A DNA stretch of 64,000 bases from Chloroflexota bacterium (GTDB lineage Bacteria > Chloroflexota > Dehalococcoidia > Lucifugimonadales > JACPQL01), in the NCBI GenBank assembly GCA_016190445.1, contig JACPQL010000041.1, forward strand, positions 1 to 64,000, read 5' to 3'. The notes under the pieces were generated by a model that searched no databases, had not been told where the DNA came from, and was given only the letters and a program-made list of their open reading frames with translations. Positions 1 to 64,000 of the stretch are shown piece after piece (within the stretch, counting starts at the first letter, position 1; every line of letters starts with the position of its first letter). A program made the position numbers and the translations under genes.

Positions 1-80
1 CCGGTTTGGCTGGTGGCTGAAACTGGTGATTACAAGTGGCGGGCCGCGGCGCTTGCATGCGCCGCTGCCCGCCGCCTCGT

Positions 81-3000
81 CTAGCCCTTGACTTCGATTA
101 CCTGGCTTTGCGGCGTCCCGGAGACGTTGTTGTAGAACAGGGCCAGGAACTGCCCAGCCTGCGCCGTGCCCGTGACGTCAACCAGCGTGCGCTCCCCCGG
201 GGCCAGGAAGAAGAAGTTTGGCACCGTGTCCAGCCCAGGAGCGAAGGCGTTGAAGCCGGCACTGTCGCTGGCATCAAACGACCCGGTGTCCACATCGGAG
301 GTCACCGCAAAGTAGGTGAAGTCCGGGTTGGCCAAGTCCAGGGTTGGGGCACCAAAAAGGTTGGCCAGCAGGTTCAGGTCGTCCACAAGGAAGGGCAGTG
401 TCTGCCAGGAAGCGTTCCGCTCGTCGCTGATCAGGAACTCCGGTACACCGGCGCCGGTGGTCAGCTCAAAGAGCGCGGTGATCATCCTGCCGTCGAAGGT
501 GCCCGTCAGGAAGAGCCCCAGGTCTGCGGCCACGACCACATAGTCTGGGGTCCCGTCCTTGTCCACGTCCAGGAACACCTCGGTCACCATGGGGTTGGCG
601 GCGCTGCGGTTGCCGTGCACCGCCACGGCGAACTCCACGACCCGGCCTATGGGCGTGTCAAAGGCGTGGGCGCCAGTGTGGCTGATGTCGAACCAGTCGT
701 CAGGGCGATTGGGAAGGCCAACAGCCTCGGCGATCAGGTCCTCATTCGGGTCCGAGACCCCGAGCTGGTACACGTCCACAGGTGTGCTTTGCATGCCTGA
801 GTTTCGGAACTCTAGCTGTCCCGCTCTGGAACTCCCTTCAGCGTGGGCCCGGGCGATGGGGACAACGTGGAAGGGCACGCGCAGGACGTCCCCCCCGGCG
901 AACAGTTCGGAAAGGGTGAGGAAGCCGTCGTACTCCTCAAAGGCCGCCTCCGGTGCCAGGTTACGGAAGCTGGCCACGATGCTGAAGTCGAAGGTCCGGG
1001 ACTGGCCGGCAGCCAGACTGATGATGGAGGGATGGTTGAACCGCAGGCTGCCCTCGTCGTCAGCGGCGAACAGCAGCCCGGCACTCAGTTGGAACGTCTT
1101 GCGCTCCTGGGACTTGTTGGCCACCGTGAGCCTGCGGCTGAGGACCTTGAGTCCCGCCCTGTCCTCCTGTGCCACCCCGAAGGAGAGGGAGGCGGGGGTG
1201 ACCACAGACTCGGTGGCCGCAGCTACGTCAACACGCACACGCCCGGCGCCCATGAGTGAAACGGGGTAGGGCTCGCCGCCGGGCGAGTTGTTGGTGGCGG
1301 TGTTCATCAGAAGGGCCTTGATCTCCTCCACGCTCCAGTCGGGGTGGAGCTGCCGGAGGAGGGCTGCGGCTCCTGTCACGTGGGGCGCAGCCATGGAGGT
1401 ACCGGAAAAGGATACGGCGCCCGTACCGGTGCCCACCGCTGCGGCCATCACGTCTCCACCGGGGGCCGAGACGTCCGGCTTCAGGGCCGAGTCGAGGCCG
1501 CGGGGACCTTGCGATGTGAAGGCTTGTAGCCGGTCGGGAATAGAGTGGGCGCCGGCCGGGTCAAGGGTGAAGGTGGTCCCCGCCAGCAGGGCGTCCAGGA
1601 CAGCCAGCCCGTCCGAATTGCCGACCATTACCGCCGGGATGGAGGCAATGGGGTCACCGCCCATGCTGAAGGGGGCTCCTCCCGGCACGTTGTTGGAGAC
1701 CACGGCGGCGATGGCACCCGCTTCCTCAACGTTTTGCACCTTCTCGTCGAAGCGGCACACGCCTCGCTGGACCAACGCCGTCTTGCCCAGGAGGGAGCCG
1801 GGCGCGAAGGGGTTGGGGCCACCAGCACCACCCACATCGCACGCCAGGCCCGCGAAAACGGCAGGGCCGCTCACAGGCCCCACTGTGGCCAGTGGCGGAG
1901 TGAAAGAGGCCTCAATGGACTCGTAGTCGCCGTCGGCCCCGGCGGAGGCAAGCACCTGGAGGGGCTGGACTGCGATGCCGGGGTCATTGGAAGCTGCCAC
2001 GCTGATGGCGCCGCTGGCGCTGGCTGGCGACCCAGTGATGTAGGGGATGGCGCCGTCATTGCCTGCGGAGGCGACCACGATCACCCCCAGCTCGGCGGCG
2101 GCATTGGAGGCCACGGTCAGAGGGTCGAAATCAGTGCCAAAGGGTGAGCCCAGAGACATGTTGATGACGTCGGCTTTGTCGGAGATGTCCCCGTCCTGGT
2201 TAGGGTCTAGAGCGAACTCGATGCCGGCAACCACGTCGGCATCGGTGGCGCTGCCCAGCCCGAAGACCTTGACGGCCAGCAGCTTTGCTGCGGGGGCAAC
2301 GCCATGAGGCACGCTCCCAGCGGCCATGCCGGCGGCTATGGAGGCGACGTGGGTCCCGTGTGCCGCCTGGTCAAGGGGGTCTGGATCGGGCTGTGGAACG
2401 TTGGTGCAGGCGGGCGGAGGCCCCGGCGCCACACATGCGGGATCATAGAAGTCGCCCACCAGGTCTGTGCCGCCAACGACCTTGGCTGTCGGGAAGCTAC
2501 CCGGTTCAATGACCGCTGGGTCGTTGGCGGCGTAGTCTGCGGGGTTGCCGCTTCCGCCCAGCGCCGCATGGGTGTAGTCAATACCCGTGTCTATGATGGC
2601 GAGGGTGATGCCGGTGCCGTCGGCGCCCAGATCAGCAAAGGTCTTGTCCCCCAGGACGAACGGCACGCTCTTGTCCAGGTCCAGCGAGACCTTTCTGATT
2701 GGGAGGACAGCCTCAACTTCCGGCAGGGACGCAATCTCCTTCAGCTTGGTAGCGTCCACTCGGGCCGCGACGCCGTTGAAAGTGATCCCGTACGTACGGG
2801 TCACTCGGGCGCCGCGGCTTTCCAGCTTGCCCTTGAGGGTCTCGTACTCCAGCTTCAGGCCCCGGACATGGCCCTTTTGCTCGGACCCTCGTAGCTCGGG
2901 CAGGCCCGTGCTGCGCCTCTGGGACTGCTCGTGCGCCAGGGAGTTGCCTTTCAGTTGGATGATGACCTCGATAGTCCCTTTGGCGGTAGCCGTTGCCGGG

Positions 3001-3203
3001 CGCTGGAGTTGGGTGGGCTGGAATCCTTCCGGCAGCGTCACTCGCTCCAGGCTGCGTTGAGTGCCGGTCCCGCCGGCTGCACCAGCGGGCATACCGCCGA
3101 GAAGCAGAGCCGCCAGCGTTGCGATGGTCAACGCTAGCGGCGCAATAGGACCCAGAGCAACACGTGACAGGAGCCGCCTTGGCCTCCCCTCCCAACGCCT
3201 CAT
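81..3203 (-). CDS. Secreted subtilisin-family (S8) serine protease with PA domain
   Basis: Secreted endopeptidase of 1040 residues. An N-terminal signal segment (about residues 14-43) is followed by an I9-like propeptide (about 75-175). The S8 catalytic domain contains Asp in AIIDTG (about 205), His in HGTH (about 282), oxyanion Asn in SAGND (about 382) and Ser in GTSMAAPH (about 603). A protease-associated (PA) domain is inserted at about 430-545, as in large extracellular subtilases. The C-terminal 400 residues look beta-rich and have no recognised motif. The ORF track begins 16 codons earlier; I prefer the ATG at 3203 because GGGAGGGAGGTG lies just before it and the signal peptide then begins properly. 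It is transcribed alone. A role in external protein degradation is inferred from the family. Confidence 0.93.
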   Translation of the reverse strand: MRRWEGRPRRLLSRVALGPIAPLALTIATLAALLLGGMPAGAAGGTGTQRSLERVTLPEGFQPTQLQRPATATAKGTIEVIIQLKGNSLAHEQSQRRSTGLPELRGSEQKGHVRGLKLEYETLKGKLESRGARVTRTYGITFNGVAARVDATKLKEIASLPEVEAVLPIRKVSLDLDKSVPFVLGDKTFADLGADGTGITLAIIDTGIDYTHAALGGSGNPADYAANDPAVIEPGSFPTAKVVGGTDLVGDFYDPACVAPGPPPACTNVPQPDPDPLDQAAHGTHVASIAAGMAAGSVPHGVAPAAKLLAVKVFGLGSATDADVVAGIEFALDPNQDGDISDKADVINMSLGSPFGTDFDPLTVASNAAAELGVIVVASAGNDGAIPYITGSPASASGAISVAASNDPGIAVQPLQVLASAGADGDYESIEASFTPPLATVGPVSGPAVFAGLACDVGGAGGPNPFAPGSLLGKTALVQRGVCRFDEKVQNVEEAGAIAAVVSNNVPGGAPFSMGGDPIASIPAVMVGNSDGLAVLDALLAGTTFTLDPAGAHSIPDRLQAFTSQGPRGLDSALKPDVSAPGGDVMAAAVGTGTGAVSFSGTSMAAPHVTGAAALLRQLHPDWSVEEIKALLMNTATNNSPGGEPYPVSLMGAGRVRVDVAAATESVVTPASLSFGVAQEDRAGLKVLSRRLTVANKSQERKTFQLSAGLLFAADDEGSLRFNHPSIISLAAGQSRTFDFSIVASFRNLAPEAAFEEYDGFLTLSELFAGGDVLRVPFHVVPIARAHAEGSSRAGQLEFRNSGMQSTPVDVYQLGVSDPNEDLIAEAVGLPNRPDDWFDISHTGAHAFDTPIGRVVEFAVAVHGNRSAANPMVTEVFLDVDKDGTPDYVVVAADLGLFLTGTFDGRMITALFELTTGAGVPEFLISDERNASWQTLPFLVDDLNLLANLFGAPTLDLANPDFTYFAVTSDVDTGSFDASDSAGFNAFAPGLDTVPNFFFLAPGERTLVDVTGTAQAGQFLALFYNNVSGTPQSQVIEVKG

Positions 3204-3358
3204 GGAACACCTCCCTCCCACCCTTTGTACTAACCCAGGCCTGTGACACACTCTTTAAAACATAAATACGCGCCCGCTGCATTGTTGGATGCATCCCTCC
3301 ACGGCGGTCTGGGGACTGGGGACCGTCTGCGAGCATAGAGGGAAGTATGGAATAGATA

Positions 3359-3390
3359 AGAAGGCCCGTGGCATCTGCCACGGGCCTTCT
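3359..3390 (-). terminator. Intrinsic terminator after the multicopper oxidase
   Basis: A perfect 15-bp stem (AGAAGGCCCGTGGCA and its complement) with a 2-nt centre lies 22 bp past the oxidase stop. On the minus strand it is followed by TTATCTATT. Confidence 0.8.
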
Positions 3391-3412
3391 GTTGGAGGCG
3401 GCAGGGCGTCGT

Positions 3413-4561
3413 CTAGCTTTGCACCGTGAACATGGCCATCATGCCGGCGTCAATGTGGTCGTTGACGTGGCAGTGGAAGAACCACGTGCCCGGGTTGTCA
3501 GGGACCATGTCGGCGACCTTCATGCTCATGGGGAGCAGCTCTGTAACATCCGTGCGCATGCCATTCTGCACGAGTGTCTGGCCGTGCCAGTGCGGCGTGT
3601 GCAGGTCTACCTCCGTCCCCATGCCCATCATGTACCAGCGCACCCGCTCGCCCTTGCGCATGGTCAGTCCGGGCAGGTTGCCGTAGACGTAGCCGTTGAT
3701 GCCGTGCATTAGATTGCTCTCGTTGAACTCGTCATCCGCCTTCAGTTCCTCCGCTTCACTGGGGTCCATGCCCAGGAATGTCTCGATGTTGTTGTCTATG
3801 TAGAGTGAGCGGTTCTCATCAAACACCGAGTACACTGCCACGAACTCCCTGTCCACGCCCTTGGGTGAGCCATCCTTGCGGGCTTTCCCCTTGGCGGTGA
3901 TGATCATGGGCCCAATGAGTCCAGCGTTGGTGTCGCCCGCCTCGTCAACGTGGGAGTGGTACGACCACATGACAGAGCTGGGGTCCATGGGGCCGGGGCC
4001 TGCTCGCTCGGGGACTTGCCAAAGGTAAGTGTGTGTCTCGCCTGGCGCCACCGCGTCATCCGCCCTGTCGGCTCCAGAAGTCCCGTCGTTATAGGGAGCG
4101 CCCTCCGAGTCCTTATTGTAGAAAACGCCGTGGGGGTGGACGCTCGCCGGGAAAGAGGTGTTGTTCTTGAAGTGCACCGCGATCGTATCGCCCACCTCGG
4201 CCCGCAGAACAGGCCCCAACAGGCCCAGGTGCTCCCACTCCGGGGCCCGCGGCTTCAGCGTGCTGAACGTGTCATCCGTGTACTCGCGGTAGACGGCCTT
4301 CACATACGTGCTTCCTATGCGGTCCGGCCCGCCTTCCAGGAACACGGCCGCTGCCTCATCAAAGGACGGGTCCACCAGATTGCCGCCGGGCGCATAGTCC
4401 CACTCCACCTCATCGGCGGCTATGTAGTAATGGCGCGTTTCTTGAGCGCTCGTTAGCCCGATGCTCAACAGCACGCCCATGGCGGCGGCCACAAATGCCA
4501 GACCAAGGACCAGCCGCCAGAAAAGGCCCCTCGACTGTAGCTTGGAAATACGGTCCACCAC
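3413..4561 (-). CDS. Two-domain multicopper oxidase, exported
   Basis: About 382 residues. A signal or anchor segment (about residues 10-35) is followed by two cupredoxin domains. Copper-ligand clusters are visible: HPHG and WSYHSH in domain 1, HTPHWHG and HCHVNDHIDAGM in domain 2. The last carries the His-Cys-His of the type 1/type 3 sites and a Met axial ligand. This pattern fits small laccase-like or ceruloplasmin-like oxidases outside the membrane; the substrate (phenolics, Cu, Fe or Mn) cannot be told. The ORF track starts at an ATG at 4579, but AGGAGG sits inside that extension and ideally spaces a GTG at 4561, which I prefer. A 6-bp inverted repeat (TCTAGT/ACTAGA, 4633-4651) in the 320-bp upstream gap might be an operator; support is weak. 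Confidence 0.9.
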   Translation of the reverse strand: MVDRISKLQSRGLFWRLVLGLAFVAAAMGVLLSIGLTSAQETRHYYIAADEVEWDYAPGGNLVDPSFDEAAAVFLEGGPDRIGSTYVKAVYREYTDDTFSTLKPRAPEWEHLGLLGPVLRAEVGDTIAVHFKNNTSFPASVHPHGVFYNKDSEGAPYNDGTSGADRADDAVAPGETHTYLWQVPERAGPGPMDPSSVMWSYHSHVDEAGDTNAGLIGPMIITAKGKARKDGSPKGVDREFVAVYSVFDENRSLYIDNNIETFLGMDPSEAEELKADDEFNESNLMHGINGYVYGNLPGLTMRKGERVRWYMMGMGTEVDLHTPHWHGQTLVQNGMRTDVTELLPMSMKVADMVPDNPGTWFFHCHVNDHIDAGMMAMFTVQS

Positions 4562-4825
4562 CTCAACCTCCTGTACCATCAGACTTGTCTAACAGAGTAG
4601 TGGTAAAAACCAGCAAGTAACAGGTTTCACAATCTAGTACTGTTGACTAGAATCTGGAGCTCTGTACCAGAACAGCGTTAGCGATGTTCGGGCTCAAGCT
4701 TTGGCACTGCCGCGACAGGCCGTGAAGGAGAGAACGGCAGCGGATCGCGGATGGGGTTCAGGGCTAAATCAATCGGGAGGCGACAATGATAGTGTGCACT
4801 CCGGCCCTTTTCCGCCGTTCGCGCG

Positions 4826-4854
4826 TTGTACCTGGCCGACGTTCCTGCTACACT
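4826..4854 (+). promoter_or_regulatory. Sigma70-type extended -10 promoter for the FAH-family gene
   Basis: TTGTAC, a 17-bp spacer ending in TGC, then TACACT; the start codon is 28 bp downstream of the -10. The rest of the 4562-4881 gap shows only the weak palindrome noted with the oxidase. Confidence 0.7.
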
Positions 4855-4881
4855 GCTGCCAGCTTTCACAGGAGAAGTGCC

Positions 4882-5673
4882 ATGCGCTTTGCCAGGCTCC
4901 GAGTCCGTGGCAGGGAACATTATGGGCTCATAGAGGGGGAGCAGGCCCGGCTCATCCGCGGGAGCCCCTTCGGACGGTGGGAGGCGACCACCCAGGTCCA
5001 TAGTCTGGACTCAGTCCAGTTCCGCCCTCCGACGCAGCCACTCCAGGCCCTTGGAATCGGGGGCAACTATGCCGACCACATCGCCCAGGCCGAGGCCACC
5101 AGCGGGAAGGCCCATGCGGGACGAGGGATTCAACCCTGGGTAAAGGGCGCGGCCTCCCTGATCGGCCACGGGGCGCCTATAGTCATTACCCGCGAAGCTC
5201 AGGAGGTGCATTACGAGGCGGAGCTAGTCATTGTCATTGGACGAAGGTGCCGAAGGGCGAGCAAAGCGGAGGCGCGCGACTGTATCCTGGGATATACCTG
5301 CGGGAACGACGTCTCAGAGAAGGCCTCCTGGGAGAAGGACCTCTCTTTCTGGCGGGCCAAAGGGATTCCCTCCTGGGGTCCGGTCGGGCCATGGGTGGCA
5401 ACCGACGTGGACCCCACCAAAGGCCTTGACCTCATTGTCCGGGTCAATGGCCAGGAGCACCACCGCACCAACACTAAGTTCATGTTCCACGACGTCTATG
5501 ACATCGTGAGTTACATGAGCCAGTACACGTGGCTTTTCCCTGGAGATGTCATATTCACTGGCGCCGCCGGGGTGAGCCGGGCGCTGAAGCCGGGGGACGT
5601 GGTGGAGGTGGAGATCGAGGGCATTGGCACCCTCAGCAACCCGGTAGTGTCGGAGGGGTTGGGGGAAGGATGA
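4882..5673 (+). CDS. Fumarylacetoacetate hydrolase family protein
   Basis: A 263-residue enzyme of the FAH/HpaG family, which hydrolyses or isomerises beta-keto acids in aromatic or sugar-acid catabolism using a divalent metal. The fold signature is clear: GGNYADHI near residue 57, the metal-binding ExE in HYEAELVIVIG, GYTCGNDVS, then GPVGPW and PGDVIFTGAAG near the end. The ATG at 4882 has AGGAG eight bases upstream, and the 32 earlier codons of the track ORF lack family similarity. The downstream alpha/beta-barrel protein and 3-hydroxyisobutyrate-dehydrogenase-like enzyme suggest a small catabolic group, though a 470-bp repeat-rich gap separates them. Exact substrate unknown. Confidence 0.9.
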   Translation: MRFARLRVRGREHYGLIEGEQARLIRGSPFGRWEATTQVHSLDSVQFRPPTQPLQALGIGGNYADHIAQAEATSGKAHAGRGIQPWVKGAASLIGHGAPIVITREAQEVHYEAELVIVIGRRCRRASKAEARDCILGYTCGNDVSEKASWEKDLSFWRAKGIPSWGPVGPWVATDVDPTKGLDLIVRVNGQEHHRTNTKFMFHDVYDIVSYMSQYTWLFPGDVIFTGAAGVSRALKPGDVVEVEIEGIGTLSNPVVSEGLGEG

Positions 5674-6145
5674 CATCGCGGGTGGTGGACGCCACCGCGA
5701 ATGGGACGCTAGTGTGGTGCCCCTGAAGTTCGTTGCCAAAGTCATTGCGAGGCCCGGTGGTCCGAGGTCCTCACCACAGGCTCCGGAGGGCCGTGGCAAT
5801 CCGGCGGCGGGGTCCACCCCTCCAGATTGGCGTGAAAATAGGTCTTGGGGGAGGGGCTGTCATGCTGAGGAGTGGGTTGAACTCATCTGCCTTCAACATT
5901 CTTCTGCCGACGAAGTCCCGACTCCGTCGAGGACTCGCGACAGAGTCGGAGCATCTATGGGGTTTTTCATCTCCCGGTGGCGCCCCAAAGGGGCATGGCC
6001 GATTGCTTCGTCGTCCCGATGGCATCGGGGCACCACAGGGGATGAATGACAATTTATGAGCGTATTTCGGAGACAGGACATTGGGGTGGACGAGGGGGAG
6101 AGGCGAGTCTGGCGGATAGACCAAATCAAGGGGAAGGAGGACCCC
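5674..6145 (+). repeat. Intergenic region with dispersed palindromic repeats
   Basis: No credible gene. It contains a CTAGTGTGGTGCCCC end motif (5709-5723), a GTCATTGCGAG-type fragment near 5743, and a repeat from TGTCATGCTGAGG (5858) to about 5962. The last recurs closely at 24232-24334, including the stretch around CGTCGAGGACTCGCGACAG. These look like REP/MITE-type non-coding repeats. Confidence 0.7.
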
Positions 6146-6862
6146 ATGGACCGGGGCATTTGGGCTACGTGGTACGACCTGGCAGGACCCGGCAAAGAGG
6201 AGTACATCTCCTGGCTTCATGAGGTGCATATTCCCCAAACGCTCTCGCGTCCAGGGTACCTGTGGGCGGCCCACGTCGAGAACATCGTGACGGAAGAACG
6301 ACAACGGGCAACCAGAAGCTATTACCACTATACGGATGACCCGTCCGTTCCCATGGGTAACGGCTACATCATGCTCTGTGGGGCGGTCTCGCCGCACGTC
6401 TTCGTTGACCCCAGTCCAGCCGAGCTGGAGGCGAGAATGACGGCTGAGGCCCGAGAGATGCTCGGCAGGCGCATCGCGGCCCGCTCTTGTATCTTCGTCG
6501 AGGTGGCCCGGGTGGACGGCCCAGAGGTGAGCCAGCGCGGCCCGGGAATTACGCCCGGCCCCGCATTTGAGCTGGGGAGCTTCAACATCAATGCCCTGGA
6601 GAACGAAGAGGAGGTGTCCACCTGGTACGCCAGGTCCCGGCTGCCGAGAATGACCAAGATGCCCGGATGCATCGGGGTGCGCAAACTCGTCTCAATAGCG
6701 GGATGGGCCAAGCACGGCATACTCTACGAGTTTGTCTCGCTCGAAGCGATCGAAAAGTATTTCACCAGGGACCCGTCCGAGTGGTCACAGCAGGTGATAA
6801 AGAATCTCGTCCACGCGCCGGGTTCGCCCAGCATCGGGAAGCGGCTCTGGCCTCCGGCATGA
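6146..6862 (+). CDS. Conserved protein with duplicated dimeric alpha/beta-barrel-like halves
   Basis: 238 residues, soluble, with no signal peptide. The N-terminal half has the pattern WLHEVHIPQTLSRPGY and the C-terminal half WYARSRLPRMTKMPG. Both resemble the start of EthD/NIPSNAP-like ferredoxin-fold barrels, so the protein may be two fused DABB domains. Such folds bind small aromatic or quinone-like ligands, or act as decarboxylases, monooxygenases or cyclases; no catalytic residue can be named. The ATG at 6146 follows GGAAGGAGG with 5-bp spacing, better than the ORF-track start 30 codons upstream. It lies 70 bp before a dehydrogenase on the same strand, so a shared pathway is plausible. 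Confidence 0.65.
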   Translation: MDRGIWATWYDLAGPGKEEYISWLHEVHIPQTLSRPGYLWAAHVENIVTEERQRATRSYYHYTDDPSVPMGNGYIMLCGAVSPHVFVDPSPAELEARMTAEAREMLGRRIAARSCIFVEVARVDGPEVSQRGPGITPGPAFELGSFNINALENEEEVSTWYARSRLPRMTKMPGCIGVRKLVSIAGWAKHGILYEFVSLEAIEKYFTRDPSEWSQQVIKNLVHAPGSPSIGKRLWPPA

Positions 6863-6932
6863 GGCTATTGGGGTTGCTGCTAGAACAACAGCGCCGCCGT
6901 GGTGCACCCGACCGGCAAGGGAAGGAGGTCTC

Positions 6933-7850
6933 TTGGCCACGCGCTTAGGGTTCATCGGTATCGGGAAAATGGGGAGCGCCATGGGCACCAACCTGCTCAA
7001 GGCTGGTTTCTCCCTGACCGTCCACGACATCCGTGAGGAGGCCACCAGGCCTCTGCTGGAACTGGGGGCGCGCCTGGCGGACTCGCCCCGGGCCGTATCC
7101 CAGGCCAGCGAGGTGGTCATGACCTGTCTGCCCGGCCCCCGCGAGGTGGAGCCGGTGGCCCTGGGGGAAGATGGGATCATCCACGGCTTGGCCCGCGACG
7201 GCGTCTACATTGACCTGAGCAGCAACTCACCCTCCCTCATCCGCCACATCCACCAGCGGTTCCAAGAGCGCGGTTGCCGCGTCCTGGACGCCACGGTGGC
7301 GGGGCGAGCGCCGCTGGCCTGGGAGCGAGAGCTGATGGTGATGGTGGGTGGTGACCCGGGGGTGTTCCAGCGTTGCCGACCCATCCTGGAGGCCATCGGC
7401 AACCGCATCGTCTACTGCGGCCCTGTGGGCAACGGGATGATCTGCAAGCTGATGCACAACTGCATCAACGCCATTTTCCGCCAGGCTGTCGCGGAATGCT
7501 TCACGCTGGGAGTGAAGGCGGGGGTGGATGCCCAGACCCTGTGGGAGGTGGTGAGGAACGGCATCACCTGCGCCGGCTCGGAGATCAACCGGACCATGCG
7601 CAACACCTGGCTCAAGGGGGACTTTGACACTCACACAGGAAGCCTGAGCATTAGCTATAAGGATACCCTGCTGGCCACGGAACTGGGAAGGGAGTACCAG
7701 GTGCCCATGATGCTGGCCTCATCGGCACTGCAACAGCTCATGGCGGCCGTGAACCGCGGGTGGGTAGAGAAAGACAGCACCATCGTGACGCTCTTGCAAG
7801 AGGAGCGGGCTGGGGTGCAGGTGCGCATATCGGAGCCATCCGGGACATAG
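6933..7850 (+). CDS. 3-hydroxyisobutyrate dehydrogenase-family NAD(P) oxidoreductase
   Basis: 305 residues. The N-terminal Rossmann fold has GFIGIGKMGSAM (about residues 6-17). The substrate motif DATVAGR (about 123) replaces the usual DAPVSGG, and GNGMICKLMHN (about 166) holds the catalytic Lys of beta-hydroxyacid dehydrogenases. The enzyme should oxidise a 3-hydroxy acid, or reduce the semialdehyde, with NAD(P). The altered substrate loop means the acid is not necessarily 3-hydroxyisobutyrate; tartronate-semialdehyde-like and sulfolactaldehyde-like substrates are alternatives. The start is TTG with GAAGGAGG four bases upstream. It ends a plus-strand set with the FAH-family and alpha/beta-barrel genes. 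Confidence 0.9.
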   Translation: MATRLGFIGIGKMGSAMGTNLLKAGFSLTVHDIREEATRPLLELGARLADSPRAVSQASEVVMTCLPGPREVEPVALGEDGIIHGLARDGVYIDLSSNSPSLIRHIHQRFQERGCRVLDATVAGRAPLAWERELMVMVGGDPGVFQRCRPILEAIGNRIVYCGPVGNGMICKLMHNCINAIFRQAVAECFTLGVKAGVDAQTLWEVVRNGITCAGSEINRTMRNTWLKGDFDTHTGSLSISYKDTLLATELGREYQVPMMLASSALQQLMAAVNRGWVEKDSTIVTLLQEERAGVQVRISEPSGT

Positions 7851-8223
7851 CAGGTTGCTGAAAAAGGGATGTCCAGAGGGGCAAAGCCCCGGAGCCTGCC
7901 CTGAGCGAAGCCGAAGGGGTGGGGGTCTGGGGGGATGGTCGAAGGAGTTTTTCATCACCCTGCTAGTGCCCTGTGACTGAAATTCGTTTACACTGTGATG
8001 CTCTGAGGGGGATGTCACACTGTGCGCCAGCAATCCCCGTCATTCCGGCTTTCGCCGGAATGACGAAGGCAGAGCGCGTGCCGGTAGTTATGAGGTATCC
8101 TCAGCAGGTGTGTAAATAACATGAAAGGCGAGATATTTACACACTTCTTGACGAAACCTCGTGGTTATTGGTGCTCGCCCAAATAGGCAATGTACTTCAG
8201 AAACAGGACGCTAAGGAGACACA
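7851..8223 (+). repeat. Gap with repeats and an 11-bp inverted repeat upstream of the pilus gene
   Basis: No gene. The left part holds fragments of dispersed repeats, including a GTCATTCCGGC/GCCGGAATGAC hairpin near 8039. GTGTGTAAATA (8108-8118) and TATTTACACAC (8134-8144) form a perfect 11-bp inverted repeat with a 15-bp spacer about 80 bp before the pilus gene. It may be an operator or a transcript hairpin. Confidence 0.6.
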
Positions 8224-9627
8224 TTGCCACCACGGGTTGTCACGGTAGACATTGACAGCACGACTGTAAGGATGCTCCAGTTGCAGGGCAACCGGGTGGA
8301 GCGATGGGCCTCCGCGCCCCTGGACGAGGGCATGGTGGAGAATGGGACTATCCTCAATCCCAGCCTTCTGGGGGAGCGGATCAGGCAACTGAGGAGGACC
8401 AGCGACATCACGGGCACGGAGGTGGTGGCCAGCGTCAACGGGCTGTTCTCCGTGGCCAGGACCCTGAACGTCCCGCACGTGTCCCAACAGGAGCTATTGC
8501 AGAAGCTGCCCGAGTACGCTCCGGAGACCGGGGGTAGACAGGACCTCCGGCTGCTCTGGCAGACGCTCCACGCCGATACTACAAGCCACCATGTGCTGGC
8601 CATGTGGGCCAATGACGGGCAGGTGTCCTCCCAGTTGGGCGCCCTGCGGGCCGCGGGGCTGGCGCCCACTGTCCTGGAGTTCAAGACCATGGCACTGTAC
8701 CGGACGGTGGACCGGAAGCAGGCCATCATCGTCAATATGGAGCCCACCAGCCTGGACCTGGTGCTGGTGGTGGGTGGCCTTCCCCAGGTCATGCGGACCG
8801 TCGGTCTGCCGCAGGCGTCTTCACCGGATGAGCTGGCCAACCTGGTGGCCCAGGCCATCGAGCACACTGTGGCCTATCATAACGCCCGTCAGACCGAAGA
8901 GTTGCCTCCGGTCCGAATACCCCTCTTCCTGGTGGGGCCGATGGCCGACTCGCCCTCTGTGCGCCAGCAGGTACAGGAGCGGGTGGAGTACCCGCTGGAG
9001 AGCTTCGCTCCCGACCTGGAGTTCCCGGCGCACCTGCCCGCGGGCCAGTACGCCGTCAATCTTGGGCTGGCCATGAGGTACGTGGCGCGGCCTCGGGAGG
9101 AGGGTGGGGAAGACCGACCCCCCGTGCACATCAACCTGGTGCCGCGAGTGGTCTCTCCCTGGCAGATCACCCCTCAGCGGGCAGGCATGTTGGCGGCAAT
9201 GGTCGCGGGGCTGGTGGTGGCCTTCTTCCTGTTCCAGCTCAACTCCGGCGCCGCCGAGGAGGTAGCCACCCTGCGACGTAGCGCTGGTGACGTCCGGCGG
9301 CAGATCAGCCTGCGGCAGGCGGAGATTACCCGCATGACCCAGCTTGAGGCCGGTATCAGGGACTTCCAGGCGCTCACTGCGCCCCGTGGGAGGGTCACAG
9401 AGGCGGTGGAGTACATCCAGAGCACGCTCATCCGCGGGGTCCGCCTGAACTCGGTCTCAGTGAAGGGCAATGTGGCGGAGTTCAGTGCCAGCGCGGAGAG
9501 GGTGGAGCAGGCCATGGCCTACGTGGAGGCGCTTCGTGCCACCGGCCGCTTCGGGAAAGTTCCCTACTCGACTCCCTCCACGGAGATACACACGACGCTT
9601 GATCTGGGCGCGCCACAAAGCAAGTAG
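8224..9627 (+). CDS. Type IV pilus assembly protein, PilM-PilN-like fusion
   Basis: 467 residues. Residues 1 to about 305 resemble PilM, the actin-fold cytoplasmic protein of type IV pilus machines: TVDIDSTTVRMLQL at the N terminus and NMEPTSLDLVLVVGG near 172 match its two phosphate-loop regions. A single membrane helix follows at about 320-340, then a coiled coil and a small domain (VEYIQSTLIRGVRLNSVSVKG) resembling PilN. In most bacteria these are separate genes, with the PilN N-terminal tail binding PilM; here they are one chain. The start is TTG after AAGGAG. The pilin gene lies 470 bp downstream on the other strand. Other pilus genes are not in the window. Confidence 0.75.
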   Translation: MPPRVVTVDIDSTTVRMLQLQGNRVERWASAPLDEGMVENGTILNPSLLGERIRQLRRTSDITGTEVVASVNGLFSVARTLNVPHVSQQELLQKLPEYAPETGGRQDLRLLWQTLHADTTSHHVLAMWANDGQVSSQLGALRAAGLAPTVLEFKTMALYRTVDRKQAIIVNMEPTSLDLVLVVGGLPQVMRTVGLPQASSPDELANLVAQAIEHTVAYHNARQTEELPPVRIPLFLVGPMADSPSVRQQVQERVEYPLESFAPDLEFPAHLPAGQYAVNLGLAMRYVARPREEGGEDRPPVHINLVPRVVSPWQITPQRAGMLAAMVAGLVVAFFLFQLNSGAAEEVATLRRSAGDVRRQISLRQAEITRMTQLEAGIRDFQALTAPRGRVTEAVEYIQSTLIRGVRLNSVSVKGNVAEFSASAERVEQAMAYVEALRATGRFGKVPYSTPSTEIHTTLDLGAPQSK

Positions 9628-9693
9628 CCCTGTGCCTTGTCTCTGAAATGCGCCCATTACAGAGCCTTGAACGGTGAGCTAAACATATGCGCT

Positions 9694-9788
9694 GTCATTC
9701 TGAGGAGTCCTTCCGGGGAAGGACGACGAAGAATCTGGGGCGAGGCTGTCCCCAATCCCGCCAGATTCTTCGCTTCGCTCAGAATGAC
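9694..9788 (+). repeat. MITE-like 95-bp element with 11-bp terminal inverted repeats
   Basis: GTCATTCTGAG at 9694-9704 is repeated exactly inverted as CTCAGAATGAC at 9778-9788. An inner pair AAGAATCT/AGATTCTT lies between. It codes for nothing. A half copy recurs near 63350. The rest of the 9628-10037 gap holds short GC-rich repeats only. Confidence 0.7.
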
Positions 9789-10037
9789 ACCCATCAATCC
9801 CGGCTGACCGCTGGAAACGTTTACATGGCTATGCATGACTCAGTAATTGTCTTTGCAAGCCCCCCGATGGCATCGGGCACCACAGAGGATGATAGCGACT
9901 AATTGTACCCCTTCCCCCTCCAGGGGGAGGGTTGGGATGGGGGTGGACCCCCACCTCAATCCTTCCCCGCGGACGGGGGAGGAAGTGGTCAGCCCTGCCA
10001 TGTTCATGACAATGACACCCCCAGGAGCAAAAACAGA

Positions 10038-10061
10038 AGGGCCCCGACTTGTCGGGGCCCT
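10038..10061 (-). terminator. Intrinsic terminator of the pilin gene
   Basis: Stem AGGGCCCCGAC/GTCGGGGCCCT with a 2-nt centre, followed on the minus strand by TCTGTTTTTGC, 33 bp past the pilin stop. Confidence 0.85.
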
Positions 10062-10094
10062 CCCTGCCGGCCAGAGGCTGCCTGCGCTACAGCA

Positions 10095-10592
10095 CTACGG
10101 GTTCTGTTGCGTGCCGGCAGTATTGTACTGGATCACCGTGCCGTTGGCATCCACCGTGTAGCAGTACGTGGTGCTCGCCGACGATAGATAGTTCACAATC
10201 GTCGTGGACGAGGAGGTATCTCCTGTGATGTCGTGGCCGTACAGAAGGTACCCTAGCTTGTCAGGCGACACCCACGTCCCGCCCAGTTGCGTCTGCTTTG
10301 ATGCCAAGGAGGATGTGCTGTCTGGGAAAGCACCCATGTTCTGGGTGCCGGTGGTGCAGGGGGCAGTGTTGGCCGACACCGGGACTGGGATACTTGAGAG
10401 GATGTTGTCCACCATCATGGCGGCGGTGGCGTTCCTCACGTTCTCGTACTCGGTGTTCATGGCCTCGGTGCCTGCCCGGCCCAAGACGCGGCCCAGGTTG
10501 GGGATGATGACCGCGGCAAGGATGCCCAGAATGGCCACCACGATGAGCAGCTCAATCAGGGTGAACCCCTGCTCCCCTCTCTTTCTTAACAT
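10095..10592 (-). CDS. Type IV prepilin-like protein (major pilin candidate)
   Basis: 165 residues. The class III leader MLRKRGEQG is cleaved before FTLIELLIVVAILGILAAVIIP, the classic N-methylated hydrophobic helix with Glu5. The C-terminal globular part is rich in Ser, Thr and Gly and has two Cys, in APCTTG and YCYTVD, that could form the pilin disulfide loop. The ATG at 10592 follows AGGAGGT; the 25 codons before it in the track ORF are spurious. It is transcribed alone, bounded by a strong terminator and by tandem palindromes upstream, which suggests dedicated control. It could be a major pilin or an abundant pseudopilin; isolation from minor pilins favours a major structural role. Confidence 0.9.
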   Translation of the reverse strand: MLRKRGEQGFTLIELLIVVAILGILAAVIIPNLGRVLGRAGTEAMNTEYENVRNATAAMMVDNILSSIPVPVSANTAPCTTGTQNMGAFPDSTSSLASKQTQLGGTWVSPDKLGYLLYGHDITGDTSSSTTIVNYLSSASTTYCYTVDANGTVIQYNTAGTQQNP

Positions 10593-10662
10593 AGTAGTCC
10601 CACCTCCTAAACGAGACTTGTGCCCGTAGCCTCCCACTGTAGGGTGACGTGTGGGGGCTTGC

Positions 10663-10702
10663 ATCACCCAAACGGGTGATTCTCCCTCACCCGACTGGGT
10701 GA
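10663..10702 (-). promoter_or_regulatory. Tandem palindromic operator-like sites upstream of pilin
   Basis: ATCACCC-AAAC-GGGTGAT (10663-10680) and TCACCC-GACT-GGGTGA (10687-10702) are two inverted repeats of one type, with centres 23 bp apart, 70-110 bp upstream of the pilin ATG. The spacing of about two helical turns suits two dimers of one regulator. The nearby NarL-type response regulator is a candidate binder (inference). Confidence 0.55.
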
Positions 10703-10741
10703 TTCGGACGGATTGCGGGCCGCGCCGCCTTCGGGTGGCAC

Positions 10742-10842
10742 CTAGTGTGGTGTCTCGTATATGACCTTACAACGGGCGACCTCACGATGCGCTGGCGGCG
10801 AAGCCGATTGATTGTCAATCTGTTTGAGAGACACTACACTAG
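10742..10842 (+). repeat. MITE-like 101-bp element with 15-bp terminal inverted repeats
   Basis: CTAGTGTGGTGTCTC at the left end matches the inverted right end GAGACACTACACTAG in 14 of 15 positions. The end motif recurs at 5709, 16733, 23950 and 24119. No coding capacity. From here to 10922 there is only a CCACCCTAC-type repeat and a CCGGCGGAAGCCGG hairpin. Confidence 0.65.
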
Positions 10843-10922
10843 TAGGGTGGGTGTAGCGCAGCGGAACCCACCCTACGGCTTTCCTGGATACCGGCGGAAG
10901 CCGGTATGACATTGACAGGATA

Positions 10923-12155
10923 CTACCGCCGGTCCAGGTACACCTGGCCGTCCTTCATCACCAGCCGGACGCTCTTCCCGCGCTCCAGGGTGCTGATGTC
11001 CTTCAGCGGGTCGCCCTCCACCAGTACAAGGTCAGCCTTCTTCCCCGGCGCCACGGTCCCGATGTCGGCCTCCAGGCCAAGGCACTGGGCCGCATGGCCG
11101 GTGGCCGCCACTATCGCCTGGGCCGGGGTCATGCCACTGCCGACAAGGCAGGTCAGCTCCTGGGCGTTGTTGCCGTGCACCCATCCCCCCGCGTCGGTGC
11201 CCGCCACCACCTTCACTCCCGCCCGCAGGGCCAGGCGCAGGCTCTCCACATGGTGGCGCCTCAGGTCTGCGGCACGCTCCCTGCCATGGGGCGTCCCCCT
11301 CTCGCCGTGATAGATATAGACGCTGAACGTGGGGACGAAGAATATGCTCTTCCTTGCCATCATGTCCAGGAGGTCGGGGTCCTCGTCCATGTATGACCCG
11401 TGCTCGATGGAGTCCACCCCTGCCTCTATGGCCGCTCGAAGCCCAGGCCCACCCAGGGCATGGCACATCGCTCTTCTTCCCAGGCCGTGGGCCTCGTCCA
11501 CCAGCGCCTCGATCTCCTCACGGCTGATAAGCATGTCTTTTGGGCCGAACCCGCGCCTGGAGGCGGCCCCCCCGGTGACGGCGAACTTGATGACGTCGGC
11601 GCCGGCCCGGACCATCTCGCGCACCTTGAGGCGCATGCCCTCCGGCCCGTTGGCCACACCTGAAGGCAGGCTAGGGTCCGGGGGCACTGGGCTGCCGTGG
11701 CCGGAAGGGCTTACAGTGTCCCCGATCCCACCTGTAGGCGAGATGATGCTCAGCGAGACGTGGAGCCGGGGCCCGGGGACCAGTCCCTCCTGCACCGCCT
11801 GCTTGAACCCGGCATCCAACCCGCCGGCATCCCGGACCGCTGTGTAGCCCGTCTCCAGGGTCTGCCCCAGGACGGCGGCGATTCGCATATGCCGCAGGCT
11901 GCGTGGCTCAGTCACGCCCCACCGGCTGGCAAACTCGTACCCGAAGAAGGCCAGATGGTCGTGGCAGTCTATGAGGCCGGGGAGAAGGGTCATGCCCGAG
12001 GCATCTATCACCTCGGCGCCGGGAGGCCACGACTCGCCAGGGCTGGCGGCGGGCCCGGCCGCCTGGACACGGTCGCCTGCAACCACGACGATAGCGTTCT
12101 GGACGGGGGGACGGCCTGTGCCGTCTACCAGAGTAGCGCCCTTGAACACCTTCAT
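10923..12155 (-). CDS. Metal-dependent amidohydrolase family protein
   Basis: 410 residues of the amidohydrolase superfamily, imidazolonepropionase/prolidase-like branch. The N-terminal beta-sandwich (KVFKGATLVDGTG) leads to PGLIDCHDHL (about residue 60), whose His-x-His binds metal. Further likely ligands are MCHALG (about 236), SIEHGSYMD (about 255) and AGTDAGGWVHG (about 325, catalytic Asp). The C-terminal APGKKADLVLVEGDPL is typical. It hydrolyses a cyclic amide or peptide-like C-N bond; the substrate cannot be assigned. The ATG follows GGGAGG with 7-bp spacing. It is separated from its neighbours by repeat DNA and probably is monocistronic. Confidence 0.9.
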   Translation of the reverse strand: MKVFKGATLVDGTGRPPVQNAIVVVAGDRVQAAGPAASPGESWPPGAEVIDASGMTLLPGLIDCHDHLAFFGYEFASRWGVTEPRSLRHMRIAAVLGQTLETGYTAVRDAGGLDAGFKQAVQEGLVPGPRLHVSLSIISPTGGIGDTVSPSGHGSPVPPDPSLPSGVANGPEGMRLKVREMVRAGADVIKFAVTGGAASRRGFGPKDMLISREEIEALVDEAHGLGRRAMCHALGGPGLRAAIEAGVDSIEHGSYMDEDPDLLDMMARKSIFFVPTFSVYIYHGERGTPHGRERAADLRRHHVESLRLALRAGVKVVAGTDAGGWVHGNNAQELTCLVGSGMTPAQAIVAATGHAAQCLGLEADIGTVAPGKKADLVLVEGDPLKDISTLERGKSVRLVMKDGQVYLDRR

Positions 12156-12295
12156 GGGCTCAGCCTCCCTGCGGTCTGAGGACGGAGGGACACCCGCACC
12201 CGCTTTTCAGAGTAACTGCTCAAGCTCTCCAGACCGGAGGCTAGCCTCATGCCGTTTTCCGGAAACCAGCAATGACACCCGCTTACAGAAAAGGG

Positions 12296-12475
12296 TGTCA
12301 TAGTCAACCGCTCGTGGTGAGCCTGTCGAACCACGAGCCCTTGCTTCTTTCCTGCTCACCCTTCGACAGGCTCAGGGTGAGCGGGCACATCCCCCCGTGC
12401 ATGGTGAGCCTGTCGAACCACGAGCCCGCCCTTCGGCTGCGCTCAGGGCAAGCGGCAGAAGACCCCGGAATCTGC
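12296..12475 (+). repeat. Cluster of GAGCCTGTCGAA-type repeats
   Basis: Three units around GTGAGCCTGTCGAACCACGAG (12316, 12409) and its complement CCTTCGACAGGCTCAGGGTGAG (12360) lie in the 383-bp gap between the amidohydrolase and the response regulator. Related units occur at 42590 and 47186. No gene is visible in the gap. Confidence 0.7.
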
Positions 12476-12538
12476 CGCCGAGCAAGTTTGTTCCCCGCAT
12501 GTACGACTCAGGACGCTGGGCGGTCCCGAAGCAGACCC

Positions 12539-13207
12539 CTATCGCTCCGGGGGACGGTGGATCCCCACCGATACGGCGTAAGCGGCTGCCTGGCTGCGGT
12601 TGGCCAGGTGGAGCTTGTCCATGATGTTGCGGAGGTGGGTCTTGACCGTGTTTTCGGTGATCACCAGGGTGGTGGCGATCTCGCTATTGGTGGCCCCCCG
12701 GGCTATCAGTTGCAGCACCTCCATCTCACGGGGGCTCACGCCCTCAATGCGCGTTTCAGTCTGGCCCTCAACTACATGAGGCTGGTGGGTGAGGTCGGTG
12801 AGCAGCTTGGTGGCCATGGCGGGGGAGACGATTACGCCCCCCTCAGCGATGTGCCGGACGGCCCGCACCAGCTCCTCGGAGCCTGAGTTCTTCAGGATGT
12901 AGCCGCGGGCGCCGTAACGGATGGCGGCAAAGAGGTCAGCCTCGCTCTCCGAGACGGTGAACACCAGCACCTGGACGCTGGGCAGCTCGGTACGGATGAC
13001 GGACGTGGCCTCCAGACCTCCCATGCCGGGCATCTGGAGGTCCATGATGACCACGTTGGGGAGAAGGGCACGCACCTTCTCCACAGCCTCCACTCCATTG
13101 GTGGCCTGGCCCACCACCTCCAGGCCCTCCTCATCGGAGAGCATCTCCACCACTCCCCTGCGCAGGAGGCCGTGGTCATCCGCCACCAGGACCTTTACGC
13201 GCTCCAC
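12539..13207 (-). CDS. NarL/LuxR-family response regulator
   Basis: 222 residues. The receiver domain has the acidic pair in LVADDHG (about residue 9), phospho-acceptor Asp in VVIMDLQMPG (about 55), then VFTVSES and the Lys of YILKNS. The C-terminal LuxR-type helix-turn-helix is VSPREMEVLQLIARGATNSEIA...ENTVKTHLRNI. The 299-residue track ORF is over-extended: the true start is GTG at 13207, which overlaps the last 13 bases of the kinase gene, so the pair is translationally coupled. It should be phosphorylated by the adjacent kinase and control transcription; the pilin palindromes 2 kb away are a speculative target. Confidence 0.95.
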   Translation of the reverse strand: MERVKVLVADDHGLLRRGVVEMLSDEEGLEVVGQATNGVEAVEKVRALLPNVVIMDLQMPGMGGLEATSVIRTELPSVQVLVFTVSESEADLFAAIRYGARGYILKNSGSEELVRAVRHIAEGGVIVSPAMATKLLTDLTHQPHVVEGQTETRIEGVSPREMEVLQLIARGATNSEIATTLVITENTVKTHLRNIMDKLHLANRSQAAAYAVSVGIHRPPER

Positions 13208-14445
13208 AGCACACCCCCGGCCCTTTCCCTGGGCACAAACACACGCACCTCCGTGCCTTCCCCAGGGGTAGAGTGAATAGAAAGAGTGCCGCCCAGACCC
13301 TCTGCCCGCTCCTTCATGATGGAGAGGCCATGGTGGCCAGTGTCCCCATTCGCGGACTGAGACGATGGTATGAACCCCCGGCCATCGTCCTTGATCCTCA
13401 GCTCGGCCCCGCCGGGGACGCCTATCCATGTGACACACACATTTGTGGCCTGGGCATGCTTGCGGATATTGGAGAGGGCCTCCTGGGCGACGCGCAGGAC
13501 TTGAAGCTCAGCGACAGGAGAGAGCCGCGGGGTAGGCTCTTGGGTCTCCAGCCGGGCCTGAATGTTGTTTCCTGCCTGGAAGTGGTGCAGGTACTCTTCC
13601 AGGGCCTCCTTTAGGGAGAGGGTGCCGACCTCGACGCTCAACTGGTCCAGGGACTCGCGGACGGACTTGTACGTCTCGCTCACCGCCTGGCGCACCTCCA
13701 CCATCCCCTTAGTGGCCTGCGGTACCAGGCCCTGGGCAACCAGCTTGCTCACTGTGTCCGCCTTCATGGAGAGGTAGCTCAGGGCCTGGGCAACCCCGTC
13801 GTGGATCTCCCGCCGCATGCGTCTTCGCTCTTCGACGATGGCGCCCCGTTGAATACGCTGGCTGATGTTCAAGTTGGTGCGGTAGACGGAGGTGGCGACC
13901 AGGAAGCTGGCGATGATGTAGAAGATGAGCCACAGGAGATAGTTGCCCTCCATGATCCAGACGAACTGGTCTGTCCACCGATTGGCAATCCCGTGGGCCA
14001 CAACCAGAGCCGTGGAGCAGAACCCCGCAGCCAGGAGGGCGAGTCTCTCCTCGAAAAGAAGGGCCGCTGTGATCACGGGTATGAAAGAGTAGAGAAGAAA
14101 ACCGCTGGTGAGGCCGCCTGTTAGAAGCAAGGCTATCAGTGCCACCACCAGGTCGCCGCCCAGGACTACGTAGGTAATCAGGTCCCTCTGCCACCAGCGC
14201 AGCGGGCCCAGGCCTTTCACCAGGGTGTAGACCCCCATCGTTGCCAGCAGAAGGTACGTTTGAAGTCCAAGCTCGGTGGCTTCGCCGGGCAGGGCCTGGA
14301 TGAGGACTACCGCCAGGGAGTACGCAAAAAAGCGGTACAGTGACAGAAAAAGATAAATGTCCCTTTCGTACTTCGTCCTCATGGTCGGCTTTACATTAGA
14401 CTCGACCTGAATGCATGTCAAGGTGTCCACGATGGCCACTCCCAT
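13195..14445 (-). CDS. Membrane sensor histidine kinase, HisKA_3/NarX type
   Basis: 416 residues. About five to six hydrophobic helices fill residues 30-190. A HisKA_3 dimerisation domain follows with the phospho-acceptor His in RRMRREIHDGVAQ (about 215), then a HATPase domain with QEALSNIRKHA (N box), IKDDGRGF (G1) and HHGLSIMKERA (G2). No extracellular sensor domain is apparent, so the signal is likely sensed in the membrane. The first ATG has no clear Shine-Dalgarno sequence; an internal ATG at 14382 (MRTKYERD) immediately before the first helix is an alternative start. It overlaps and precedes its response regulator. The signal is unknown. Confidence 0.92.
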   Translation of the reverse strand: MGVAIVDTLTCIQVESNVKPTMRTKYERDIYLFLSLYRFFAYSLAVVLIQALPGEATELGLQTYLLLATMGVYTLVKGLGPLRWWQRDLITYVVLGGDLVVALIALLLTGGLTSGFLLYSFIPVITAALLFEERLALLAAGFCSTALVVAHGIANRWTDQFVWIMEGNYLLWLIFYIIASFLVATSVYRTNLNISQRIQRGAIVEERRRMRREIHDGVAQALSYLSMKADTVSKLVAQGLVPQATKGMVEVRQAVSETYKSVRESLDQLSVEVGTLSLKEALEEYLHHFQAGNNIQARLETQEPTPRLSPVAELQVLRVAQEALSNIRKHAQATNVCVTWIGVPGGAELRIKDDGRGFIPSSQSANGDTGHHGLSIMKERAEGLGGTLSIHSTPGEGTEVRVFVPRERAGGVLWSA

Positions 14446-14493
14446 AACCGGCGAGCATGTTCTTTTGCACCGGAATGGCTTGTAGTAGCATCG

Positions 14494-15573
14494 CTAGCTG
14501 AACTTGAAGATACGCACGGCCACCACCGAGGTCACCACAATCCAGGCGCCCAGGAGACCCAACTCCATGGGGAACTCCCACAGGGGCATGGCGTCCAGGG
14601 CCACCCCCCGCATGGCATCCAGCATGGGCGTGAGGGGCAGATACGTCACCACTGTGGCCAGAAAGCGCGGCAGGTTCTCCGTGGGGAAGAAGACCCCAGA
14701 GAAGAACATCATAGGCACTGTCACCGCGTTGCCCAGCCCGCTGGCGGCGTTGACGTTCTTGGCGATGGTGCCCACGATGAAGCCAAGGTTCAGGAAGATG
14801 ATGTTGCCCAGCAGGACCAGCAGGGCAATGTACAGGTAGTTGCCGTAGATCGTGCCGCCAAAGAGGAATACCCCCGCCGCCAGGATGATGGCCGCCTGGG
14901 CCAGGGAGAGGGCCAGGTGGGCCAGTATTACGGCAGCAAAGAAGGTGCGCACCCGCAGCGGCGTGGCCAGGATGCGTTTCAGTATCTTCTGCTCGCGGTA
15001 CACGGCCATCACCGAGGCCAGGCCGATGACGGAGTATGTCATGACCCCCATGCCCACGAAGCCTGGCAGAAGGAAGTCAAAGTAGCTCAGGTGGCGGGCC
15101 GAAACCCCTCTGGCGTCCAGCTTCAGAAGCGGGTCAACCTTCACCAACTCCATGTTGGCCTTGTCCAGAAAGCGCTGCACCACACCGATGACCACCGCCG
15201 AGGTGGGAGTACCCTCGTCATAGATGAAGTTGACGGCGACGGGAGAGTTGGCCGCCACCGACCTGGCGAGCCCCTCAGGCAGGATGAGCAGGTACCGGAG
15301 GGTTCCCTCTCTCAGTTCATCACGGGCCTTCTCCTCGTCCGGGTGCTCATACACATTAAACGTCTCGATCTGACTCAGGCTGCGTACCAACTCGCGGGAG
15401 AGGTCATCCTGGGAGCGGTCAATGATTGCGATGGTGGTGGTGGGTGGCTCATCCAGTCTGAACAGGCCGAAGACCACCACGAAGATGAGAGGGAAGAACA
15501 GTGCCCAGAAGAGGGCCTGTCGGTTGCGGAATATCATCTTCAGGTTGGCCAGCACCAGTGTTCCCAGCAGCAT
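14494..15573 (-). CDS. ABC-2 type transporter permease
   Basis: 359 residues with the ABC-2 layout: an N-terminal helix at about 15-40 (RNRQALFWALFFPLIFVVVFG), a soluble extracytoplasmic domain at about 45-165, and five helices to the C terminus containing YREQKILKRILATPLRVRTFF and MMFFSGVFFP. With the ATPase 19 bp upstream on the same strand it forms an exporter of the DrrAB/NodIJ/YhfI class, moving drugs, lipids or glycoconjugates. The histidine kinase lies 48 bp downstream, so all four genes may form one operon in which the two-component pair senses the exported compound or envelope stress. Specificity is unknown. Confidence 0.92.
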   Translation of the reverse strand: MLLGTLVLANLKMIFRNRQALFWALFFPLIFVVVFGLFRLDEPPTTTIAIIDRSQDDLSRELVRSLSQIETFNVYEHPDEEKARDELREGTLRYLLILPEGLARSVAANSPVAVNFIYDEGTPTSAVVIGVVQRFLDKANMELVKVDPLLKLDARGVSARHLSYFDFLLPGFVGMGVMTYSVIGLASVMAVYREQKILKRILATPLRVRTFFAAVILAHLALSLAQAAIILAAGVFLFGGTIYGNYLYIALLVLLGNIIFLNLGFIVGTIAKNVNAASGLGNAVTVPMMFFSGVFFPTENLPRFLATVVTYLPLTPMLDAMRGVALDAMPLWEFPMELGLLGAWIVVTSVVAVRIFKFS

Positions 15574-15591
15574 CAGCGTGCCCTCCCCTGG

Positions 15592-16512
15592 CTACTCCCT
15601 CAATGCCCGGCCGGTGAGGGAGAGAAAAACGTCCTCCAGGTTGGCAGGCACAACCTCCAGGTGGGCCAGTCGCACCCCGGCTTGGCTGGCCCAGCCGAGC
15701 AGCGCAGGTAGCGTCCGGGCGGCGTCTGATGAGCGTAGAAGGAAGGTGCCATCCTCCTGGTGACGCACTCCCACCACACAGTCCAGCGCCTCAAGCCTGC
15801 CATCGTGGGCCTTACCATCAACAAGTGCCTTGATCTCATAGGGCGCGGGCAGGGCGCGAATGAGGTTGGTGGGCGTGTCCAGGGCCACCACCTTGCCCCG
15901 GTCCATTATGGCGACCCGGTTGCAGAGGAACTGGGCCTCCTCCATGTAGTGAGTGGTCAACACCACAGTGCGCCCCTCCTGGTGGATGCTCTGGATGAAC
16001 TCCCACAGGTGGCGCCGCGCCTGGGGGTCCAGGCCGGTGGTGGGCTCGTCCAGAAAGACCACCTCCGGAGCATTGACCAAGGTGGCGGCTATGGTGAAGC
16101 GCTGTTTCTGACCGCCAGACAGCTTTCCCACGGTGGTATTGGCCTTCTCCTTCAGGTCCACCTTGGTCAGCAGTTCGTCGGCGCTCACATACTTCCCATA
16201 GAAGCGGCCAAAAAGCTGGAGGATCTCTTTCAGTGTCAGGTAATCGAAATAGGCCGATGCCTGAAGCTGGACGCCGATGCGCTCCTTGACTCTATCGGGC
16301 TCTCGCTGGGTGTCCATGCCAAGGACCAGGGTCCTGCCGGCAGAGGGCTTCAGCAGGCCCTCAATGCACTCCATGATTGTGGTCTTCCCGGCACCGTTGG
16401 GCCCCAGGATGCCAAAGACCTCTCCCTTGCGAACGGAAAAAGAGACGCCGTCCACTGCGGTGACGGCGCCGAAGTGTTTGCCCAACGCTTCGACTACAAT
16501 GACCTCTTCCAT
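15592..16512 (-). CDS. ABC transporter ATP-binding protein (DrrA/NodI type)
   Basis: 306 residues. Walker A GPNGAGKTT (about 38), Q-loop region GVQLQASAYF, signature LSGGQKQR (about 132), Walker B VVFLDEPTTGLD (about 154) and H-loop TTHYMEEA (about 188) are all intact. The C-terminal 90-residue extension is usual for DrrA-type ATPases of ABC-2 exporters. It should power the permease encoded immediately downstream. No near-consensus promoter is visible before the ATG; repeat DNA begins about 50 bp upstream. Confidence 0.95.
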   Translation of the reverse strand: MEEVIVVEALGKHFGAVTAVDGVSFSVRKGEVFGILGPNGAGKTTIMECIEGLLKPSAGRTLVLGMDTQREPDRVKERIGVQLQASAYFDYLTLKEILQLFGRFYGKYVSADELLTKVDLKEKANTTVGKLSGGQKQRFTIAATLVNAPEVVFLDEPTTGLDPQARRHLWEFIQSIHQEGRTVVLTTHYMEEAQFLCNRVAIMDRGKVVALDTPTNLIRALPAPYEIKALVDGKAHDGRLEALDCVVGVRHQEDGTFLLRSSDAARTLPALLGWASQAGVRLAHLEVVPANLEDVFLSLTGRALRE

Positions 16513-16563
16513 GGCGTCAGCGGTCTCCGTTCCCCTCTCCAGTCCTGAAATGCGCGTACGAGA

Positions 16564-16739
16564 TTGTCATTGCGAGGAGTCCCGACTTGTCGGGGCAACG
16601 AAGTCCCAATTCCTCCGATTCCATCGAGAGTCCCCGACGGGGTCGGGACATCGGGAGAGGGAGGCCCCCGCCGCCAGATTGCCACGCCCCGATTGCATCG
16701 GGGCTCGCAACGACATTGTGGCAAACTTCGGGCACCACA
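16564..16739 (+). repeat. GTCATTGCGAG-type dispersed repeat
   Basis: Begins TTGTCATTGCGAGGAG and ends CTCGCAACGACATTG, an imperfect terminal inverted repeat. Inside are CCCGACTTGTCGGGG and CCCCGACGGGGTCGGG palindromes. A related piece lies near 5743. It lies downstream of the 59-residue membrane protein and is non-coding. Confidence 0.65.
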
Positions 16740-16919
16740 CTAGCGGCCCCGTGTCAACAATACGCCCATGGCGGGAACGGCCACTATGATGGCCAGCCCG
16801 ATGGCTATGGTGCCTATCCGGCCCACGGAGGTGAACAGCAACCCCAGCCCGCCCATCATCACCCCCACAGCCAGCAGCACCGCCACGGGAAGAAGAATGG
16901 GTAGCAGCACCCGCTCCAT
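16740..16919 (-). CDS. Small 59-residue membrane protein, divergent from the oxidase operon
   Basis: Missing from the ORF track because of its size. The minus strand reads GGAGGACTGGCC then ATG and an uninterrupted 59-codon frame: MERVLLPILLPVAVLLAVGV, then MMGGLGLLFTSVGR, then IGTIAIGLAIIVAVPAMGVL, ending TRGR. Two hydrophobic segments (about 5-29 and 35-55) are separated by a short polar turn, so it should be a two-helix hairpin protein. It is transcribed away from the caa3 oxidase genes across about 250 bp. A role as a small oxidase-associated subunit or assembly factor is inferred from position only. The stop codon lies inside a recurrent CACCACACTAG repeat end. Confidence 0.6.
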   Translation of the reverse strand: MERVLLPILLPVAVLLAVGVMMGGLGLLFTSVGRIGTIAIGLAIIVAVPAMGVLLTRGR

Positions 16920-17109
16920 TGGCCAGTCCTCCTGGGACTCCCATCACCGGACCGTCACGTTGGCCCAGGGCGTAGCACCCGGTCGGGATTATACCAGAAC
17001 CAAGCGCTGGCGCGCCTCCACTGTCACCGGCTATGATGCGGATTCACCACGTCTTGATTTTATTGCGTCGTCTTTGTATGGTGTTCGTGAAGCATGGCAC
17101 TCAACGGCC

Positions 17110-17138
17110 TTGATTCCCACTCTATCCTCGGATACACT
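17110..17138 (+). promoter_or_regulatory. Sigma70-type promoter of the cytochrome oxidase operon
   Basis: TTGATT, exactly 17 bp, then TACACT, 28 bp before the ATG of subunit II. The sequence between 16920 and 17109 shows no other clear signal. Confidence 0.7.
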
Positions 17139-17166
17139 CGTCTCCGGTCACCCGGTGGAGGGCGGC

Positions 17167-18177
17167 ATGCGCGTTAGCCTGGCCCAGTTCCTGGCCGCCG
17201 TCGCTGCCCTGGTGGTCCTCATCGGCCTAGTTCTGGCTGCTTGCACCCCTTCACACCCTCAGTCCACCTTTGATGCCTCGGGCCCGGTGGCGGGGATGGA
17301 GCGGAACGTCTTCTACTGGATCTTCTGGGCGGCGGTCTTCGTCTTCGTAACTGTGGGCGGCGTCCTGGTGTACACCTTTGTGCGCTTCCGCAATGGAGAG
17401 GGCATCCCTCGTCAGGTGCACGGTAACCGTCGCCTGGAGATAGCCTGGACCTTGGCTCCGGCGGTGGTCTTGGCCGTGGTAGCGGTGCCCATGCTCCTCA
17501 CTCTGTTTCGGGTCTCCAGTCCGCCGGCTGGTGAGGTGGCGGTGAACGTCAAGGTTGTAGCCCACCAGTGGTGGTGGGAGGTCCAGTACCCCGACCTGGA
17601 CATCGTCACGGCCAACGAGCTGCACATCCCGGTGGGCCGGGTGGTGGATGTGACCCTCACGTCCAACGACGTCATCCACAGCTTCTGGGTGCCCAAGCTG
17701 GGCGGGAAGATAGACGTCATACCTACGCGGACCACCAGCATTTGGCTCAAGGCCGACAAGTCGGGGACCTACTTTGGACAGTGCGCGGAGTTCTGCGGCA
17801 TATCCCACGGCAACATGCGCTTTCGGGTGATAGCCAAGCCCCAGGCAGAGTTCGACGCCTGGGCAGAGGCCCAGCGGGGGCCCGCGGCCCAGGTCACCGG
17901 AGAGGCGGAGAGGGGTGCGCAGTTGTTCGTCGCCAAGGGGTGCCTGGCCTGCCACACCATCCGGGGCACTTTGGCCATGGGCAAGATTGGGCCCGACCTG
18001 ACGCACGTAGGAGGCCGAACCACCATAGCTGCTGGTCTGCTGGATAACACGCCAGAGGACCTGGCCAGGTGGCTGCGGGACCCCCCGGAGGTGAAGCCGG
18101 GGGCCAACATGCCCAACCTGAAGCTGAGTGGTGAGGAGGTCTCCGCCCTGGTGGCCTACCTTCAAGCGCTGAAGTAG
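17167..18177 (+). CDS. ctaC: Cytochrome c oxidase subunit II with fused cytochrome c domain (caa3 type)
   Basis: 336 residues. A lipoprotein-like signal ends in VLAAC (about residue 20), then two membrane helices, the periplasmic cupredoxin domain and a C-terminal cytochrome c. The CuA ligands are visible: His in NDVIHSFW and the set CAEFCGISHGNM. QWWWEVQYP is the conserved aromatic electron-entry patch. The heme motif GCLACH (about 260) with a later PNLKLS Met-bearing region (GANMPNL) marks a covalently fused cytochrome c as in caa3 oxidases. The ORF track extends 133 codons too far upstream; the ATG at 17167 follows GGTGGAGGGCGG and begins the signal peptide. First gene of the oxidase operon. 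Confidence 0.95.
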   Translation: MRVSLAQFLAAVAALVVLIGLVLAACTPSHPQSTFDASGPVAGMERNVFYWIFWAAVFVFVTVGGVLVYTFVRFRNGEGIPRQVHGNRRLEIAWTLAPAVVLAVVAVPMLLTLFRVSSPPAGEVAVNVKVVAHQWWWEVQYPDLDIVTANELHIPVGRVVDVTLTSNDVIHSFWVPKLGGKIDVIPTRTTSIWLKADKSGTYFGQCAEFCGISHGNMRFRVIAKPQAEFDAWAEAQRGPAAQVTGEAERGAQLFVAKGCLACHTIRGTLAMGKIGPDLTHVGGRTTIAAGLLDNTPEDLARWLRDPPEVKPGANMPNLKLSGEEVSALVAYLQALK

Positions 18178-18264
18178 AGAGATGTGCTTAGCAGCCAGGA
18201 CGCAGGCGTGTGGGCGATATAAAATTGTATTGATACGCTTCGCAGGCGGCGGAGGCGATCAGTC

Positions 18265-20145
18265 ATGGCGACCATAGTGCAAGCGCTGAGGCGTCCCACC
18301 AGCTACACCGGGTGGTGGAGCTGGGTCACCACCGTGGACCACAAGCGTATAGGCATCCTCTATGGTGCTACCGCCATCATCTTTCTCCTCTTGGGTGGCC
18401 TTGAGGCCCTGATTATGCGCATCCAGTTGGCCCGGCCAGACCAGACGGTGGTAAGCCCAGAGGTGTTCAACCAGTTGTTCACCATGCACGGGACCACCAT
18501 GATCTTCCTGGCCATCATGCCTCTCAACGCGGCCCTCTTCAACTTCCTGGTGCCCCTGATGATAGGAGCCGGGGACGTGGCCTTCCCGCGCCTGAACGCC
18601 TTTAGCTACTGGGCGTTCCTGGGTGGTGGAATCATCCTGAACCTGAGCTGGCTCCTGGGTGGGGCTCCCAACGCCGGTTGGTTTGGCTATGCCAACCTTA
18701 CAGGGACGGCCTTCAACCCCGGTCACGGCATAGACTGGTGGGTGCTGGGGCTCCAGGTGCTGGGCATCGCCTCCTTGGCCTCCGCGTTCAACTTTATCGT
18801 CACCATCATCAACATGCGGGCGCCAGGGATGACCCTGATGCGTATGCCCGTCTTTGCGTGGATGACGCTGGTCACCTCCTTCATCATGATCTTCGCCTTT
18901 CCTGTGATCACAGTGGCGCTGGTCGAGCTGATGTTCGACCGCTTCTTGGGCACCAACTTCTTCGTCCCCTCGGCGGGAGGGGACCCCCTGCTGTGGCAGC
19001 ACCTCTTCTGGATTTTCGGTCATCCGGAGGTGTACATCCTGGTCCTGCCCCCCATGGGCATCATCTCCGAGGTCCTGCCAACCTTCTCGCGCAAGCCCCT
19101 CTTCGGCTACCCCGTGGTGGTGTTTTCTGGCATAGCAATTGGCTTCATGGGCTTTGGCGTGTGGAGCCACCACATGTTCACCGTAGGCCTGGGCCCGGTG
19201 GCCAACAGCGTGTTCGCCATCACCACCATGGCCATCGCCATACCTACGGGCGTCAAGATATTCAACTGGATAGCCACCATGTGGGGCGGCTCCCTGAACA
19301 CGAAAACGGCTCTGCTCTTTGCCGTAGGGTTCATCTTCACCTTCATGATGGGAGGCATCAGCGGGGTGATGCACTCCATGGCCTCCTCGGACTACCAGCA
19401 GCAGGACACCTACTTTGTGGTGGCCCACATTCACTACGTCCTCTTCGGCGGCTCCCTGCTCGCCCTATTCGCGGGGGCCTATTACTGGTTCCCCAAGATC
19501 ACCGGGCGCCTTCTCCACGAGGGGCTGGGCAGGCTCCACTTCTGGCTGACCATCGTGGCCCTCAACGTCACCTTCTTCCCCATGCACTTCCTGGGGCTGG
19601 ATGGGATGCCCCGGCGCATCTACACCTACGATCCCTCCATGGGCTGGGACCTGTGGAACATGGTCGCCACTATCGGGGCGTTCATGCTGGCCGTCTCCGT
19701 TCTCGTGTTCGTCTTCAACCTGGTCACCAGCCTCCGCAGGGGAGAGCGGGCGGGGAACGACCCGTGGGATGGTCGCACTCTGGAGTGGACCGTGCCCTCT
19801 CCTCCGCCGGCGCACAACTTCGACACTATCCCTGTGGTGCGCAGCCGCGATGCCTTCTGGGAAGAGAAGCACCGGCGGGCGATTGCCCCCGTGGCCGGCG
19901 GTTCCGGTCGGATGGACCCTGGTGAGGAGGGCGGCTACCGGCCTGGACATGACCCACGACATTCCACCATCCATATGCCATCGCCGTCCTATTTGCCGGT
20001 GGTGGTGGCCCTGGGCATCGTCCTGGCCGCCTACGGGCTGGTCTATCACCTGGCCCTCGCCGCCGTGGGCGGTGCCATCGCTGTGGCGGGCCTTTACGGT
20101 TGGTACATGGAGCCGGCCTCGGAGCCCGAGGACACCGGGCAGTAG
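18265..20145 (+). CDS. ctaD: Cytochrome c oxidase subunit I
   Basis: 626 residues with 12 core helices and extra C-terminal hydrophobic helices (about 560-610). Heme and copper ligands are intact: FTMHGTTM for low-spin heme a, GHPEVY (CuB His plus the cross-linked Tyr, with the A1-family Glu), SHHMF for CuB, and AHIHYVLFGG for heme a3 and heme a. The D-channel Asp is present in GAGDVAFPRLN. This is therefore an A1-type proton-pumping oxidase. It starts at ATG after GGCGGAGGCGATC, 88 bp after subunit II; a TATAAA in that gap could be a secondary promoter. The C-terminal extra helices may represent a subunit III-like fusion remnant. Confidence 0.97.
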   Translation: MATIVQALRRPTSYTGWWSWVTTVDHKRIGILYGATAIIFLLLGGLEALIMRIQLARPDQTVVSPEVFNQLFTMHGTTMIFLAIMPLNAALFNFLVPLMIGAGDVAFPRLNAFSYWAFLGGGIILNLSWLLGGAPNAGWFGYANLTGTAFNPGHGIDWWVLGLQVLGIASLASAFNFIVTIINMRAPGMTLMRMPVFAWMTLVTSFIMIFAFPVITVALVELMFDRFLGTNFFVPSAGGDPLLWQHLFWIFGHPEVYILVLPPMGIISEVLPTFSRKPLFGYPVVVFSGIAIGFMGFGVWSHHMFTVGLGPVANSVFAITTMAIAIPTGVKIFNWIATMWGGSLNTKTALLFAVGFIFTFMMGGISGVMHSMASSDYQQQDTYFVVAHIHYVLFGGSLLALFAGAYYWFPKITGRLLHEGLGRLHFWLTIVALNVTFFPMHFLGLDGMPRRIYTYDPSMGWDLWNMVATIGAFMLAVSVLVFVFNLVTSLRRGERAGNDPWDGRTLEWTVPSPPPAHNFDTIPVVRSRDAFWEEKHRRAIAPVAGGSGRMDPGEEGGYRPGHDPRHSTIHMPSPSYLPVVVALGIVLAAYGLVYHLALAAVGGAIAVAGLYGWYMEPASEPEDTGQ

Positions 20146-20165
20146 CTAGAGGGAGGAAAGGCGCT

Positions 20166-20783
20166 TTGCAACAAACATGGGTCGGTGGCCACCAGGTGCC
20201 GCACCCAGAGACCGCCACCGGTCTGGACCACAGGAAGGTCCTGATGTGGGTATTTCTGGGCTCCGAGTGCATGTTCTTCGGGAGCCTTATTGCCACCTAC
20301 CTGGTGTACGCAGGGCGTAGCGTGGTGGGTCCCTTTCCCAAGGAGATACTCGACATACCTGTCACGTCGGTCAGCACCTTTGTCCTGCTAACGAGCAGTT
20401 TGATGATGGTGCTGGCCCTGGCGGCCATAAGCCGCGGCGACGTCAGAGGCTTCAGGGTGTGGCTGCTGGCCACGGCCCTGATGGGCGCGACCTTCCTGGG
20501 GTTCCAGGTCTTTGAGTTCAACCACTTTGTCCATCAGGGGCTCACTCCCCGCACCAATCTATTTGGCACCACCTTCTTCACCCTGACGGGTTTCCACGGC
20601 GCCCACGTGACAGTAGGAGTTGTCTGGCTGCTCTCCCTGGTGGGGCTCTCCTTCCGCAAGGGCCACGTGACCCAGGAGAACAGCCTCAAGGTAGAGTTGG
20701 CCGGGCTGTACTGGCACTTCGTGGACATAGTCTGGATTGTCATCTTCACCCTGGTCTATCTCATTGGGGTGACGACTGGGTAG
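20166..20783 (+). CDS. ctaE: Cytochrome c oxidase subunit III
   Basis: 205 residues with about five membrane helices, short compared with the seven-helix form and typical of caa3 and quinol-oxidase-like subunits. Motifs LMWVFLGSECMFFGSL, NHFVHQGL, TGFHGAHV and YWHFVDIVWIVIF are diagnostic. The start is TTG at 20166, following GGGAGGAAAGG and 20 bp after the subunit I stop; the ORF track start lies inside subunit I. Subunit III stabilises the oxidase and proton uptake to the D channel. Part of the oxidase operon. Confidence 0.95.
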   Translation: MQQTWVGGHQVPHPETATGLDHRKVLMWVFLGSECMFFGSLIATYLVYAGRSVVGPFPKEILDIPVTSVSTFVLLTSSLMMVLALAAISRGDVRGFRVWLLATALMGATFLGFQVFEFNHFVHQGLTPRTNLFGTTFFTLTGFHGAHVTVGVVWLLSLVGLSFRKGHVTQENSLKVELAGLYWHFVDIVWIVIFTLVYLIGVTTG

Positions 20784-20788
20784 AGTTC

Positions 20789-21115
20789 ATGGACAGGGAG
20801 AGGTCACCCATACGCGGAGCGGTGAAGCCCCGGGAGAGGGCCCATCCGACGCCCCTCACCTATGTGAAGGTCGGCACGACGCTGGCCGTGGTGACGGTGG
20901 TGGAGGTGGGCGTGTTCTATTTACACGCAATGCGGCCGGTCATCATCCCCGTCTTCATCGTGCTATCGGCGGTCAAGTTCGTCCTGGTTGCCATGTTCTA
21001 CATGCACCTGAAGTTTGATAGCCGCCTCTTCTCCGGTCTCTTTGTGGGCGGCCTCATGCTGGCGACGGCCATCATTCTGGCGCTGCTGGCCCTCTTCGCC
21101 GTTTTTACCGGGTGA
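20789..21115 (+). CDS. Cytochrome c oxidase subunit IV (prokaryotic COX4 type)
   Basis: 108 residues with three membrane helices. HPTPLTYVKVG, then YLHAMRPVIIPVFIVLSAVKFVLVAMFYMHLKFD, is the typical COX4_pro/CyoD-like pattern. The subunit assists CuB binding and assembly. It starts 5 bp after subunit III, in the expected operon position. Confidence 0.9.
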   Translation: MDRERSPIRGAVKPRERAHPTPLTYVKVGTTLAVVTVVEVGVFYLHAMRPVIIPVFIVLSAVKFVLVAMFYMHLKFDSRLFSGLFVGGLMLATAIILALLALFAVFTG

Positions 21116-21142
21116 GAGCGCATCGCAAGTGGGGGTGGGCTG

Positions 21143-21979
21143 GTGGGTATTTGGCTGACAGGGTGGCACTGGCACGCAGACCAGGTCACCGGGATAGGGC
21201 TCCTATTGGCGGCATACCTCTGGGGAGTCGGGCCCCTGCGCCGCCGATACAGATGGGCGAAGAGGGTGGAGATCAGGCGAGTCGCCGCCTTCCTCAGCGC
21301 GCTCGTCGTTCTCTTCGTGGCTATCGCCTCGCCCATCCACGTGGTGGCGGAGCAGCTTTTCAGCTTCCACATGCTCCAGCACGTGCTGCTGGTCCTGGGC
21401 GTGGCCCCTCTGCTACTGGTGGGAACTCCGGGGTGGCTGCTCCGCCCGCTGCTCCGCTTTGGCCCCCTTCTGCACGTGGCACGTCTTGTCACCCATCCCG
21501 TGGTGGCCTTCGGCCTCTTCAGCGCTGTATTTGCTCTTTGGCACGTACCTGCCCTTTATGACCTCGCCACGGCGGTCGAGGCGGTCCACATCTGGGAGCA
21601 CATGGCCTTTCTGGTCACAGGGGTGATGGTCTGGTGGCCCATCATGGGCCCCTTGCCCGAGCTGCACCGGCTCTCCGATCCCGGACAGATGCTTTACCTG
21701 GTCATTCTTTCCGTCTCCCAGACCCCTCTCTTCGCCTTCATAACCTTCTCGGGGCACGTGCTCTACCCCTGGTATGCCGGCGGGCCCCGGCTGTGGGGCC
21801 TCTCCGCCCTGGCTGACCAGCAGCTAAGCGGAGTCATCATGAAGGTCCCGTTCCTGGTAGCCTTTGTGACACTCCTGGCTGTGGTATTCTTCCGGTGGTT
21901 CAGCCGTGAGGAGGAGGCTGCCAAAGAGGATGGGAGGGAACAGCCCGGGCCTGTGGGGAACACCACTTCTGCACGTTGA
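21143..21979 (+). CDS. ctaG: caa3-type oxidase assembly factor CtaG
   Basis: 278 residues with about seven helices. The Caa3_CtaG family is recognised from SFHMLQHVLLVLGVAPLLLVG (about residues 73-93), WHVPALYDLA, WEHMAFLVTGVMVWWPI and LYPWYAG, with many conserved His residues on the outer side. The family is needed for assembly of caa3 oxidase, probably by delivering copper; it is not homologous to Cox11, which shares the name. GTG start after GGGGGTGGGC, 27 bp after subunit IV. Confidence 0.92.
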   Translation: MGIWLTGWHWHADQVTGIGLLLAAYLWGVGPLRRRYRWAKRVEIRRVAAFLSALVVLFVAIASPIHVVAEQLFSFHMLQHVLLVLGVAPLLLVGTPGWLLRPLLRFGPLLHVARLVTHPVVAFGLFSAVFALWHVPALYDLATAVEAVHIWEHMAFLVTGVMVWWPIMGPLPELHRLSDPGQMLYLVILSVSQTPLFAFITFSGHVLYPWYAGGPRLWGLSALADQQLSGVIMKVPFLVAFVTLLAVVFFRWFSREEEAAKEDGREQPGPVGNTTSAR

Positions 21980-22036
21980 TTCCAACCAGGATCAGCCTGC
22001 GGCCGTCTGGACGTTCACTCTGGTACGAGGTCCGAC

Positions 22037-23803
22037 TTGCTGAAGCGACTGTATGTGCCCACGGCCTGGGCCGTTCTGGCCAGCGCGCTCCTGGCCATCA
22101 TTGTAGGCGGCGTGGTGCGGGTAACCGGCTCGGGCCTGGGCTGCCCCGACTGGCCGCTGTGCCACGGGCGCATCATACCCCCCGCCGACCTGGGCGCATG
22201 GCTGGAGTACTCTCACCGCGTGGCTGCCGCCGCCACCGGTGTCCTCACGGTCCTTCTGGCCATGGCTGCCTTTAGTCGGTACCGCTGGGGGGACAAAATC
22301 CTCTACCTGGTCCTGGCGGCGCCGGCGCTGCTTCTCCTCCAGGTGGCCCTGGGGGCGCTCAACGTTCTCTGGGAACTGCCGCCGCCGGTGGGCCTGGTCC
22401 ATACCGGTGTGGCCATGGCCTTTGTGGGTTTGCTGGCTGTAGTGGCGGTGAGCACCGCCGGGCCGGTGAAGTGGCAGGCGGCCATTGCCCAGGGTCCGCG
22501 GGCCACTACCTACCGCTGGGTGATGGTGGGCTTGGGGCTGGCCACCTTCCTGCTCATCCTCTCCGGCGCCTACGCCACCCGCACCAACGCCTCTCTTGCC
22601 TGCCTGGGTTACCCCCTTTGCGGAAGGGTTGCCCAAATGGGAGAACCCCAGTGGGTCAGCATGATTCACCGGGGGATGACCGCTCTGGTGGCCCTTGTGA
22701 TGTTGGGTGCGGTGGGGGTGGCTTGGGCCCTGCGCCGGCGGGTTGTCTTGACCCTCACTGTGCTTCTGGCCGGACTGCTGGCGGTGCAGACGGGGTTGGG
22801 AGCGACTAACGTGCTTCTGCTTCTTCCCGCCTGGTCCCGAGGTGCCCACCTGGCGGTGGCGGCCCTGTTCTTTGCTGCGGTGATGCTTCTTCTGGGAGTG
22901 CTGTGGCGCGGAGCTTCGGGTGAAAAGGCATTCCCTGGCCTGAGGCGACTGGTGAGGAGCCACGTTGGCCTTACCAAGCCCAGGATCATAGTGCTGCTGC
23001 TCATTACCACCCTGGCGGGTATGCTGGCCGCGGCGGGTGCAGCGGTGCCCTGGGATGTGACGCTGGCCACCCTGGCCGGTGGCTTCCTTTGCGCTGGCGG
23101 CGCAGGGACCATCAACTCTTACCTGGACAGGGAGCGGGACCTGGTGATGGCGCGCACCAGCCGCCGACCCCTCCCAGCGGGAGAGGTGAGCCCCAGGGTG
23201 GCGCTGGTCTTCGGCATAGCCATATCACTCCTCTCCGTCCCCTTGTTCCTGTACGTCAACACCCTGACCGCCATCCTGGCCGCCATCGCCTGGCTGTACT
23301 ACGTATTCCTGTACAGTATGTACCTGAAGGGGCGCACCACTCAGAACATTGTCATCGGGGGGGCTGCGGGGGCCTTCCCACCACTCATAGGGTGGGTGGC
23401 GGTCAGAGGCGTGCTGGACCTTTCAGGCGTGTTCCTGTTCCTCATTGTGTTCTTGTGGACACCGCCCCACGCCTGGGCGCTGGCGATGCTGGCCAAGGAC
23501 GACTACCGGAAGGTCAAGATTCCGATGCTGCCGGTGGTGCGGGGAGAGGCGGAGACGAGCCGCCAGATCCTTCTCTACGGCGTTGCCCTTCTGGTGGTGA
23601 CGCTGGCCCCTGCGGTGCTGGGCCTCTTCGGGGCCCTCTACCTCGCGGTGGCTGTTCTGCTGGGAGGTTTCTTGCTGGCCCTGGCTCTCAGGCTGTACCG
23701 CTCGCCCGACCGCGTGTGGGCATCCCGCCTGTACCGGTACTCCACGGTCTACCTGGGGTTGCTGTTCCTGGCCCTGGTCTTGGACCGCACCCTGATGAGC
23801 TAG
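22037..23803 (+). CDS. Fused heme A synthase and heme O synthase (CtaA-CtaB)
   Basis: 588 residues. Residues 1 to about 300 are heme A synthase (eight-helix type): GGVVRVTGSGLGCPDWPLC, then the heme-ligand His in YSHRVAA, HTGVAMAF, IHRGMTAL and GAHLAVAA. Residues 305-588 are the UbiA-family protoheme farnesyltransferase: LTKPRIIVLL, the prenyl-diphosphate site NSYLDRERDLVMARTSRRPLP, and KDDYRKVKIPMLP. One chain would thus farnesylate heme b to heme o and oxidise it to heme a for the oxidase encoded upstream. Such fusions are known in other caa3-bearing lineages. TTG start after ACGAGG. Last gene of the oxidase operon; two R3-type repeats follow. Confidence 0.93.
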   Translation: MLKRLYVPTAWAVLASALLAIIVGGVVRVTGSGLGCPDWPLCHGRIIPPADLGAWLEYSHRVAAAATGVLTVLLAMAAFSRYRWGDKILYLVLAAPALLLLQVALGALNVLWELPPPVGLVHTGVAMAFVGLLAVVAVSTAGPVKWQAAIAQGPRATTYRWVMVGLGLATFLLILSGAYATRTNASLACLGYPLCGRVAQMGEPQWVSMIHRGMTALVALVMLGAVGVAWALRRRVVLTLTVLLAGLLAVQTGLGATNVLLLLPAWSRGAHLAVAALFFAAVMLLLGVLWRGASGEKAFPGLRRLVRSHVGLTKPRIIVLLLITTLAGMLAAAGAAVPWDVTLATLAGGFLCAGGAGTINSYLDRERDLVMARTSRRPLPAGEVSPRVALVFGIAISLLSVPLFLYVNTLTAILAAIAWLYYVFLYSMYLKGRTTQNIVIGGAAGAFPPLIGWVAVRGVLDLSGVFLFLIVFLWTPPHAWALAMLAKDDYRKVKIPMLPVVRGEAETSRQILLYGVALLVVTLAPAVLGLFGALYLAVAVLLGGFLLALALRLYRSPDRVWASRLYRYSTVYLGLLFLALVLDRTLMS

Positions 23804-23804
23804 G

Positions 23805-24172
23805 AACCCTCACCCCCTGTATCCCCCGCTCCCTTACCAAGGGAGCGGGGGCAGGAAGTAAGGAAGCTGGGGGATACCCCCAGACCCCCAGGCAAGGGGG
23901 CTCCGCCCCCTTACCAATCCCCCTGAACTATGCAGTGAAACTCTGAGATACTACACTAGGGGGTGTTCGGGAAAACCCTCACCCCCTGTATCCCCCGCTC
24001 CCTTACCAAGGGAGCGGGGGCAGGAATTAAGGAAGCTGGGGGATACCCCCAGACCCCCAGGCAAGGGGGCTCCGCCCCCTTACCAATCCCCCGGAACTAT
24101 GCAGTGAAACTCTGAGATACCACACTAGGGGGTGTTCGGGAAAACCCTCACCCCCTGTATCCCCCGCTCCCG
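23805..24172 (+). repeat. 169-bp tandem repeat, two full copies plus a partial third
   Basis: Units starting at 23807, 23976 and 24145 have an exact 169-bp period. Copies 1 and 2 differ at only three positions I could see (GAAGTAAGG/GAATTAAGG, CCCTGAAC/CCCGGAAC, TACTAC/TACCAC). The third breaks off after about 30 bp. Each holds the hairpin-rich CTCACCCCCTGT...AAGGGAGCGGGGG repeat found also at 48850 and 63198. Non-coding. Confidence 0.9.
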
Positions 24173-24204
24173 CACACGGGCTTTGCCCCAAAACTGTCAC
24201 TACT

Positions 24205-24460
24205 GTGAGAATAGGCCTGGCGGGCCTGGGATGTCATGCTGAGGAGGTGGTTGGACTCCTTCGCCTGGAACACCGATTGCCGACGAAGTCCCGACTCCGT
24301 CGAGGACTCGCGACAGAGTCGGAGCATCTGGGGCGGCGGCATTTTCACTCTTCGTGGTGGCCATCACAAAGGGGGCACGGACGATTCTGACGAGTCCGGA
24401 TGACATCGGAATGGGGCGGCTGGGATAAGAACAGGGCAACCCCACCGCCCCAGACCCTTC
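24205..24460 (+). repeat. Second copy of the TGTCATGCTGAGG repeat
   Basis: TGTCATGCTGAGG at 24232 through GGAGCATCTGGGG at about 24334 closely matches 5858-5962. It has the same internal CCGACTCCGTCGAGGACTCG stretch. No gene is present between the tandem repeat and 24520. Confidence 0.7.
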
Positions 24461-24519
24461 GGGTGACATGTGAAGCGGAAAAGGCCTGTAGACGGCCTCA
24501 GCCAAGTGCCGGCGGGACG

Positions 24520-25122
24520 CTAAGAGGGGCGGCTTCTGAGGGACCTGCCAGGTGAGGCCGCCAGGGTAGAGGGCAGCCGGTGCAGGAGTTCCTTGAGCCG
24601 GCCAATGCCTGGCAGGGGGGGCATGGGGCCTATGTGGCGCACCTTGAGCCGGATGAAGACAGGGCCCCGAACACTCAGTACCTCGTCCAGGGTGGTGGCA
24701 AGCTCCTCCAGGTTGTCGAAATCGTACACAGCGGGGTAGCCGGCGGCCTTAGCCATGGCGGCCAGGTTGGCCTTCTCTCCCCCGGGAACTGGAATGTCCC
24801 CGATGCTGGTGTAGGCGCCGTCGTCAAAGACGAAGTGGGCCAGGTTGGTGGGCGCCTTGTTGGCGATGGTGACCAGTGTGCCCAGGTTCATCAACAGGGA
24901 GCCGTCGCCGTCCAGCACCAGCACCTGACGGTCGGGGGCGGCCAGGGCCAGCCCCAGGCCCAGGGAGGAGGCCTTGCCCATGCACCCTGTCAGGGGCACG
25001 TCCAACTCTGGCCGCTCGCTGATGGTCGTCCATAGCCGGAGGGCGCTCATTGTGGCCACCACCAGCGCCTCGCCGCGTCTCTGGCTGATGGCCCGCGCCG
25101 CGTCCTGCGAGTTGATGACCAT
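24520..25122 (-). CDS. Thiamine-diphosphate enzyme, PP-domain (beta-type) subunit, paralogue 3
   Basis: 200 residues, one thiamine-diphosphate-binding PP domain. MGKASSLGLGLALAAP (about 58-73) precedes the TPP/metal motif GDGSLLMNLGTLVTIANKAP. Distinctively, the metal-ligand Asn found in its paralogues (MANGAY, VQNGMY) is Asp here (FDDGAY). The family matches the ComE subunit of sulfopyruvate decarboxylase and phosphonopyruvate-decarboxylase-like enzymes. The ATG at 25122 follows GGGGGCGAG; earlier codons in the track ORF overlap the upstream gene. It is the last gene of a four-gene minus-strand operon with one PYR subunit (26333-26836) and two further PP paralogues. It is more diverged than the other two and has a Pro/Arg-rich tail. 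Confidence 0.85.
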   Translation of the reverse strand: MVINSQDAARAISQRRGEALVVATMSALRLWTTISERPELDVPLTGCMGKASSLGLGLALAAPDRQVLVLDGDGSLLMNLGTLVTIANKAPTNLAHFVFDDGAYTSIGDIPVPGGEKANLAAMAKAAGYPAVYDFDNLEELATTLDEVLSVRGPVFIRLKVRHIGPMPPLPGIGRLKELLHRLPSTLAASPGRSLRSRPS

Positions 25123-25132
25123 TCTCGCCCCC

Positions 25133-25708
25133 TTACTGGCGCAGGGCCTTCCACACCCTGGGATATGCCTCGGGAGTGCGGGCAAAGGCAGGCCGCTGAC
25201 CGATGGGCCTGGTCTCGATCTCTGGCACCGTCTTCAGGCAGACGAAGACCGGGCCGTTGCCTGAGAATATCTCCGGGGCGGTGGTGGCGAACTCCTCCAG
25301 GTTGTCGAACTCGTACGCCGCCTTGAACCCGCACTCCCGGGCCATCCCGGTGAAGCTGGCGAAATCGTGTCCCGGCACAGGCTGGCCCCCGGTAATGCAG
25401 TAGGCCCCGTTGGCCATCACGAAGTACACCAGGTTCTTGGGGGCCTTGTTGGCCATGGAAACGAGGGTCCCCAGGTTCATCACCAGGCTCCCGTCGCCGT
25501 CGAAAACGATAACCTTGCGCTCTGGGCGTGCCAGGGCGATGCCCAGGGCCATGGAGGAGCCCTTGCCCATGGCGCCTGTCAGAGCGAGGTCCAGGTCCGG
25601 CTTATCAGTTATGGTTGGCCAGTGGCGGCCAGAGGTCATAGCGGGAATGACCACCGCGTCGCCCCGGTACCGGGAGACAATCTCAAGGGCAGCGTGCAGA
25701 TCAATCAT
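25133..25708 (-). CDS. Thiamine-diphosphate enzyme, PP-domain (beta-type) subunit, paralogue 2
   Basis: 191 residues. LTGAMGKGSSMALGIALARP and GDGSLVMNLGTLVSMANKAP, then MANGAY, give an intact TPP/Mg site; GHDFASFTGMARECGF and PIGQR near the end are shared with paralogue 1. The N-terminal MIDLHAALEIVSRYRGDAVV is an alpha/beta fold start, without a PYR domain. It should pair with the PYR-domain subunit to form a complete decarboxylase active site at the subunit interface. The substrate is a 2-oxo acid by family; sulfopyruvate or phosphonopyruvate are known for relatives, but neither pathway is visible here. The gap to paralogue 1 is 46 bp. Confidence 0.88.
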   Translation of the reverse strand: MIDLHAALEIVSRYRGDAVVIPAMTSGRHWPTITDKPDLDLALTGAMGKGSSMALGIALARPERKVIVFDGDGSLVMNLGTLVSMANKAPKNLVYFVMANGAYCITGGQPVPGHDFASFTGMARECGFKAAYEFDNLEEFATTAPEIFSGNGPVFVCLKTVPEIETRPIGQRPAFARTPEAYPRVWKALRQ

Positions 25709-25754
25709 GGGTCGTGCTCCTTTCCAGGCATCGTTATCGGGGCCGCGCCGTCAG

Positions 25755-26330
25755 CTAGCTGCGGAGCGCCTTCCACACCCTGGGCCAAGCCTCGGGAGTG
25801 CGTATCTGCCCTGTACGCTGGCCGATGGGCCGCGTCTCAGCTTCAGGCGCCACCTTCAGGCAGACGAACACCGGGCCCTCCCGTGAGAAGACCTCTCGGG
25901 CGCTGGTGGCCAGCTCCTCCAGATTGTCGAACTCGTATACCGCCTTGTACCCGCACTCCCTGGCCATTCCGGCAAAGCTGGCGAAGTCGTGCCCTGGCAC
26001 GGGCTGGCCCCCGGTGGTGGCGTACATGCCGTTCTGCACCACGCAGTGGACCAGGTTCTTGGGTGCCTTGTTGGCTACGCTGATGAGGGAGCCGAGGTTC
26101 ATCACCAAGGCGCCGTCCCCGTCCAGCAGTATCACCTTGCGGCCCGGCTGGCCCAGGGCTATCCCCAGGGCAAGGGAGGAACCCTTGCTCATGGCCCCTG
26201 TGAGAGGGAGGTCCAGGTTCTTGTTGTTGGTGAGGACATTCCAGTGACGGCTGGCGGTGGAGCAGGCGACCACCACAGCGTCACGCCGGTGTTGGAGTAC
26301 TACCCGCAATGCATCGTCCATATCAATCAC
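25755..26330 (-). CDS. Thiamine-diphosphate enzyme, PP-domain (beta-type) subunit, paralogue 1
   Basis: 191 residues, co-linear with paralogue 2 over the whole length and clearly a tandem duplicate. LTGAMSKGSSLALGIALGQP, GDGALVMNLGSLISVANKAP and VQNGMY form the TPP site. Shared tail PEAWPRVWKALRS. It begins 2 bp after the stop of the PYR-domain gene, so these two are most likely the original alpha/beta pair and the other copies arose later. Confidence 0.88.
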   Translation of the reverse strand: MIDMDDALRVVLQHRRDAVVVACSTASRHWNVLTNNKNLDLPLTGAMSKGSSLALGIALGQPGRKVILLDGDGALVMNLGSLISVANKAPKNLVHCVVQNGMYATTGGQPVPGHDFASFAGMARECGYKAVYEFDNLEELATSAREVFSREGPVFVCLKVAPEAETRPIGQRTGQIRTPEAWPRVWKALRS

Positions 26331-26332
26331 GG

Positions 26333-26836
26333 CTAGTCATACTCCTTCCCCACCAGTACCGCCACTGCGCGGTGGGTGCGCTCCGCCTCCTCAAAGGCGT
26401 TGGAGATGAGGGAGACGTCCCGGTTGGACTCGATCACGTAGTGGTTGATATGCCACGCAGTGAGGATAGGCTCCAGGTAGCGGGCAGCGGAGTCGGTGGT
26501 GACACGATGGCCTGTCCAGCCTCGGTAGCCTATCATCATGACCAGAGGGAGGTCCAAGTCCAGGACCAGGCCTCGCACAGAGTCTCCGGACTCCATCAGG
26601 CCCGTGTTCTGGATCAGCACGACCGGCTTTTTGCCCCCGAGCATCAGGCCCGCCGCCACGGCCATGCTCTCACCCTCACGGCAGACGGATACCAGGTCGA
26701 AGCTCTTGTCCGCCATCATGGCCTGGTACATGAAGTTGCTCTCACTATCGGGCAGCCAGACCACATGGGTCACCCCGTTCTTCTTCCACTGGGCTATGAT
26801 ATCTGCTGGGTTGAGCCGCTGGGTTCGAGTTGTCAT
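26333..26836 (-). CDS. Thiamine-diphosphate enzyme, PYR-domain (alpha-type) subunit
   Basis: 167 residues, ComD-like. VTHVVWLPDSESNFMYQ, then CREGESMAVAAGLMLGGKKP, holds the conserved Glu (about residue 54) that activates the thiazolium in PYR domains. LMMESGDS-like LIQNTGLMESGDSV and PLVMMIGYRGW follow. It has no PP motif and so needs a beta subunit, supplied by the three downstream paralogues. First gene of the operon; its start is ATG after AGGAGG. The assembly resembles split sulfopyruvate decarboxylase, but nothing for coenzyme M synthesis lies nearby, so a catabolic 2-oxo-acid decarboxylase is as likely. Confidence 0.88.
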   Translation of the reverse strand: MTTRTQRLNPADIIAQWKKNGVTHVVWLPDSESNFMYQAMMADKSFDLVSVCREGESMAVAAGLMLGGKKPVVLIQNTGLMESGDSVRGLVLDLDLPLVMMIGYRGWTGHRVTTDSAARYLEPILTAWHINHYVIESNRDVSLISNAFEEAERTHRAVAVLVGKEYD

Positions 26837-26954
26837 CGTTGTAGTCCTCCTGGGGTGGATTTAGCCTGAAAGCGCTCTCCTGAACAGGGCAAGGCGCATT
26901 GTAACGGTGCCACCCCCGGTTGGCAAGGGTGTGTACCCGTCGGGCCTATGCAGG

Positions 26955-26983
26955 TTGTCTGCCAATGGGAAAAGTGCTACAAT
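26955..26983 (+). promoter_or_regulatory. Extended -10 promoter of the inositol-phosphate synthase gene
   Basis: TTGTCT, a 17-bp spacer ending in TGC, then TACAAT. The GTG start is about 70 bp downstream. Confidence 0.7.
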
Positions 26984-27052
26984 CCCGCCGTTTGTGGGCA
27001 CGCGGCCCGCGTGCCCATGCGCTATTGGGCTGTCGAAAGGAGCTGGCAAGCT

Positions 27053-28129
27053 GTGGGTAGGATCAATGTAGCCATTATCGGCGTGGGGAACTGCGCTTCC
27101 TCGTTGGTGCAGGGCATCCAGAAGTACAGAGAAGCTCCTGAGGATGGCTTCATCCCAGGGCTGATGCACACGGTGCTGGGGGGCTATCACATTGGGGACA
27201 TCCAGTTTGTGGCAGCCTTCGATGTGGACAAGAACAAGGTGGGCAAGGACCTCTCGGAGGCCGTCTTTACCCGCCCTAACAACACCATCCAGTTCGCCGA
27301 GGTGCCGGAGGTGGGGGTGAAGGTGGAGCGGGGCATGACCCACGACGGCCTGGGCAAGTACCTGTCCCAGGTCATCGAGAAGGCGCCTGGCCCCACGGCG
27401 GATGTGGCCGGCATTCTTCGGGAGCGCAAGGTGGATGTGGTGGTGAACTACCTCCCCGTGGGCAGCGAGGAGGCCACCAAGTGGTATGTGGAGCAGGTGC
27501 TGAGCGCCGGATGCGCCCTGGTCAACTGCATCCCCGTCTTTATCGGCCGGGAGGCCTACTGGCAAAAGCGGTTCCGGGACCGCGGTCTTCCTATCATTGG
27601 TGATGACATCAAGTCCCAGGTGGGCGCCACCATAACCCACCGCGTGCTCACCAGGCTGTTCCAGGACCGGGCAGTAAAGCTGGAGCGGACCTACCAGCTC
27701 AACTTTGGTGGCAACACGGACTTCCTGAATATGCTGGAGCGCGAGCGTCTCCAGTCCAAGAAGGAGTCCAAGACCAACGCGGTGATCTCTCAACTCGATC
27801 ACGACATCGGGCCGGACAACATTCACATCGGCCCCAGCGACTACGTCCCCTGGCTCAGTGACAGGAAGTGGTGCTACATTCGTATGGAGGGGCGTACCTT
27901 CGGCGATGTGCCCCTGAACCTGGAGGCAAAGCTGGAGGTGTGGGACTCGCCCAACTCAGCGGGCGTGGTGGTGGACGCCATCCGCTGCTGCAAGTTAGCG
28001 CTGGACCGGGGGACAAGCGGTACCCTGGTGGGTCCTGCCGCCTACTTCATGAAGTCTCCGCCCATCCAGTACACCGACCAGGTGGCCCAATCCATGGTGG
28101 AGGCCTTTATACGGGGAGAGGAAGGGTAG
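27053..28129 (+). CDS. ino1: Myo-inositol-1-phosphate synthase
   Basis: 358 residues. It converts glucose-6-phosphate to inositol-3-phosphate with NAD. The Rossmann motif is [15 protein letters not shown] (residues 6-20). [39 protein letters not shown] and [13 protein letters not shown] are typical of the bacterial/archaeal short form. I place the start at GTG 27053, preceded by AAAGGAG, because the 35 earlier codons of the track ORF span the promoter. It heads an apparent three-gene operon with a PimA-like glycosyltransferase and a CDP-alcohol phosphatidyltransferase, together suited to making inositol phospholipids or their mannosides. Confidence 0.93.
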
Positions 28130-28148
28130 GGGGCTGCGGCACATACCC

Positions 28149-29336
28149 ATGACTGACACTCGGGAGCAGCCTGGCAACGGCCACGCCGGCGCCAGCGGGC
28201 TGAAAGTGGCACTGGTATCCCCATACGACTATGCCTACCCAGGGGGCGTGTCTGCTCACGTCTCGAACCTGGCCACCCAGCTCATCAGGATGGGGCACAC
28301 CGTTAGGGTCTTGGCCCCAAGCTCCAGGCCCCCCAACTCCGATGACGGCGACTTCATCGCCTTGGGCCGGCCTGTGCCGGTGCCCAGCGGGGGGTCCGTC
28401 GCTCGCATCTCCCTCTCCTTCTGGCTGGAGCCCCGGGTGAAGGCGCTGTTGCGCCGGGAGGGGTTCGATATCATACATCTGCACGAACCCCTGGCGCCGG
28501 TGCTGCCTCTGACCATCTTGCACTGCTCCCAGACCGCAAATGTGGGCACCTTCCACGCCTTCCATGGCAGCAACCGGATGTACCGCTTCACCCACCGTGT
28601 CCTGAGGCGATGGTACCGCAAGCTGGACGGGCGCATCGCGGTCTCGCGGCCGGCCATGGAGTTCGTGAGCCGGTTCTTCCCCGGCGACTATCAGATCATA
28701 CCCAATGGCATAGATGTGTCCCGCTTTGCTGGTGACGCACCGCCCCGAAGGGAGTTCTGCGACGGCAAGACCAACATTCTTTTCGTGGGGAGAATGGAGA
28801 AACGCAAGGGTCTCAAGTACCTGCTGGGGGCGTTCAGCATCCTCAAGTGGCAGTTCCCTGACCTGCGGCTGCTGGTGGTAGGGCCCGGCAACCTGAACGC
28901 CGAGTGCCAGCGCATCATCAGCGAGCGGAACATTCGTGACGTGGTCATTGTAGGCGGGATCCCCTTCGCTGAGCTGCCCCGCTACTACCGTTCGGCGGAC
29001 ATCTTCTGCTCCCCGGCGGTAGGCAAGGAGAGCTTCGGCATTGTTCTGCTGGAGGCCATGGCGGCGGGCAAGCCCATCGTGGCCTCGCAGATTGAAGGGT
29101 ATGCCACCGTAATGGCCCACGGCCAGCAGGGGTACCTGGTGCCGCCGCGCAAGGAGGAGGCCTTGGCCGAGGCCCTGGCCTCACTGGTAAAGCAGCCGGA
29201 CCTGCGTATGGAGATGGGCGCCCGTGGCCGCGCCAGTGCCGAGGAGTACCGGTGGGATCGGGTGGCCGCCAGGGTGGCTGATTTCTACTACCGAGTCCTG
29301 GACCGCCGGCAGGCTACGGCGGGGTCGGGCCTCTAG
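28149..29336 (+). CDS. GT4-family glycosyltransferase, PimA-like
   Basis: 395 residues, GT-B fold. The N-terminal KVALVSPYDYAYPGGVSAHV (about 18-37) closely resembles the start of phosphatidylinositol mannosyltransferases. The C-terminal domain has ILFVGRMEKRKGLKYLL, LLVVGPG and the nucleotide-sugar EX7E region ESFGIVLLEAMAAGKPIVAS. No membrane helix; it probably acts at the inner membrane face. Its place between inositol-phosphate synthase and a phosphatidyltransferase supports an inositol-lipid acceptor, but the sugar donor is unproven. It begins 19 bp after the synthase. Confidence 0.85.
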   Translation: MTDTREQPGNGHAGASGLKVALVSPYDYAYPGGVSAHVSNLATQLIRMGHTVRVLAPSSRPPNSDDGDFIALGRPVPVPSGGSVARISLSFWLEPRVKALLRREGFDIIHLHEPLAPVLPLTILHCSQTANVGTFHAFHGSNRMYRFTHRVLRRWYRKLDGRIAVSRPAMEFVSRFFPGDYQIIPNGIDVSRFAGDAPPRREFCDGKTNILFVGRMEKRKGLKYLLGAFSILKWQFPDLRLLVVGPGNLNAECQRIISERNIRDVVIVGGIPFAELPRYYRSADIFCSPAVGKESFGIVLLEAMAAGKPIVASQIEGYATVMAHGQQGYLVPPRKEEALAEALASLVKQPDLRMEMGARGRASAEEYRWDRVAARVADFYYRVLDRRQATAGSGL

Positions 29337-29343
29337 CCAGGCC

Positions 29344-29928
29344 ATGGCCCACCACCGCGCACGCATCCTTCTTACCCGCTATTTCAGCGGACCGGTAGCT
29401 CGCCTGCTGCTGGCCCTGCATGTGGGCCCCAACGCTGTCACTCTGCTGGGGCTGGCGCTGAGCGGCGCAGCCGCCTATCTCCTTGCCAATGGCCATCTGC
29501 TGGCGGGTGGTGCCGTTACCCTGGCAGGCGGCGCCCTGGATGCAGTGGACGGCACTCTGGCCCGCCTGGGAGGCCGTGCCTCCTCCTTTGGTGCCTTTCT
29601 GGACTCGGCCACAGACCGCCTTTCGGAAGCGGCGGTGCTTCTGGGCCTGCTGCTCTGGTATGCCAAGGAGACCTCGGCGACAGGGGTGGTCCTGGTCTAC
29701 CTGGCGCTGGTGTTGTCCTTCATGGTGAGCTATACCCGGGCGCGCGCCGAGGGGCTCGGCCTGCGGGCAGACGTCGGCGTCATGGACCGCGCCCTTCGCC
29801 TGTTGGTGATCGCACTGGGGCTGATGCTGGGCTTTCCAGAGGTGGCCCTGGGCATCGTAGCGGCGCTGTCTGCTTTGACTGCGGCCCAGCGGGCTGTCCA
29901 CGTGTGGCGAGGCACCCGCGGCGGGTGA
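29344..29928 (+). CDS. CDP-alcohol phosphatidyltransferase (phosphatidylinositol-phosphate synthase candidate)
   Basis: 194 residues with about six helices. The full CDP-OH-P signature D-x2-D-G-x2-A-R-x(n)-G-x3-D-x3-D is present as DAVDGTLARLGGRASSFGAFLDSATD (about residues 63-88). In the context of inositol-phosphate synthase and a PimA-like enzyme it most likely joins CDP-diacylglycerol to inositol-phosphate, giving phosphatidylinositol phosphate. Phosphatidylglycerophosphate synthase is the alternative. The start at 29344 lies 7 bp after the glycosyltransferase stop; the ORF track includes 40 spurious codons overlapping that gene. Confidence 0.85.
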   Translation: MAHHRARILLTRYFSGPVARLLLALHVGPNAVTLLGLALSGAAAYLLANGHLLAGGAVTLAGGALDAVDGTLARLGGRASSFGAFLDSATDRLSEAAVLLGLLLWYAKETSATGVVLVYLALVLSFMVSYTRARAEGLGLRADVGVMDRALRLLVIALGLMLGFPEVALGIVAALSALTAAQRAVHVWRGTRGG

Positions 29929-29950
29929 GGAGCGGCCCTCTGCGCCCGCT

Positions 29951-31261
29951 TTATCTGTCCTCAGTGTCCTTGGGTGCCAAGATCTCTTCTTCACTAGCTG
30001 GCGGTGAAGCTACCCGGCTGACCCTGACCCGTTTGATCCGGCGGCCTATGGTGTTGATCACCTGTAGGCGCAGGCCGTCAGATACCACCTCATCGCCCGG
30101 GCTGGGGATTCTGCCCAACTCGTGGTAAACGAACCCTCCCACGGTGTCGAATCCCTCGCCGGAGATGCCGGTGGCGAAGGTGGCGTTCAGGTCGTCCAGA
30201 CTCGTCCGCGCATCCATCACCGCCTCGCAGTGGCTGACCAGCTCCACGTCCGGCTCCGCCACTTCGAACTCGTCGGCCAGCTCCCCGACTATCTCCTCGA
30301 GGAGGTCCTCAATGGTCACCAGCCCGGCGGTGCCTCCGTACTCATCCACCACCACGGCAATGTGAACCCGATGCTCTCGCATGTCCTGGAGAAGCTGGTC
30401 CGCCCGTTTGGACTCGGGAATAAAGTAGGGAGGCCGAGCCAGCTCCCGCAGGCTCGGCCCGGGACTGTTCCCAGTGGTAACGGCTCGGACCAGGTCCCGG
30501 GCATGCACAATGCCAACCACGCTGTCAATTGTCCCCTCATAGATTGGGATGCGGCTGTGACCACCCTCCTGCATCATGGCGACCACCGACTCCACCGAGC
30601 TATCAGCGTCGGCCGCCATGATGTCCACGCGGGGCACCATGATCTCCCTGACGGTGGTTTTCTCCAGCCCCAAGATGGCCCGTATCATGCGGCGCTCCGC
30701 CTGATCCAGGGGCTCCTCGGTGACCACCACGGGCAGCGCCTCGTCTTCGGGGGCGCCGCTGGCATCGAGGGCAGGCGGCGCCACGGGCCTGATCACTAGG
30801 TGAGCCAGACGCCGCCCAAGCCCCACCAGCCTGGACAGCCATGCGAACGGCCACAGCAGCACCAGGGCCAGCAGTGCCAGGCGGGAAAGGGCGGCCAGAG
30901 AGGCCAGGCGCTCCTCAACGCTCCGGGCCACGCCGCGGAGCAGGGCCAGGAATGCCCACACCCCCACGGCAGCCAGGGCCACTACAACCCAACGGGACGC
31001 CGCCGAAGCCAGGGCCACCGCTGAGACGGTGGTGGCCACCGCCGATGCCATGCGGAGGACCGCGGCGGTGTCGGAGTAGACGCCGAGACGGGGTCTCAGA
31101 TACCTCAATGCCTGACCGCCAAACCCATCGGTCGGCTTGGGGTCTAGGAATGGCTCTCGCCGCAACAGGTTCAGCCCCGCCTCCAGGAATGCTGTCAAGA
31201 GGAACAGAAGGAGGGCAAGGAAGAGTACTACTGCGGCAGGCGTACTATCGCTCTCTAACAA
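29951..31261 (-). CDS. CNNM/CorC (HlyC) family transporter-associated protein
   Basis: 436 residues. Helices fill about 10-170 (a DUF21-like region, weakly conserved). A CBS pair follows (VREIMVPRVDIMAADADSS at about 207, and VHIAVVVDEYGGTAGLVTIEDLLEEIVGE at about 305), and a CorC_HlyC domain (about 340-425) with FDTVGGFVYHELGRIPSPGD. The family has been tied to magnesium/cobalt efflux; the label hemolysin is historical. TTG start after GGGGGTGAG. It follows glmU by 44 bp on the same strand and may be co-transcribed. Confidence 0.88.
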   Translation of the reverse strand: MLESDSTPAAVVLFLALLLFLLTAFLEAGLNLLRREPFLDPKPTDGFGGQALRYLRPRLGVYSDTAAVLRMASAVATTVSAVALASAASRWVVVALAAVGVWAFLALLRGVARSVEERLASLAALSRLALLALVLLWPFAWLSRLVGLGRRLAHLVIRPVAPPALDASGAPEDEALPVVVTEEPLDQAERRMIRAILGLEKTTVREIMVPRVDIMAADADSSVESVVAMMQEGGHSRIPIYEGTIDSVVGIVHARDLVRAVTTGNSPGPSLRELARPPYFIPESKRADQLLQDMREHRVHIAVVVDEYGGTAGLVTIEDLLEEIVGELADEFEVAEPDVELVSHCEAVMDARTSLDDLNATFATGISGEGFDTVGGFVYHELGRIPSPGDEVVSDGLRLQVINTIGRRIKRVRVSRVASPPASEEEILAPKDTEDR

Positions 31262-31305
31262 CTTTTCTCACCCCCGCGCGTCACAAGAGCGTGGGGTCTG
31301 CCTCC

Positions 31306-32661
31306 TCAAGGAGGAGCAGGCACACGGCGCACTCTCCGCGCCGGGACGCCCACGACCAGGTAACCGGGGGGAACGTCTTTCGTCACCACGGAGCCGGCAC
31401 CGGTCCTGGCCCGCGCCCCCACCCTGACCGGCGCCACCAGCAGGGAGTCGCTGCCGATGAACGCCCCCTCTTCGATGATGGTCTGGTGCTTGGCAACGCC
31501 GTCGTAGTTGCAGGTGATGGTACCGGCGCCGATGTTGACCCCTGGCCCCACGGTAGCATCCCCAATATAGCTGAAGTGGCCCATGTGGGTGCCCCGGCCC
31601 AGGCGGCTGTTCTTCACCTCGGCGTAGTTGCCCAGGTGGACCCCTGACTCCAGGTAGGCGCCGGGCCGCAGATGGCTGTAGGGGCCCACGTGCACCCCAT
31701 CCTCCAGGACAGCCTCCTCCAGAGTGGAGGCGTCCACCTGGCACCCCCTCCCCACCACGCTGTCCCGGATGGTGGCGTTGGGCCCGATGCGGCACTCCTC
31801 GCCGATGCGGCTGCTGCCGGAGACGGCCGTATTGGGCAGGATGACGGTATCCTGGCCCAACTGTACCTCGGCACCGATGTACGTGGTCTCAGGGTCAAGC
31901 ATGGTCACGCCGTCCCGCATCCACCTCTGGCGCAGCCGGCGCTGCATCGCCTGCTCCGCCACCGCAAGCTGGGCGCGGTCGTTCACTCCCATGACCTCCA
32001 GGGGCTCCTCCGGCTCCACCGTCTCTATCCTGGCGCCTTCCTGGCGCGCCAGGGCCACGAGGTCGGTCAGGTATACCTCACCGTTGTTGCGTGTCTCAAG
32101 GCGAGGCAAGTGGGCCCAGAGCCAGGGAGCGAAGAAACAGTAGATTGCTGAGTTGATCTCTGAGATGCTCCTGACCTCCTCCCCGGCCTCTGCCTCCTCC
32201 ACAATGGCCACCACCCGGCCGCTGGCGTCGCGCAGGATGCGCCCCATGCCATCCGTGGGGCACCGGGATGACGTGACCAGGGTTATGGTGGCACCCGACG
32301 CCGAATGGCGCTCCAGAAGGGCGCGCAGAGTGGCTGAGGAGATGAGGGGACAATCAGCGCCCATGGCCAGCACGGCGTCTGTGCTGGTACCCAGCGCGGG
32401 CGCTGCCTGGGCCATGGCATCGCCGGTGCCCCGGGGTCGGGGCTGCTCCACCAGCTCCACCGCATCCCCCAGGGCCGCCTTCAGAGCGGTGGCGTGAGGC
32501 GGGACCACCAACAGAAGCCGGGCAGGACCGGTCTCTCGCACCGCGTCCACCACATGGCGGACCATCTCTTTGCCCGCCACCTGATGGAGTACCTTGGGGA
32601 GCCGCGACTTCATGCGGACTCCTCGCCCCGCCGCAAGCACCACTGCTGACCACGCACTCAT
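31306..32661 (-). CDS. glmU: Bifunctional GlmU: GlcN-1-P acetyltransferase / GlcNAc-1-P uridylyltransferase
   Basis: 451 residues, the usual length. The N-terminal pyrophosphorylase has VVLAAGRGVRMKSRLPKVLH (residues 7-26) with the GxGxRMxSxxPK signature, then QPRPRGTGDAM and MGADCPL. The C-terminal left-handed beta-helix has hexapeptide repeats ending in HLRPGAYLESGVHLGNYAEVKNS, NYDGVAKHQT and GAFIGSDSLLVAPV, with the acetyltransferase His in GPYSHLRPG. It makes UDP-GlcNAc for peptidoglycan. The ATG at 32661 follows TGGAGC; the 39 extra track codons are leader. A near-consensus promoter lies about 115 bp upstream. Confidence 0.95.
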   Translation of the reverse strand: MSAWSAVVLAAGRGVRMKSRLPKVLHQVAGKEMVRHVVDAVRETGPARLLLVVPPHATALKAALGDAVELVEQPRPRGTGDAMAQAAPALGTSTDAVLAMGADCPLISSATLRALLERHSASGATITLVTSSRCPTDGMGRILRDASGRVVAIVEEAEAGEEVRSISEINSAIYCFFAPWLWAHLPRLETRNNGEVYLTDLVALARQEGARIETVEPEEPLEVMGVNDRAQLAVAEQAMQRRLRQRWMRDGVTMLDPETTYIGAEVQLGQDTVILPNTAVSGSSRIGEECRIGPNATIRDSVVGRGCQVDASTLEEAVLEDGVHVGPYSHLRPGAYLESGVHLGNYAEVKNSRLGRGTHMGHFSYIGDATVGPGVNIGAGTITCNYDGVAKHQTIIEEGAFIGSDSLLVAPVRVGARARTGAGSVVTKDVPPGYLVVGVPARRVRRVPAPP

Positions 32662-32776
32662 GTCTGCTCCAGAAGAGAGGCAACCGCTTCGCCTGGCGGC
32701 CACAGCGGCCTGCGCACTGTGCAAAGCGTCAGGTCGCCAACTGTTGGCTTCGTAGCCACGTAACCAGCCAATATGC

Positions 32777-32806
32777 ATGATACGGAAGGCAAAACCTGGC
32801 TGTCAA
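32777..32806 (-). promoter_or_regulatory. Sigma70-type promoter of glmU
   Basis: On the minus strand: TTGACA, 18 bp, TATCAT. It implies a leader of about 110 nt before glmU. Confidence 0.7.
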
Positions 32807-32847
32807 CCGAAAATGGCGCCCCGCCCTGGGTGGCAAGGCGATGCCCA

Positions 32848-32856
32848 TGCTATAAT
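32848..32856 (+). promoter_or_regulatory. Extended -10 promoter element of tRNA-Ser
   Basis: TGCTATAAT ends 10 bp before the mature tRNA 5' end. No good -35 is visible at 17-18 bp. Confidence 0.6.
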
Positions 32857-32866
32857 CGGAGGTTGC

Positions 32867-32956
32867 GGAGAGGTGGCCGAGAGGCTGATGGCGCCGCTCT
32901 CGAAAAGCGGTACCGGGGCAACCCGGTCGTGGGTTCAAATCCCACCCTCTCCGCCA
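32867..32956 (+). tRNA. tRNA-Ser(CGA)
   Basis: 90-nt class II tRNA. Acceptor GGAGAGG pairs with CCTCTCC, then G and encoded CCA. The anticodon stem CCGCT/AGCGG encloses loop CTCGAAA (anticodon CGA). A long variable arm (ACCGGGGCAACCCGGT) and the T loop GTTCAAAT confirm it. It is followed by a CCCCGACATGTCGGGG palindrome. Confidence 0.95.
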
Positions 32957-33136
32957 CCAGGGCTTGCCCCGACATGTCGGGGGACCCGCGCTTCGCCTGC
33001 GCAACTTTCAGAAAGGTGTCGGTGCTCACAGCAGGAGGCGCGGACGAAGGAGCGCAGCGCCAGGTCCCATGTGGCTGTCACGGGCCTCCTCTGATAGAGG
33101 GCCCGGTGAGCGTGGGTCTGGGCGAGCCCAGACGCT

Positions 33137-33225
33137 GGAGAGGTGCTGGAGTGGCCTAACAGGCGCGCCTGGAGAGCGCGTAGGGGCTTTGCCCCTCGCG
33201 GGTTCGAATCCCGCCCTCTCCGCCA
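33137..33225 (+). tRNA. tRNA-Ser(GGA)
   Basis: 89-nt class II tRNA. Acceptor GGAGAGG/CCTCTCC with G and encoded CCA. Anticodon stem CGCGC/GCGCG with loop CTGGAGA (anticodon GGA). Long variable arm AGGGGCTTTGCCCCT and T loop GTTCGAAT. It shares the acceptor stem with the preceding tRNA-Ser. Confidence 0.95.
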
Positions 33226-33359
33226 GCAGGGCTCGGCCCTGCACCCGGGCTGGGCGGAGGCGGACTTCGGGGAACACGCCGATGCCAACGGCGGGATGCG
33301 CCGGCTGCTTGGTTCCAGGACCCAGGCGACTCAACACTCTTTTCCCGCGCCCAGCGCGG

Positions 33360-33368
33360 TGCTACACT
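33360..33368 (+). promoter_or_regulatory. Extended -10 element immediately before dprA
   Basis: TGCTACACT ends 8 bp before the dprA ATG, so a transcript starting from it would be leaderless or nearly so. The -35 region (TTTTCC) is poor. Confidence 0.5.
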
Positions 33369-33376
33369 CCCACTCT

Positions 33377-34492
33377 ATGTCAGACCTTTCATACTGGGTG
33401 GCCTTCGCCCGAATCCCCAGCGTGGGGCGGGTGCGGTTCGGCCTTCTGGAGCAGAAGTTCGGCTCCCTGGAGGCCGCGTGGCAGGCGTCTGCCCGGGAGC
33501 TGGAGAGCGCCGGGCTGGACCGCCACGCCATCTCTGCCATTACCTGGGGCCGCTCCCACATCTCGCCACAAGAAGAGATAGAACGGATGGAGCGCGCTGG
33601 GGTGCGGGCCATCACCTGGCGCGACGAGGGCTATCCCCCGCTCCTGCGCGAGATATACGACCTGCCGCCGGTGCTCTTCATCAAGGGGGGGCTGCTGCCG
33701 GAGGACCGGCGCTCTGTGGCCGTGGTGGGCACGCGCAACGCCACCGCCTATGGCCGGGAGGCAGCTACCTACCTGGCCGGGGACCTGGCCAGGAACGGCG
33801 TGACCATAGTCAGCGGACTGGCCCGTGGCATTGACGCGGTGGCGCACCGGGCCGCACTGGAGGCGGGCGGGCGCACCATCGCCGTGGTGGCCTCCGGTCT
33901 GGACATGGTCTACCCCCCTGAACACACGGGCCTGGCCCAGCAGGTAGCCGAGCAGGGGGCCCTGGTGAGTGAGTACCCCCTGGGGACGCGGCCCGAGGCC
34001 AGGCACTTTCCCCGTCGCAACCGCCTGCTCAGCGGCATGACCCTGGGCACGCTGGTGATAGAGGCCCCGGAGAAGAGCGGGGCCCTGTGGACGGTGCGCC
34101 ACGCCCTGGAGCAGAACCGGGAGGTCTTCTGTGTCCCCGGCAGCGTCTTCTCCCCCGCCAGCCGGGCCACCAACTTGCTGATCCAGGAGGGGGCCAAGCT
34201 GGTGCTGGACTTCAAAGATGTCCTGGAGGAGCTGAACCTGAGCGCGGTGACGCAGCAGATGGAGCTGCCAGGCCTGCTGGTGCCTGAGGGGGACACTGAG
34301 GCGAAGGTGTTGCAGTGCCTGGGGTACGAGCCCATTCACATAGACGATGTGGGGCGCCGCTCCGGGCTTCCCATAGCCGCGGTGAGCAGCACCCTGGCCA
34401 TGATGGAGATCAAGGGACTGGTGCGCTCGGTGGGCGCCATGAATTTTGTTCGCACCCGGGAGGCTGCTGCCGGGTATGCGGCTGTGGAGTGA
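33377..34492 (+). CDS. dprA: DNA processing protein DprA (Smf)
   Basis: 371 residues. It loads RecA on incoming single-stranded DNA during natural transformation. An N-terminal helical SAM-like domain is followed by the Rossmann core (YPPLLREIYDLPPVLFIKG, VAVVGTRNATAYGREAA, SGLARGIDAVAHRAALEAGGRTIAV, FPRRNRLLSGM), and a C-terminal winged-helix DprA domain (IDDVGRRSGLPIAAVSSTLAMMEIKGLV). The ATG at 33377 has no Shine-Dalgarno but sits just after an extended -10 element; the 78 preceding track codons run through the tRNA-Ser. With the pilin and PilM-N-like genes, it makes competence plausible. The stop overlaps the topA start by one base. Confidence 0.95.
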   Translation: MSDLSYWVAFARIPSVGRVRFGLLEQKFGSLEAAWQASARELESAGLDRHAISAITWGRSHISPQEEIERMERAGVRAITWRDEGYPPLLREIYDLPPVLFIKGGLLPEDRRSVAVVGTRNATAYGREAATYLAGDLARNGVTIVSGLARGIDAVAHRAALEAGGRTIAVVASGLDMVYPPEHTGLAQQVAEQGALVSEYPLGTRPEARHFPRRNRLLSGMTLGTLVIEAPEKSGALWTVRHALEQNREVFCVPGSVFSPASRATNLLIQEGAKLVLDFKDVLEELNLSAVTQQMELPGLLVPEGDTEAKVLQCLGYEPIHIDDVGRRSGLPIAAVSSTLAMMEIKGLVRSVGAMNFVRTREAAAGYAAVE

Positions 34493-36639
34493 TGTCAACC
34501 ATGCCTCGTGGAGAAAAACGCCTGGTCGTAGTGGAGTCCCCAGCCAAAGCGCGGACCGTAGGGCGCTTTCTAGGGGGCAACTATCTTGTAAAAGCCTCCT
34601 TGGGCCACGTCCGTGACCTCCCCAAGGGGAAGCTGGGGGTGGAGATCACCGATGGGTTCACGCCCGAGTACGCAGTCCTCAAAGAAAAGCAGTCCGTCAT
34701 ATCGGACCTGAAGAAGAGTTCGCGGGAGGTGGCCTCTGTGTACCTGGCCACCGACCCGGACCGGGAGGGTGAGGCCATCTCCTGGCACCTGAAAGAGGCA
34801 GTGGGATGGAAGACCCTGCCGGTGCACCGGGTGGTCTTCCACGAGATCACCCAGGGCGCTATCCAGGAGGCGTTCCGCAACCCCAGAGACATAGATATGC
34901 GGCTGGTGAACGCCCAGCAGGCGCGGCGGATCCTGGACCGGCTGGTGGGCTACCAGCTCAGCCCCTTGCTGTGGCGGAAGGTACAGCGGGGCCTCTCGGC
35001 GGGCAGGGTACAGTCGGTGGCGGTGCGCCTGGTGGTGGACCGGGAGCGGGCCATAAGAGAGTTCGTTCCCGTGGAGTACTGGAGCATCGAGGCCACGCTG
35101 GCCAAGCACGGCCAGCAGCCGCCGCAGCCATTCGTCGCCGCTCTCTACTCCATTCGGGGCCAGAAGGGCAAGCTGCGCATCTCGGACGACTCCCAAGCGT
35201 CCACCATCGTCGCCGACCTGGAGGGGGCCTCGTACAGGGTACAGGAGGTCTCCCACAAGGAGGTGCGCCGCCGCCCCGCTCCGCCCTTCATCACCAGCAC
35301 CCTCCAGCAGGAGGCGTGGCGCAAGCTGCGCATGCCCGCTCGCAGGACCATGGCCATTGCCCAGCAGCTCTACGAGGGGCTGCCCCTGGGGGCGGAGGGC
35401 GATGTCGGCCTTATCACCTACATGCGCACCGACTCCACCCACGTGGCCGCGTCGGCCCTGCGGGAGACGCAGGCCTACATCCGGCAGAGGTTCGGCGAGC
35501 CCTATACTCCAAAGATACCCCGCCAGTACACCAAGAAGGTCAAAGGCGCCCAGGAGGCCCACGAGGCCATCAGGCCCACCGCCATAGCCAGGGAGCCCTC
35601 GGCGGTGCGCCCCCACCTGTCGCTGGAGCAGTACCGGCTGTACGAGCTGGTCTGGAGCCGCATGGTGGCCAGCCAGATGTCCGACGCCGTTCTCGACGCA
35701 ACCCAGGTGGACGTGGACGTGCCGGGGCGCTCGGGCACGATCTACCTGTTCCGCGCCAGCGGCTCGGTCCTCCGCTTCCCCGGCTTCCTGGCCCTGTACC
35801 GCGAAGGGCGGGATGAGGACAAAGAAGAGGAGGACGGCGCTCCTCTTCCAGAGCTGGCAAAGAGTGACGCCCTGGACTGCCTGGGGCTGAAGCCAGAGCA
35901 GCACTTCACCCAGCCGCCGTCGCGCTACACCGAGGCGACGCTGATCAAGGCGCTGGAGGAGAGGGGCATCGGCAGGCCAAGCACCTACGCCCCCATCCTG
36001 GCGACCATCGTGGAGCGCAGCTACATCATCCGGGAGCGAGGCCGCCTGGCGCCAACAGCCCTGGGGGAGGTGGTCAGCGACCAGCTTTCCGCCCACTTCC
36101 CAGAGATCATGGACCCCGACTTCACCGCCCAGATGGAGGAGCACCTGGACGAGATCGCTCGCGGGGAGCGCCAGTGGGTGCCGGTGCTCAAGGAGTTCTA
36201 CGGGCCCTTCTCCCAGGCCCTGGCCCTGGCCCAGGAGCAGATGCCCCGGGTGCGGGTGGAGGAGCCCACCGACGAGGTGTGCGAGCAGTGCGGGCGCCCG
36301 ATGGTGGTGAAGACGGGGCGCTTCGGCAGGTTCCTCTCGTGCAGCGGCTTCCCGGAGTGCCGGAACAGCCGGCCCCTGCTCCAGAAGACGGGGGTGGCGT
36401 GCCCTCGCTGCGGCGGCGACCTGGTGCAGCGCCGGGGGAAAAAGGGAAAGGGCCGGACCTTCTACGGCTGTTCCAACTACCCCACCTGCGACTTTGCCGT
36501 GGGCCAGCGGCCCCTGCTCGACCCATGCCCTCAGTGCGGTGGGCTGCTGGTGGCCTTGGGGCGCGGCGCCGCCCGCTGCACCCAGTGCGCCTTCCGCGGC
36601 CCCGTGCCGGAGCGGGAAGCGGTGGAGACGGGGGCATAG
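34492..36639 (+). CDS. topA: DNA topoisomerase I
   Basis: 715 residues, type IA. The Toprim domain has VVVESPAKARTVGRFLG and the acidic cluster ATDPDREGEAISWHL; the nucleophile Tyr is in GLITYMRTDSTHV (about residue 306). HEAIRPT follows. The C terminus has three zinc-ribbon units: CEQCGRPMV...CSGFPEC, CPRCGGDLV...CSNYPTC and the shorter CPQCGGLLV...CTQC. It relaxes negative supercoils. The dprA-topA-xer order is common in bacteria; here the low-GC islet separates topA from xer. Start overlaps the dprA stop (GTGATG). Confidence 0.96.
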   Translation: MSTMPRGEKRLVVVESPAKARTVGRFLGGNYLVKASLGHVRDLPKGKLGVEITDGFTPEYAVLKEKQSVISDLKKSSREVASVYLATDPDREGEAISWHLKEAVGWKTLPVHRVVFHEITQGAIQEAFRNPRDIDMRLVNAQQARRILDRLVGYQLSPLLWRKVQRGLSAGRVQSVAVRLVVDRERAIREFVPVEYWSIEATLAKHGQQPPQPFVAALYSIRGQKGKLRISDDSQASTIVADLEGASYRVQEVSHKEVRRRPAPPFITSTLQQEAWRKLRMPARRTMAIAQQLYEGLPLGAEGDVGLITYMRTDSTHVAASALRETQAYIRQRFGEPYTPKIPRQYTKKVKGAQEAHEAIRPTAIAREPSAVRPHLSLEQYRLYELVWSRMVASQMSDAVLDATQVDVDVPGRSGTIYLFRASGSVLRFPGFLALYREGRDEDKEEEDGAPLPELAKSDALDCLGLKPEQHFTQPPSRYTEATLIKALEERGIGRPSTYAPILATIVERSYIIRERGRLAPTALGEVVSDQLSAHFPEIMDPDFTAQMEEHLDEIARGERQWVPVLKEFYGPFSQALALAQEQMPRVRVEEPTDEVCEQCGRPMVVKTGRFGRFLSCSGFPECRNSRPLLQKTGVACPRCGGDLVQRRGKKGKGRTFYGCSNYPTCDFAVGQRPLLDPCPQCGGLLVALGRGAARCTQCAFRGPVPEREAVETGA

Positions 36640-36779
36640 GCGGTCGCCCGAAGGTTGCACGGACCCGTACAGGTGAAAGGAGGCGCCCAAGTGTGCGGAG
36701 GCAGGGCGTCGCCTCATGTATAATGAGCACACGAGGTCGTGAATGAAGCCTAGGCGAGGCCCCCGAAAGGTCGTGAAGC

Positions 36780-37190
36780 GTGACTCAGCAAAAGCCGAAC
36801 CGCGAACAGAGACGGCATCCTAGCCGCGCTGCTGAGCAATTGCCATCACAGATACAGGTCAGCTACATCAACCGCACCGTCTCCCCTGTGCTCCACGCCG
36901 ACGGCGTGTTCGGTGGTCTGACACCACATGGGTTGCTCTATATGGCGTTTTTTTCCGAGCATGCTAAGATTCCCGATAGTGCACAATTGGCCGTGGATAA
37001 GGTGGCCCGGAAAATCAGGCCGGTGCCCCAACCCGATACAGAGTGGGTACGGGAGGTGGGGACGGAAATCATCATGGGTTTGGATCTCGCCCGCTCCTTC
37101 CGGAAATGGCTAGATGACAAGATCAAGCTGATTGAGCAGAATGAGCCAGCCAATACCTTCACTGTAGTCGAAGAGCAACAGCCGTCATGA
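36780..37190 (+). CDS. Islet protein 1, unknown function (DUF3467-like?)
   Basis: 136 residues, soluble. Residues 1-22 are charged and probably disordered. The core IQVSYINRTVSPVLHADGVFGG and a C-terminal helical EIIMGLDLARSFRKWLDDKIKLIEQ recall the layout of small DUF3467-like proteins, but I cannot confirm it. GTG start after GAAAGG. A TATAAT at 36719-36724 probably belongs to its promoter; no -35 is clear. Its stop overlaps the next start (ATGA). Base composition drops: 52% GC over 37201-37260 against 73% over 35341-35400 in topA, which suggests transfer. Confidence 0.6.
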   Translation: MTQQKPNREQRRHPSRAAEQLPSQIQVSYINRTVSPVLHADGVFGGLTPHGLLYMAFFSEHAKIPDSAQLAVDKVARKIRPVPQPDTEWVREVGTEIIMGLDLARSFRKWLDDKIKLIEQNEPANTFTVVEEQQPS

Positions 37191-37633
37191 CAACAATCAC
37201 GCTTCCACCGCAGCCTAACGAGACTAGAACACGATATAGCAGCTTGTTGCCCATAAGCACAGCCTCCGCTGTAAGTGACGCCTTTCGTGGCTCTGTCATA
37301 TCCCCAACTGCAAGTGTAGTCACGCGCCAAAGAGCCGATCCGCTTCGCGAGCAGTTCCGAGCCTTGGCCGATTGGTGGCATGACGCGACTGATGCCTTGT
37401 CATCTCCGGATGAAAAGGCAGAACATGTAGCTTATCAACGCATTGTCGCCGCAGGTCGCCCAGTGCTACGCTACATCCTCGAAGACTTGCGTGATCGTGG
37501 CGGCCATTGGTTCATGGCGCTTGAGGAAATCACGCATATGGAGCCTCCAATTCCGGACGGCGTGACTCCCAGTCTTCGGGCAGAGAGGGACGCGTGGCTT
37601 TCATGGGGAAAGGCTACGGGCGTTCTTGACTAG
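37187..37633 (+). CDS. Islet protein 2, unknown function
   Basis: 148 residues. The first 48 are Ser/Thr/Pro-rich and look disordered. The C-terminal 100 form a compact helical-looking domain rich in Trp and His: FRALADWWHDAT, VAYQRIVAAGRPVLRYILEDL, GGHWFMALEEIT, and AERDAWLSWGK. I have no function for it. It overlaps islet protein 1 by 4 bp (ATGA), so the two are translationally coupled, and its end abuts the next gene. Low-GC relative to flanks. Confidence 0.6.
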   Translation: MTTITLPPQPNETRTRYSSLLPISTASAVSDAFRGSVISPTASVVTRQRADPLREQFRALADWWHDATDALSSPDEKAEHVAYQRIVAAGRPVLRYILEDLRDRGGHWFMALEEITHMEPPIPDGVTPSLRAERDAWLSWGKATGVLD

Positions 37634-37661
37634 CCATCGGCTGAATCTCGGAATCTCCGAT

Positions 37662-38105
37662 ATGCAAGCACGTCAGCACTGGCCGAGTCTCACGCCAGAT
37701 AGCTTCGTTGAAACCAGCCCCGTGGATCCCTTCTACAATTGCGCGGCGCATGCCGCCGACGATAACGATAAACCGTGGTGGCCTTCTCGCGCCCGCCGGT
37801 ACTATTGGCCCCCGGATGTGCCGAGGACCGCACATCTCGCTTCCTTTGAGGCTGCCTATGTCACAAAAGGTTATGAGAGATGTGCCACCCCAGACCTGGA
37901 AGAAGGCGTCGAGAAGATTGCCGTCTATGCTCTTGATGGCGTGCCCAAACATGTTGCTAGGCAACTCGCCAGCGGTCGATGGACAAGTAAGCTCGGCGAC
38001 CTGAAGGACATTGACCATGCTACACTGGACGACCTAGCAGGGCCTTTCTACGGGCATCCCATCCTCTTTATGAGGAGGCCGCGTGCCCAAGAGGATGCCG
38101 GATAA
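37662..38105 (+). CDS. Islet protein 3, DUF7689-like, possible Cys-His hydrolase fold
   Basis: About 147 residues from ATG 37662; a TTG at 37626 overlapping the previous gene is an alternative start. HWPSLTPDSFVETSPVDPFYN leads to NCAAHAADD, with WWPS and YYWPP after it. Later KVAVYA-like KIAVYALDG is followed by HVARQLASGRWTSKLGDLKDIDH. The ordered Cys (about residue 28) and downstream His resemble papain/NlpC-like or transglutaminase-like active sites, but that is inference. The pattern YNC...HxARQL..G.W.SKLG matches what I recall of the DUF7689 family. Its 3' end overlaps the next small gene by 23 bp. Confidence 0.6.
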   Translation: MQARQHWPSLTPDSFVETSPVDPFYNCAAHAADDNDKPWWPSRARRYYWPPDVPRTAHLASFEAAYVTKGYERCATPDLEEGVEKIAVYALDGVPKHVARQLASGRWTSKLGDLKDIDHATLDDLAGPFYGHPILFMRRPRAQEDAG

Positions 38106-38256
38106 GCAACCGGAACACGTTAAGCTAGTTCCAGAAGAAAAGTTCAAAGAGGCGTTGAAGCAAGTGCTCTGCACCTCGAAAGTAGAATCTGGCGCTCAAT
38201 TAGCCAACTTCCAGGCTTCGAACAAAGTACGCCGCGAGAAAAAACGCAAACTATAG
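38083..38256 (+). CDS. Islet protein 4, 57-residue basic protein
   Basis: Too short for the ORF track. TGAGGAGG lies four bases before a GTG at 38083; a 57-codon frame follows with LVPEEKFKEALKQVL and QLANFQASNKVRREKKRKL at the end. It is highly charged, helical-looking and ends in a Lys/Arg tail. An ATG four codons in (38095) is an alternative start. The overlap with islet protein 3, strong ribosome site and same low-GC composition argue that it is a real fourth gene. Function unknown; it could be a partner or antitoxin-like protein. Confidence 0.6.
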   Translation: MPKRMPDKQPEHVKLVPEEKFKEALKQVLCTSKVESGAQLANFQASNKVRREKKRKL

Positions 38257-38384
38257 CCCTGACCCGATGCTGCGTCAACAATATTATTGCCCTGCGAAGA
38301 CCAAGCGACTGCGGGGTGGCTTGCCGGGCGACCCTGAGGGTAGTCGGCATTCCTGCGGATGCGTCCTGCGCCACGCCGTCCCTC

Positions 38385-38393
38385 TGCTATAAT
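38385..38393 (+). promoter_or_regulatory. Extended -10 element just before the Xer-type recombinase
   Basis: TGCTATAAT ends 14 bp before the ATG, leaving a leader of only several bases and no Shine-Dalgarno. No convincing -35. Confidence 0.55.
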
Positions 38394-38407
38394 CAGCCGT
38401 AGCACCC

Positions 38408-39445
38408 ATGGAAAAGCTGTTTGGCGAGTACAAGTCCCACCTGCTGGGGAGCCGTGGGCTCTCCCCTGCCACGGTGCGTAACTACCTGGACGACCTGCAT
38501 CCCTTCAGGGAGTACCTGGCCAGGGAGGGCCTGGAGCCGGAGGCGGGCGTGGAGGCACTGCACGCTTTCCTGCTCCAGGACGGAGAGGCGGGTGTGCCCA
38601 TCCGGTACCGGCGCCTGGTGCGCGACTACCTGGCCTGGCTCATGCAGGGGAGGCCCGTTCAGGAGGGCACTCGGGCCAGGCGGCGCGGCCACGCCCGGGA
38701 CAGTGTCATCCGGATGCTGGTTGCCCTTCGGAGCTTCATGACCTACTGTATCCAGCTAGGCCTGCTGCCGGACGCGCCTATATGGAAGAGGCGCTCCTCC
38801 GCCATGCGCGCACTGATGCCCAAGCGGGAGCGCCGCCTTCCGGACGTCCTCACGCGCAGGGAGGCCGCCGATCTCATGGACGCCGCCGATGGTGGCGGTG
38901 CCGTCGAGCGGCCGCCCGGCCTGCCGGAGCGAGATGCCGCCCTTCTGGAGCTGCTATACTCCAGCGGCCTCCGGGTGAGCGAGGCCTCGGGGCTGGACAT
39001 TGAAAGCCTGAGCCTGTCGGCGCGGGAGGTGCGGGTGCGTGGCAAGGGGAACAAGGAGCGCATGGTGCGGGTGGGCAGGCCCGCAGCCGCTGCCATGGAG
39101 CGCTACCTGGAGAAGGGACGTCCCTTTCTGATCTGCCCCGCATCGGGCGGAGCACTCTTCCTGAACCGGTCAGGGGGACGCCTTTCGCCGCGGAGCATCC
39201 AGAAGCTGGTGAGGCGGTACGCCCTGGCTTCGGGGCTGCGACCCGGCGTGCACCCCCACACGTTGCGTCACAGCTTCGCCACTCACCTGCTGGAGGGTGG
39301 GGCAGACCTGCGAGTCGTCCAGGAGTTGCTGGGCCACAGCAGTCCCCGTACCACGCAGGTGTACACCCACGTTACCCCCGCTGAGGCGCGACGTGTCTAT
39401 CTACAGGCACACCCCAGGGCGAGGGTGGGGGGGGGTGGCACATGA
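38408..39445 (+). CDS. Tyrosine recombinase, XerC/XerD type
   Basis: 345 residues. An N-terminal SAM-like core-binding domain (about 1-110) is followed by the catalytic domain with SGLRVSEASGLDIES (first Arg), KGNKERMV (Lys), HTLRHSFATHLLEGG (His-x2-Arg) and LGHSSPRTTQVYTHV (second His and the nucleophile Tyr). It is complete. The topA-xer-aroQ setting suggests a chromosomal XerC-like resolvase of dimers, but its position directly beside the low-GC islet leaves open a role as that islet's integrase. Its stop overlaps aroQ (ATGA). Confidence 0.9.
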   Translation: MEKLFGEYKSHLLGSRGLSPATVRNYLDDLHPFREYLAREGLEPEAGVEALHAFLLQDGEAGVPIRYRRLVRDYLAWLMQGRPVQEGTRARRRGHARDSVIRMLVALRSFMTYCIQLGLLPDAPIWKRRSSAMRALMPKRERRLPDVLTRREAADLMDAADGGGAVERPPGLPERDAALLELLYSSGLRVSEASGLDIESLSLSAREVRVRGKGNKERMVRVGRPAAAAMERYLEKGRPFLICPASGGALFLNRSGGRLSPRSIQKLVRRYALASGLRPGVHPHTLRHSFATHLLEGGADLRVVQELLGHSSPRTTQVYTHVTPAEARRVYLQAHPRARVGGGGT

Positions 39446-39888
39446 GGGTCCTGGTGGTGAATGGGCCCAACCTGAACCTACAGGGGAGCCGCCAGCCCGA
39501 GGTGTATGGGACCATGACCCTGGGCGACATCGAGGCCGCCGTCTCCCGGCGGGCCCAAGAGCTGGGGGTGGAGGTAGCTTTCTTCCAGTCCAACACCGAG
39601 GGGGCCATCGTTGACTTCCTTCAGGCAGAGGCACCCCAGGTCCAGGGGGTCATCATCAACCCCGGCGCCCTGACCCACTACGGGCTCTCTCTGCGGGACG
39701 CTCTGGCCGCCCTCCCAGTGCCGGTGGTGGAGGTGCACCTTTCCAACATCTATGCCCGCGAGGAGTTCCGGCGCCAGTCGGTGATGGCGCCGGTGGTGCG
39801 GGGCCAGCTCTCCGGGCTGGGCTGGTGGGGGTACGTGGGCGCCCTGGAGTACCTGGCATCGGTTGTTGGGAAGGAGGGAGCAAGGTGA
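39442..39888 (+). CDS. aroQ: 3-dehydroquinate dehydratase, type II
   Basis: 148 residues, standard for the dodecameric type II enzyme of the shikimate pathway. NGPNLNLQGSRQPEVYG holds the catalytic Tyr and Arg region; NPGALTHYGLSLRDAL and VEVHLSNIYAREEFRRQS supply Asn, His and Arg of the active site. Starts inside the recombinase stop and ends inside the GTG of the next gene, so the three are coupled. Confidence 0.96.
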   Translation: MRVLVVNGPNLNLQGSRQPEVYGTMTLGDIEAAVSRRAQELGVEVAFFQSNTEGAIVDFLQAEAPQVQGVIINPGALTHYGLSLRDALAALPVPVVEVHLSNIYAREEFRRQSVMAPVVRGQLSGLGWWGYVGALEYLASVVGKEGAR

Positions 39889-40967
39889 ACGCAGCAGGCC
39901 CCCTTGACCGCCTTCGTGGACTTTTGAAGCAACAGGAGCTGGACGCCCTCTTTGTATCTACGCCCGAGAACCGCCGCTATCTCTCGGGGTTCGATGGCTC
40001 CGCGGGCTGTCTGATCATCACCCAGAGCGACGCCATTCTGGCCACGGACTTCCGCTACGTGGAGCAGGCGGGCCGGCAGGCGCCGGACTACCGGGTGGTG
40101 AGGACCGGGGTGGAGAGCAAGTGGTTCCCCACGCTCCTTTCGGAGCTGGGGGTGCGACGGGTGGGCTTTGAGGCCCAGGACCTGACCGTGGCCCAGTATA
40201 ACCAGCTCACCGAGTCCCTGGGCAAGGGCAACGGGGTCAGCCTGGTGCCCACCCAGGGCATGGCGGAGCGGCTCCGGGCCGTCAAGACTCCCGAGGAGCG
40301 GGGGCTCATCCAGCGGGCCATTGACGCCGCCGACACAGCTTTCAGCCGGGTGGTCTCCACGATGCGCCCCGGCATCACCGAGCAAGAACTGGCCTGGGAG
40401 CTGGAGAAGGCGATGCGCGAGTTGGGCGCGGAGAAGATGTCCTTCGATATCATCGTGGCTGCTGGCCCCAACGGAGCACTCCCCCACCATCACCCCTCGG
40501 AGCGGGTGATACGGACAGGTGAGCCGGTAGTCATTGACATGGGTGCCCGCTACCAGGGGTACTGTAGCGACATGACCCGCACCGTGGTGCTGGGCGACGG
40601 GGGCGAGACCTTCCGCAGGGTGTTCGACACGGTGCTGGCCGCGCAGGAGACGGCCATAGCTGCGGTGGAGGCGGGCATGACGGGGGAGCAGGCCGATTCC
40701 CTGGCGAGGCGCGTCATTCAGGAGGCGGGCTACGGCGACAACTTCGGCCACGGCCTGGGCCACGGGGTGGGCCTGGCAGTCCACGAGTTCCCCCGGCTGG
40801 GCTTGCGCTCTGCCGATGTGCTGGAAGAGGGCATGGTGTTCACCATTGAGCCGGGGGTCTACCTGAGCGGATGGGGCGGCGTGAGGATAGAGGACATGGT
40901 GGTGCTGGAGGGCGGGCGGGCCGGGGTGCTCACCAGGGCGCCCAAAAAGGAGAAAGCAGGAGAGTGA
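39885..40967 (+). CDS. Xaa-Pro aminopeptidase (M24B)
   Basis: 360 residues. An N-terminal creatinase-like domain (about 1-130) is followed by the pita-bread metallopeptidase fold. Metal ligands are visible: Asp in VVIDMGARYQGYCSDMTRT (two Asp), His in GHGLGHGVGLAVHE, Glu in FTIEPGVYL and Glu in VRIEDMVV. It removes N-terminal residues ahead of proline. The start is GTG 39885 after AAGGAGGGAG, overlapping the aroQ stop; the track start lies inside aroQ. The aroQ-pepP-efp order is conserved in many bacteria, perhaps linked to translation of proline stretches. Confidence 0.94.
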   Translation: MNAAGPLDRLRGLLKQQELDALFVSTPENRRYLSGFDGSAGCLIITQSDAILATDFRYVEQAGRQAPDYRVVRTGVESKWFPTLLSELGVRRVGFEAQDLTVAQYNQLTESLGKGNGVSLVPTQGMAERLRAVKTPEERGLIQRAIDAADTAFSRVVSTMRPGITEQELAWELEKAMRELGAEKMSFDIIVAAGPNGALPHHHPSERVIRTGEPVVIDMGARYQGYCSDMTRTVVLGDGGETFRRVFDTVLAAQETAIAAVEAGMTGEQADSLARRVIQEAGYGDNFGHGLGHGVGLAVHEFPRLGLRSADVLEEGMVFTIEPGVYLSGWGGVRIEDMVVLEGGRAGVLTRAPKKEKAGE

Positions 40968-40970
40968 AGC

Positions 40971-41537
40971 ATGGTCCTTGGGTTCAGCGACCTGAAAAAC
41001 GGAATGACCATCGAACTGGACGGCGAGCCCTATAAGGTGGAGGAGTTCACCCACACCAAGATGCAGCAGCGGGCTCCAACCGTACGTATCCGGCTGCGCA
41101 ATCTCCGCACCGGCAAGATGGTGGAGCGCTCCTTCTCGGGGTACAAGCTCCAGTTGACTCCGGCACAGGTGGAGACCCGCGCCGCCCAGTATCTTTACAA
41201 CGACGGCGAACATTACCACTTCATGGACACGGAGAACTTCGAGCAGTACCCCCTTAGCCTGGAGCAACTCGGCGACGCGGTCAACTACCTCACGGAACAA
41301 GGGGAGGTGGAGCTGCTCTTCTTCAAGGAGGCCCCTATTGCCCTGGAGCTTCCCACCACCGTGGACCTGGCTGTGGTGGAGACGGCACCCGGCTTCAAAG
41401 GGGACACCGCATCGGGCAGCACCAAGCCTGCCAAGGTGGAGACGGGCATAATGGTCCAGGTCCCCTTCTTTGTAAACACGGGGGAGAAGATCAGAGTGGA
41501 CACCCGCACCGGCCAGTACGTGGAGCGCGTGGGTTAG
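40971..41537 (+). CDS. efp: Elongation factor P
   Basis: 188 residues, three-domain EF-P. DLKNGMTIELDGEPYKVEEF is the KOW-like N domain; the last domain has GDTASGSTKPAKVETG and VPFFVNTGEKIRVDTRTGQYVER. The tip loop reads TKMQQRAPT, so the usual modified Lys is not at the tip; an Arg sits near that place. It relieves ribosome stalling at polyproline. GGAGAG precedes the ATG; it starts 4 bp after the peptidase gene. Confidence 0.96.
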   Translation: MVLGFSDLKNGMTIELDGEPYKVEEFTHTKMQQRAPTVRIRLRNLRTGKMVERSFSGYKLQLTPAQVETRAAQYLYNDGEHYHFMDTENFEQYPLSLEQLGDAVNYLTEQGEVELLFFKEAPIALELPTTVDLAVVETAPGFKGDTASGSTKPAKVETGIMVQVPFFVNTGEKIRVDTRTGQYVERVG

Positions 41538-41549
41538 AAGGGGCTCCCT

Positions 41550-41831
41550 ATGGACGAGAAGGTTCTCACCCGGCACCCCGAAGGGAAGCGGGGCAGAAGC
41601 ATAAGCAGGGCCAAGTACGAGGCCGTGCGACAGGCCATCCTGGACTCCCTTGCGCCCCGAGGGGAGCTAACTCACACTGCACTGACGGAGGCTGTGGTGG
41701 AGAGGCTGAAGGGCAAGTTCACCGGCTCCATCCCCTGGTACATGGAGACGGTGAAGCTGGACCTGGAGGCGAAAGGGATCATCCAGCGGGTGCCCAACAC
41801 CAGGCCCCAGCATGTCCGGCTGGTCAAGTAA
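41550..41831 (+). CDS. Small conserved winged-helix-like protein (DUF6958-like)
   Basis: 93 residues. A basic N-terminal segment is followed by AKYEAVRQAILDSLAPRGELTH, TALTEAVVERLKGKF, IPWYMETVKLDLEAKGIIQRV and RPQHVRLVK, a helix-helix-helix-strand pattern of a winged helix. The family assignment is from memory of similar proteins and is tentative. It lies 12 bp after efp, so is probably co-transcribed. DNA binding is possible but not shown. Confidence 0.7.
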   Translation: MDEKVLTRHPEGKRGRSISRAKYEAVRQAILDSLAPRGELTHTALTEAVVERLKGKFTGSIPWYMETVKLDLEAKGIIQRVPNTRPQHVRLVK

Positions 41832-41885
41832 GCCTGCCGATTCTACAGCCGCGGGGCCCTACCTTACACCCTGGAAGGAGCGGCC

Positions 41886-42548
41886 ATGACTATTGATGTA
41901 CACGAGGTGGTGGTGCTGCGCCCGCTCCAGTGGCATGAGTACGAGGCTGCGACCATCCAGCACGTCATCCCGTACCTGGCCCGCCACGGGGCCCAGGTGC
42001 TGGGGCTCTGGTACACCGTCGTCGGACAGGTGGATGAGGCGGTGATGATCACTCGCTATCGGGACTTGGCCCACTGGGAGCAGACGCACCAGGGGGGCGA
42101 GGGCAATCCGGCGGAGCGCCGCGCCTTCCAGGAGGCGCTGGCGCATCGCTCAGGGCTTTGCCTGGAGGAGACGGCCAAGCTCATGGTGCCCAGCACGGTG
42201 GCCCAGGGGGTGAAGTTGGACATGGAGGGGCGCAAGGTTTTCGCCAACCGCACCCAGCACCTGGTCCCGGGAGGGTGGGTGGAGTACGAGCGGATCACCG
42301 CCACGGAGATGTGGCCTCGTCTTATCCCCAGGGGCGCGGAGCCGGTGGGGCTGTGGCGCACCCTGGTGGGGCGGGCCAACGAGGCCAACCTGCTGACCCA
42401 GTACAAGGACATGGCGGCCTGGGAGAGCACCCACCCGGCCCACGGTGCCGGCGAAGGGGACAACGTAGACCCGTCCCGGCAGCGTCGCAAGGGACTTTTC
42501 CGTGGGGAGCACCTGCGGCTTATGCTGGCCAGCCGCTACAGGCCGTAG
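41886..42548 (+). CDS. NIPSNAP-like protein with two alpha/beta-barrel domains
   Basis: 220 residues made of two related halves: VLRPLQWHEYEAATIQHVIPYL...LGLWYTVVGQVDEAVMITRYRDLAHWEQTH and LVPGGWVEYERITATEMWPRL...VGLWRTLVGRANEANLLTQYKDMAAWESTH. This internal duplication and the W/Y/E pattern fit NIPSNAP ferredoxin-like barrels. No signal peptide. The molecular role of NIPSNAP proteins in bacteria is unclear. GGAAGGAG precedes the ATG. It may be the last gene of the recombinase-aroQ-efp run; a GAGCCTGTCGAAGGGCGAGC repeat follows at 42590. Confidence 0.75.
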   Translation: MTIDVHEVVVLRPLQWHEYEAATIQHVIPYLARHGAQVLGLWYTVVGQVDEAVMITRYRDLAHWEQTHQGGEGNPAERRAFQEALAHRSGLCLEETAKLMVPSTVAQGVKLDMEGRKVFANRTQHLVPGGWVEYERITATEMWPRLIPRGAEPVGLWRTLVGRANEANLLTQYKDMAAWESTHPAHGAGEGDNVDPSRQRRKGLFRGEHLRLMLASRYRP

Positions 42549-42622
42549 AAGCTACGTGGCTCTGTTGACACATCGTGCCGCTCGTCCTGAGCCTGTCGAA
42601 GGGCGAGCGGCAAAACGGGTGC

Positions 42623-43000
42623 TCAGCCTGTCCGCTTGAACCGCATCGCTGACCAGTCGTCATCAATAGCCACCAGGGAGACCCCCGTGAGGCCATACCT
42701 GGCCATGAGCGCGTTGCCTGTGTCGCGGTTAATGTCCGCCTTGTACTTCTTGAAAGTGCCCTTGGGGTATGCGACCCAGAACACTGCGTTATCCTCCAGG
42801 AAAGACGACGCGATGTTGGCAATCTCCTCAGCCTCCCCCAGTGACTTGGCGAAGGCAATGGCCCACTCGTACTTGCCCTTGGGAGAGGTGTCCACCGGCA
42901 CGCCGAGGTCATTCATGACCTGGGGGAACTCAGTGGGGGCCTGGTAGACGAGGGACGGCGACTGGCCCTTATGCATCAGCTTCTTGAGCACAGGATTCAT
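42623..43000 (-). CDS. DUF3052-like small conserved protein
   Basis: 125 residues from ATG 43000. MNPVLKKLMHKGQSPSLVYQAP, KYEWAIAFAKSL, AVFWVAYPKGTFKKYKADINRD and GVSLVAIDDDWSAMRFKR match the DUF3052-type pattern (lWvsyPKg..., V.iDe.WSalrF). Function unknown. The track start at 43048 overlaps the PNPase terminator hairpin, so I prefer the later ATG although its ribosome site is weak. Transcribed alone. Confidence 0.7.
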   Translation of the reverse strand: MNPVLKKLMHKGQSPSLVYQAPTEFPQVMNDLGVPVDTSPKGKYEWAIAFAKSLGEAEEIANIASSFLEDNAVFWVAYPKGTFKKYKADINRDTGNALMARYGLTGVSLVAIDDDWSAMRFKRTG

Positions 43001-43048
43001 GGCACTCGCTTTGTTCACAACTGGTGGGCCGTCGGGGACCCGAACCAT

Positions 43049-43077
43049 AAGAGCGCGGACTGAAGGTCCGCGCTCTT
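43049..43077 (-). terminator. Hairpin terminator after pnp
   Basis: Perfect 12-bp stem AAGAGCGCGGAC/GTCCGCGCTCTT with a 5-nt loop, 23 bp past the PNPase stop. The minus strand ends in CTCTTATGG, so the U run is short. Confidence 0.65.
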
Positions 43078-43099
43078 TCTGGCTGGGCTAGCTGGAGAC

Positions 43100-45376
43100 C
43101 TAGCGGGGGCCGGGCCTGGGGCCAGGGCCGCCGGTAGGCGGTGCGCCGGGGCGCCCGCGCTCCCCGCGGTAAGAGCCGTTGGGCCTCCCACCCCTGGGTG
43201 GGCCCCCCTCCCCAAACCCATGCCTGGGCGGGCCACCCGGCCCCATGCGCTCCCGCGGGGGCTCTCGGCGCTCCTCTCGGTGGGCTGGCGTGGACTCCCC
43301 CAAGAGAACGGCCCGGCGGGAGAGATTGATGCGGCCCATCCGGTCTATCTCGACCACCTTCACCTCAAGCTCGTCTCCCACCTTCACCACGTCCTCCACG
43401 CTGGTGACGCGCTCCTCCGCCAGCTCGCTGATATGGACCAGCCCCTCCTTGCCGGGAAGGATCTCCACGAAGGCGCCGAAGTTCATCAGGCGGGTCACCT
43501 TCCCCTTGTAGGTCTGGCCCACCTCAACCTCGCGGGTGAGGGTCTCGATGATGCTGATGGCCCGCTGCGAGGCCTCCCCGTTCACCGAACCTATGGTGAT
43601 GGTGCCGTCATCGGCCACGTCAATGGTGACGCCCGTCTCCTCGATGATGCTCCGGATGGTCTTGCCCCCCGGGCCTATGACCGCGCCTATCTTGTCCACC
43701 GGCACGGTGATCCGCACCATCCTGGGGGCGTAGGGGCTGAGGGTGGAGCGGGTCTGGGGCATGGTGTCGGTCATACGGGACAGGATGTGCAGCCTCCCGG
43801 CTTGGGCCTGTGCCAGGGCCTGGCGCATCACATCCAGAGTGATGCCCTTCATCTTGATGTCCATCTGGAGGGCTGTTATGCCCGCCGCGGTGCCCGCCAC
43901 TTTGAAGTCCATATCGCCCAGGAAGTCTTCGATGCCCTGGATGTCGCTCAGGACAACGAACCTGCCATGGTCGCCCATGACCAAGCCCATGGCCACTCCA
44001 GCTACAGGACGCTTGATGGGGGTGCCCGCGTCCATCAGCGCCAGGGTGCTCCCGCAGACGCTTGCCATGGAGGTGCTGCCGTTGGAGCTAAGCACCTCGG
44101 AGACGATGCGTATGGTGTAGGGGAACTCCTCTTCTCCGGGGATCACTGGTGCCAGTGCGCGCTCCGCCAGGGCACCGTGGCCAACCTCTCGCCTGCCGGG
44201 AGAGCCCAGGCGGCGCACCTCCCCCACGGAGAAGGGGGGGAAGTTGTAGTGGTGCATGAAACGTTTGGTGTCCTCCGGACTCAGGGTGTCCAGCCTCTGT
44301 TCCTCGCGCATGGAGCCCAGGGTGACGATGCTGAGCACCTGAGTCTGGCCGCGAGTGAACAGGCCCGAGCCATGGGTCCGGGGCAGTATGCCTACCTGGC
44401 AGGAGATGGGCCGGATGTCCCTGGGACCGCGCCCGTCGGGGCGGCGGCCCTGGTCCAGAATCTTGGTGCGGACAACTCGCTTGAGGAGGGCATCGAAAGC
44501 CTCGGCCACCTGGGCCTTCCCATCGGTGTCGCCCAGCTTCTGGACCAACTCCTCTTCAATAGCTCTGAGTTCGGCGTTGCGCTCTCCTTTGGCCTCTCCA
44601 CGGTCTATGAGCGCTGCCAGGCGGTCTCTGGCGATGCCAGAGACCCGCTCTTCCAGTGTAGGCTCCACGCCCTTGGGAGCAGTGAACGCCATCTTGGGCT
44701 TGCCGATCTCGGCTGCCATCCGGTTCTGGAGGTCAATAAGCACCTGGTTGATCTCCTGCCCGCGGCGTATGGCCTCCAGGACCACCTCCTCGGGCACCTC
44801 CTTTGCGCCTGCCTCCACCATGACCACGGCATCGCGGGTGCCGGCCACCACCAGCTCCAGCGCACCCTGCTGGATCTGGGCAAAAGTGGGGTTCACCACA
44901 AACTGGTTGTCCAGGTAGCCCATGCGCGTGGCGGCCACCGGCCCACCAAAGGGGACCTCCGAGATGGAGAGGGCGGTGGAGGCGCCTATTATGCCCAGGA
45001 CGTCCGGGGGGTTCTCTTTGTCCACCGAAAGTATGGTGATGATGACCTGAACGTCGTTGCGAAGCCCCTTGGGGAACAGGGGCCGAAGGGGCCGGTCCGT
45101 CAGGCGCGCTGCCAGGGTCGCCTCCTGTGAGGGGCGGCCCTCCCTGCGGAAGAAGCTGCCGGGGATTTTGCCCGCAGCGTATAGCCTTTCCTCGTAGTCC
45201 ACGGTGAGGGGGAAAAAGTCTGCCCCCTCGCGGGGCTGGGGGGAGATGCAGGCGGTGGCCAGGACCACGCAGTCGCCATAGCGGAGCGTTACTGCCCCTC
45301 CAGCCTGTTCAGCCAACTCACCAGTCTCAATGACCAGTCTCTTCCCCGCCACCTCTACCTCGTAGTTCCGTGCCAT
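43100..45376 (-). CDS. pnp: Polyribonucleotide nucleotidyltransferase (PNPase)
   Basis: 758 residues. Two RNase PH domains (about 10-140 and 315-545), with the active-site region [20 protein letters not shown] and MGDHGRF...[19 protein letters not shown], then KH ([23 protein letters not shown]) and S1 ([31 protein letters not shown]). The C-terminal 60 residues are Gly/Pro/Arg-rich and disordered, likely an RNA-contact tail. It degrades RNA phosphorolytically in the 3' to 5' direction. AGGAGGT precedes the ATG by 11 bases. The rpsO-pnp order is the classic one. Confidence 0.97.
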
Positions 45377-45412
45377 AAAAGCGAATACCTCCTAAAGTCC
45401 CCGGTGCAAGCT

Positions 45413-45450
45413 GCCCAGAAAAGGGTAAGCACCCTAACAGGGTGCTTACC
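45413..45450 (-). terminator. Intrinsic terminator or attenuator between rpsO and pnp
   Basis: 11-bp stem GGTAAGCACCC/GGGTGCTTACC, 5-nt loop, then CTTTTCTG on the minus strand. The rpsO stop codon lies inside the stem. Confidence 0.8.
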
Positions 45451-45727
45451 GGCGCAGTCCTAGCCGTGTGATCAGCGACCTGTACCGCCCCACGTCCTCC
45501 TGACCCAGATACCTTAGCAACCGCCGTCGCTGTCCCACAAGCCTCAGCAGGCCATGCTGAGAATGCTTGTCTTTGGGATGAGTCCGCAAGTGCTCCGTGA
45601 TCTGGTTGATGCGCCCTGTGAGGAGCGCCACCTGCACCTCCACAGAGCCAGAATCGCCTTCCTTGGTCTGAAATTCCTTTATTGTCTGCTGCTTCCTGCT
45701 ATCTGTTACCACGGGGTCTAATTCCAT
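45446..45727 (-). CDS. rpsO: 30S ribosomal protein S15
   Basis: 93 residues, near the usual 89. [59 protein letters not shown] is unmistakable S15, contacting 16S rRNA helices 20-22. The ATG at 45727 follows CGGAGAG; the 19 extra codons of the track ORF cover its promoter. Transcribed from a near-consensus promoter 29 bp upstream and ending in an intrinsic terminator before pnp. Confidence 0.97.
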
Positions 45728-45755
45728 CCGTCTCTCCGAAATCCATTCATCGCAT

Positions 45756-45784
45756 ATGATAACATGCTCCTCACTCTGGCACAA
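45756..45784 (-). promoter_or_regulatory. Extended -10 promoter of rpsO
   Basis: On the minus strand TTGTGC, 17 bp ending in TGT, then TATCAT; ATG 28 bp downstream. Confidence 0.7.
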
Positions 45785-45843
45785 CGGGATGGCATCCGCC
45801 GGAAGGATATTGTGATGTCTTGCACAATCCTCCTCCGGTTGCC

Positions 45844-45872
45844 TTGACGGTGCAGTGGCGGGATGCTATAGT
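45844..45872 (+). promoter_or_regulatory. Extended -10 promoter of the guaB3-like gene
   Basis: TTGACG, 17 bp ending in TGC, then TATAGT; ATG 33 bp downstream. Divergent from the rpsO promoter, 60 bp apart. Confidence 0.8.
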
Positions 45873-45905
45873 CCGTCCAATTATCGGGGGGGAGGGTGGG
45901 CCGCA

Positions 45906-47048
45906 ATGGGGGCACCTCAGATCAAGCAACTCCGCAGGGCCTACGGGTTTGACGAGGTAGCCATAGTCCCCGGGGACATCACCGTCAACCCGGAGCAGGC
46001 CGCCACCGAGCTGTCCATTGGCGATCACGTCTTCGCCATCCCGGTGCTCGCATCGGCCATGGATGCAGTGGTGGGCCCTGCTTTCGCCGTGGCGCTCCAC
46101 GGCCACGGCGGCCTGGCGGTGATGAACATGGAGGGCGTCCAGGCCCGCTACGAGGACCCCGAGGCTGTGCTCCAGGAACTCGCCTCTGCTCCCCAAGAGA
46201 AGGCCACCGCCGCGCTCCAGAAGGTCTACTCCGCACCCTTGCGGGAAGAGCTGGTGGCCAAGCGGGTGGCCGAGGTGAAGAAGCAGGGCGCCACCTGTGC
46301 CGTGTCCTTCACTCCGGCCATGACCAAACGCCTGGCCCCTGCGGCTGTAGAAGCAGGCGCAGACATTGTGGTGGTGCAGTCCACGGTGACCACCGCCAGG
46401 CACATCTCCAAGAGCTACCGGGGTCTCGTCTTCGCTGAGCTTGTCGAGATGGTGAAAGTGCCTGTGGTGGTGGGCAACTGCGTCACCACCGGCGCTGCCC
46501 TGGAGCTGATGGACACGGGCATTCACGGCCTGCTGGTGGGGGTGGGGCCCGGCGCCGCCTGCACCACCCGCGAGGTGGTGGGGGTGGGGGTGCCTCAGGT
46601 TACCGCCACCGTAGACTGCGCCGCTGCCCGCGACGAGCACTATCGGCGCACTGGCAGGTACGTGCCTGTGATCACCGACGGGGGCATCCGCACCGGCGGC
46701 GACCTCTGCAAGGCGATGGTGGCTGGCGCCGATGGTGTGATGCTGGGGACGCCCTTTGCCCAGACCAAGGAAGCGCCGGGCCGGGGGTTCAACTGGGGGA
46801 TGGCCACCCCACATCCAGAGCTGCCCCGGGGGACCCGCATCAAGGTGGGGACCAGCGGCACTCTACAGCAGCTCCTCTTCGGGCCCACCTCTCGCACCGA
46901 CGGCACCCAGAACTTGATCGGGGCTCTGAGGGTGTGCATGGGCATGTGCGGCGCCCTCTCCATCGGCGAGCTGCACAAAGCCGAGATGGTGATAGCCCCT
47001 GCCATCCGCACCGAGGGCAAGATATTCCAGATGCTGGGGCAGTCCTGA
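45906..47048 (+). CDS. GuaB3-family IMP dehydrogenase-related protein
   Basis: 380 residues, a TIM barrel without the CBS pair of standard IMP dehydrogenase. [45 protein letters not shown] with the catalytic Cys, and [27 protein letters not shown] bind [23 protein letters not shown] lies near the end. GuaB3 proteins occur beside true GuaB in actinobacteria and Chloroflexota; whether they make XMP or act as a GMP reductase-like enzyme is uncertain. The ATG at 45906 follows GGGGGGAGGG and a strong promoter. Confidence 0.9.
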
Positions 47049-47447
47049 GCAGGGCGCGCCCTGGCGCGTCGGGGCACCTCCTCCGCTCCACCCGCGTAGC
47101 CTCTCCCCCTAAGCCAGTGTAGGGACGAGTGTGCCTTGCGCTAGTACCTGGCTGCAAAAAGCGCGTCATCGTCTTCCGCTCGTGGTGAGCCTGTCGAACC
47201 ATACGAGCGGAGGAAAGTTCCCGCTCATGTCCCCGACGAAGTCGGGGCTCAGGATGAGCGGGAACTTAGGGTACGCCCTCGTGTGCGCTGATTTGCGAAA
47301 GCAGGCCCGCGCGTGTGGTTACACAGCAGGGTGGGTGGAAACCCACCTTCCGGCTGGGATATGTTTTGATGGTGGGTTTCGCTGCGCTACACCCACCCTA
47401 CAAACTGTCCCCTTCTCACCGGGAAGGGGACTCCAAGGGATGAGGGT
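47049..47447 (+). repeat. Repeat-rich gap after the guaB3-like gene
   Basis: No gene. It holds a GTGAGCCTGTCGAACC unit (47184), a CCCCGACGAAGTCGGGG hairpin (47232-47248), and an inverted pair of GGGTGGGTGGAAACCCACC/GGTGGGTTTCGCTGCGCTACACCCACCC repeats (47330-47399) related to one at 10845-10874. Confidence 0.7.
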
Positions 47448-47789
47448 CTACACATCCAGGCTCACGGTTATGGCGGCATTGGACATTACGGTGGCGTCAC
47501 TCCCGTCCTCGGAAGGTACCTCCAGGCCGCCGCGGACGACCTGGATGCTCTTCTGGCCGACGGAGAACATCGCCAGCACCTGCCCTCCGTCCACAGCCCC
47601 GGGGTTAGGCGAGCCGATCAGGACGTGAACGTGCACTCGGCTCCAGTCTCCGCCCCCGAAGCTGCGGACGAAGGGAAGGCTGTTGTGCCACAGGGCATTT
47701 TCCACAGCCCGCCGGGCTGCCTTGGTGTAGTCCCTGTCATGCAAGTCAACGCCGGTCCCCATCTCCAGCAGGCACTTCTTCAGGGCCAT
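47448..47789 (-). CDS. Lin0512-family conserved protein
   Basis: 113 residues. MALKKCLLEMGTGVDLHDRD, YTKAARRAVENALWHNSLPFV, VHVHVLIGSPNPGAVDGGQVL and VVRGGLEVPSEDG match the Lin0512 family of small cyclic-dodecamer-like alpha/beta proteins. Function unknown. The ATG at 47789 follows GAGGAGGGAGAG, far better than the longer track start. Divergent from the carbamoyltransferase gene. Confidence 0.82.
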   Translation of the reverse strand: MALKKCLLEMGTGVDLHDRDYTKAARRAVENALWHNSLPFVRSFGGGDWSRVHVHVLIGSPNPGAVDGGQVLAMFSVGQKSIQVVRGGLEVPSEDGSDATVMSNAAITVSLDV

Positions 47790-47875
47790 GCTCTCCCTCC
47801 TCGCACGGATTAGCCACGCAGAGCGCCTCTCGTTCGCCGTCACCGTACCACAGAGGGGCCGCCGGCGGCCAGTGC

Positions 47876-47904
47876 TTGAACAGGGACAGCCGGTAGGGTA
47901 GTAT
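47876..47904 (+). promoter_or_regulatory. Sigma70-type promoter of the carbamoyltransferase gene
   Basis: TTGAAC, 17 bp, TAGTAT. The first in-frame ATG is only 4 bp past the -10; the next ATG (47924) would have a leader of about 12 nt. Confidence 0.6.
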
Positions 47905-47908
47905 CGCC

Positions 47909-48835
47909 ATGCGAGTAAGTGCTATGCCAAAAGACCTTCTCTCCATCGCCGACCTGTCCTACGAGGAGTTCGACCGCCTTCTGACACGGGGCCGCCAGCT
48001 CAAGGCCGGAGCCCAGTGCCAGGCCCTCCGGGGCAAGACGGTGGCCATGCTCTTCGAGAAACCGTCCCTGCGGACCAGGGTCAGCTTCGACATCGCGGTC
48101 CATCATCTGGGCGGACACCCCCTCTACCTGGGAAAAGATGAAGTGGGCCTGGGACAGCGAGAGCCGGTGGCGGACGTGGCCCGGGTGCTGGAGCGGTACG
48201 TCCAGGGCGTTGTGGCCCGCGTCTTCAGCCACGCCTCGCTGGAGGAGCTGGCACGCGCCGCCTCGGTGCCGGTGATCAATGCCCTCTCTGACCGGGAGCA
48301 CCCCTGCCAGGCACTCGCGGACCTGATGACGGTGCAGGAGAGACGAGGGAAGCTGGGGGGGCTCACCTTCGCCTATGTTGGTGATGGCAACAACGTGGCC
48401 CACAGCTTGGCCCTGGGCTGCGCCCTGGCTGGCGCCAGCTTTGTCATAGCATCGCCCTCAGGCTACGGGCTCCCTGGACCTTTGATGGAGCGTGCCAGCA
48501 AGCTGGCCCGGTCGCCCGGCGCCCAGGTGCACGCTTGCTCAGAGCCGGCAGAGGCAGTCCGTGGCGCCGACGTGGTGTACACTGACGTGTGGACCAGCAT
48601 GGGCCAGGAGGCAGAGGCCCAGCAGCGCCGTCGGGTCTTCGCCGGGTTCCAGGTGGACGGCGTCCTGCTGGGCCGGGCCGCGCCCGGTGCGCTGTTCATG
48701 CACCCGATGCCGGCGCACTACGGGGAAGAGGTGGCCCCCGGTATGCTGGACCACCCCCAGTCCGTCGCCTACGACCAGGCAGAGAACCGCCTCCACATTC
48801 AGAAGGCTATCCTTGATCTGCTGCTAGGGCCATGA
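47909..48835 (+). CDS. argF: Ornithine carbamoyltransferase-like protein
   Basis: 308 residues. The carbamoyl-phosphate site FEKPSLRTRVSFD (about residue 49), then ALSDREHPCQALADL (about 127), is intact. DVWTSMGQE is the ornithine-loop SMG motif. The last motif reads MHPMPAHYGEEV instead of HCLPAHRGEE, so the usual catalytic Cys is Pro. It should transfer carbamoyl phosphate to ornithine for arginine synthesis; the change leaves room for another amine substrate. ATG 47924 (MPKDLLS) is a likelier start given the promoter position. No other arg genes lie nearby. The argF label is provisional. Confidence 0.82.
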   Translation: MRVSAMPKDLLSIADLSYEEFDRLLTRGRQLKAGAQCQALRGKTVAMLFEKPSLRTRVSFDIAVHHLGGHPLYLGKDEVGLGQREPVADVARVLERYVQGVVARVFSHASLEELARAASVPVINALSDREHPCQALADLMTVQERRGKLGGLTFAYVGDGNNVAHSLALGCALAGASFVIASPSGYGLPGPLMERASKLARSPGAQVHACSEPAEAVRGADVVYTDVWTSMGQEAEAQQRRRVFAGFQVDGVLLGRAAPGALFMHPMPAHYGEEVAPGMLDHPQSVAYDQAENRLHIQKAILDLLLGP

Positions 48836-48849
48836 AATCATCACAGAAT

Positions 48850-48962
48850 CCCTCACCCCCTGTGTCCCCCTCTCCCTTGCCAAGGGAGAGGGGGACGAAA
48901 AGGCATCTGGGGGACACCCCCAGACCCCCGTCAGAGGGGGCAAAGCCCCCTCTGAACTCCCC
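48850..48962 (+). repeat. R3-type hairpin repeat between argF and der
   Basis: CTCACCCCCTGTGTCCCC...CAAGGGAGAGGGGGAC...GGGGGACACCCCCAGACCCCC is a relative of the 23807/23976 units. It reads in frame with der, which is why the ORF track gives Der 65 extra N-terminal residues. Confidence 0.8.
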
Positions 48963-49026
48963 CAACCTGAGCCCTGCGGCACGTTCCAAGCACTTCACGG
49001 CGACCCTCCCCGCTCCGGGGGGGGCC

Positions 49027-50379
49027 TTGCCTGTGGTGGCCATAGTGGGGCGGCCCAACGTCGGCAAGTCCAGCCTGTTCAACCGGCTGCTGGGCCAGCG
49101 AAGGGCCATCGTGGCTGACTTGCCTGGTACCACCCGGGACCGCGTGACCGGGGAGGCCACGTGGGGTGGCCGGACGCTCACGATGGTGGATACGGGTGGC
49201 CTGGTAGTGGAGCCGGACTCCAGCCTGTGGGCCCAGGTGAAGCTTCAGGTGGAGGCCGCCATGGCGGAGGCGGATGTCATCATCTTCGTCACCGACGCCG
49301 CCCAGGGGATTATGCCGGGAGACCTGCAGATCGCTGACCTGCTGCGGCGCTCCGGCAAGCCTGTTGTGCTGGCCGCTAACAAGGTGGACAACCCTCGCAG
49401 GGACCTGCTGGCCCTGGAGCTGTACGAGCTGGGCCTGGGCGACCCCGTACCTGTGAGCGCCTATCACAACCTGGGTATTGACGACCTAGTGGCCAGCGTG
49501 CTGGCAGCTTTGCCGCGGCCCTTTATGGAGGTGGAAGCTGCGAAGGACATTCTTCACCTGGCCATTGTAGGCCGCACCAACGTGGGCAAGTCCATGCTCC
49601 TGAACGCCATTCTGGGTGAGGAGCGGGCCATAGTGAACGAGATGCCAGGTACGACCCGGGATGCCCTGGACACCCCATTCCGCTACGGCGACCAGGCGAT
49701 GGTGCTGATAGACACGGCAGGCATCAGGCGCAGGGGGCACATCCAGCCCGGGGTGGAGCAGTTCAGCGTGCTGCGGGCACTGGACGCCGTCCGACGCTGC
49801 GATGTGGCGCTCGTGGTGCTGGATGCCTCGGAGCTCGCCACAGCCCAGGACCTGCACGTCGCGGGGGTGGTGGTGGAGTCGTTCAAGGGCATGGTAGTGG
49901 TGGTCAACAAGTGGGACATGGCTCCAGAGCTGGAGCTGGATGCGGCAGAGGTGCGGCAGTCGCTCCTGGAGAGACTGAAGTTCATGCCTCACGCGCCCAT
50001 CCGGTTCGCCTCGGCGCTGCGTCGGGAGGGCATCTCGGAGGTGTTGGATGCCTGCATGGACGTTTACCGGGACCGCATGCGCTGGATACCCCATGGCCAC
50101 CTTCAGAAGGTGGTGATGGAGGCGGCGAGCCGCCACCTGCCCCCCAAGCAGGGGAGCCGGGTGCTTCGCATTCGGGGAGTGCGCCAGGAGGGGGTCAACC
50201 CGCCCTCCTTCACATTTTTCATAAACAACCCGGACCTGGCCCACTTTTCCTACCAGCGGTACCTGGAGAACGCCCTGCGTCGTGCCTTCGGATTCCGCGG
50301 CTCCAGGCTGCGGATGGAGTTCCGAGGGCGGCAGGCCAGCCGGGTGGGTGGGCAGGGGCGGGGGAAGGGTCTGACGTAA
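49027..50379 (+). CDS. der: Ribosome biogenesis GTPase Der (EngA)
   Basis: 450 residues from a TTG at 49027, matching the usual length. Two tandem G domains: G1 VGRPNVGKSS and VGRTNVGKSM, G3 DTGG and DTAG, G4 NKVD and NKWD. A KH-like C-terminal domain has LRIRGVRQEGVNPPSFTFFINNPD and YLENALRRAFGFRGSRLRMEFR. It acts in 50S subunit assembly. The track ORF starts at 48832, overlapping the argF stop, but its first 65 codons run through an intergenic repeat and lack Der similarity. The chosen start is preceded by a G run rather than a typical Shine-Dalgarno sequence, so the exact codon is uncertain. Confidence 0.93.
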   Translation: MPVVAIVGRPNVGKSSLFNRLLGQRRAIVADLPGTTRDRVTGEATWGGRTLTMVDTGGLVVEPDSSLWAQVKLQVEAAMAEADVIIFVTDAAQGIMPGDLQIADLLRRSGKPVVLAANKVDNPRRDLLALELYELGLGDPVPVSAYHNLGIDDLVASVLAALPRPFMEVEAAKDILHLAIVGRTNVGKSMLLNAILGEERAIVNEMPGTTRDALDTPFRYGDQAMVLIDTAGIRRRGHIQPGVEQFSVLRALDAVRRCDVALVVLDASELATAQDLHVAGVVVESFKGMVVVVNKWDMAPELELDAAEVRQSLLERLKFMPHAPIRFASALRREGISEVLDACMDVYRDRMRWIPHGHLQKVVMEAASRHLPPKQGSRVLRIRGVRQEGVNPPSFTFFINNPDLAHFSYQRYLENALRRAFGFRGSRLRMEFRGRQASRVGGQGRGKGLT

Positions 50380-50380
50380 G

Positions 50381-51010
50381 ATGGCCTACTTCGTAGCAAT
50401 TCTTGTCGCGTACCTGCTGGGCAGCATCCCATTCGGGGTGCTGGTGGTGCGCCTGGTCAAGAAGGTGGACGTCCGGGAGTATGGGAGCGGCGTCACAGGG
50501 GCGACCAACGTGCTGCGCACCGCGGGGCCAGGGCCGGCGGTGGTGGCGTTGGTGGGAGACCTGGGAAAAGGGGCGCTGGCCGTCCTCATCGCACGTCTCT
50601 TATCGGACGCGCCTGTGGCCCACGCTCTGGCGGGCATCGCGGTGGCGGTGGGCCACATCTGGCCCGTGTTTGCCCGGTTCCGCGGCGGGCGAGGAGTCCT
50701 CACCGGCCTGGGGGGGACTCTGGTGCTGGCGCCGTGGGCGGGGCTGGCCGCCGTGGCGGTCTTCCTGCCTGTGGTAGCCGTCAGCCGGTTCGTCTCTCTG
50801 GGCTCCATCACCGCTGCGACAACTGCCTTCGTCGTCGTCGTTGGTACCACCCTGGCAGGGAGTTACCCCATGCCATATCTGGCCTTCGCTCTAGTCGTAG
50901 GCCCTTTACTGGTGCTCAGGCACGGGCCGAACATCCAACGCTTGATCAAGGGCACCGAGCACCGCCTGGGCCAGAGGGCAAGGAGCCGGAAGCCGGAGCC
51001 TGAGGCTTAG
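50381..51010 (+). CDS. plsY: Acyl-phosphate:glycerol-3-phosphate acyltransferase PlsY
   Basis: 209 residues with about five helices. The three PlsY motifs are visible: YLLGSIPFG, GSGVTGATNVLRT and GHIWPVFARFRGGRGV (with Arg where Lys is common). It makes lysophosphatidic acid, the first step of phospholipid synthesis. It begins 1 bp after der; gpsA, supplying glycerol-3-phosphate, follows directly. Confidence 0.95.
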   Translation: MAYFVAILVAYLLGSIPFGVLVVRLVKKVDVREYGSGVTGATNVLRTAGPGPAVVALVGDLGKGALAVLIARLLSDAPVAHALAGIAVAVGHIWPVFARFRGGRGVLTGLGGTLVLAPWAGLAAVAVFLPVVAVSRFVSLGSITAATTAFVVVVGTTLAGSYPMPYLAFALVVGPLLVLRHGPNIQRLIKGTEHRLGQRARSRKPEPEA

Positions 51011-51012
51011 CC

Positions 51013-52029
51013 GTGGCGCACGTCGCTGTCATCGGCACCACCGGCTGGGGGACCACCCTGGCCGTCATCCTGGCCCGCCGCGAGATTCCGGTGGCACTGT
51101 GGGCCAGGACAGGGGAGGAGGCGGAGCGCCTGGGACGGGACCGCCAGCACGCCCAGCGCCTGCCCGGCGTACCCTTCCCACCCACCCTTACGGTGACTGC
51201 CTCAGTCGCGGAGGCCCTGGCAAAGGCCAACCTGGTGGTGTATGCCGTGCCGTCCAACTGGCTGCGCTGGAACGTCCAAGCCACCGCAGCCCACCTGCCA
51301 CGGAGATGCCTCGTCCTCGCCGCCTGCAAAGGTCTGGAACGGGACACGAGCAAGCGAATGAGCCAGGTGCTGGCAGAGGAGCTATCACCCAGGCAGCAGG
51401 GGGCCATCTGTGTGCTGTCGGGGCCCAACCTGGCCCTGGAGATAGCGGCGGGCAAGCCCGCCTCCACCGTCGTGGCTTCGGAGCGGGAGGAGACCGCCGT
51501 AAAGGCCCAGGAGACGCTGAACTCGACCAGCTTTCGTGTATATACCAACACCGACGTCACGGGCGTGGAGCTTGGAGGGGCGCTGAAGAACATTGTGGCC
51601 ATCGGCGCCGGCATAAGCGACGGTCTGGGCTACGGGAACAACGCCAAGGCGGCCTTCATCACCAGGGGGCTGGCGGAGATCACCCGCCTGGGGGTGGCCG
51701 CGGGGGCAAACCCTCTCACCTTCGCCGGTCTGGCTGGTCTGGGGGACCTGGTGGCCACGTGCAATAGCTCCCTCAGCCGCAACAGGCATGTGGGGGAGCA
51801 GTTGGCCCGGGGCAGGAAGCTGGAGGAGGTGCTGGCCTCCATGCACCAGGTGGCGGAAGGTGTGGACACCACGGCGGCGGCCCTGGGCATGGCCCGAGGG
51901 CTGGGTGTGGAGATGCCCATAGCCGAGGTGACCTACCGGGTGCTGTTTGAGGGCCTGGACATCCACCATGCCATCGCCGAGCTGATGGGCCGCGCTCCTC
52001 GGCCTGAGTGGTCGGGCATACGGCAGTAG
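51013..52029 (+). CDS. gpsA: NAD(P)H-dependent glycerol-3-phosphate dehydrogenase
   Basis: 338 residues. The nucleotide motif VAVIGTTGWGTTLA replaces GAGSWGTALA in its first Gly-x-Gly residues, but the third Gly is kept. VLSGPNLALEIAAGKPAS, ELGGALKNIVAIGAGISDGLGYGNNAKAAFITRGLAE with the catalytic Lys, and FAGLAGLGDLVATCNSSLSRNR are all typical. It reduces dihydroxyacetone phosphate for phospholipids. GTG start 2 bp after plsY. Confidence 0.95.
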   Translation: MAHVAVIGTTGWGTTLAVILARREIPVALWARTGEEAERLGRDRQHAQRLPGVPFPPTLTVTASVAEALAKANLVVYAVPSNWLRWNVQATAAHLPRRCLVLAACKGLERDTSKRMSQVLAEELSPRQQGAICVLSGPNLALEIAAGKPASTVVASEREETAVKAQETLNSTSFRVYTNTDVTGVELGGALKNIVAIGAGISDGLGYGNNAKAAFITRGLAEITRLGVAAGANPLTFAGLAGLGDLVATCNSSLSRNRHVGEQLARGRKLEEVLASMHQVAEGVDTTAAALGMARGLGVEMPIAEVTYRVLFEGLDIHHAIAELMGRAPRPEWSGIRQ

Positions 52030-52039
52030 GCGAGGGGCC

Positions 52040-52693
52040 GTGCCAGAAGCTACCCTTGCAACCATTTTCGTGACCTCCTTCATAGTTGGCCTCTCCGGCG
52101 CCATGTCGCCGGGGCCGCTGCTGGCCTTCGATGTCAAAGAGACAACCCGCATAGGCTTCTGGGCTGGCCCAAGCGTGACCCTGGGGCATGCGGTGCTGGA
52201 GGCGGTGGCGGTGGTGCTCCTGGCCCTGGGGGCCAGCCGGTTCCTGCGGGATGGGCCTGCGGTGGCGGCCATCTCCCTTGCGGGTGGCGCCTTCCTGCTG
52301 TGGATGGGCTGGGATATTCTGAGGGCTCCTGCCCGCGGTCTCCCGTCCAGGACAGAGGGGGCTCGCCTTTCCCCACGGCCTCAGAGGGGCACGGTGCTGG
52401 GTGGGGCGCTGGTGAGCCTCTCCAACCCGTTCTGGGCACTCTGGTGGGCCACCCTGGGCACCACCTACATCGTGTGGTCTCTGGAGCTGGGCGCGGCGGG
52501 CCTGGCCTCCTTCTACACGGGCCACATATTCTCGGACCTGGCGTGGTATAGCCTGGTCTCGCTAGCTATAGCTTCGGGCCGACGGTTCATGGGTGGTGTG
52601 GTGTACCGGGGCGTGATGGTGACGTGCGGTCTCTCCCTGTGGGCCATAGGGGGGTTCTTTCTGTACCGGGGGATGCAGGCGCTGGTGGCCTAG
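52040..52693 (+). CDS. LysE-family amino-acid exporter
   Basis: 217 residues with about six helices. FIVGLSGAMSPGPLLAFDVKET is the family's first-helix motif and GGALVSLSNPFWALWWATLGTTYI the mid-protein loop. It exports an amino acid or similar small molecule. GTG start 10 bp after gpsA. It ends 1 bp before the convergent rhodanese gene; no terminator is visible between them. Confidence 0.88.
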   Translation: MPEATLATIFVTSFIVGLSGAMSPGPLLAFDVKETTRIGFWAGPSVTLGHAVLEAVAVVLLALGASRFLRDGPAVAAISLAGGAFLLWMGWDILRAPARGLPSRTEGARLSPRPQRGTVLGGALVSLSNPFWALWWATLGTTYIVWSLELGAAGLASFYTGHIFSDLAWYSLVSLAIASGRRFMGGVVYRGVMVTCGLSLWAIGGFFLYRGMQALVA

Positions 52694-52694
52694 C

Positions 52695-53657
52695 TCATCT
52701 CTCTACCGGCAGCGAAGGGTCGTTGCCCCACTCCTCCCATGAGCCATCGTACAGGCGTACCTTGTCGTACCCGATGAGCCGGAGGACAAAATAGCCGTGG
52801 GCACCCCGGACCCCTGTCTGGCAATAGGTGACGACCTCCTTGTCAGGAGAAGCGCCAACTGCCAGGTACATGGCCCTCAACTCACTCTGCGACTTGAAGG
52901 TGCCTTCCTCATCAAGGGCCTGCTCCCAGGGGACGTTGACCGCCCCCGGGATATGGCCGCCCCGCTCGGAGAGCGCCGTCGCCCCCGTGTACTCTTTGGG
53001 CGCACGCACATCGAGGAGAGCAACGCCCTTGTCCTTCAGCGCCGCCAGGACATAGCTCTTGTCGGCGATATGGTCCTGGTTTGGCGCCAGGGCCAGGCTG
53101 GCCGTCTTGGTCTCAGGCACGTCTGTGCTCAGGGAGCGACCTTCCCTCTGCCACCGGGCGAAGCCGCCGTTCAGGAGGCTGACGTCCGCCTTGCCGTAGT
53201 AGTCCAGGACCCAGAAGATGCGGGCGGCCCACATTCCGCGGTCATCGTCGTAGATGACCACCCGGCTGGCATCGCCGATGCCCAAGGGCTCCAGCACCCG
53301 CTGGACCTGCTCCGACGGGCCGACCATCCCCCGCACCGGGCCATCACTGTTCAGGGCCAGGGGGTCCAGATTAACGGCCCCCGGAATATGGCCCTGCCTG
53401 TAGCTGACCGAGGAGCGCACGTCCAGGACCACGAGGCCATCATTCCCCAGGTTCGCTGCCAGCCAGTCCGGCTCCGTCAGCAGCTCCGCCCGCGCATATG
53501 CTGGGGCCTGGCTTGCTTGCGTAGCTACCTCGCCCGCTGGAAGGGACGGGCCACCATTGCAGGCCGCGGCGAGCCCCAGCACCACAAGGAGGGATGCAAG
53601 CCACCTGGTGCTTCGCGCCAGTCCTGCGCCGGGCCAAGGTGTCATACGGCTTATCAC
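52695..53657 (-). CDS. Lipoprotein thiosulfate sulfurtransferase (two rhodanese domains)
   Basis: 320 residues. The signal ends with the lipobox GLAAAC (about residue 33), so it should be anchored outside the membrane. The first rhodanese domain (about 60-180) is inactive-looking, with DVRSSVSYRQGHIPGAVN but no active Cys. The second (about 200-318) has LDVRAPKEYTG and active-site loop CQTGVRG. It moves sulfane sulfur from thiosulfate or a mercaptan to an acceptor. GTG start after AGGAGG, overlapping the prmA stop by 4 bp. Confidence 0.92.
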   Translation of the reverse strand: MISRMTPWPGAGLARSTRWLASLLVVLGLAAACNGGPSLPAGEVATQASQAPAYARAELLTEPDWLAANLGNDGLVVLDVRSSVSYRQGHIPGAVNLDPLALNSDGPVRGMVGPSEQVQRVLEPLGIGDASRVVIYDDDRGMWAARIFWVLDYYGKADVSLLNGGFARWQREGRSLSTDVPETKTASLALAPNQDHIADKSYVLAALKDKGVALLDVRAPKEYTGATALSERGGHIPGAVNVPWEQALDEEGTFKSQSELRAMYLAVGASPDKEVVTYCQTGVRGAHGYFVLRLIGYDKVRLYDGSWEEWGNDPSLPVER

Positions 53658-54565
53658 CTGGGGGGTCCTCCTGTCACTATGGCCACCCAGTCCCCTTCAA
53701 AGAGGCGCTCTCTAGTGAGCATTCCCGCGCCCAGAAAGGCCTCCTCCACCTGGGCCGCCTGCTTCTCCAGCATGCCAGAGGCCACCAGCGTGCCCTCCGG
53801 GCGCAGCGCTGATGCCAGGGCGCCTGCCATCGCTGTCAAGGTGCGGGCGGTGATGTTTGCCAAGACCAGGTGAAAGGCGCCCGCGGGCACCCTCGGGTAG
53901 GGCAGGGTGCCCCGGTACAGCCGTACCTGGGAAGAGACGCCGTTGGCCCGCACGTTGACCCGGGCCACCCGGATGGCCACGGGGTCTATGTCCACGCCCA
54001 CAACCCGGCTCGCCCCCAGCTTGGCAGCGGCGATGCTGAGGATGCCGGAGCCGCTTCCCACATCCAGCACCTCCATGCCGGGAAGAGAGAGTCGCTCCAG
54101 GGCCTCCAGGCACATTCGGGTGGTGGGATGGTACCCCGTGCCGAAGGCCATGCCGGGGTCCAGCTCCACCACGGCATCCTCAGGGCCGGGGATGTAGGAC
54201 TGCCATGAGGGTTTGACCACAATGCGCCGTCCCACGCGCATGAGGTTGAAGTGCGACTTCCACACCTGCTCCCACTCGTTCTCCTCCACCTCCCTTTCGG
54301 CGGGCTCGGGCAGCGGACAGAGGTGGGAGACCAGGGCCAGGCCCACTCGGATGTGCTCCCGGGCACTCCATAGGGTCCGGTCCATCGGCAGGTAGCCTAT
54401 GCAGGTGGCGTCGCGGTACCGCGAAGGGGGCTGTGGGTCGTTCTCAGGGTCGTAGCCGTCCTCCACCACCGCGACAGCACCCTTTCCGTAGCGGCGCAAC
54501 ATCTCAGCGACGGGCTCCACGAACTCCGCGGGCACCCGGACGCTGAGTTCAAGCCATCTGCTCAC
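53654..54565 (-). CDS. prmA: Ribosomal protein L11 methyltransferase
   Basis: 303 residues. The N-terminal L11-binding domain is followed by the SAM-dependent Rossmann fold: [49 protein letters not shown] and [11 protein letters not shown], which holds the NI motif. It trimethylates L11. GTG start overlapping the dnaJ stop by 4 bp, in the common dnaJ-prmA order. Confidence 0.94.
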
Positions 54566-55716
54566 GCCTTATCGCTACCTGTGAAGCTATCGCGAATGCG
54601 GTCGAACAGGCCCTTGTGGTCGCCGTCTTGGGAGGCGGTGGAGCGCTCCAGGGAGGTGGCCAACTCCTCCAGGAGGCGACGTTGGTGCTGGTCCAGGTGC
54701 TGCGGCGTCATCACGCGCACCGTGATGACCTGGTCACCCCGGCCACCACCCCGAAGGCGCCGCACACCCTTGCCCTTGAGGCGGAGCACAAGCCCCGATT
54801 GGGTGCCGGCGGGGACCCTCACCGTCTCGGTGCCGTCCACAGTAGGCACCTCAACGGTGGCCCCCAGGGCAGCCTGCGCGAAGTTGATGGGGAGGTCCAG
54901 CAGAATGTCGGCGCCGTCCCGCCGGAAGAACTCGTGCTCTCGCACGTGCAGCGTCACATACAGGTCTCCAGGAGGCCCGCCGTTCCTGCCAGCGTCTCCC
55001 TCCCCCGTGAGGCGGAGTTGGGAGCCCTCGTCCACGCCGGAGGGCATGGTTACCACCAGGCGCCTTTGGCTCCGTTGCAGACCGGCGCCCAGACACCCCT
55101 GACACGGGTTGGTGATGCGCTGGCCACGCCCACCGCATGCCGGACATGTGACCACCTGTACAAACTGGCCAAAGATGCTCTGCTGGGCACGCCTTACCTG
55201 CCCCGCGCCGCGGCAGTTGGCGCACCGCTCGGGGGTGACGCCCTGGGCGCTGCCGCTTCCGCTACAGCGCTGGCACCGCTCTGTGCGCTCCAGGGATATC
55301 TCTTTCTCTGTTCCGAAGACCGCCTCCTCAAAGGCCAGGGTCAGGGTGGCGTGGAGGTCGGCGCCCCGCACTGGGCCGGAGCGGGCCCTGGTGCCGGAAA
55401 AGCCGCCGAAGAAGGCATCGAAGATGTCGCCGAAGCCGCCCACGGTGTCGAACCCCTCGAAGCCACGGCCAAAGTCGGTCCCTGCCTGGGTCCCCACTCC
55501 AGCATGGCCGAACATGTCGTATCTCTGGCGCTGCTCGGTATCGGAGAGGACGTGGTAGGCCTCGTTGATCTCCTTGAACTTGTCCGTGGCGTCGGGCGAC
55601 TTGTTCCGGTCGGGGTGGTAGTCCAACGCCTTGCGCCGGAACGCCCTTCTGACCTCTTCCTCAGAGGCGTTCCGTTGGACCCCCAACACGTCGTAGTAAT
55701 CTCGCTTGGATGCCAT
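54562..55716 (-). CDS. dnaJ: Chaperone protein DnaJ
   Basis: 384 residues, type I. The J domain with HPD (about residue 34), a Gly/Phe region (about 75-130), four CxxCxGxG zinc repeats ([32 protein letters not shown]; about 145-210), and C-terminal peptide-binding domains. It stimulates DnaK and binds unfolded clients. AGGGTC precedes the ATG. It lies 119 bp after hrcA with a weak hairpin between; dnaK and grpE are not in this window. Confidence 0.96.
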
Positions 55717-55785
55717 TTGCCAGACCCTATCAGCTTAGCCAGACATCAATATATATTAAGGTATCACACGATGGGGAGAATAAGA

Positions 55786-55812
55786 CAGGGGCTGGCCGGC
55801 GGCAAGCCCCTG
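55786..55812 (-). terminator. Weak hairpin between hrcA and dnaJ
   Basis: 8-bp stem CAGGGGCT/AGCCCCTG with an 11-nt loop, followed on the minus strand by TCTTATTCTCC. It may lower read-through from hrcA. Confidence 0.45.
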
Positions 55813-55835
55813 CATAATGATTATAGCTCCGCATG

Positions 55836-56882
55836 TCACGGGCTGTATCCGTAGAGCCCGGCCAGCAGGCGACCCATGCACAGGGAGATGTACTGCACCC
55901 CAGCGATAGCTGTGGTGTAGTCCAGTCTGGTGGGGCCCATGACGCCCACCACGCCCATGGATTGCCCCGGAATGCCGTACTGGCACAGCACCACACTGAA
56001 AGGCCGCAGGAGGTCCCGCCCGTTCTCCTCGCCGATGAGCACGCAAACGCCGGGGTGGCCCTGCACCGCCGTCAGCAGGTTGCTTACCAGCTCCCGGTCC
56101 TCCACCACCTCCGCCACCTCTCGGGCCCGCTGGCCAGAGGCGAACTCCGGCTGGGCGAGCATGTGCCGCAGCCCCTCCACCCACACATCCCTAAAGGCGG
56201 CCCGATCCTCTGCCTCCATTAGCGAATGGGCCTCCCGCGTCACCAGGGCCTCCAGGGGCGATACCTCTTCCGCAGGCATCACAGCCATCTGGTGGCGGTC
56301 TTTCTCGGCAAAGCGGGCGCTCAGCTTGTTGGCCAAAGCGGTCAGGTCTTGCTGGGCCACGTTGTCGGGAAGACGCAGAAGCTGCTGGCGGACCCGCGCT
56401 GACTGAAGCACCAGCACAAGAAGGGCCAGGAACTCCTGAAGCCGCACCAGTTGGAGGTATTTGAGGCGCGACTGGATGGCGCTGGGGAATGTGACCATGG
56501 CCACGTTCCGGACTGCCTGGGAGAGGATAGTAGCAGCCACGCGGCTCCATGCCTCCGGCTCTCGAGACACCACCCGGAACCGGTGCTGCACCAGCCACCG
56601 CATATCGGAAGGGGGCTGGTGGTCCTGCCCCATGTGCTCCACGTAGAAGCGGTACCCCTTGTCCGAGGGCACCCCTCCTCCCGAGACGTGGCGCCGGGAG
56701 ATGTACCCCTCCTCCTCCAGCTCCGCCATGTCGTTGCGGACTGTGGCCGGGCTCACCCCCAGGGCGGGATGGCGGGCGACCTGCGCCGATCCCACCGGGC
56801 TGGCGGTGTGGATGTAGTCACGCACAAGGATATTCAGGATAGCCTTTTTGCGCGTGCTCAGCACGCCAGATGCTTCTACCAC
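55836..56882 (-). CDS. hrcA: Heat-inducible transcription repressor HrcA
   Basis: About 348 residues. The N-terminal winged helix VLSTRKKAILNILVRDYIHTASPVGSAQVARHPALGVSPATVRNDMAELEEEGYI is followed by the GAF-like dimerisation domain ending VGVMGPTRLDYTTAIAGVQYIS. It binds CIRCE to repress chaperone genes. The track start at 56921 lies inside the CIRCE-like site; I prefer GTG 56882 (AGGTG six bases before), with GTG 56864 as alternative. Heads the operon hrcA-dnaJ-prmA-rhodanese. Confidence 0.93.
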   Translation of the reverse strand: MVEASGVLSTRKKAILNILVRDYIHTASPVGSAQVARHPALGVSPATVRNDMAELEEEGYISRRHVSGGGVPSDKGYRFYVEHMGQDHQPPSDMRWLVQHRFRVVSREPEAWSRVAATILSQAVRNVAMVTFPSAIQSRLKYLQLVRLQEFLALLVLVLQSARVRQQLLRLPDNVAQQDLTALANKLSARFAEKDRHQMAVMPAEEVSPLEALVTREAHSLMEAEDRAAFRDVWVEGLRHMLAQPEFASGQRAREVAEVVEDRELVSNLLTAVQGHPGVCVLIGEENGRDLLRPFSVVLCQYGIPGQSMGVVGVMGPTRLDYTTAIAGVQYISLCMGRLLAGLYGYSP

Positions 56883-56901
56883 GGCAAACACCTGCCCCCT
56901 G

Positions 56902-56928
56902 CTAGCACTCTGCAAACACAAGTGCCAG
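56902..56928 (-). promoter_or_regulatory. Degenerate CIRCE operator upstream of hrcA
   Basis: CTAGCACTC, 9 bp, AAGTGCCAG. The consensus is TTAGCACTC-N9-GAGTGCTAA: 8 of 9 positions match in the left arm and 6 of 9 in the right, with the canonical spacing. Expected HrcA binding site for autoregulation. Confidence 0.65.
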
Positions 56929-56988
56929 AGGATGCTTCGAATCTAGCACGGCGACCAGGGGGTGTCAAGCTGGCCCACCTCGCTCACA

Positions 56989-57018
56989 TTGACCCTATGG
57001 CGTGGCCTTTGCTATACT
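56989..57018 (+). promoter_or_regulatory. Extended -10 promoter of bioY
   Basis: TTGACC, 18 bp ending in TGC, then TATACT; ATG 74 bp downstream. Confidence 0.75.
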
Positions 57019-57092
57019 CCGGCAGCGGCTGACAGACCGGACTCCCAGCCGGCTCTTATCCACGAGACCAGACTTGTGCAGGAGGGCCCTTT

Positions 57093-57815
57093 ATGCGTCT
57101 CACCGCCAAGGGTGCTACCCTGGCCGACGTCCTGGTAGCGCCGCTATCCATGCCCTGGGTCCTGCGGGATGCCGTCCTGGTGGTGGGGTTCACCTTCTTT
57201 ACCGCAGTTTTCGCGCAGATCGCCGTGAACCTCCCTTTCACCACCGTCCCCATAACGGGACAGACCTTCGCCGTCCTGCTAACAGGCGGGGCCTTGGGGA
57301 GCAGGCGAGGGGCCGCCAGCATGGTGCTCTACATCCTGTGGGCGCTCATCGGCATTCCCGTCTTCGCGCCATTGCCCAGCACCATTGGGGATGTCACCGT
57401 CCACTTCATCCTGCCCTGGAAGGGGACCGCAGGGCCCATATGGAACCTTACCAGCGGCGGCTACATACTTGGCTTCATCCTGGCCACCTATGTTATCGGC
57501 CGCCTGGCGGAGCGGGGATGGGATAGGGGGTGGCGGGTGAACCTGGCCATGCTGCTGGGCAACCTGGTCATTTACCTGCCGGGGCTGGCCTGGCTGGGCT
57601 ACGTGATAGCATCCCATCGCCTGGATGCCCAGCTAGGGTTTCCCGTGGGCAACTACCAGGGCCTCTACGACTTCATCCCCGGACGCCACGCCGTGGACAA
57701 GGCACTGGTGGGCGGCCTCTATCCTTATCTGATGGGGGACATGATCAAGCTGTACCTGGCGTCCCTCACCCTGCCCGGCGCCTGGGCGCTGGTGCAACGT
57801 TGGCGGAGGAAGTGA
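57093..57815 (+). CDS. bioY: Biotin transporter BioY (ECF S component)
   Basis: 240 residues with about six helices. VNLPFTTVPITGQTFAVLLTGGALGSRRGAASMVLYILWALIGIPVFA is the diagnostic biotin-binding stretch; TSGGYILGFILATYVIGRLAERG follows. It is longer than usual because of a loop at about 165-210. It takes up biotin alone or with an energising AT module, none of which is seen here. AGGAGGG precedes the ATG. Confidence 0.94.
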   Translation: MRLTAKGATLADVLVAPLSMPWVLRDAVLVVGFTFFTAVFAQIAVNLPFTTVPITGQTFAVLLTGGALGSRRGAASMVLYILWALIGIPVFAPLPSTIGDVTVHFILPWKGTAGPIWNLTSGGYILGFILATYVIGRLAERGWDRGWRVNLAMLLGNLVIYLPGLAWLGYVIASHRLDAQLGFPVGNYQGLYDFIPGRHAVDKALVGGLYPYLMGDMIKLYLASLTLPGAWALVQRWRRK

Positions 57816-57816
57816 G

Positions 57817-58455
57817 TTGGAGATCACATGGCTGGGGCATGCCTGCTTCTTGCTGCGTGGGTCCAGCGCCACCGTGCTGACGGACCCGTTCCCCGACTCG
57901 CTGGGGTTGAGCATGGGGGCCACCACCGCCGCCGTGGTGACGGTGAGCAACAGTCACCCAAACCACTCGGCGGTGCAGGGGGTCCAGGGACGTCCCCTGG
58001 TGCTGAATGGCCCCGGCGAGTACGAGGTCTCCGGCGTCTACGTGCGGGGCGTGGGCACACCGCTCATGCCCGACGCCGACGGCACTCACCGGAACACCAT
58101 GTTCATCATTGAGGTGGACGACGTGGTGCTGTGCCACGTGGGCGACCTCTCGGTGCCACTGGTGTCCCGCCAACTGGAAAAGCTGACGACCTGCGATGTG
58201 CTTTTCCTGCCGGTGGGAGGCCGCTGCACCTTGCCGATGGACCGGGTGGGGGAGATGGTGAACACTATCGAGCCTCGCCTGGTAGTCCCTATGCACTACG
58301 CTATCCCTGGGCTGACGGTGGAGCTGGACCCGGTCGAGAAGTTCCTTCAGGAGATGGGCCACAAGGAGGCAGAGCCTCTTCCTCGCCTCACAGTCACACG
58401 CTCCAGCCTGCCCGCAGAGCGGCGCGTCGCCCTCCTGACGCCTCGTCGCTCTTAG
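57817..58455 (+). CDS. Metallo-beta-lactamase-fold protein with altered metal motif
   Basis: 212 residues. MEITWLGHACFLLRGSSATVLTDPF is the start of the beta-lactamase-like L-ascorbate lactonase/UPF0173 branch. The HxHxDH motif reads SNSHPNHS, so the first His and the Asp are missing while two His remain. VVPMHYAIPG near residue 157 keeps the C-terminal His. The altered site may bind one metal or none; a non-catalytic role is possible. TTG start 1 bp after bioY, so co-transcribed. Confidence 0.8.
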   Translation: MEITWLGHACFLLRGSSATVLTDPFPDSLGLSMGATTAAVVTVSNSHPNHSAVQGVQGRPLVLNGPGEYEVSGVYVRGVGTPLMPDADGTHRNTMFIIEVDDVVLCHVGDLSVPLVSRQLEKLTTCDVLFLPVGGRCTLPMDRVGEMVNTIEPRLVVPMHYAIPGLTVELDPVEKFLQEMGHKEAEPLPRLTVTRSSLPAERRVALLTPRRS

Positions 58456-58605
58456 GCCCGCGTCGGCGATGTATCGGTAGGCCCTTGTCATTCCGGTCTT
58501 CGCCGGAATCTTTCAGGGCATCTCAACCATGGCCGTATCTGGACACCCCGACACGTCGGGGTGTGACGGGTAGTACCCCATTCCCGGGCACAGCAAACTG
58601 GGCCT

Positions 58606-59124
58606 CTAGCGCTGCGCCCGGTGCCCGGTCTTGCCCCCAGGGCGCCAGACTACGAAGACCAGCACCATCAGGGAGACGCCGGCCACCACCGCTAGCCCAC
58701 CACCAACAACGCCCCACGGGAGGCCGCCGCTGCTGGCGCCGGTGGCCGAGAAGTGGAGGTCCAGCTCCTGGGTCTTGGGGCCCGACCTGCTGTCGAAGGT
58801 ACCGGTCTCCAGGGCAACCCCGTTGCTCATGTGGAAGGTGACGGTCTCCCCGTAGTAGGCGGGGTCCGGCGGCGCCACCAGCAGGTTCCTGTACCGGCCA
58901 CCCTCCACGGCCACCGGGCCGCTCTCCCAGTCCTTCACCTTCCCCACCACCACAGTCCCGTCCGGGGCAGGGCCGTCTCCCAGCAAGGCGCGGCCCTCAA
59001 AGACCACCGGGTAGGTGAGAGGGACTGGTGGCGGCTCCTGCGCGCCGGCGCCCGCAACACTCAGGGCGAGGACGCACAGGAGGCCGAGCATCGCTAGTGC
59101 GAAGAGTCGTGCCATGCCCGCCAT
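58606..59124 (-). CDS. Exported, membrane-anchored protein of unknown function
   Basis: 172 residues. Signal peptide at 1-28 (ends GAGAQE), an extracytoplasmic beta-rich domain (about 35-120) with VFEGRALLGDGPAPDGTVVVGKV and TVTFHMSNGVALETGTF, a Gly/Ser linker, and a C-terminal helix at about 135-160 followed by a basic tail RPGGKTGHRAQR. This is a type I anchored surface domain. The N-terminal ATG has GGAG nine bases upstream. It lies downstream of the large surface protein on the same strand, separated by a terminator and a repeat. Confidence 0.7.
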   Translation of the reverse strand: MAGMARLFALAMLGLLCVLALSVAGAGAQEPPPVPLTYPVVFEGRALLGDGPAPDGTVVVGKVKDWESGPVAVEGGRYRNLLVAPPDPAYYGETVTFHMSNGVALETGTFDSRSGPKTQELDLHFSATGASSGGLPWGVVGGGLAVVAGVSLMVLVFVVWRPGGKTGHRAQR

Positions 59125-59157
59125 TTTACAACGCTCCGCCGCTTTGAGAATAGACCT

Positions 59158-59425
59158 TCATCGGTCCCGCCCGGTCTTTTCATTCTTCTGTCATGCTGAG
59201 GAGTAGTCTCCGATTGCGAACTCGTCTTGGTGGGATGAACTCCCCAGCCCCACCAGACCCTTCGCCTCCAGCTCAGAGCTTGTGAAGAGATTGGTTTTGA
59301 GCACCTTTTTAGGCCGTCCGCCAGATACAAAAAGAGGGTGTCTGAGGCACCTCTTTGCCAAAAACTCACAAGCTCTCAGGGTGACAATGAAAGAACCCGA
59401 TGGGTCCCGCCGGGTCTTTGGCTAG
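59158..59425 (+). repeat. Composite repeat element with inverted and direct repeats
   Basis: TTCTGTCATGCTGAGG (59187) at the left and CTCAGGGTGACAATGAAAGAA at the right (59375) are partly inverted; inside GAGCTTGTGAAGAG and CTCACAAGCTC pair. TCGGTCCCGCCCGGTCTTT (59161) and TGGGTCCCGCCGGGTCTTT (59401) are direct repeats flanking it. No gene in 59125-59450. Confidence 0.6.
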
Positions 59426-59450
59426 CGGCGAGGGATAGGTCAAGGAGACA

Positions 59451-59490
59451 AAAGAGGACTCCCTCCCCAAGCGGGGAGGGAGTCCTCTTT
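59451..59490 (-). terminator. Strong intrinsic terminator of the surface protein gene
   Basis: Perfect 18-bp stem AAAGAGGACTCCCTCCCC with its complement, 4-nt loop, and CUCUUUUGUCUCC at the 3' end on the minus strand, 30 bp past the stop. Confidence 0.9.
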
Positions 59491-59519
59491 GTTGGTACCT
59501 AGTCTAGGCTTGGGCGCCG

Positions 59520-62126
59520 CTACGGAACGAGCGAGCCCTTCTTGTTGGCGAAGAGCCACCAGCCCTCGCCGCTCTTCACCTGGGCTGCCACGTTGGTTGG
59601 GATCACCTTTACCCACTGGTTGGTGGCGGCGTCGTAGCGGTATGCCACCGCCCAGTCCACGCTGGCGAAGTAAGTCGTGGAGGTGATGGCCGTGCCGACG
59701 ATGCCGAGCTGGAGGTCAGCCACGGGCACCAGGTTCCACCCGGCGATGACCGGGATGGAGGGCGGCACCGTGGAGAAGGCCCGTGCCGCCAGGACCGTCT
59801 GGATGGGATCGAAGTTGGTGGTCTCGATCCAGTAGGCGTGGTTGCCGTCAATGGTGGTCAGCGTGCCGCTGAGTTGGCCAGCGGCGTCACGGGTGGCCAC
59901 CAGCCACGGCCCTGCCGGGTCATTGGGGTCGTAGGTCAGGGCCGTCTTGACGGCGGCGTTGGAGCCCACCACGTCGTTGATGGCCGTGCTCACCGGGTCG
60001 CCGGGGAAGGAGACCAGGTTGAAGCCCGGCACCAGTGCTACCTTGTGGGCTGACCGCGCCACCACCTCGAACTCGAAGGTCAGGGTGGAGGCCGTCTCGT
60101 TGCCCACCGCGTCCTTCGCCGTTACCTCCACCTTGTGCTTGCCGAGCGCGAGGTTGGCGGTGGCGATCTGGAAGGAGTTGTCGTCCACCGTGCCCGCCTG
60201 GCTCAGGACATCGGCGCCGTCGAGCTTCACGGACAGGAGCGTCACCTTGTTGTGGGAGTCAATCTCTATCTTCGTCTCGCCCGACGTCACGCTGTCAACG
60301 CTGCTCGCGCCGGTGATGTTGTACTCCAGCCCCTCATTGTCGAAGTCCATGCGGACGAAGGGGCTCTGGCTCTCGGTCTTGTTGGTGCTGCCGACCTGCA
60401 CCGGGTTCAGCTTGAATATGGTGGCTATGTCAACGACGCCACCATTGAACTGGTTGTCGAACTCGAACAGGATCAGCTTGGCAGGGTCCACAAAGGTGTT
60501 CACGGTTGTGCCGGAACCGGCAGTGCCCACATTGGCTCCCGCCTTGTCGGTGCCGGTCACGAACACGTTCGCCAGCCGGGGGAGATTCGGGCCATCGGCG
60601 AACTTGCGCGTCACCTCCCACGGGCCTGCGGTGCTGGTGCCGCCGGCGGCGACGCTCGCCACTACGGGCGCCTCGACTGCGCCTATCTGTACACCAGGCT
60701 TCACTACGACGCTGCTGACCGTGGCGCTGGTGCCGGAGGTCGCCAGGGTGCTGAAGGTCACCGTGGGCGGCCCGGTCAGCTCCTCGTTGGAGGTGATGGT
60801 GAGGGTGGCCTTGGCCGTGGTCTTGCCCGAGACGACAGGCCGCGAGGAGGCCTCACCCACTATGCTGACGCTGAGCGTGGGCTTGAGCTTGTCCGAGGCC
60901 GTGATAGCTTTGATTACCGCAGGGTTCCCGGCCTTGTCGGTGATGATGCCCACCACCGCCACCTGGGGCTTGCTGGCAGGGGCGAGGTCCGCACCTAGGG
61001 TCAGGAACACCACGTTGCGGGTCTCCTTGTTGTAGGAGGCGTCCGTGTCCGCCGCCTTCAGGTTGGGGAACACGAAGGTTGACACCGTGTTGCCTTCCAC
61101 CGTGAAGGCACCGGCGAAGAGGCTGGCGCTGTCCAGCAGGTCGGCGGTCGGGCCGCACGTGCCGGCCTGGCCCGCACTCTCTCCGGTGAACTCGAGCTTG
61201 ACGCTCTTCTTGTCGGTCTTCTCCTTCTTCCCGGCGGCGTCCCAGCCTATGCCGGTGGAGGCTGCCGCAACGCAAGGCTTCGTGGCGTCCACAGTTATCT
61301 TGTGCTTCTCGAACACAGCAGCAGTGGCGGTGTCACTGTCGCTGGTGGTCGCGTTGCCCGCCTTGTCCTTGGCAATCACCTGCCAGGTGTGGTCGCCCTC
61401 GGTCAGGAGGTCCACCTGGAGAGTGAAGCTGAAGCCATCGGTGACGGGCAGCCACGTGGCCAGGAGCGACTTGTCCACCTGGGCCCCGCCTGAGGGCCCA
61501 ACCAAGATCTGGATGTCCACGGTGGAGCCGTTCGCGGCTTTGAGCGGCTCGTTGGTCACGCCGTTGCCGTCCACGTCGTTCTTGTCGCTGGCGATGCTGG
61601 AGGCCGTGTCGGTGATCTGGCCGGTAAGGGCCACCGTGGTGCCCTTCTGGAGGAAGCCGGTGGCCGGGGCCATGCTGGCGACGGTGGGGCCCTTCGCGTC
61701 CACAGTCAGGGCCTTGACGTTGCCGAGGGCGCTCACGTTGAGGGTGTCGCCGTCAATAGCGGCGATAGTGATCGTGACACCCGCCCCGACGCTGAACTTG
61801 CCGCGCACCGTGTTGGCGGCGATGTTTGGCAGCGGCACGCTGACGCTGGTGCCGCTCCGGAGGTTGGTCACCGTCGCGGTCTTCGCGGCGGCGGCGATGG
61901 TGTCATCCGCCAGGTTCACCTCCACCACGTTGTAGGCGGAGGTGGCGGCGGCGACATACTGGACGTTGCCCACCCGGGTGTCCTTTTCGCTGCCGCCAGC
62001 ATCCCCTACCTGCTGGACCTTCAAGCTGTAGGAGAGAAGGGCTGCCAGGACGGGCACTGCCGCCATGAGAGAGAGGACCAAAGCTAGGACTATGCCGGTT
62101 GCGATGAATCTGGTTCTGGATTTCAC
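59520..62126 (-). CDS. Large exported surface protein with Ig-like repeats
   Basis: 868 residues. Signal peptide 1-28 (GIVLALVLSLMAAVPVLA). Rich in Thr, Ser, Val, Ala and Asp, with repeated beta-strand units such as DKAGNATTSDS, ITDKAGNPAVIK and AKDAVGNETAST, typical of bacterial Ig-like domains. A Ca-binding-like loop, DKNDVDGNG, lies near residue 184. The C terminus has two GxNLVxxP-like units (VPGFNLVSFPGDP, AGWNLVPVADL), common in Chloroflexota surface proteins, and ends with AQVKSGEGWWLFANKKGSLVP. It has no LPXTG and no C-terminal helix. Likely an abundant cell-surface or S-layer-type protein: strong promoter, strong terminator, monocistronic. GTG start after AGAAGGGGGTAGG. Confidence 0.75.
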   Translation of the reverse strand: MKSRTRFIATGIVLALVLSLMAAVPVLAALLSYSLKVQQVGDAGGSEKDTRVGNVQYVAAATSAYNVVEVNLADDTIAAAAKTATVTNLRSGTSVSVPLPNIAANTVRGKFSVGAGVTITIAAIDGDTLNVSALGNVKALTVDAKGPTVASMAPATGFLQKGTTVALTGQITDTASSIASDKNDVDGNGVTNEPLKAANGSTVDIQILVGPSGGAQVDKSLLATWLPVTDGFSFTLQVDLLTEGDHTWQVIAKDKAGNATTSDSDTATAAVFEKHKITVDATKPCVAAASTGIGWDAAGKKEKTDKKSVKLEFTGESAGQAGTCGPTADLLDSASLFAGAFTVEGNTVSTFVFPNLKAADTDASYNKETRNVVFLTLGADLAPASKPQVAVVGIITDKAGNPAVIKAITASDKLKPTLSVSIVGEASSRPVVSGKTTAKATLTITSNEELTGPPTVTFSTLATSGTSATVSSVVVKPGVQIGAVEAPVVASVAAGGTSTAGPWEVTRKFADGPNLPRLANVFVTGTDKAGANVGTAGSGTTVNTFVDPAKLILFEFDNQFNGGVVDIATIFKLNPVQVGSTNKTESQSPFVRMDFDNEGLEYNITGASSVDSVTSGETKIEIDSHNKVTLLSVKLDGADVLSQAGTVDDNSFQIATANLALGKHKVEVTAKDAVGNETASTLTFEFEVVARSAHKVALVPGFNLVSFPGDPVSTAINDVVGSNAAVKTALTYDPNDPAGPWLVATRDAAGQLSGTLTTIDGNHAYWIETTNFDPIQTVLAARAFSTVPPSIPVIAGWNLVPVADLQLGIVGTAITSTTYFASVDWAVAYRYDAATNQWVKVIPTNVAAQVKSGEGWWLFANKKGSLVP

Positions 62127-62129
62127 TTC

Positions 62130-62186
62130 CTACCCCCTTCTTTGTGGTCCGAAGTTGCAAAGCCGCGCGGGGCCGGGAATCGTCAC
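62130..62186 (-). CDS. Possible 18-residue leader peptide before the surface protein gene
   Basis: GGAGGAGG, six bases, then GTG and MTIPGPARLCNFGPQRRG with a TAG stop 3 bp before the surface protein GTG. The stop overlaps that gene's ribosome site, so translation could be coupled. The same site also holds ATGTGA, a start-stop pair, one base upstream. Speculative. Confidence 0.3.
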   Translation of the reverse strand: MTIPGPARLCNFGPQRRG

Positions 62187-62302
62187 ATACGTCCTCCTCC
62201 CTCGGGGTCCCGGCGCAGGCGATGAGTGCGGGAGGGATCAGCTCGGGAGAGATACGGAGATGAGTGCATGGCCTGTGCCTCCTTGGCTGAAACCCGCGCC
62301 AA

Positions 62303-62331
62303 TATGTACAATACCCACGCAGCCTTGTCAA
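62303..62331 (-). promoter_or_regulatory. Strong sigma70-type promoter of the surface protein gene
   Basis: On the minus strand TTGACA, 17 bp, TACATA. The transcript leader would be about 165 nt and contains the possible leader peptide. I see nothing but short repeat fragments between 62332 and 62727. Confidence 0.75.
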
Positions 62332-62727
62332 GTGGCTGCCACACCAGCGCGTTTGCTCTCCGAGAAGAGCAAAGAACAAGGCAGGGGGCCTGCCGGCCGT
62401 TGGAACCCGCACCTCCCTGCCCAACCCGCTATATGGCAGCGTCCTGCTGCAATTCTTTGGGGACTATAGACGAAAGTCCCCTGCTTGTCAATAGCTTTGG
62501 CGGGTTCCACAGGGCCAATTCGGGACTTCTGCCAGAGTCGCGCACCATGGCCGCCCTGCTGCCTACACAAGATAACGTCGCTGGTCTCAGAACGTCAGGG
62601 GGGGCTGCCCGGAAGACCATCTGAAGACGCTTACCCCCATTCCAACCTTCCCCCTCTAGGGGGAAGGGGTGCAAATCGGCAGGCCCAGGACAGGCCTGTC
62701 GGACCATGAGCAGCAGGCCCAGCCATC

Positions 62728-63117
62728 TTACGCCCTGGGGGAGCGCCCGTGGAGCAGGCGGGCCAGCTCCCGGATAGCGGCATAGGCGTAGGGGATGTAC
62801 TCGTGGGGGGGCATCTCCAGTTGCTTGAGTTCGTCCACCTGGTCCATCCCGTCGGCGAACTCGCCCACCGGCGGGACGAGCTTGAGGGCGAGTTCGTAAA
62901 ACTCGGCATCCTGGCAGAGGACCACGCAGCCGCGCTCCTTGGGGATGAACCCCTCGGGGTCCACCTCCACTGCCTGGAGGGTGGTCATGCCAGCGAAGTT
63001 GGGGAATGGGTCCAGCCGTGCCGCCAGCGCCTGAAGGATACCTTGCATCTCCTCAGCGGTGCGCTGCATGGTGGCATCGGCCAGTGTGCGCAGGGTAAGA
63101 GGGTCAGCACGCTCCAT
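62728..63117 (-). CDS. Conserved protein of unknown function
   Basis: 129 residues from ATG 63117. DPLTLRTLADATMQRTAEEMQGILQALAARLDPFPNF, then DPEGFIPKERGCVVLCQDAEFYELALKLVPP, and PPHEYIPYAYAAIRELARLLHGR. Acidic, soluble, mixed alpha/beta. I do not recognise a family. GGGAGGTGAG precedes the ATG by about 12 bases; the longer track start is less likely. Isolated between repeats, transcribed alone. Confidence 0.6.
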   Translation of the reverse strand: MERADPLTLRTLADATMQRTAEEMQGILQALAARLDPFPNFAGMTTLQAVEVDPEGFIPKERGCVVLCQDAEFYELALKLVPPVGEFADGMDQVDELKQLEMPPHEYIPYAYAAIRELARLLHGRSPRA

Positions 63118-63197
63118 CAAATCTGGCTCACCTCCCGGGTGCTGGGGCTTGCCTGAAAAGTCCCTTTTCACATGAAGCTATCCCAAGTTTCGTGCAT

Positions 63198-63310
63198 GGG
63201 GGAGTGCAGAGGGGGGAAACCCCCTCTGCCGGGGTCTGGGGGTGTCCCCCAGATTGCACTTTTCTCCCCCACTCCCTTACCAAGGGAGCGGGGGACACAG
63301 GGGGTGAGGG
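63198..63310 (-). repeat. R3-type hairpin repeat, inverted copy
   Basis: Reverse complement of the CTCACCCCCTGT...CAAGGGAGCGGGGG unit of 23807 and 48850, with the same GGGGGTGTCCCCCAGA and GGAGCGGGGGACACAGGGGGTGAGGG ends. Followed by half of the 9694-type repeat (CAGATTCTTCCTCGCTGCGCTCGTCAGAATGACA, 63349-63382). Non-coding. Confidence 0.75.
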
Positions 63311-63467
63311 TTTTGGAACAGCTTCATGGCACCTTGCCCGCACCGCCCCAGATTCTTCCTCGCTGCGCTCGTCAGAATGACAGTTTTGAGGCAAAGCCCG
63401 GGTGCTGGTTAGCGGCAGCGTCCCCAGTGTAGAGTGGCCACGTCGCGGCGTCAACGCGGCCACGTCG

Positions 63468-63497
63468 TTGACACCCCCTTTCCTCTTCCCCTATCAT
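63468..63497 (+). promoter_or_regulatory. Consensus-like promoter of the tRNA cluster
   Basis: TTGACA, 18 bp, TATCAT, 48 bp before tRNA-Met. Confidence 0.8.
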
Positions 63498-63545
63498 AGC
63501 CTTGCGCCGGGCACGGGGAGGGCGTCTGGCCCCCACGTCCGGGAT

Positions 63546-63618
63546 GGCAACGTAGCTCAGTGGTTAGAGCGGGCGCTTCATAAGCGCTAGGTCACAGGTT
63601 CGAATCCTGTCGTTGCCA
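63546..63618 (+). tRNA. tRNA-Met(CAT) (elongator, or tRNA-Ile2)
   Basis: 73 nt without encoded CCA. Acceptor GGCAACG/CGTTGCC, anticodon stem GGCGC/GCGCT with loop TTCATAA (anticodon CAT). A G1-C72 pair excludes the initiator; tRNA-Ile with lysidine cannot be excluded. Confidence 0.93.
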
Positions 63619-63650
63619 TCATGCGAAGGTGGTTGACATCGAGTCCATCG

Positions 63651-63726
63651 GGGCGGTTAGCTCAGTGGTTAGAGCGCCTGCTTCACACGCAGGAGGTCAT
63701 AGGTTCAAGTCCTGTACCGCCCACCA
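63651..63726 (+). tRNA. tRNA-Val(CAC)
   Basis: 76 nt with encoded CCA. Acceptor GGGCGGT/ACCGCCC, anticodon stem CCTGC/GCAGG with loop TTCACAC (anticodon CAC), T loop GTTCAAGT. Confidence 0.95.
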
Positions 63727-63732
63727 TAGTGG

Positions 63733-63818
63733 GCCGAGGTGGCGGAACGGCAGACGCGCTACGTTCAGGGCGTAGTGCCCTCACGGGCGTGCGAGTTCAA
63801 ATCTCGCCCTCGGCACCA
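63733..63818 (+). tRNA. tRNA-Leu(CAG)
   Basis: 86-nt class II tRNA with encoded CCA. Acceptor GCCGAGG/CCTCGGC, anticodon stem CTACG/CGTAG with loop TTCAGGG (anticodon CAG), variable arm TGCCCTCACGGGCGT. Confidence 0.95.
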
Positions 63819-63839
63819 CCCACGCCAGCCAGCGACCCC

Positions 63840-63915
63840 GCGCTTGTAGCTCAAAGGACAGAGCGCAGCCCTGCGGAGGCTGAGGCTGCGGGTTCGAGCC
63901 CCGCCAAGCGCGCCA
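63840..63915 (+). tRNA. tRNA-Arg(GCG)
   Basis: 76 nt with encoded CCA. Acceptor GCGCTTG/CAAGCGC, anticodon stem CAGCC/GGCTG with loop CTGCGGA (anticodon GCG), T loop GTTCGAGC. The usual bacterial CGN reader is ACG (inosine); G34 here is unusual. Confidence 0.9.
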
Positions 63916-63942
63916 TTTCTTCCCGAAAACAGTGATTCAATC

Positions 63943-63976
63943 TGTAGGTCGTCCCGACAGGTCGGGATGCCCTACA
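63943..63976 (+). repeat. Palindromic repeat after the tRNA cluster
   Basis: TGTAGG...TCCCGAC-AG-GTCGGGA...CCTACA. One of the CCCGAC/GTCGGG palindromes seen in many gaps of this window. No T run, so probably not a terminator. Confidence 0.65.
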
Positions 63977-64000
63977 AGGGCCAAGCGCTATTCTTGGACC

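Follow-up and report, generated by a model that had tools for sequence, protein, structure and literature searches.

The 64,000-nucleotide stretch of Chloroflexota DNA analysed here (hereafter the window) carries four minus-strand genes in a tight operon, which encode one PYR-domain subunit (alpha) followed by three PP-domain subunits (beta1, beta2 and beta3) of split thiamine diphosphate (ThDP) decarboxylases (Table 1), and we consider it the most likely reading that the one alpha is common to the alternative betas. The ORFs and translations agree with the coordinates, and together with the domain matches they bear out the composition of one alpha and three betas given in a first-pass annotation of the sequence; chance or artefact is ruled out because the four domains are clean and the operon that holds them is consistent in frame. 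The intergenic gaps are 2 nt (alpha-beta1), 46 nt (beta1-beta2) and 10 nt (beta2-beta3), and GC3 is 0.81–0.85 across all four genes. For beta3 the ATG at 25122 was taken as the start, the alternative TTG at 25185 in the ORF list overlapping beta2. The operon is flanked by a divergent gene starting near 26948 and by a plus-strand CtaA-CtaB-like gene ending at 23803. The latter (ORF 22037-23803, 588 aa) resembles, by its translation, a heme A synthase-heme O synthase fusion and adjoins cytochrome oxidase genes.

Table 1. Genes and candidate expression signals of the operon, with positions in the window.
Feature	Position	Strand	Remarks
alpha, PYR-domain subunit, 167 aa	26333..26836	-	ATG start
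beta1, PP-domain subunit, 191 aa, class I (GDG..QN)	25755..26330	-	GTG start, 2 nt past the alpha stop
beta2, PP-domain subunit, 191 aa, class I (GDG..AN)	25133..25708	-	ATG start
beta3, PP-domain subunit, 200 aa, class II (GDG..DD)	24520..25122	-	ATG start at 25122
Candidate sigma-70-like promoter, TTGCCA-17-TACAAT, 61 nt before alpha	26898..26926	-	consensus match only
Terminator-like stem-loop downstream of beta3	24432..24452	-	weak: shuffled sequence gives about as many
Shine-Dalgarno-like AGGAGGA before alpha	26845..26851	-	spacing 8; read from sequence
Shine-Dalgarno-like AAGGAG before beta1, within the alpha 3' end	26342..26347	-	spacing 11; read from sequence
Shine-Dalgarno-like AAAGGAG before beta2	25717..25723	-	spacing 8; read from sequence
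Shine-Dalgarno-like AAGGGGG before beta3	25128..25134	-	spacing 5, weakest of the four; read from sequence

The three betas are matched by Pfam TPP_enzyme_C at 65.5–66.8 bits (cut-off 21.9); alpha reaches 26.5 with TPP_enzyme_N, just below the cut-off of 26.8, and is matched by the NCBIfam sulfopyruvate decarboxylase alpha model (1.1e-23). The AlphaFold model of alpha (pLDDT 88) has as its top Foldseek match RhiE of RhiEF (9iz4_A, TM 0.82), the top PDB matches of the beta1 model (pLDDT 93.8) are the RhiEF chains, and for both proteins the second-best fold match is AzcBC. By homology, the catalytic Glu of alpha would be E54 in 'CREGES'; R53-E54 is invariant in 37 alphas and is aligned with 'IRED' of RhiE. 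Alpha thus appears, from sequence and model, to have the catalytic Glu of the PYR subunit of split RhiEF/ComDE-like ThDP decarboxylases, and the betas have the GDG...N motif of the PP subunit, with Asp in beta3. As the second motif residue, presumably a Mg ligand by homology to 'LDNG' of RhiF, beta1 and beta2 carry Asn and beta3 carries Asp, and Asp at this position characterises a whole beta class in the relatives. As first described, two of the betas are close (69% identity between beta1 and beta2) and one is more diverged (49–54% between beta3 and either of them). Frameshifts and internal stops, which would have marked some of them as inactive relics, are absent; GDG is kept in all three open frames, and dN/dS between beta1 and beta2 is about 0.31 (dN 0.232 / dS 0.758), so that relics are ruled out for all three by motifs, open frames and dN/dS. 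At the sites aligned with T377 and A460 of benzoylformate decarboxylase, which we take to be the sites governing specificity in that enzyme, beta1 has Cys/Thr, beta2 Ala/Ile and beta3 Thr/Ser, and these differences were counted in favour of a shared alpha; T377 and A460 mutants of benzoylformate decarboxylase are both present among the PDB matches.

The curated families name no substrate, since no equivalog model passes its cut-off: alpha scores 84 against 147.95 with TIGR03845, and the betas score 99–111 against 221.5 with TIGR03846 and 105–122 against 312.5 with TIGR03297 (phosphonopyruvate decarboxylase). Linkage to coenzyme M genes is likewise missing, the ComA homologue being away from the operon on contig C16, where it adjoins a separate ComDE fusion. 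The host genome (G000; 2.02 Mb in 52 contigs, 81% complete) contains two further alpha-like domains with 25–28% identity to the main alpha. The one on contig C22 has its own beta directly after it, and the one on contig C16 forms a single fused protein with its beta (ComDE-like). Further alphas, whose existence had been named as an objection to several betas sharing one, are therefore present but each already paired, and an additional alpha free to pair with the window betas was rejected; the assembled G000 contains no second alpha that lacks a beta of its own, and at 81% completeness another alpha could be missing from it. The alpha half of the C16 fusion passes the curated sulfopyruvate cut-off (182 vs 148), and the adjoining ComA homologue, the only one in G000, scores 255 against a cut-off of 280. 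The earlier statement that no coenzyme M genes are present is thus correct for the window and not for the genome. This ComA-ComDE locus (G000:C16:18803-20751; L122:8804-10752) lies among sugar/glycosyl-type genes and is possibly a sulfonate branch in a bacterium. Sulfopyruvate probably has its dedicated enzyme here, and is unlikely to be the main substrate of the window operon because this separate ComA-linked fusion exists. That the window operon encodes either of the enzymes after which the best curated models would name it, sulfopyruvate decarboxylase or phosphonopyruvate decarboxylase, is accordingly very improbable in our view, even though its top NCBIfam matches are these families and RhiEF is its best PDB sequence and fold match: all four proteins are far below the equivalog cut-offs, the ComA homologue and the fused ComDE-like protein are elsewhere in the genome, and PEP mutase has no match at E <= 1e-30 in the 81% complete G000. 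Literature searches on sulfopyruvate decarboxylase in SAR202 or Chloroflexota were unproductive, and searches on heteromeric or hetero-hexameric ThDP enzymes yielded nothing further than the RhiEF review.

Among 98 SAR202-type genomes searched, the window's own included, alpha was found in 67 (E <= 1e-20) and beta in 73 (E <= 1e-12), and alphas and betas were then called by profile in the regions retrieved from the relatives. Motifs and tree divide the betas into four kinds, with the class labels partly set by hand from both: class I (GDG..N), class II (GDG..D), class III, in which S/A/T-E-G stands for GDG and which is nearly always accompanied by an alpha of its own, and a decayed kind. The phylogeny of the PP subunits, which the first-pass annotation had suggested as a check, makes beta1 and beta2 sisters within class I (SH-aLRT 98) and puts beta3 in class II, its deep placement having weak support. 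A single clade of the three window betas was not rejected at 0.05 (p-AU 0.063), the deep branches being weak, and a local origin of beta3 appears disfavoured.

The decayed kind has CDA, CDS, SDA or similar for GDG and was found in 12 relatives and at 42 genome-scan loci, two overlapping organism sets (e.g. L065:10422-11087 and L083:10281-10853, and the 42 loci among L213–L292). Its position is constant, always right after the class I beta. Its median dN/dS is 0.194, and that of the class I beta is 0.195 (271 non-independent pairs), so the label 'relic' suits the motif of this gene in the relatives and not its selection. It is under purifying selection and is probably used, as a subunit in which the normal mode of cofactor binding may be lost.

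The numbers of alphas and betas were compared in the 52 genomes with the main alpha, leaving out class III. The main alpha is single-copy in all 52; intact main betas per alpha number one in 33 genomes, more than one in 18 and none in one. Two of these counts are too high: in G015 the second class II beta is probably a contaminant, being identical to one in G008, and G062 carries a nearly identical pair of copies. The alphas of G062 and G089 exist and lay outside the regions retrieved. One alpha with three apparently intact betas occurs in seven genomes, namely that of the window, three (G059, G078 and G090) with a linked class I, an unlinked class I and an unlinked class II beta, and three (G028, G058 and G086) with three betas in tandem, one of them having TDG in place of GDG; the order class I-class I-class II is found in this genome only, among the relatives examined. 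Incomplete assembly does not explain the beta excess of G014, G066 and G067, since these genomes are in one or two contigs and each has, for its one main alpha, a decayed beta besides two intact betas of class I. The main alpha is accompanied by class I only in G006, G043, G065 and G079, by class II only in G010, G008, G021 and G030, and by both in the window, G012, G059, G064, G078 and G090, and the alphas of the three groups are orthologous by sequence, with 54–70% identity to the window alpha. Either beta class is apparently enough by itself as a partner of this alpha. We regard the alpha as shared chiefly because each class occurs as the only beta found and the two stand together with a single alpha in the window, and these relatives strengthen the first suggestion of several betas drawing on one alpha.

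In about 17 genomes the alpha stands alone beside rpiB with the beta elsewhere, so alpha and beta need not be co-encoded one to one. The lone alphas are in opposite orientation to the adjoining rpiB (ribose-5-phosphate isomerase B type) at L071, L073, L078, L084, L094, L106, L110, L112, L116 and other loci. As for the unlinked class II betas, 19 of 24 are within about 7 kb of the gene for the UbiD-type decarboxylase MqnL (TIGR03701 above cut-off) of the futalosine menaquinone pathway, in a cassette whose typical order is CinA-like, MqnL, MqnP-like UbiA, UbiX, class II beta and PHP protein. At L176, L179, L189 and other loci the class II beta is towards the end of such a cassette and the only main alpha of the genome is elsewhere. 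A required step of menaquinone synthesis was ruled out as the role of the enzyme, since many genomes with MqnL are without alpha or beta, and no MqnL was found in G000.

We propose that the one operon would provide a set of split ThDP decarboxylases with a common alpha. The cofactor would sit between alpha (PYR) and beta (PP), as in split enzymes of this kind, with alpha contributing the catalytic Glu and each beta the GDG motif and Mg ligands as well as a large part of the substrate pocket. Three holoenzymes, alpha-beta1, alpha-beta2 and alpha-beta3, could thus be formed, in which the identity of the beta would set the substrate, and the reaction class would be the decarboxylation of a small 2-oxo (or imino) acid. 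The physical pairing, the decarboxylase activity and the different substrate of each beta are what we infer from the sequences. Counted against a shared alpha were the 81% completeness of G000, the 1:1 ratio in 33 of 52 genomes, the unique gene order of the window, the weakness of the deep branches in the beta tree and the partly manual class labels.

Another explanation, which we think unlikely yet a serious alternative, is a mixed assembly, in which one catalytic beta and another beta as regulatory or scaffold subunit are in the same oligomer, e.g. alpha2-beta-beta'. It is supported by the motif-less beta after the class I beta, which is kept under selection in the relatives, and dead activating paralogues are known elsewhere, such as the trypanosome prozyme, a catalytically dead paralogue that activates its partner (PMC5201418); but GDG is kept by all three window betas, and in many genomes a class II beta is the only one found alongside the main alpha and hence not merely accessory. 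Still less probable is that beta1 and beta2 are a tandem duplication of the same function, maintained by dosage or drift, with beta3 an older relative of overlapping activity. The sister relationship of beta1 and beta2 and their DNA identity of up to 88% in stretches fit such an origin, but the two are subject to purifying selection and differ in 31% of their residues as well as at both aligned pocket positions, and an extra beta without an alpha adds no holoenzyme if the ratio is 1:1. Returning to the common alpha, a wider form of it is possible, which we put forward tentatively and do not favour: alpha might be a hub for the adjoining class I beta, the class II beta of the menaquinone cassette and, in many species, a tuning motif-less beta, and the window would have all hub partners gathered in one transcript.

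ThDP decarboxylases are usually pictured as a single fused chain or a fixed pair. If the proposal of a common alpha is true, exchangeable PP subunits on a common PYR subunit would mean that substrate range is widened by copying half an enzyme. This would be the expansion of one subunit, as against the expansion of whole enzyme families by which Saw et al. explained SAR202 ecology (PMC6946804). The set of betas together with the motif-less beta would also be a natural series for finding which interface half sets specificity.

The closest known system is the phosphonopyruvate decarboxylase RhiEF of Bacillus subtilis ATCC 6633 (PDB 9iz3/9iz4), which like the window proteins has separate PYR and PP subunits with the same domain sizes, ThDP being at the subunit interface (PMC12141560). 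It is the best sequence and fold match of both alpha and beta, with about 25% identity; however, it is encoded in a phosphonate cluster with a single gene for each subunit, whereas here there are three betas and no phosphonate genes were found. ComDE of the coenzyme M pathway, the namesake pair, is alike in its split alpha/beta layout and at the family level, but its equivalog cut-offs are missed and the host has the separate ComA-linked fusion. The alpha-imino acid decarboxylase AzcBC of Streptomyces (PDB 9u8q-9u8s) has the same split PYR/PP fold with about 18–21% identity, and differs in belonging to a natural product pathway and in having one beta per alpha in the deposited complex. LumKL, the thiamin-dependent heterocycle decarboxylase of riboflavin catabolism, is also of two subunits and active as a 1:1 complex (PMC12746152), but its substrate is aromatic, and it is likened here by description, not by sequence. 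A precedent for a subunit common to ThDP enzymes with different substrates is POR/VOR of Thermococcales (PMC4058850); these two are ferredoxin oxidoreductases and the common part is the gamma subunit (Por/VorG), in contrast to the PYR subunit proposed here.

Outside the main alpha and its betas, 30 class III betas were found (e.g. L107:8579-9166), nearly all with their own alpha, and close class III pairs are also present in Betaproteobacteria and Nitrospinota records (L283, L292 and L291). Moreover, a second, more distant ComA-like gene is located upstream of an alpha-beta-beta operon, at a distance of about 1.6 kb, in two relatives (L190:999-1787 in G031:C21, and L192 in G060:C31).
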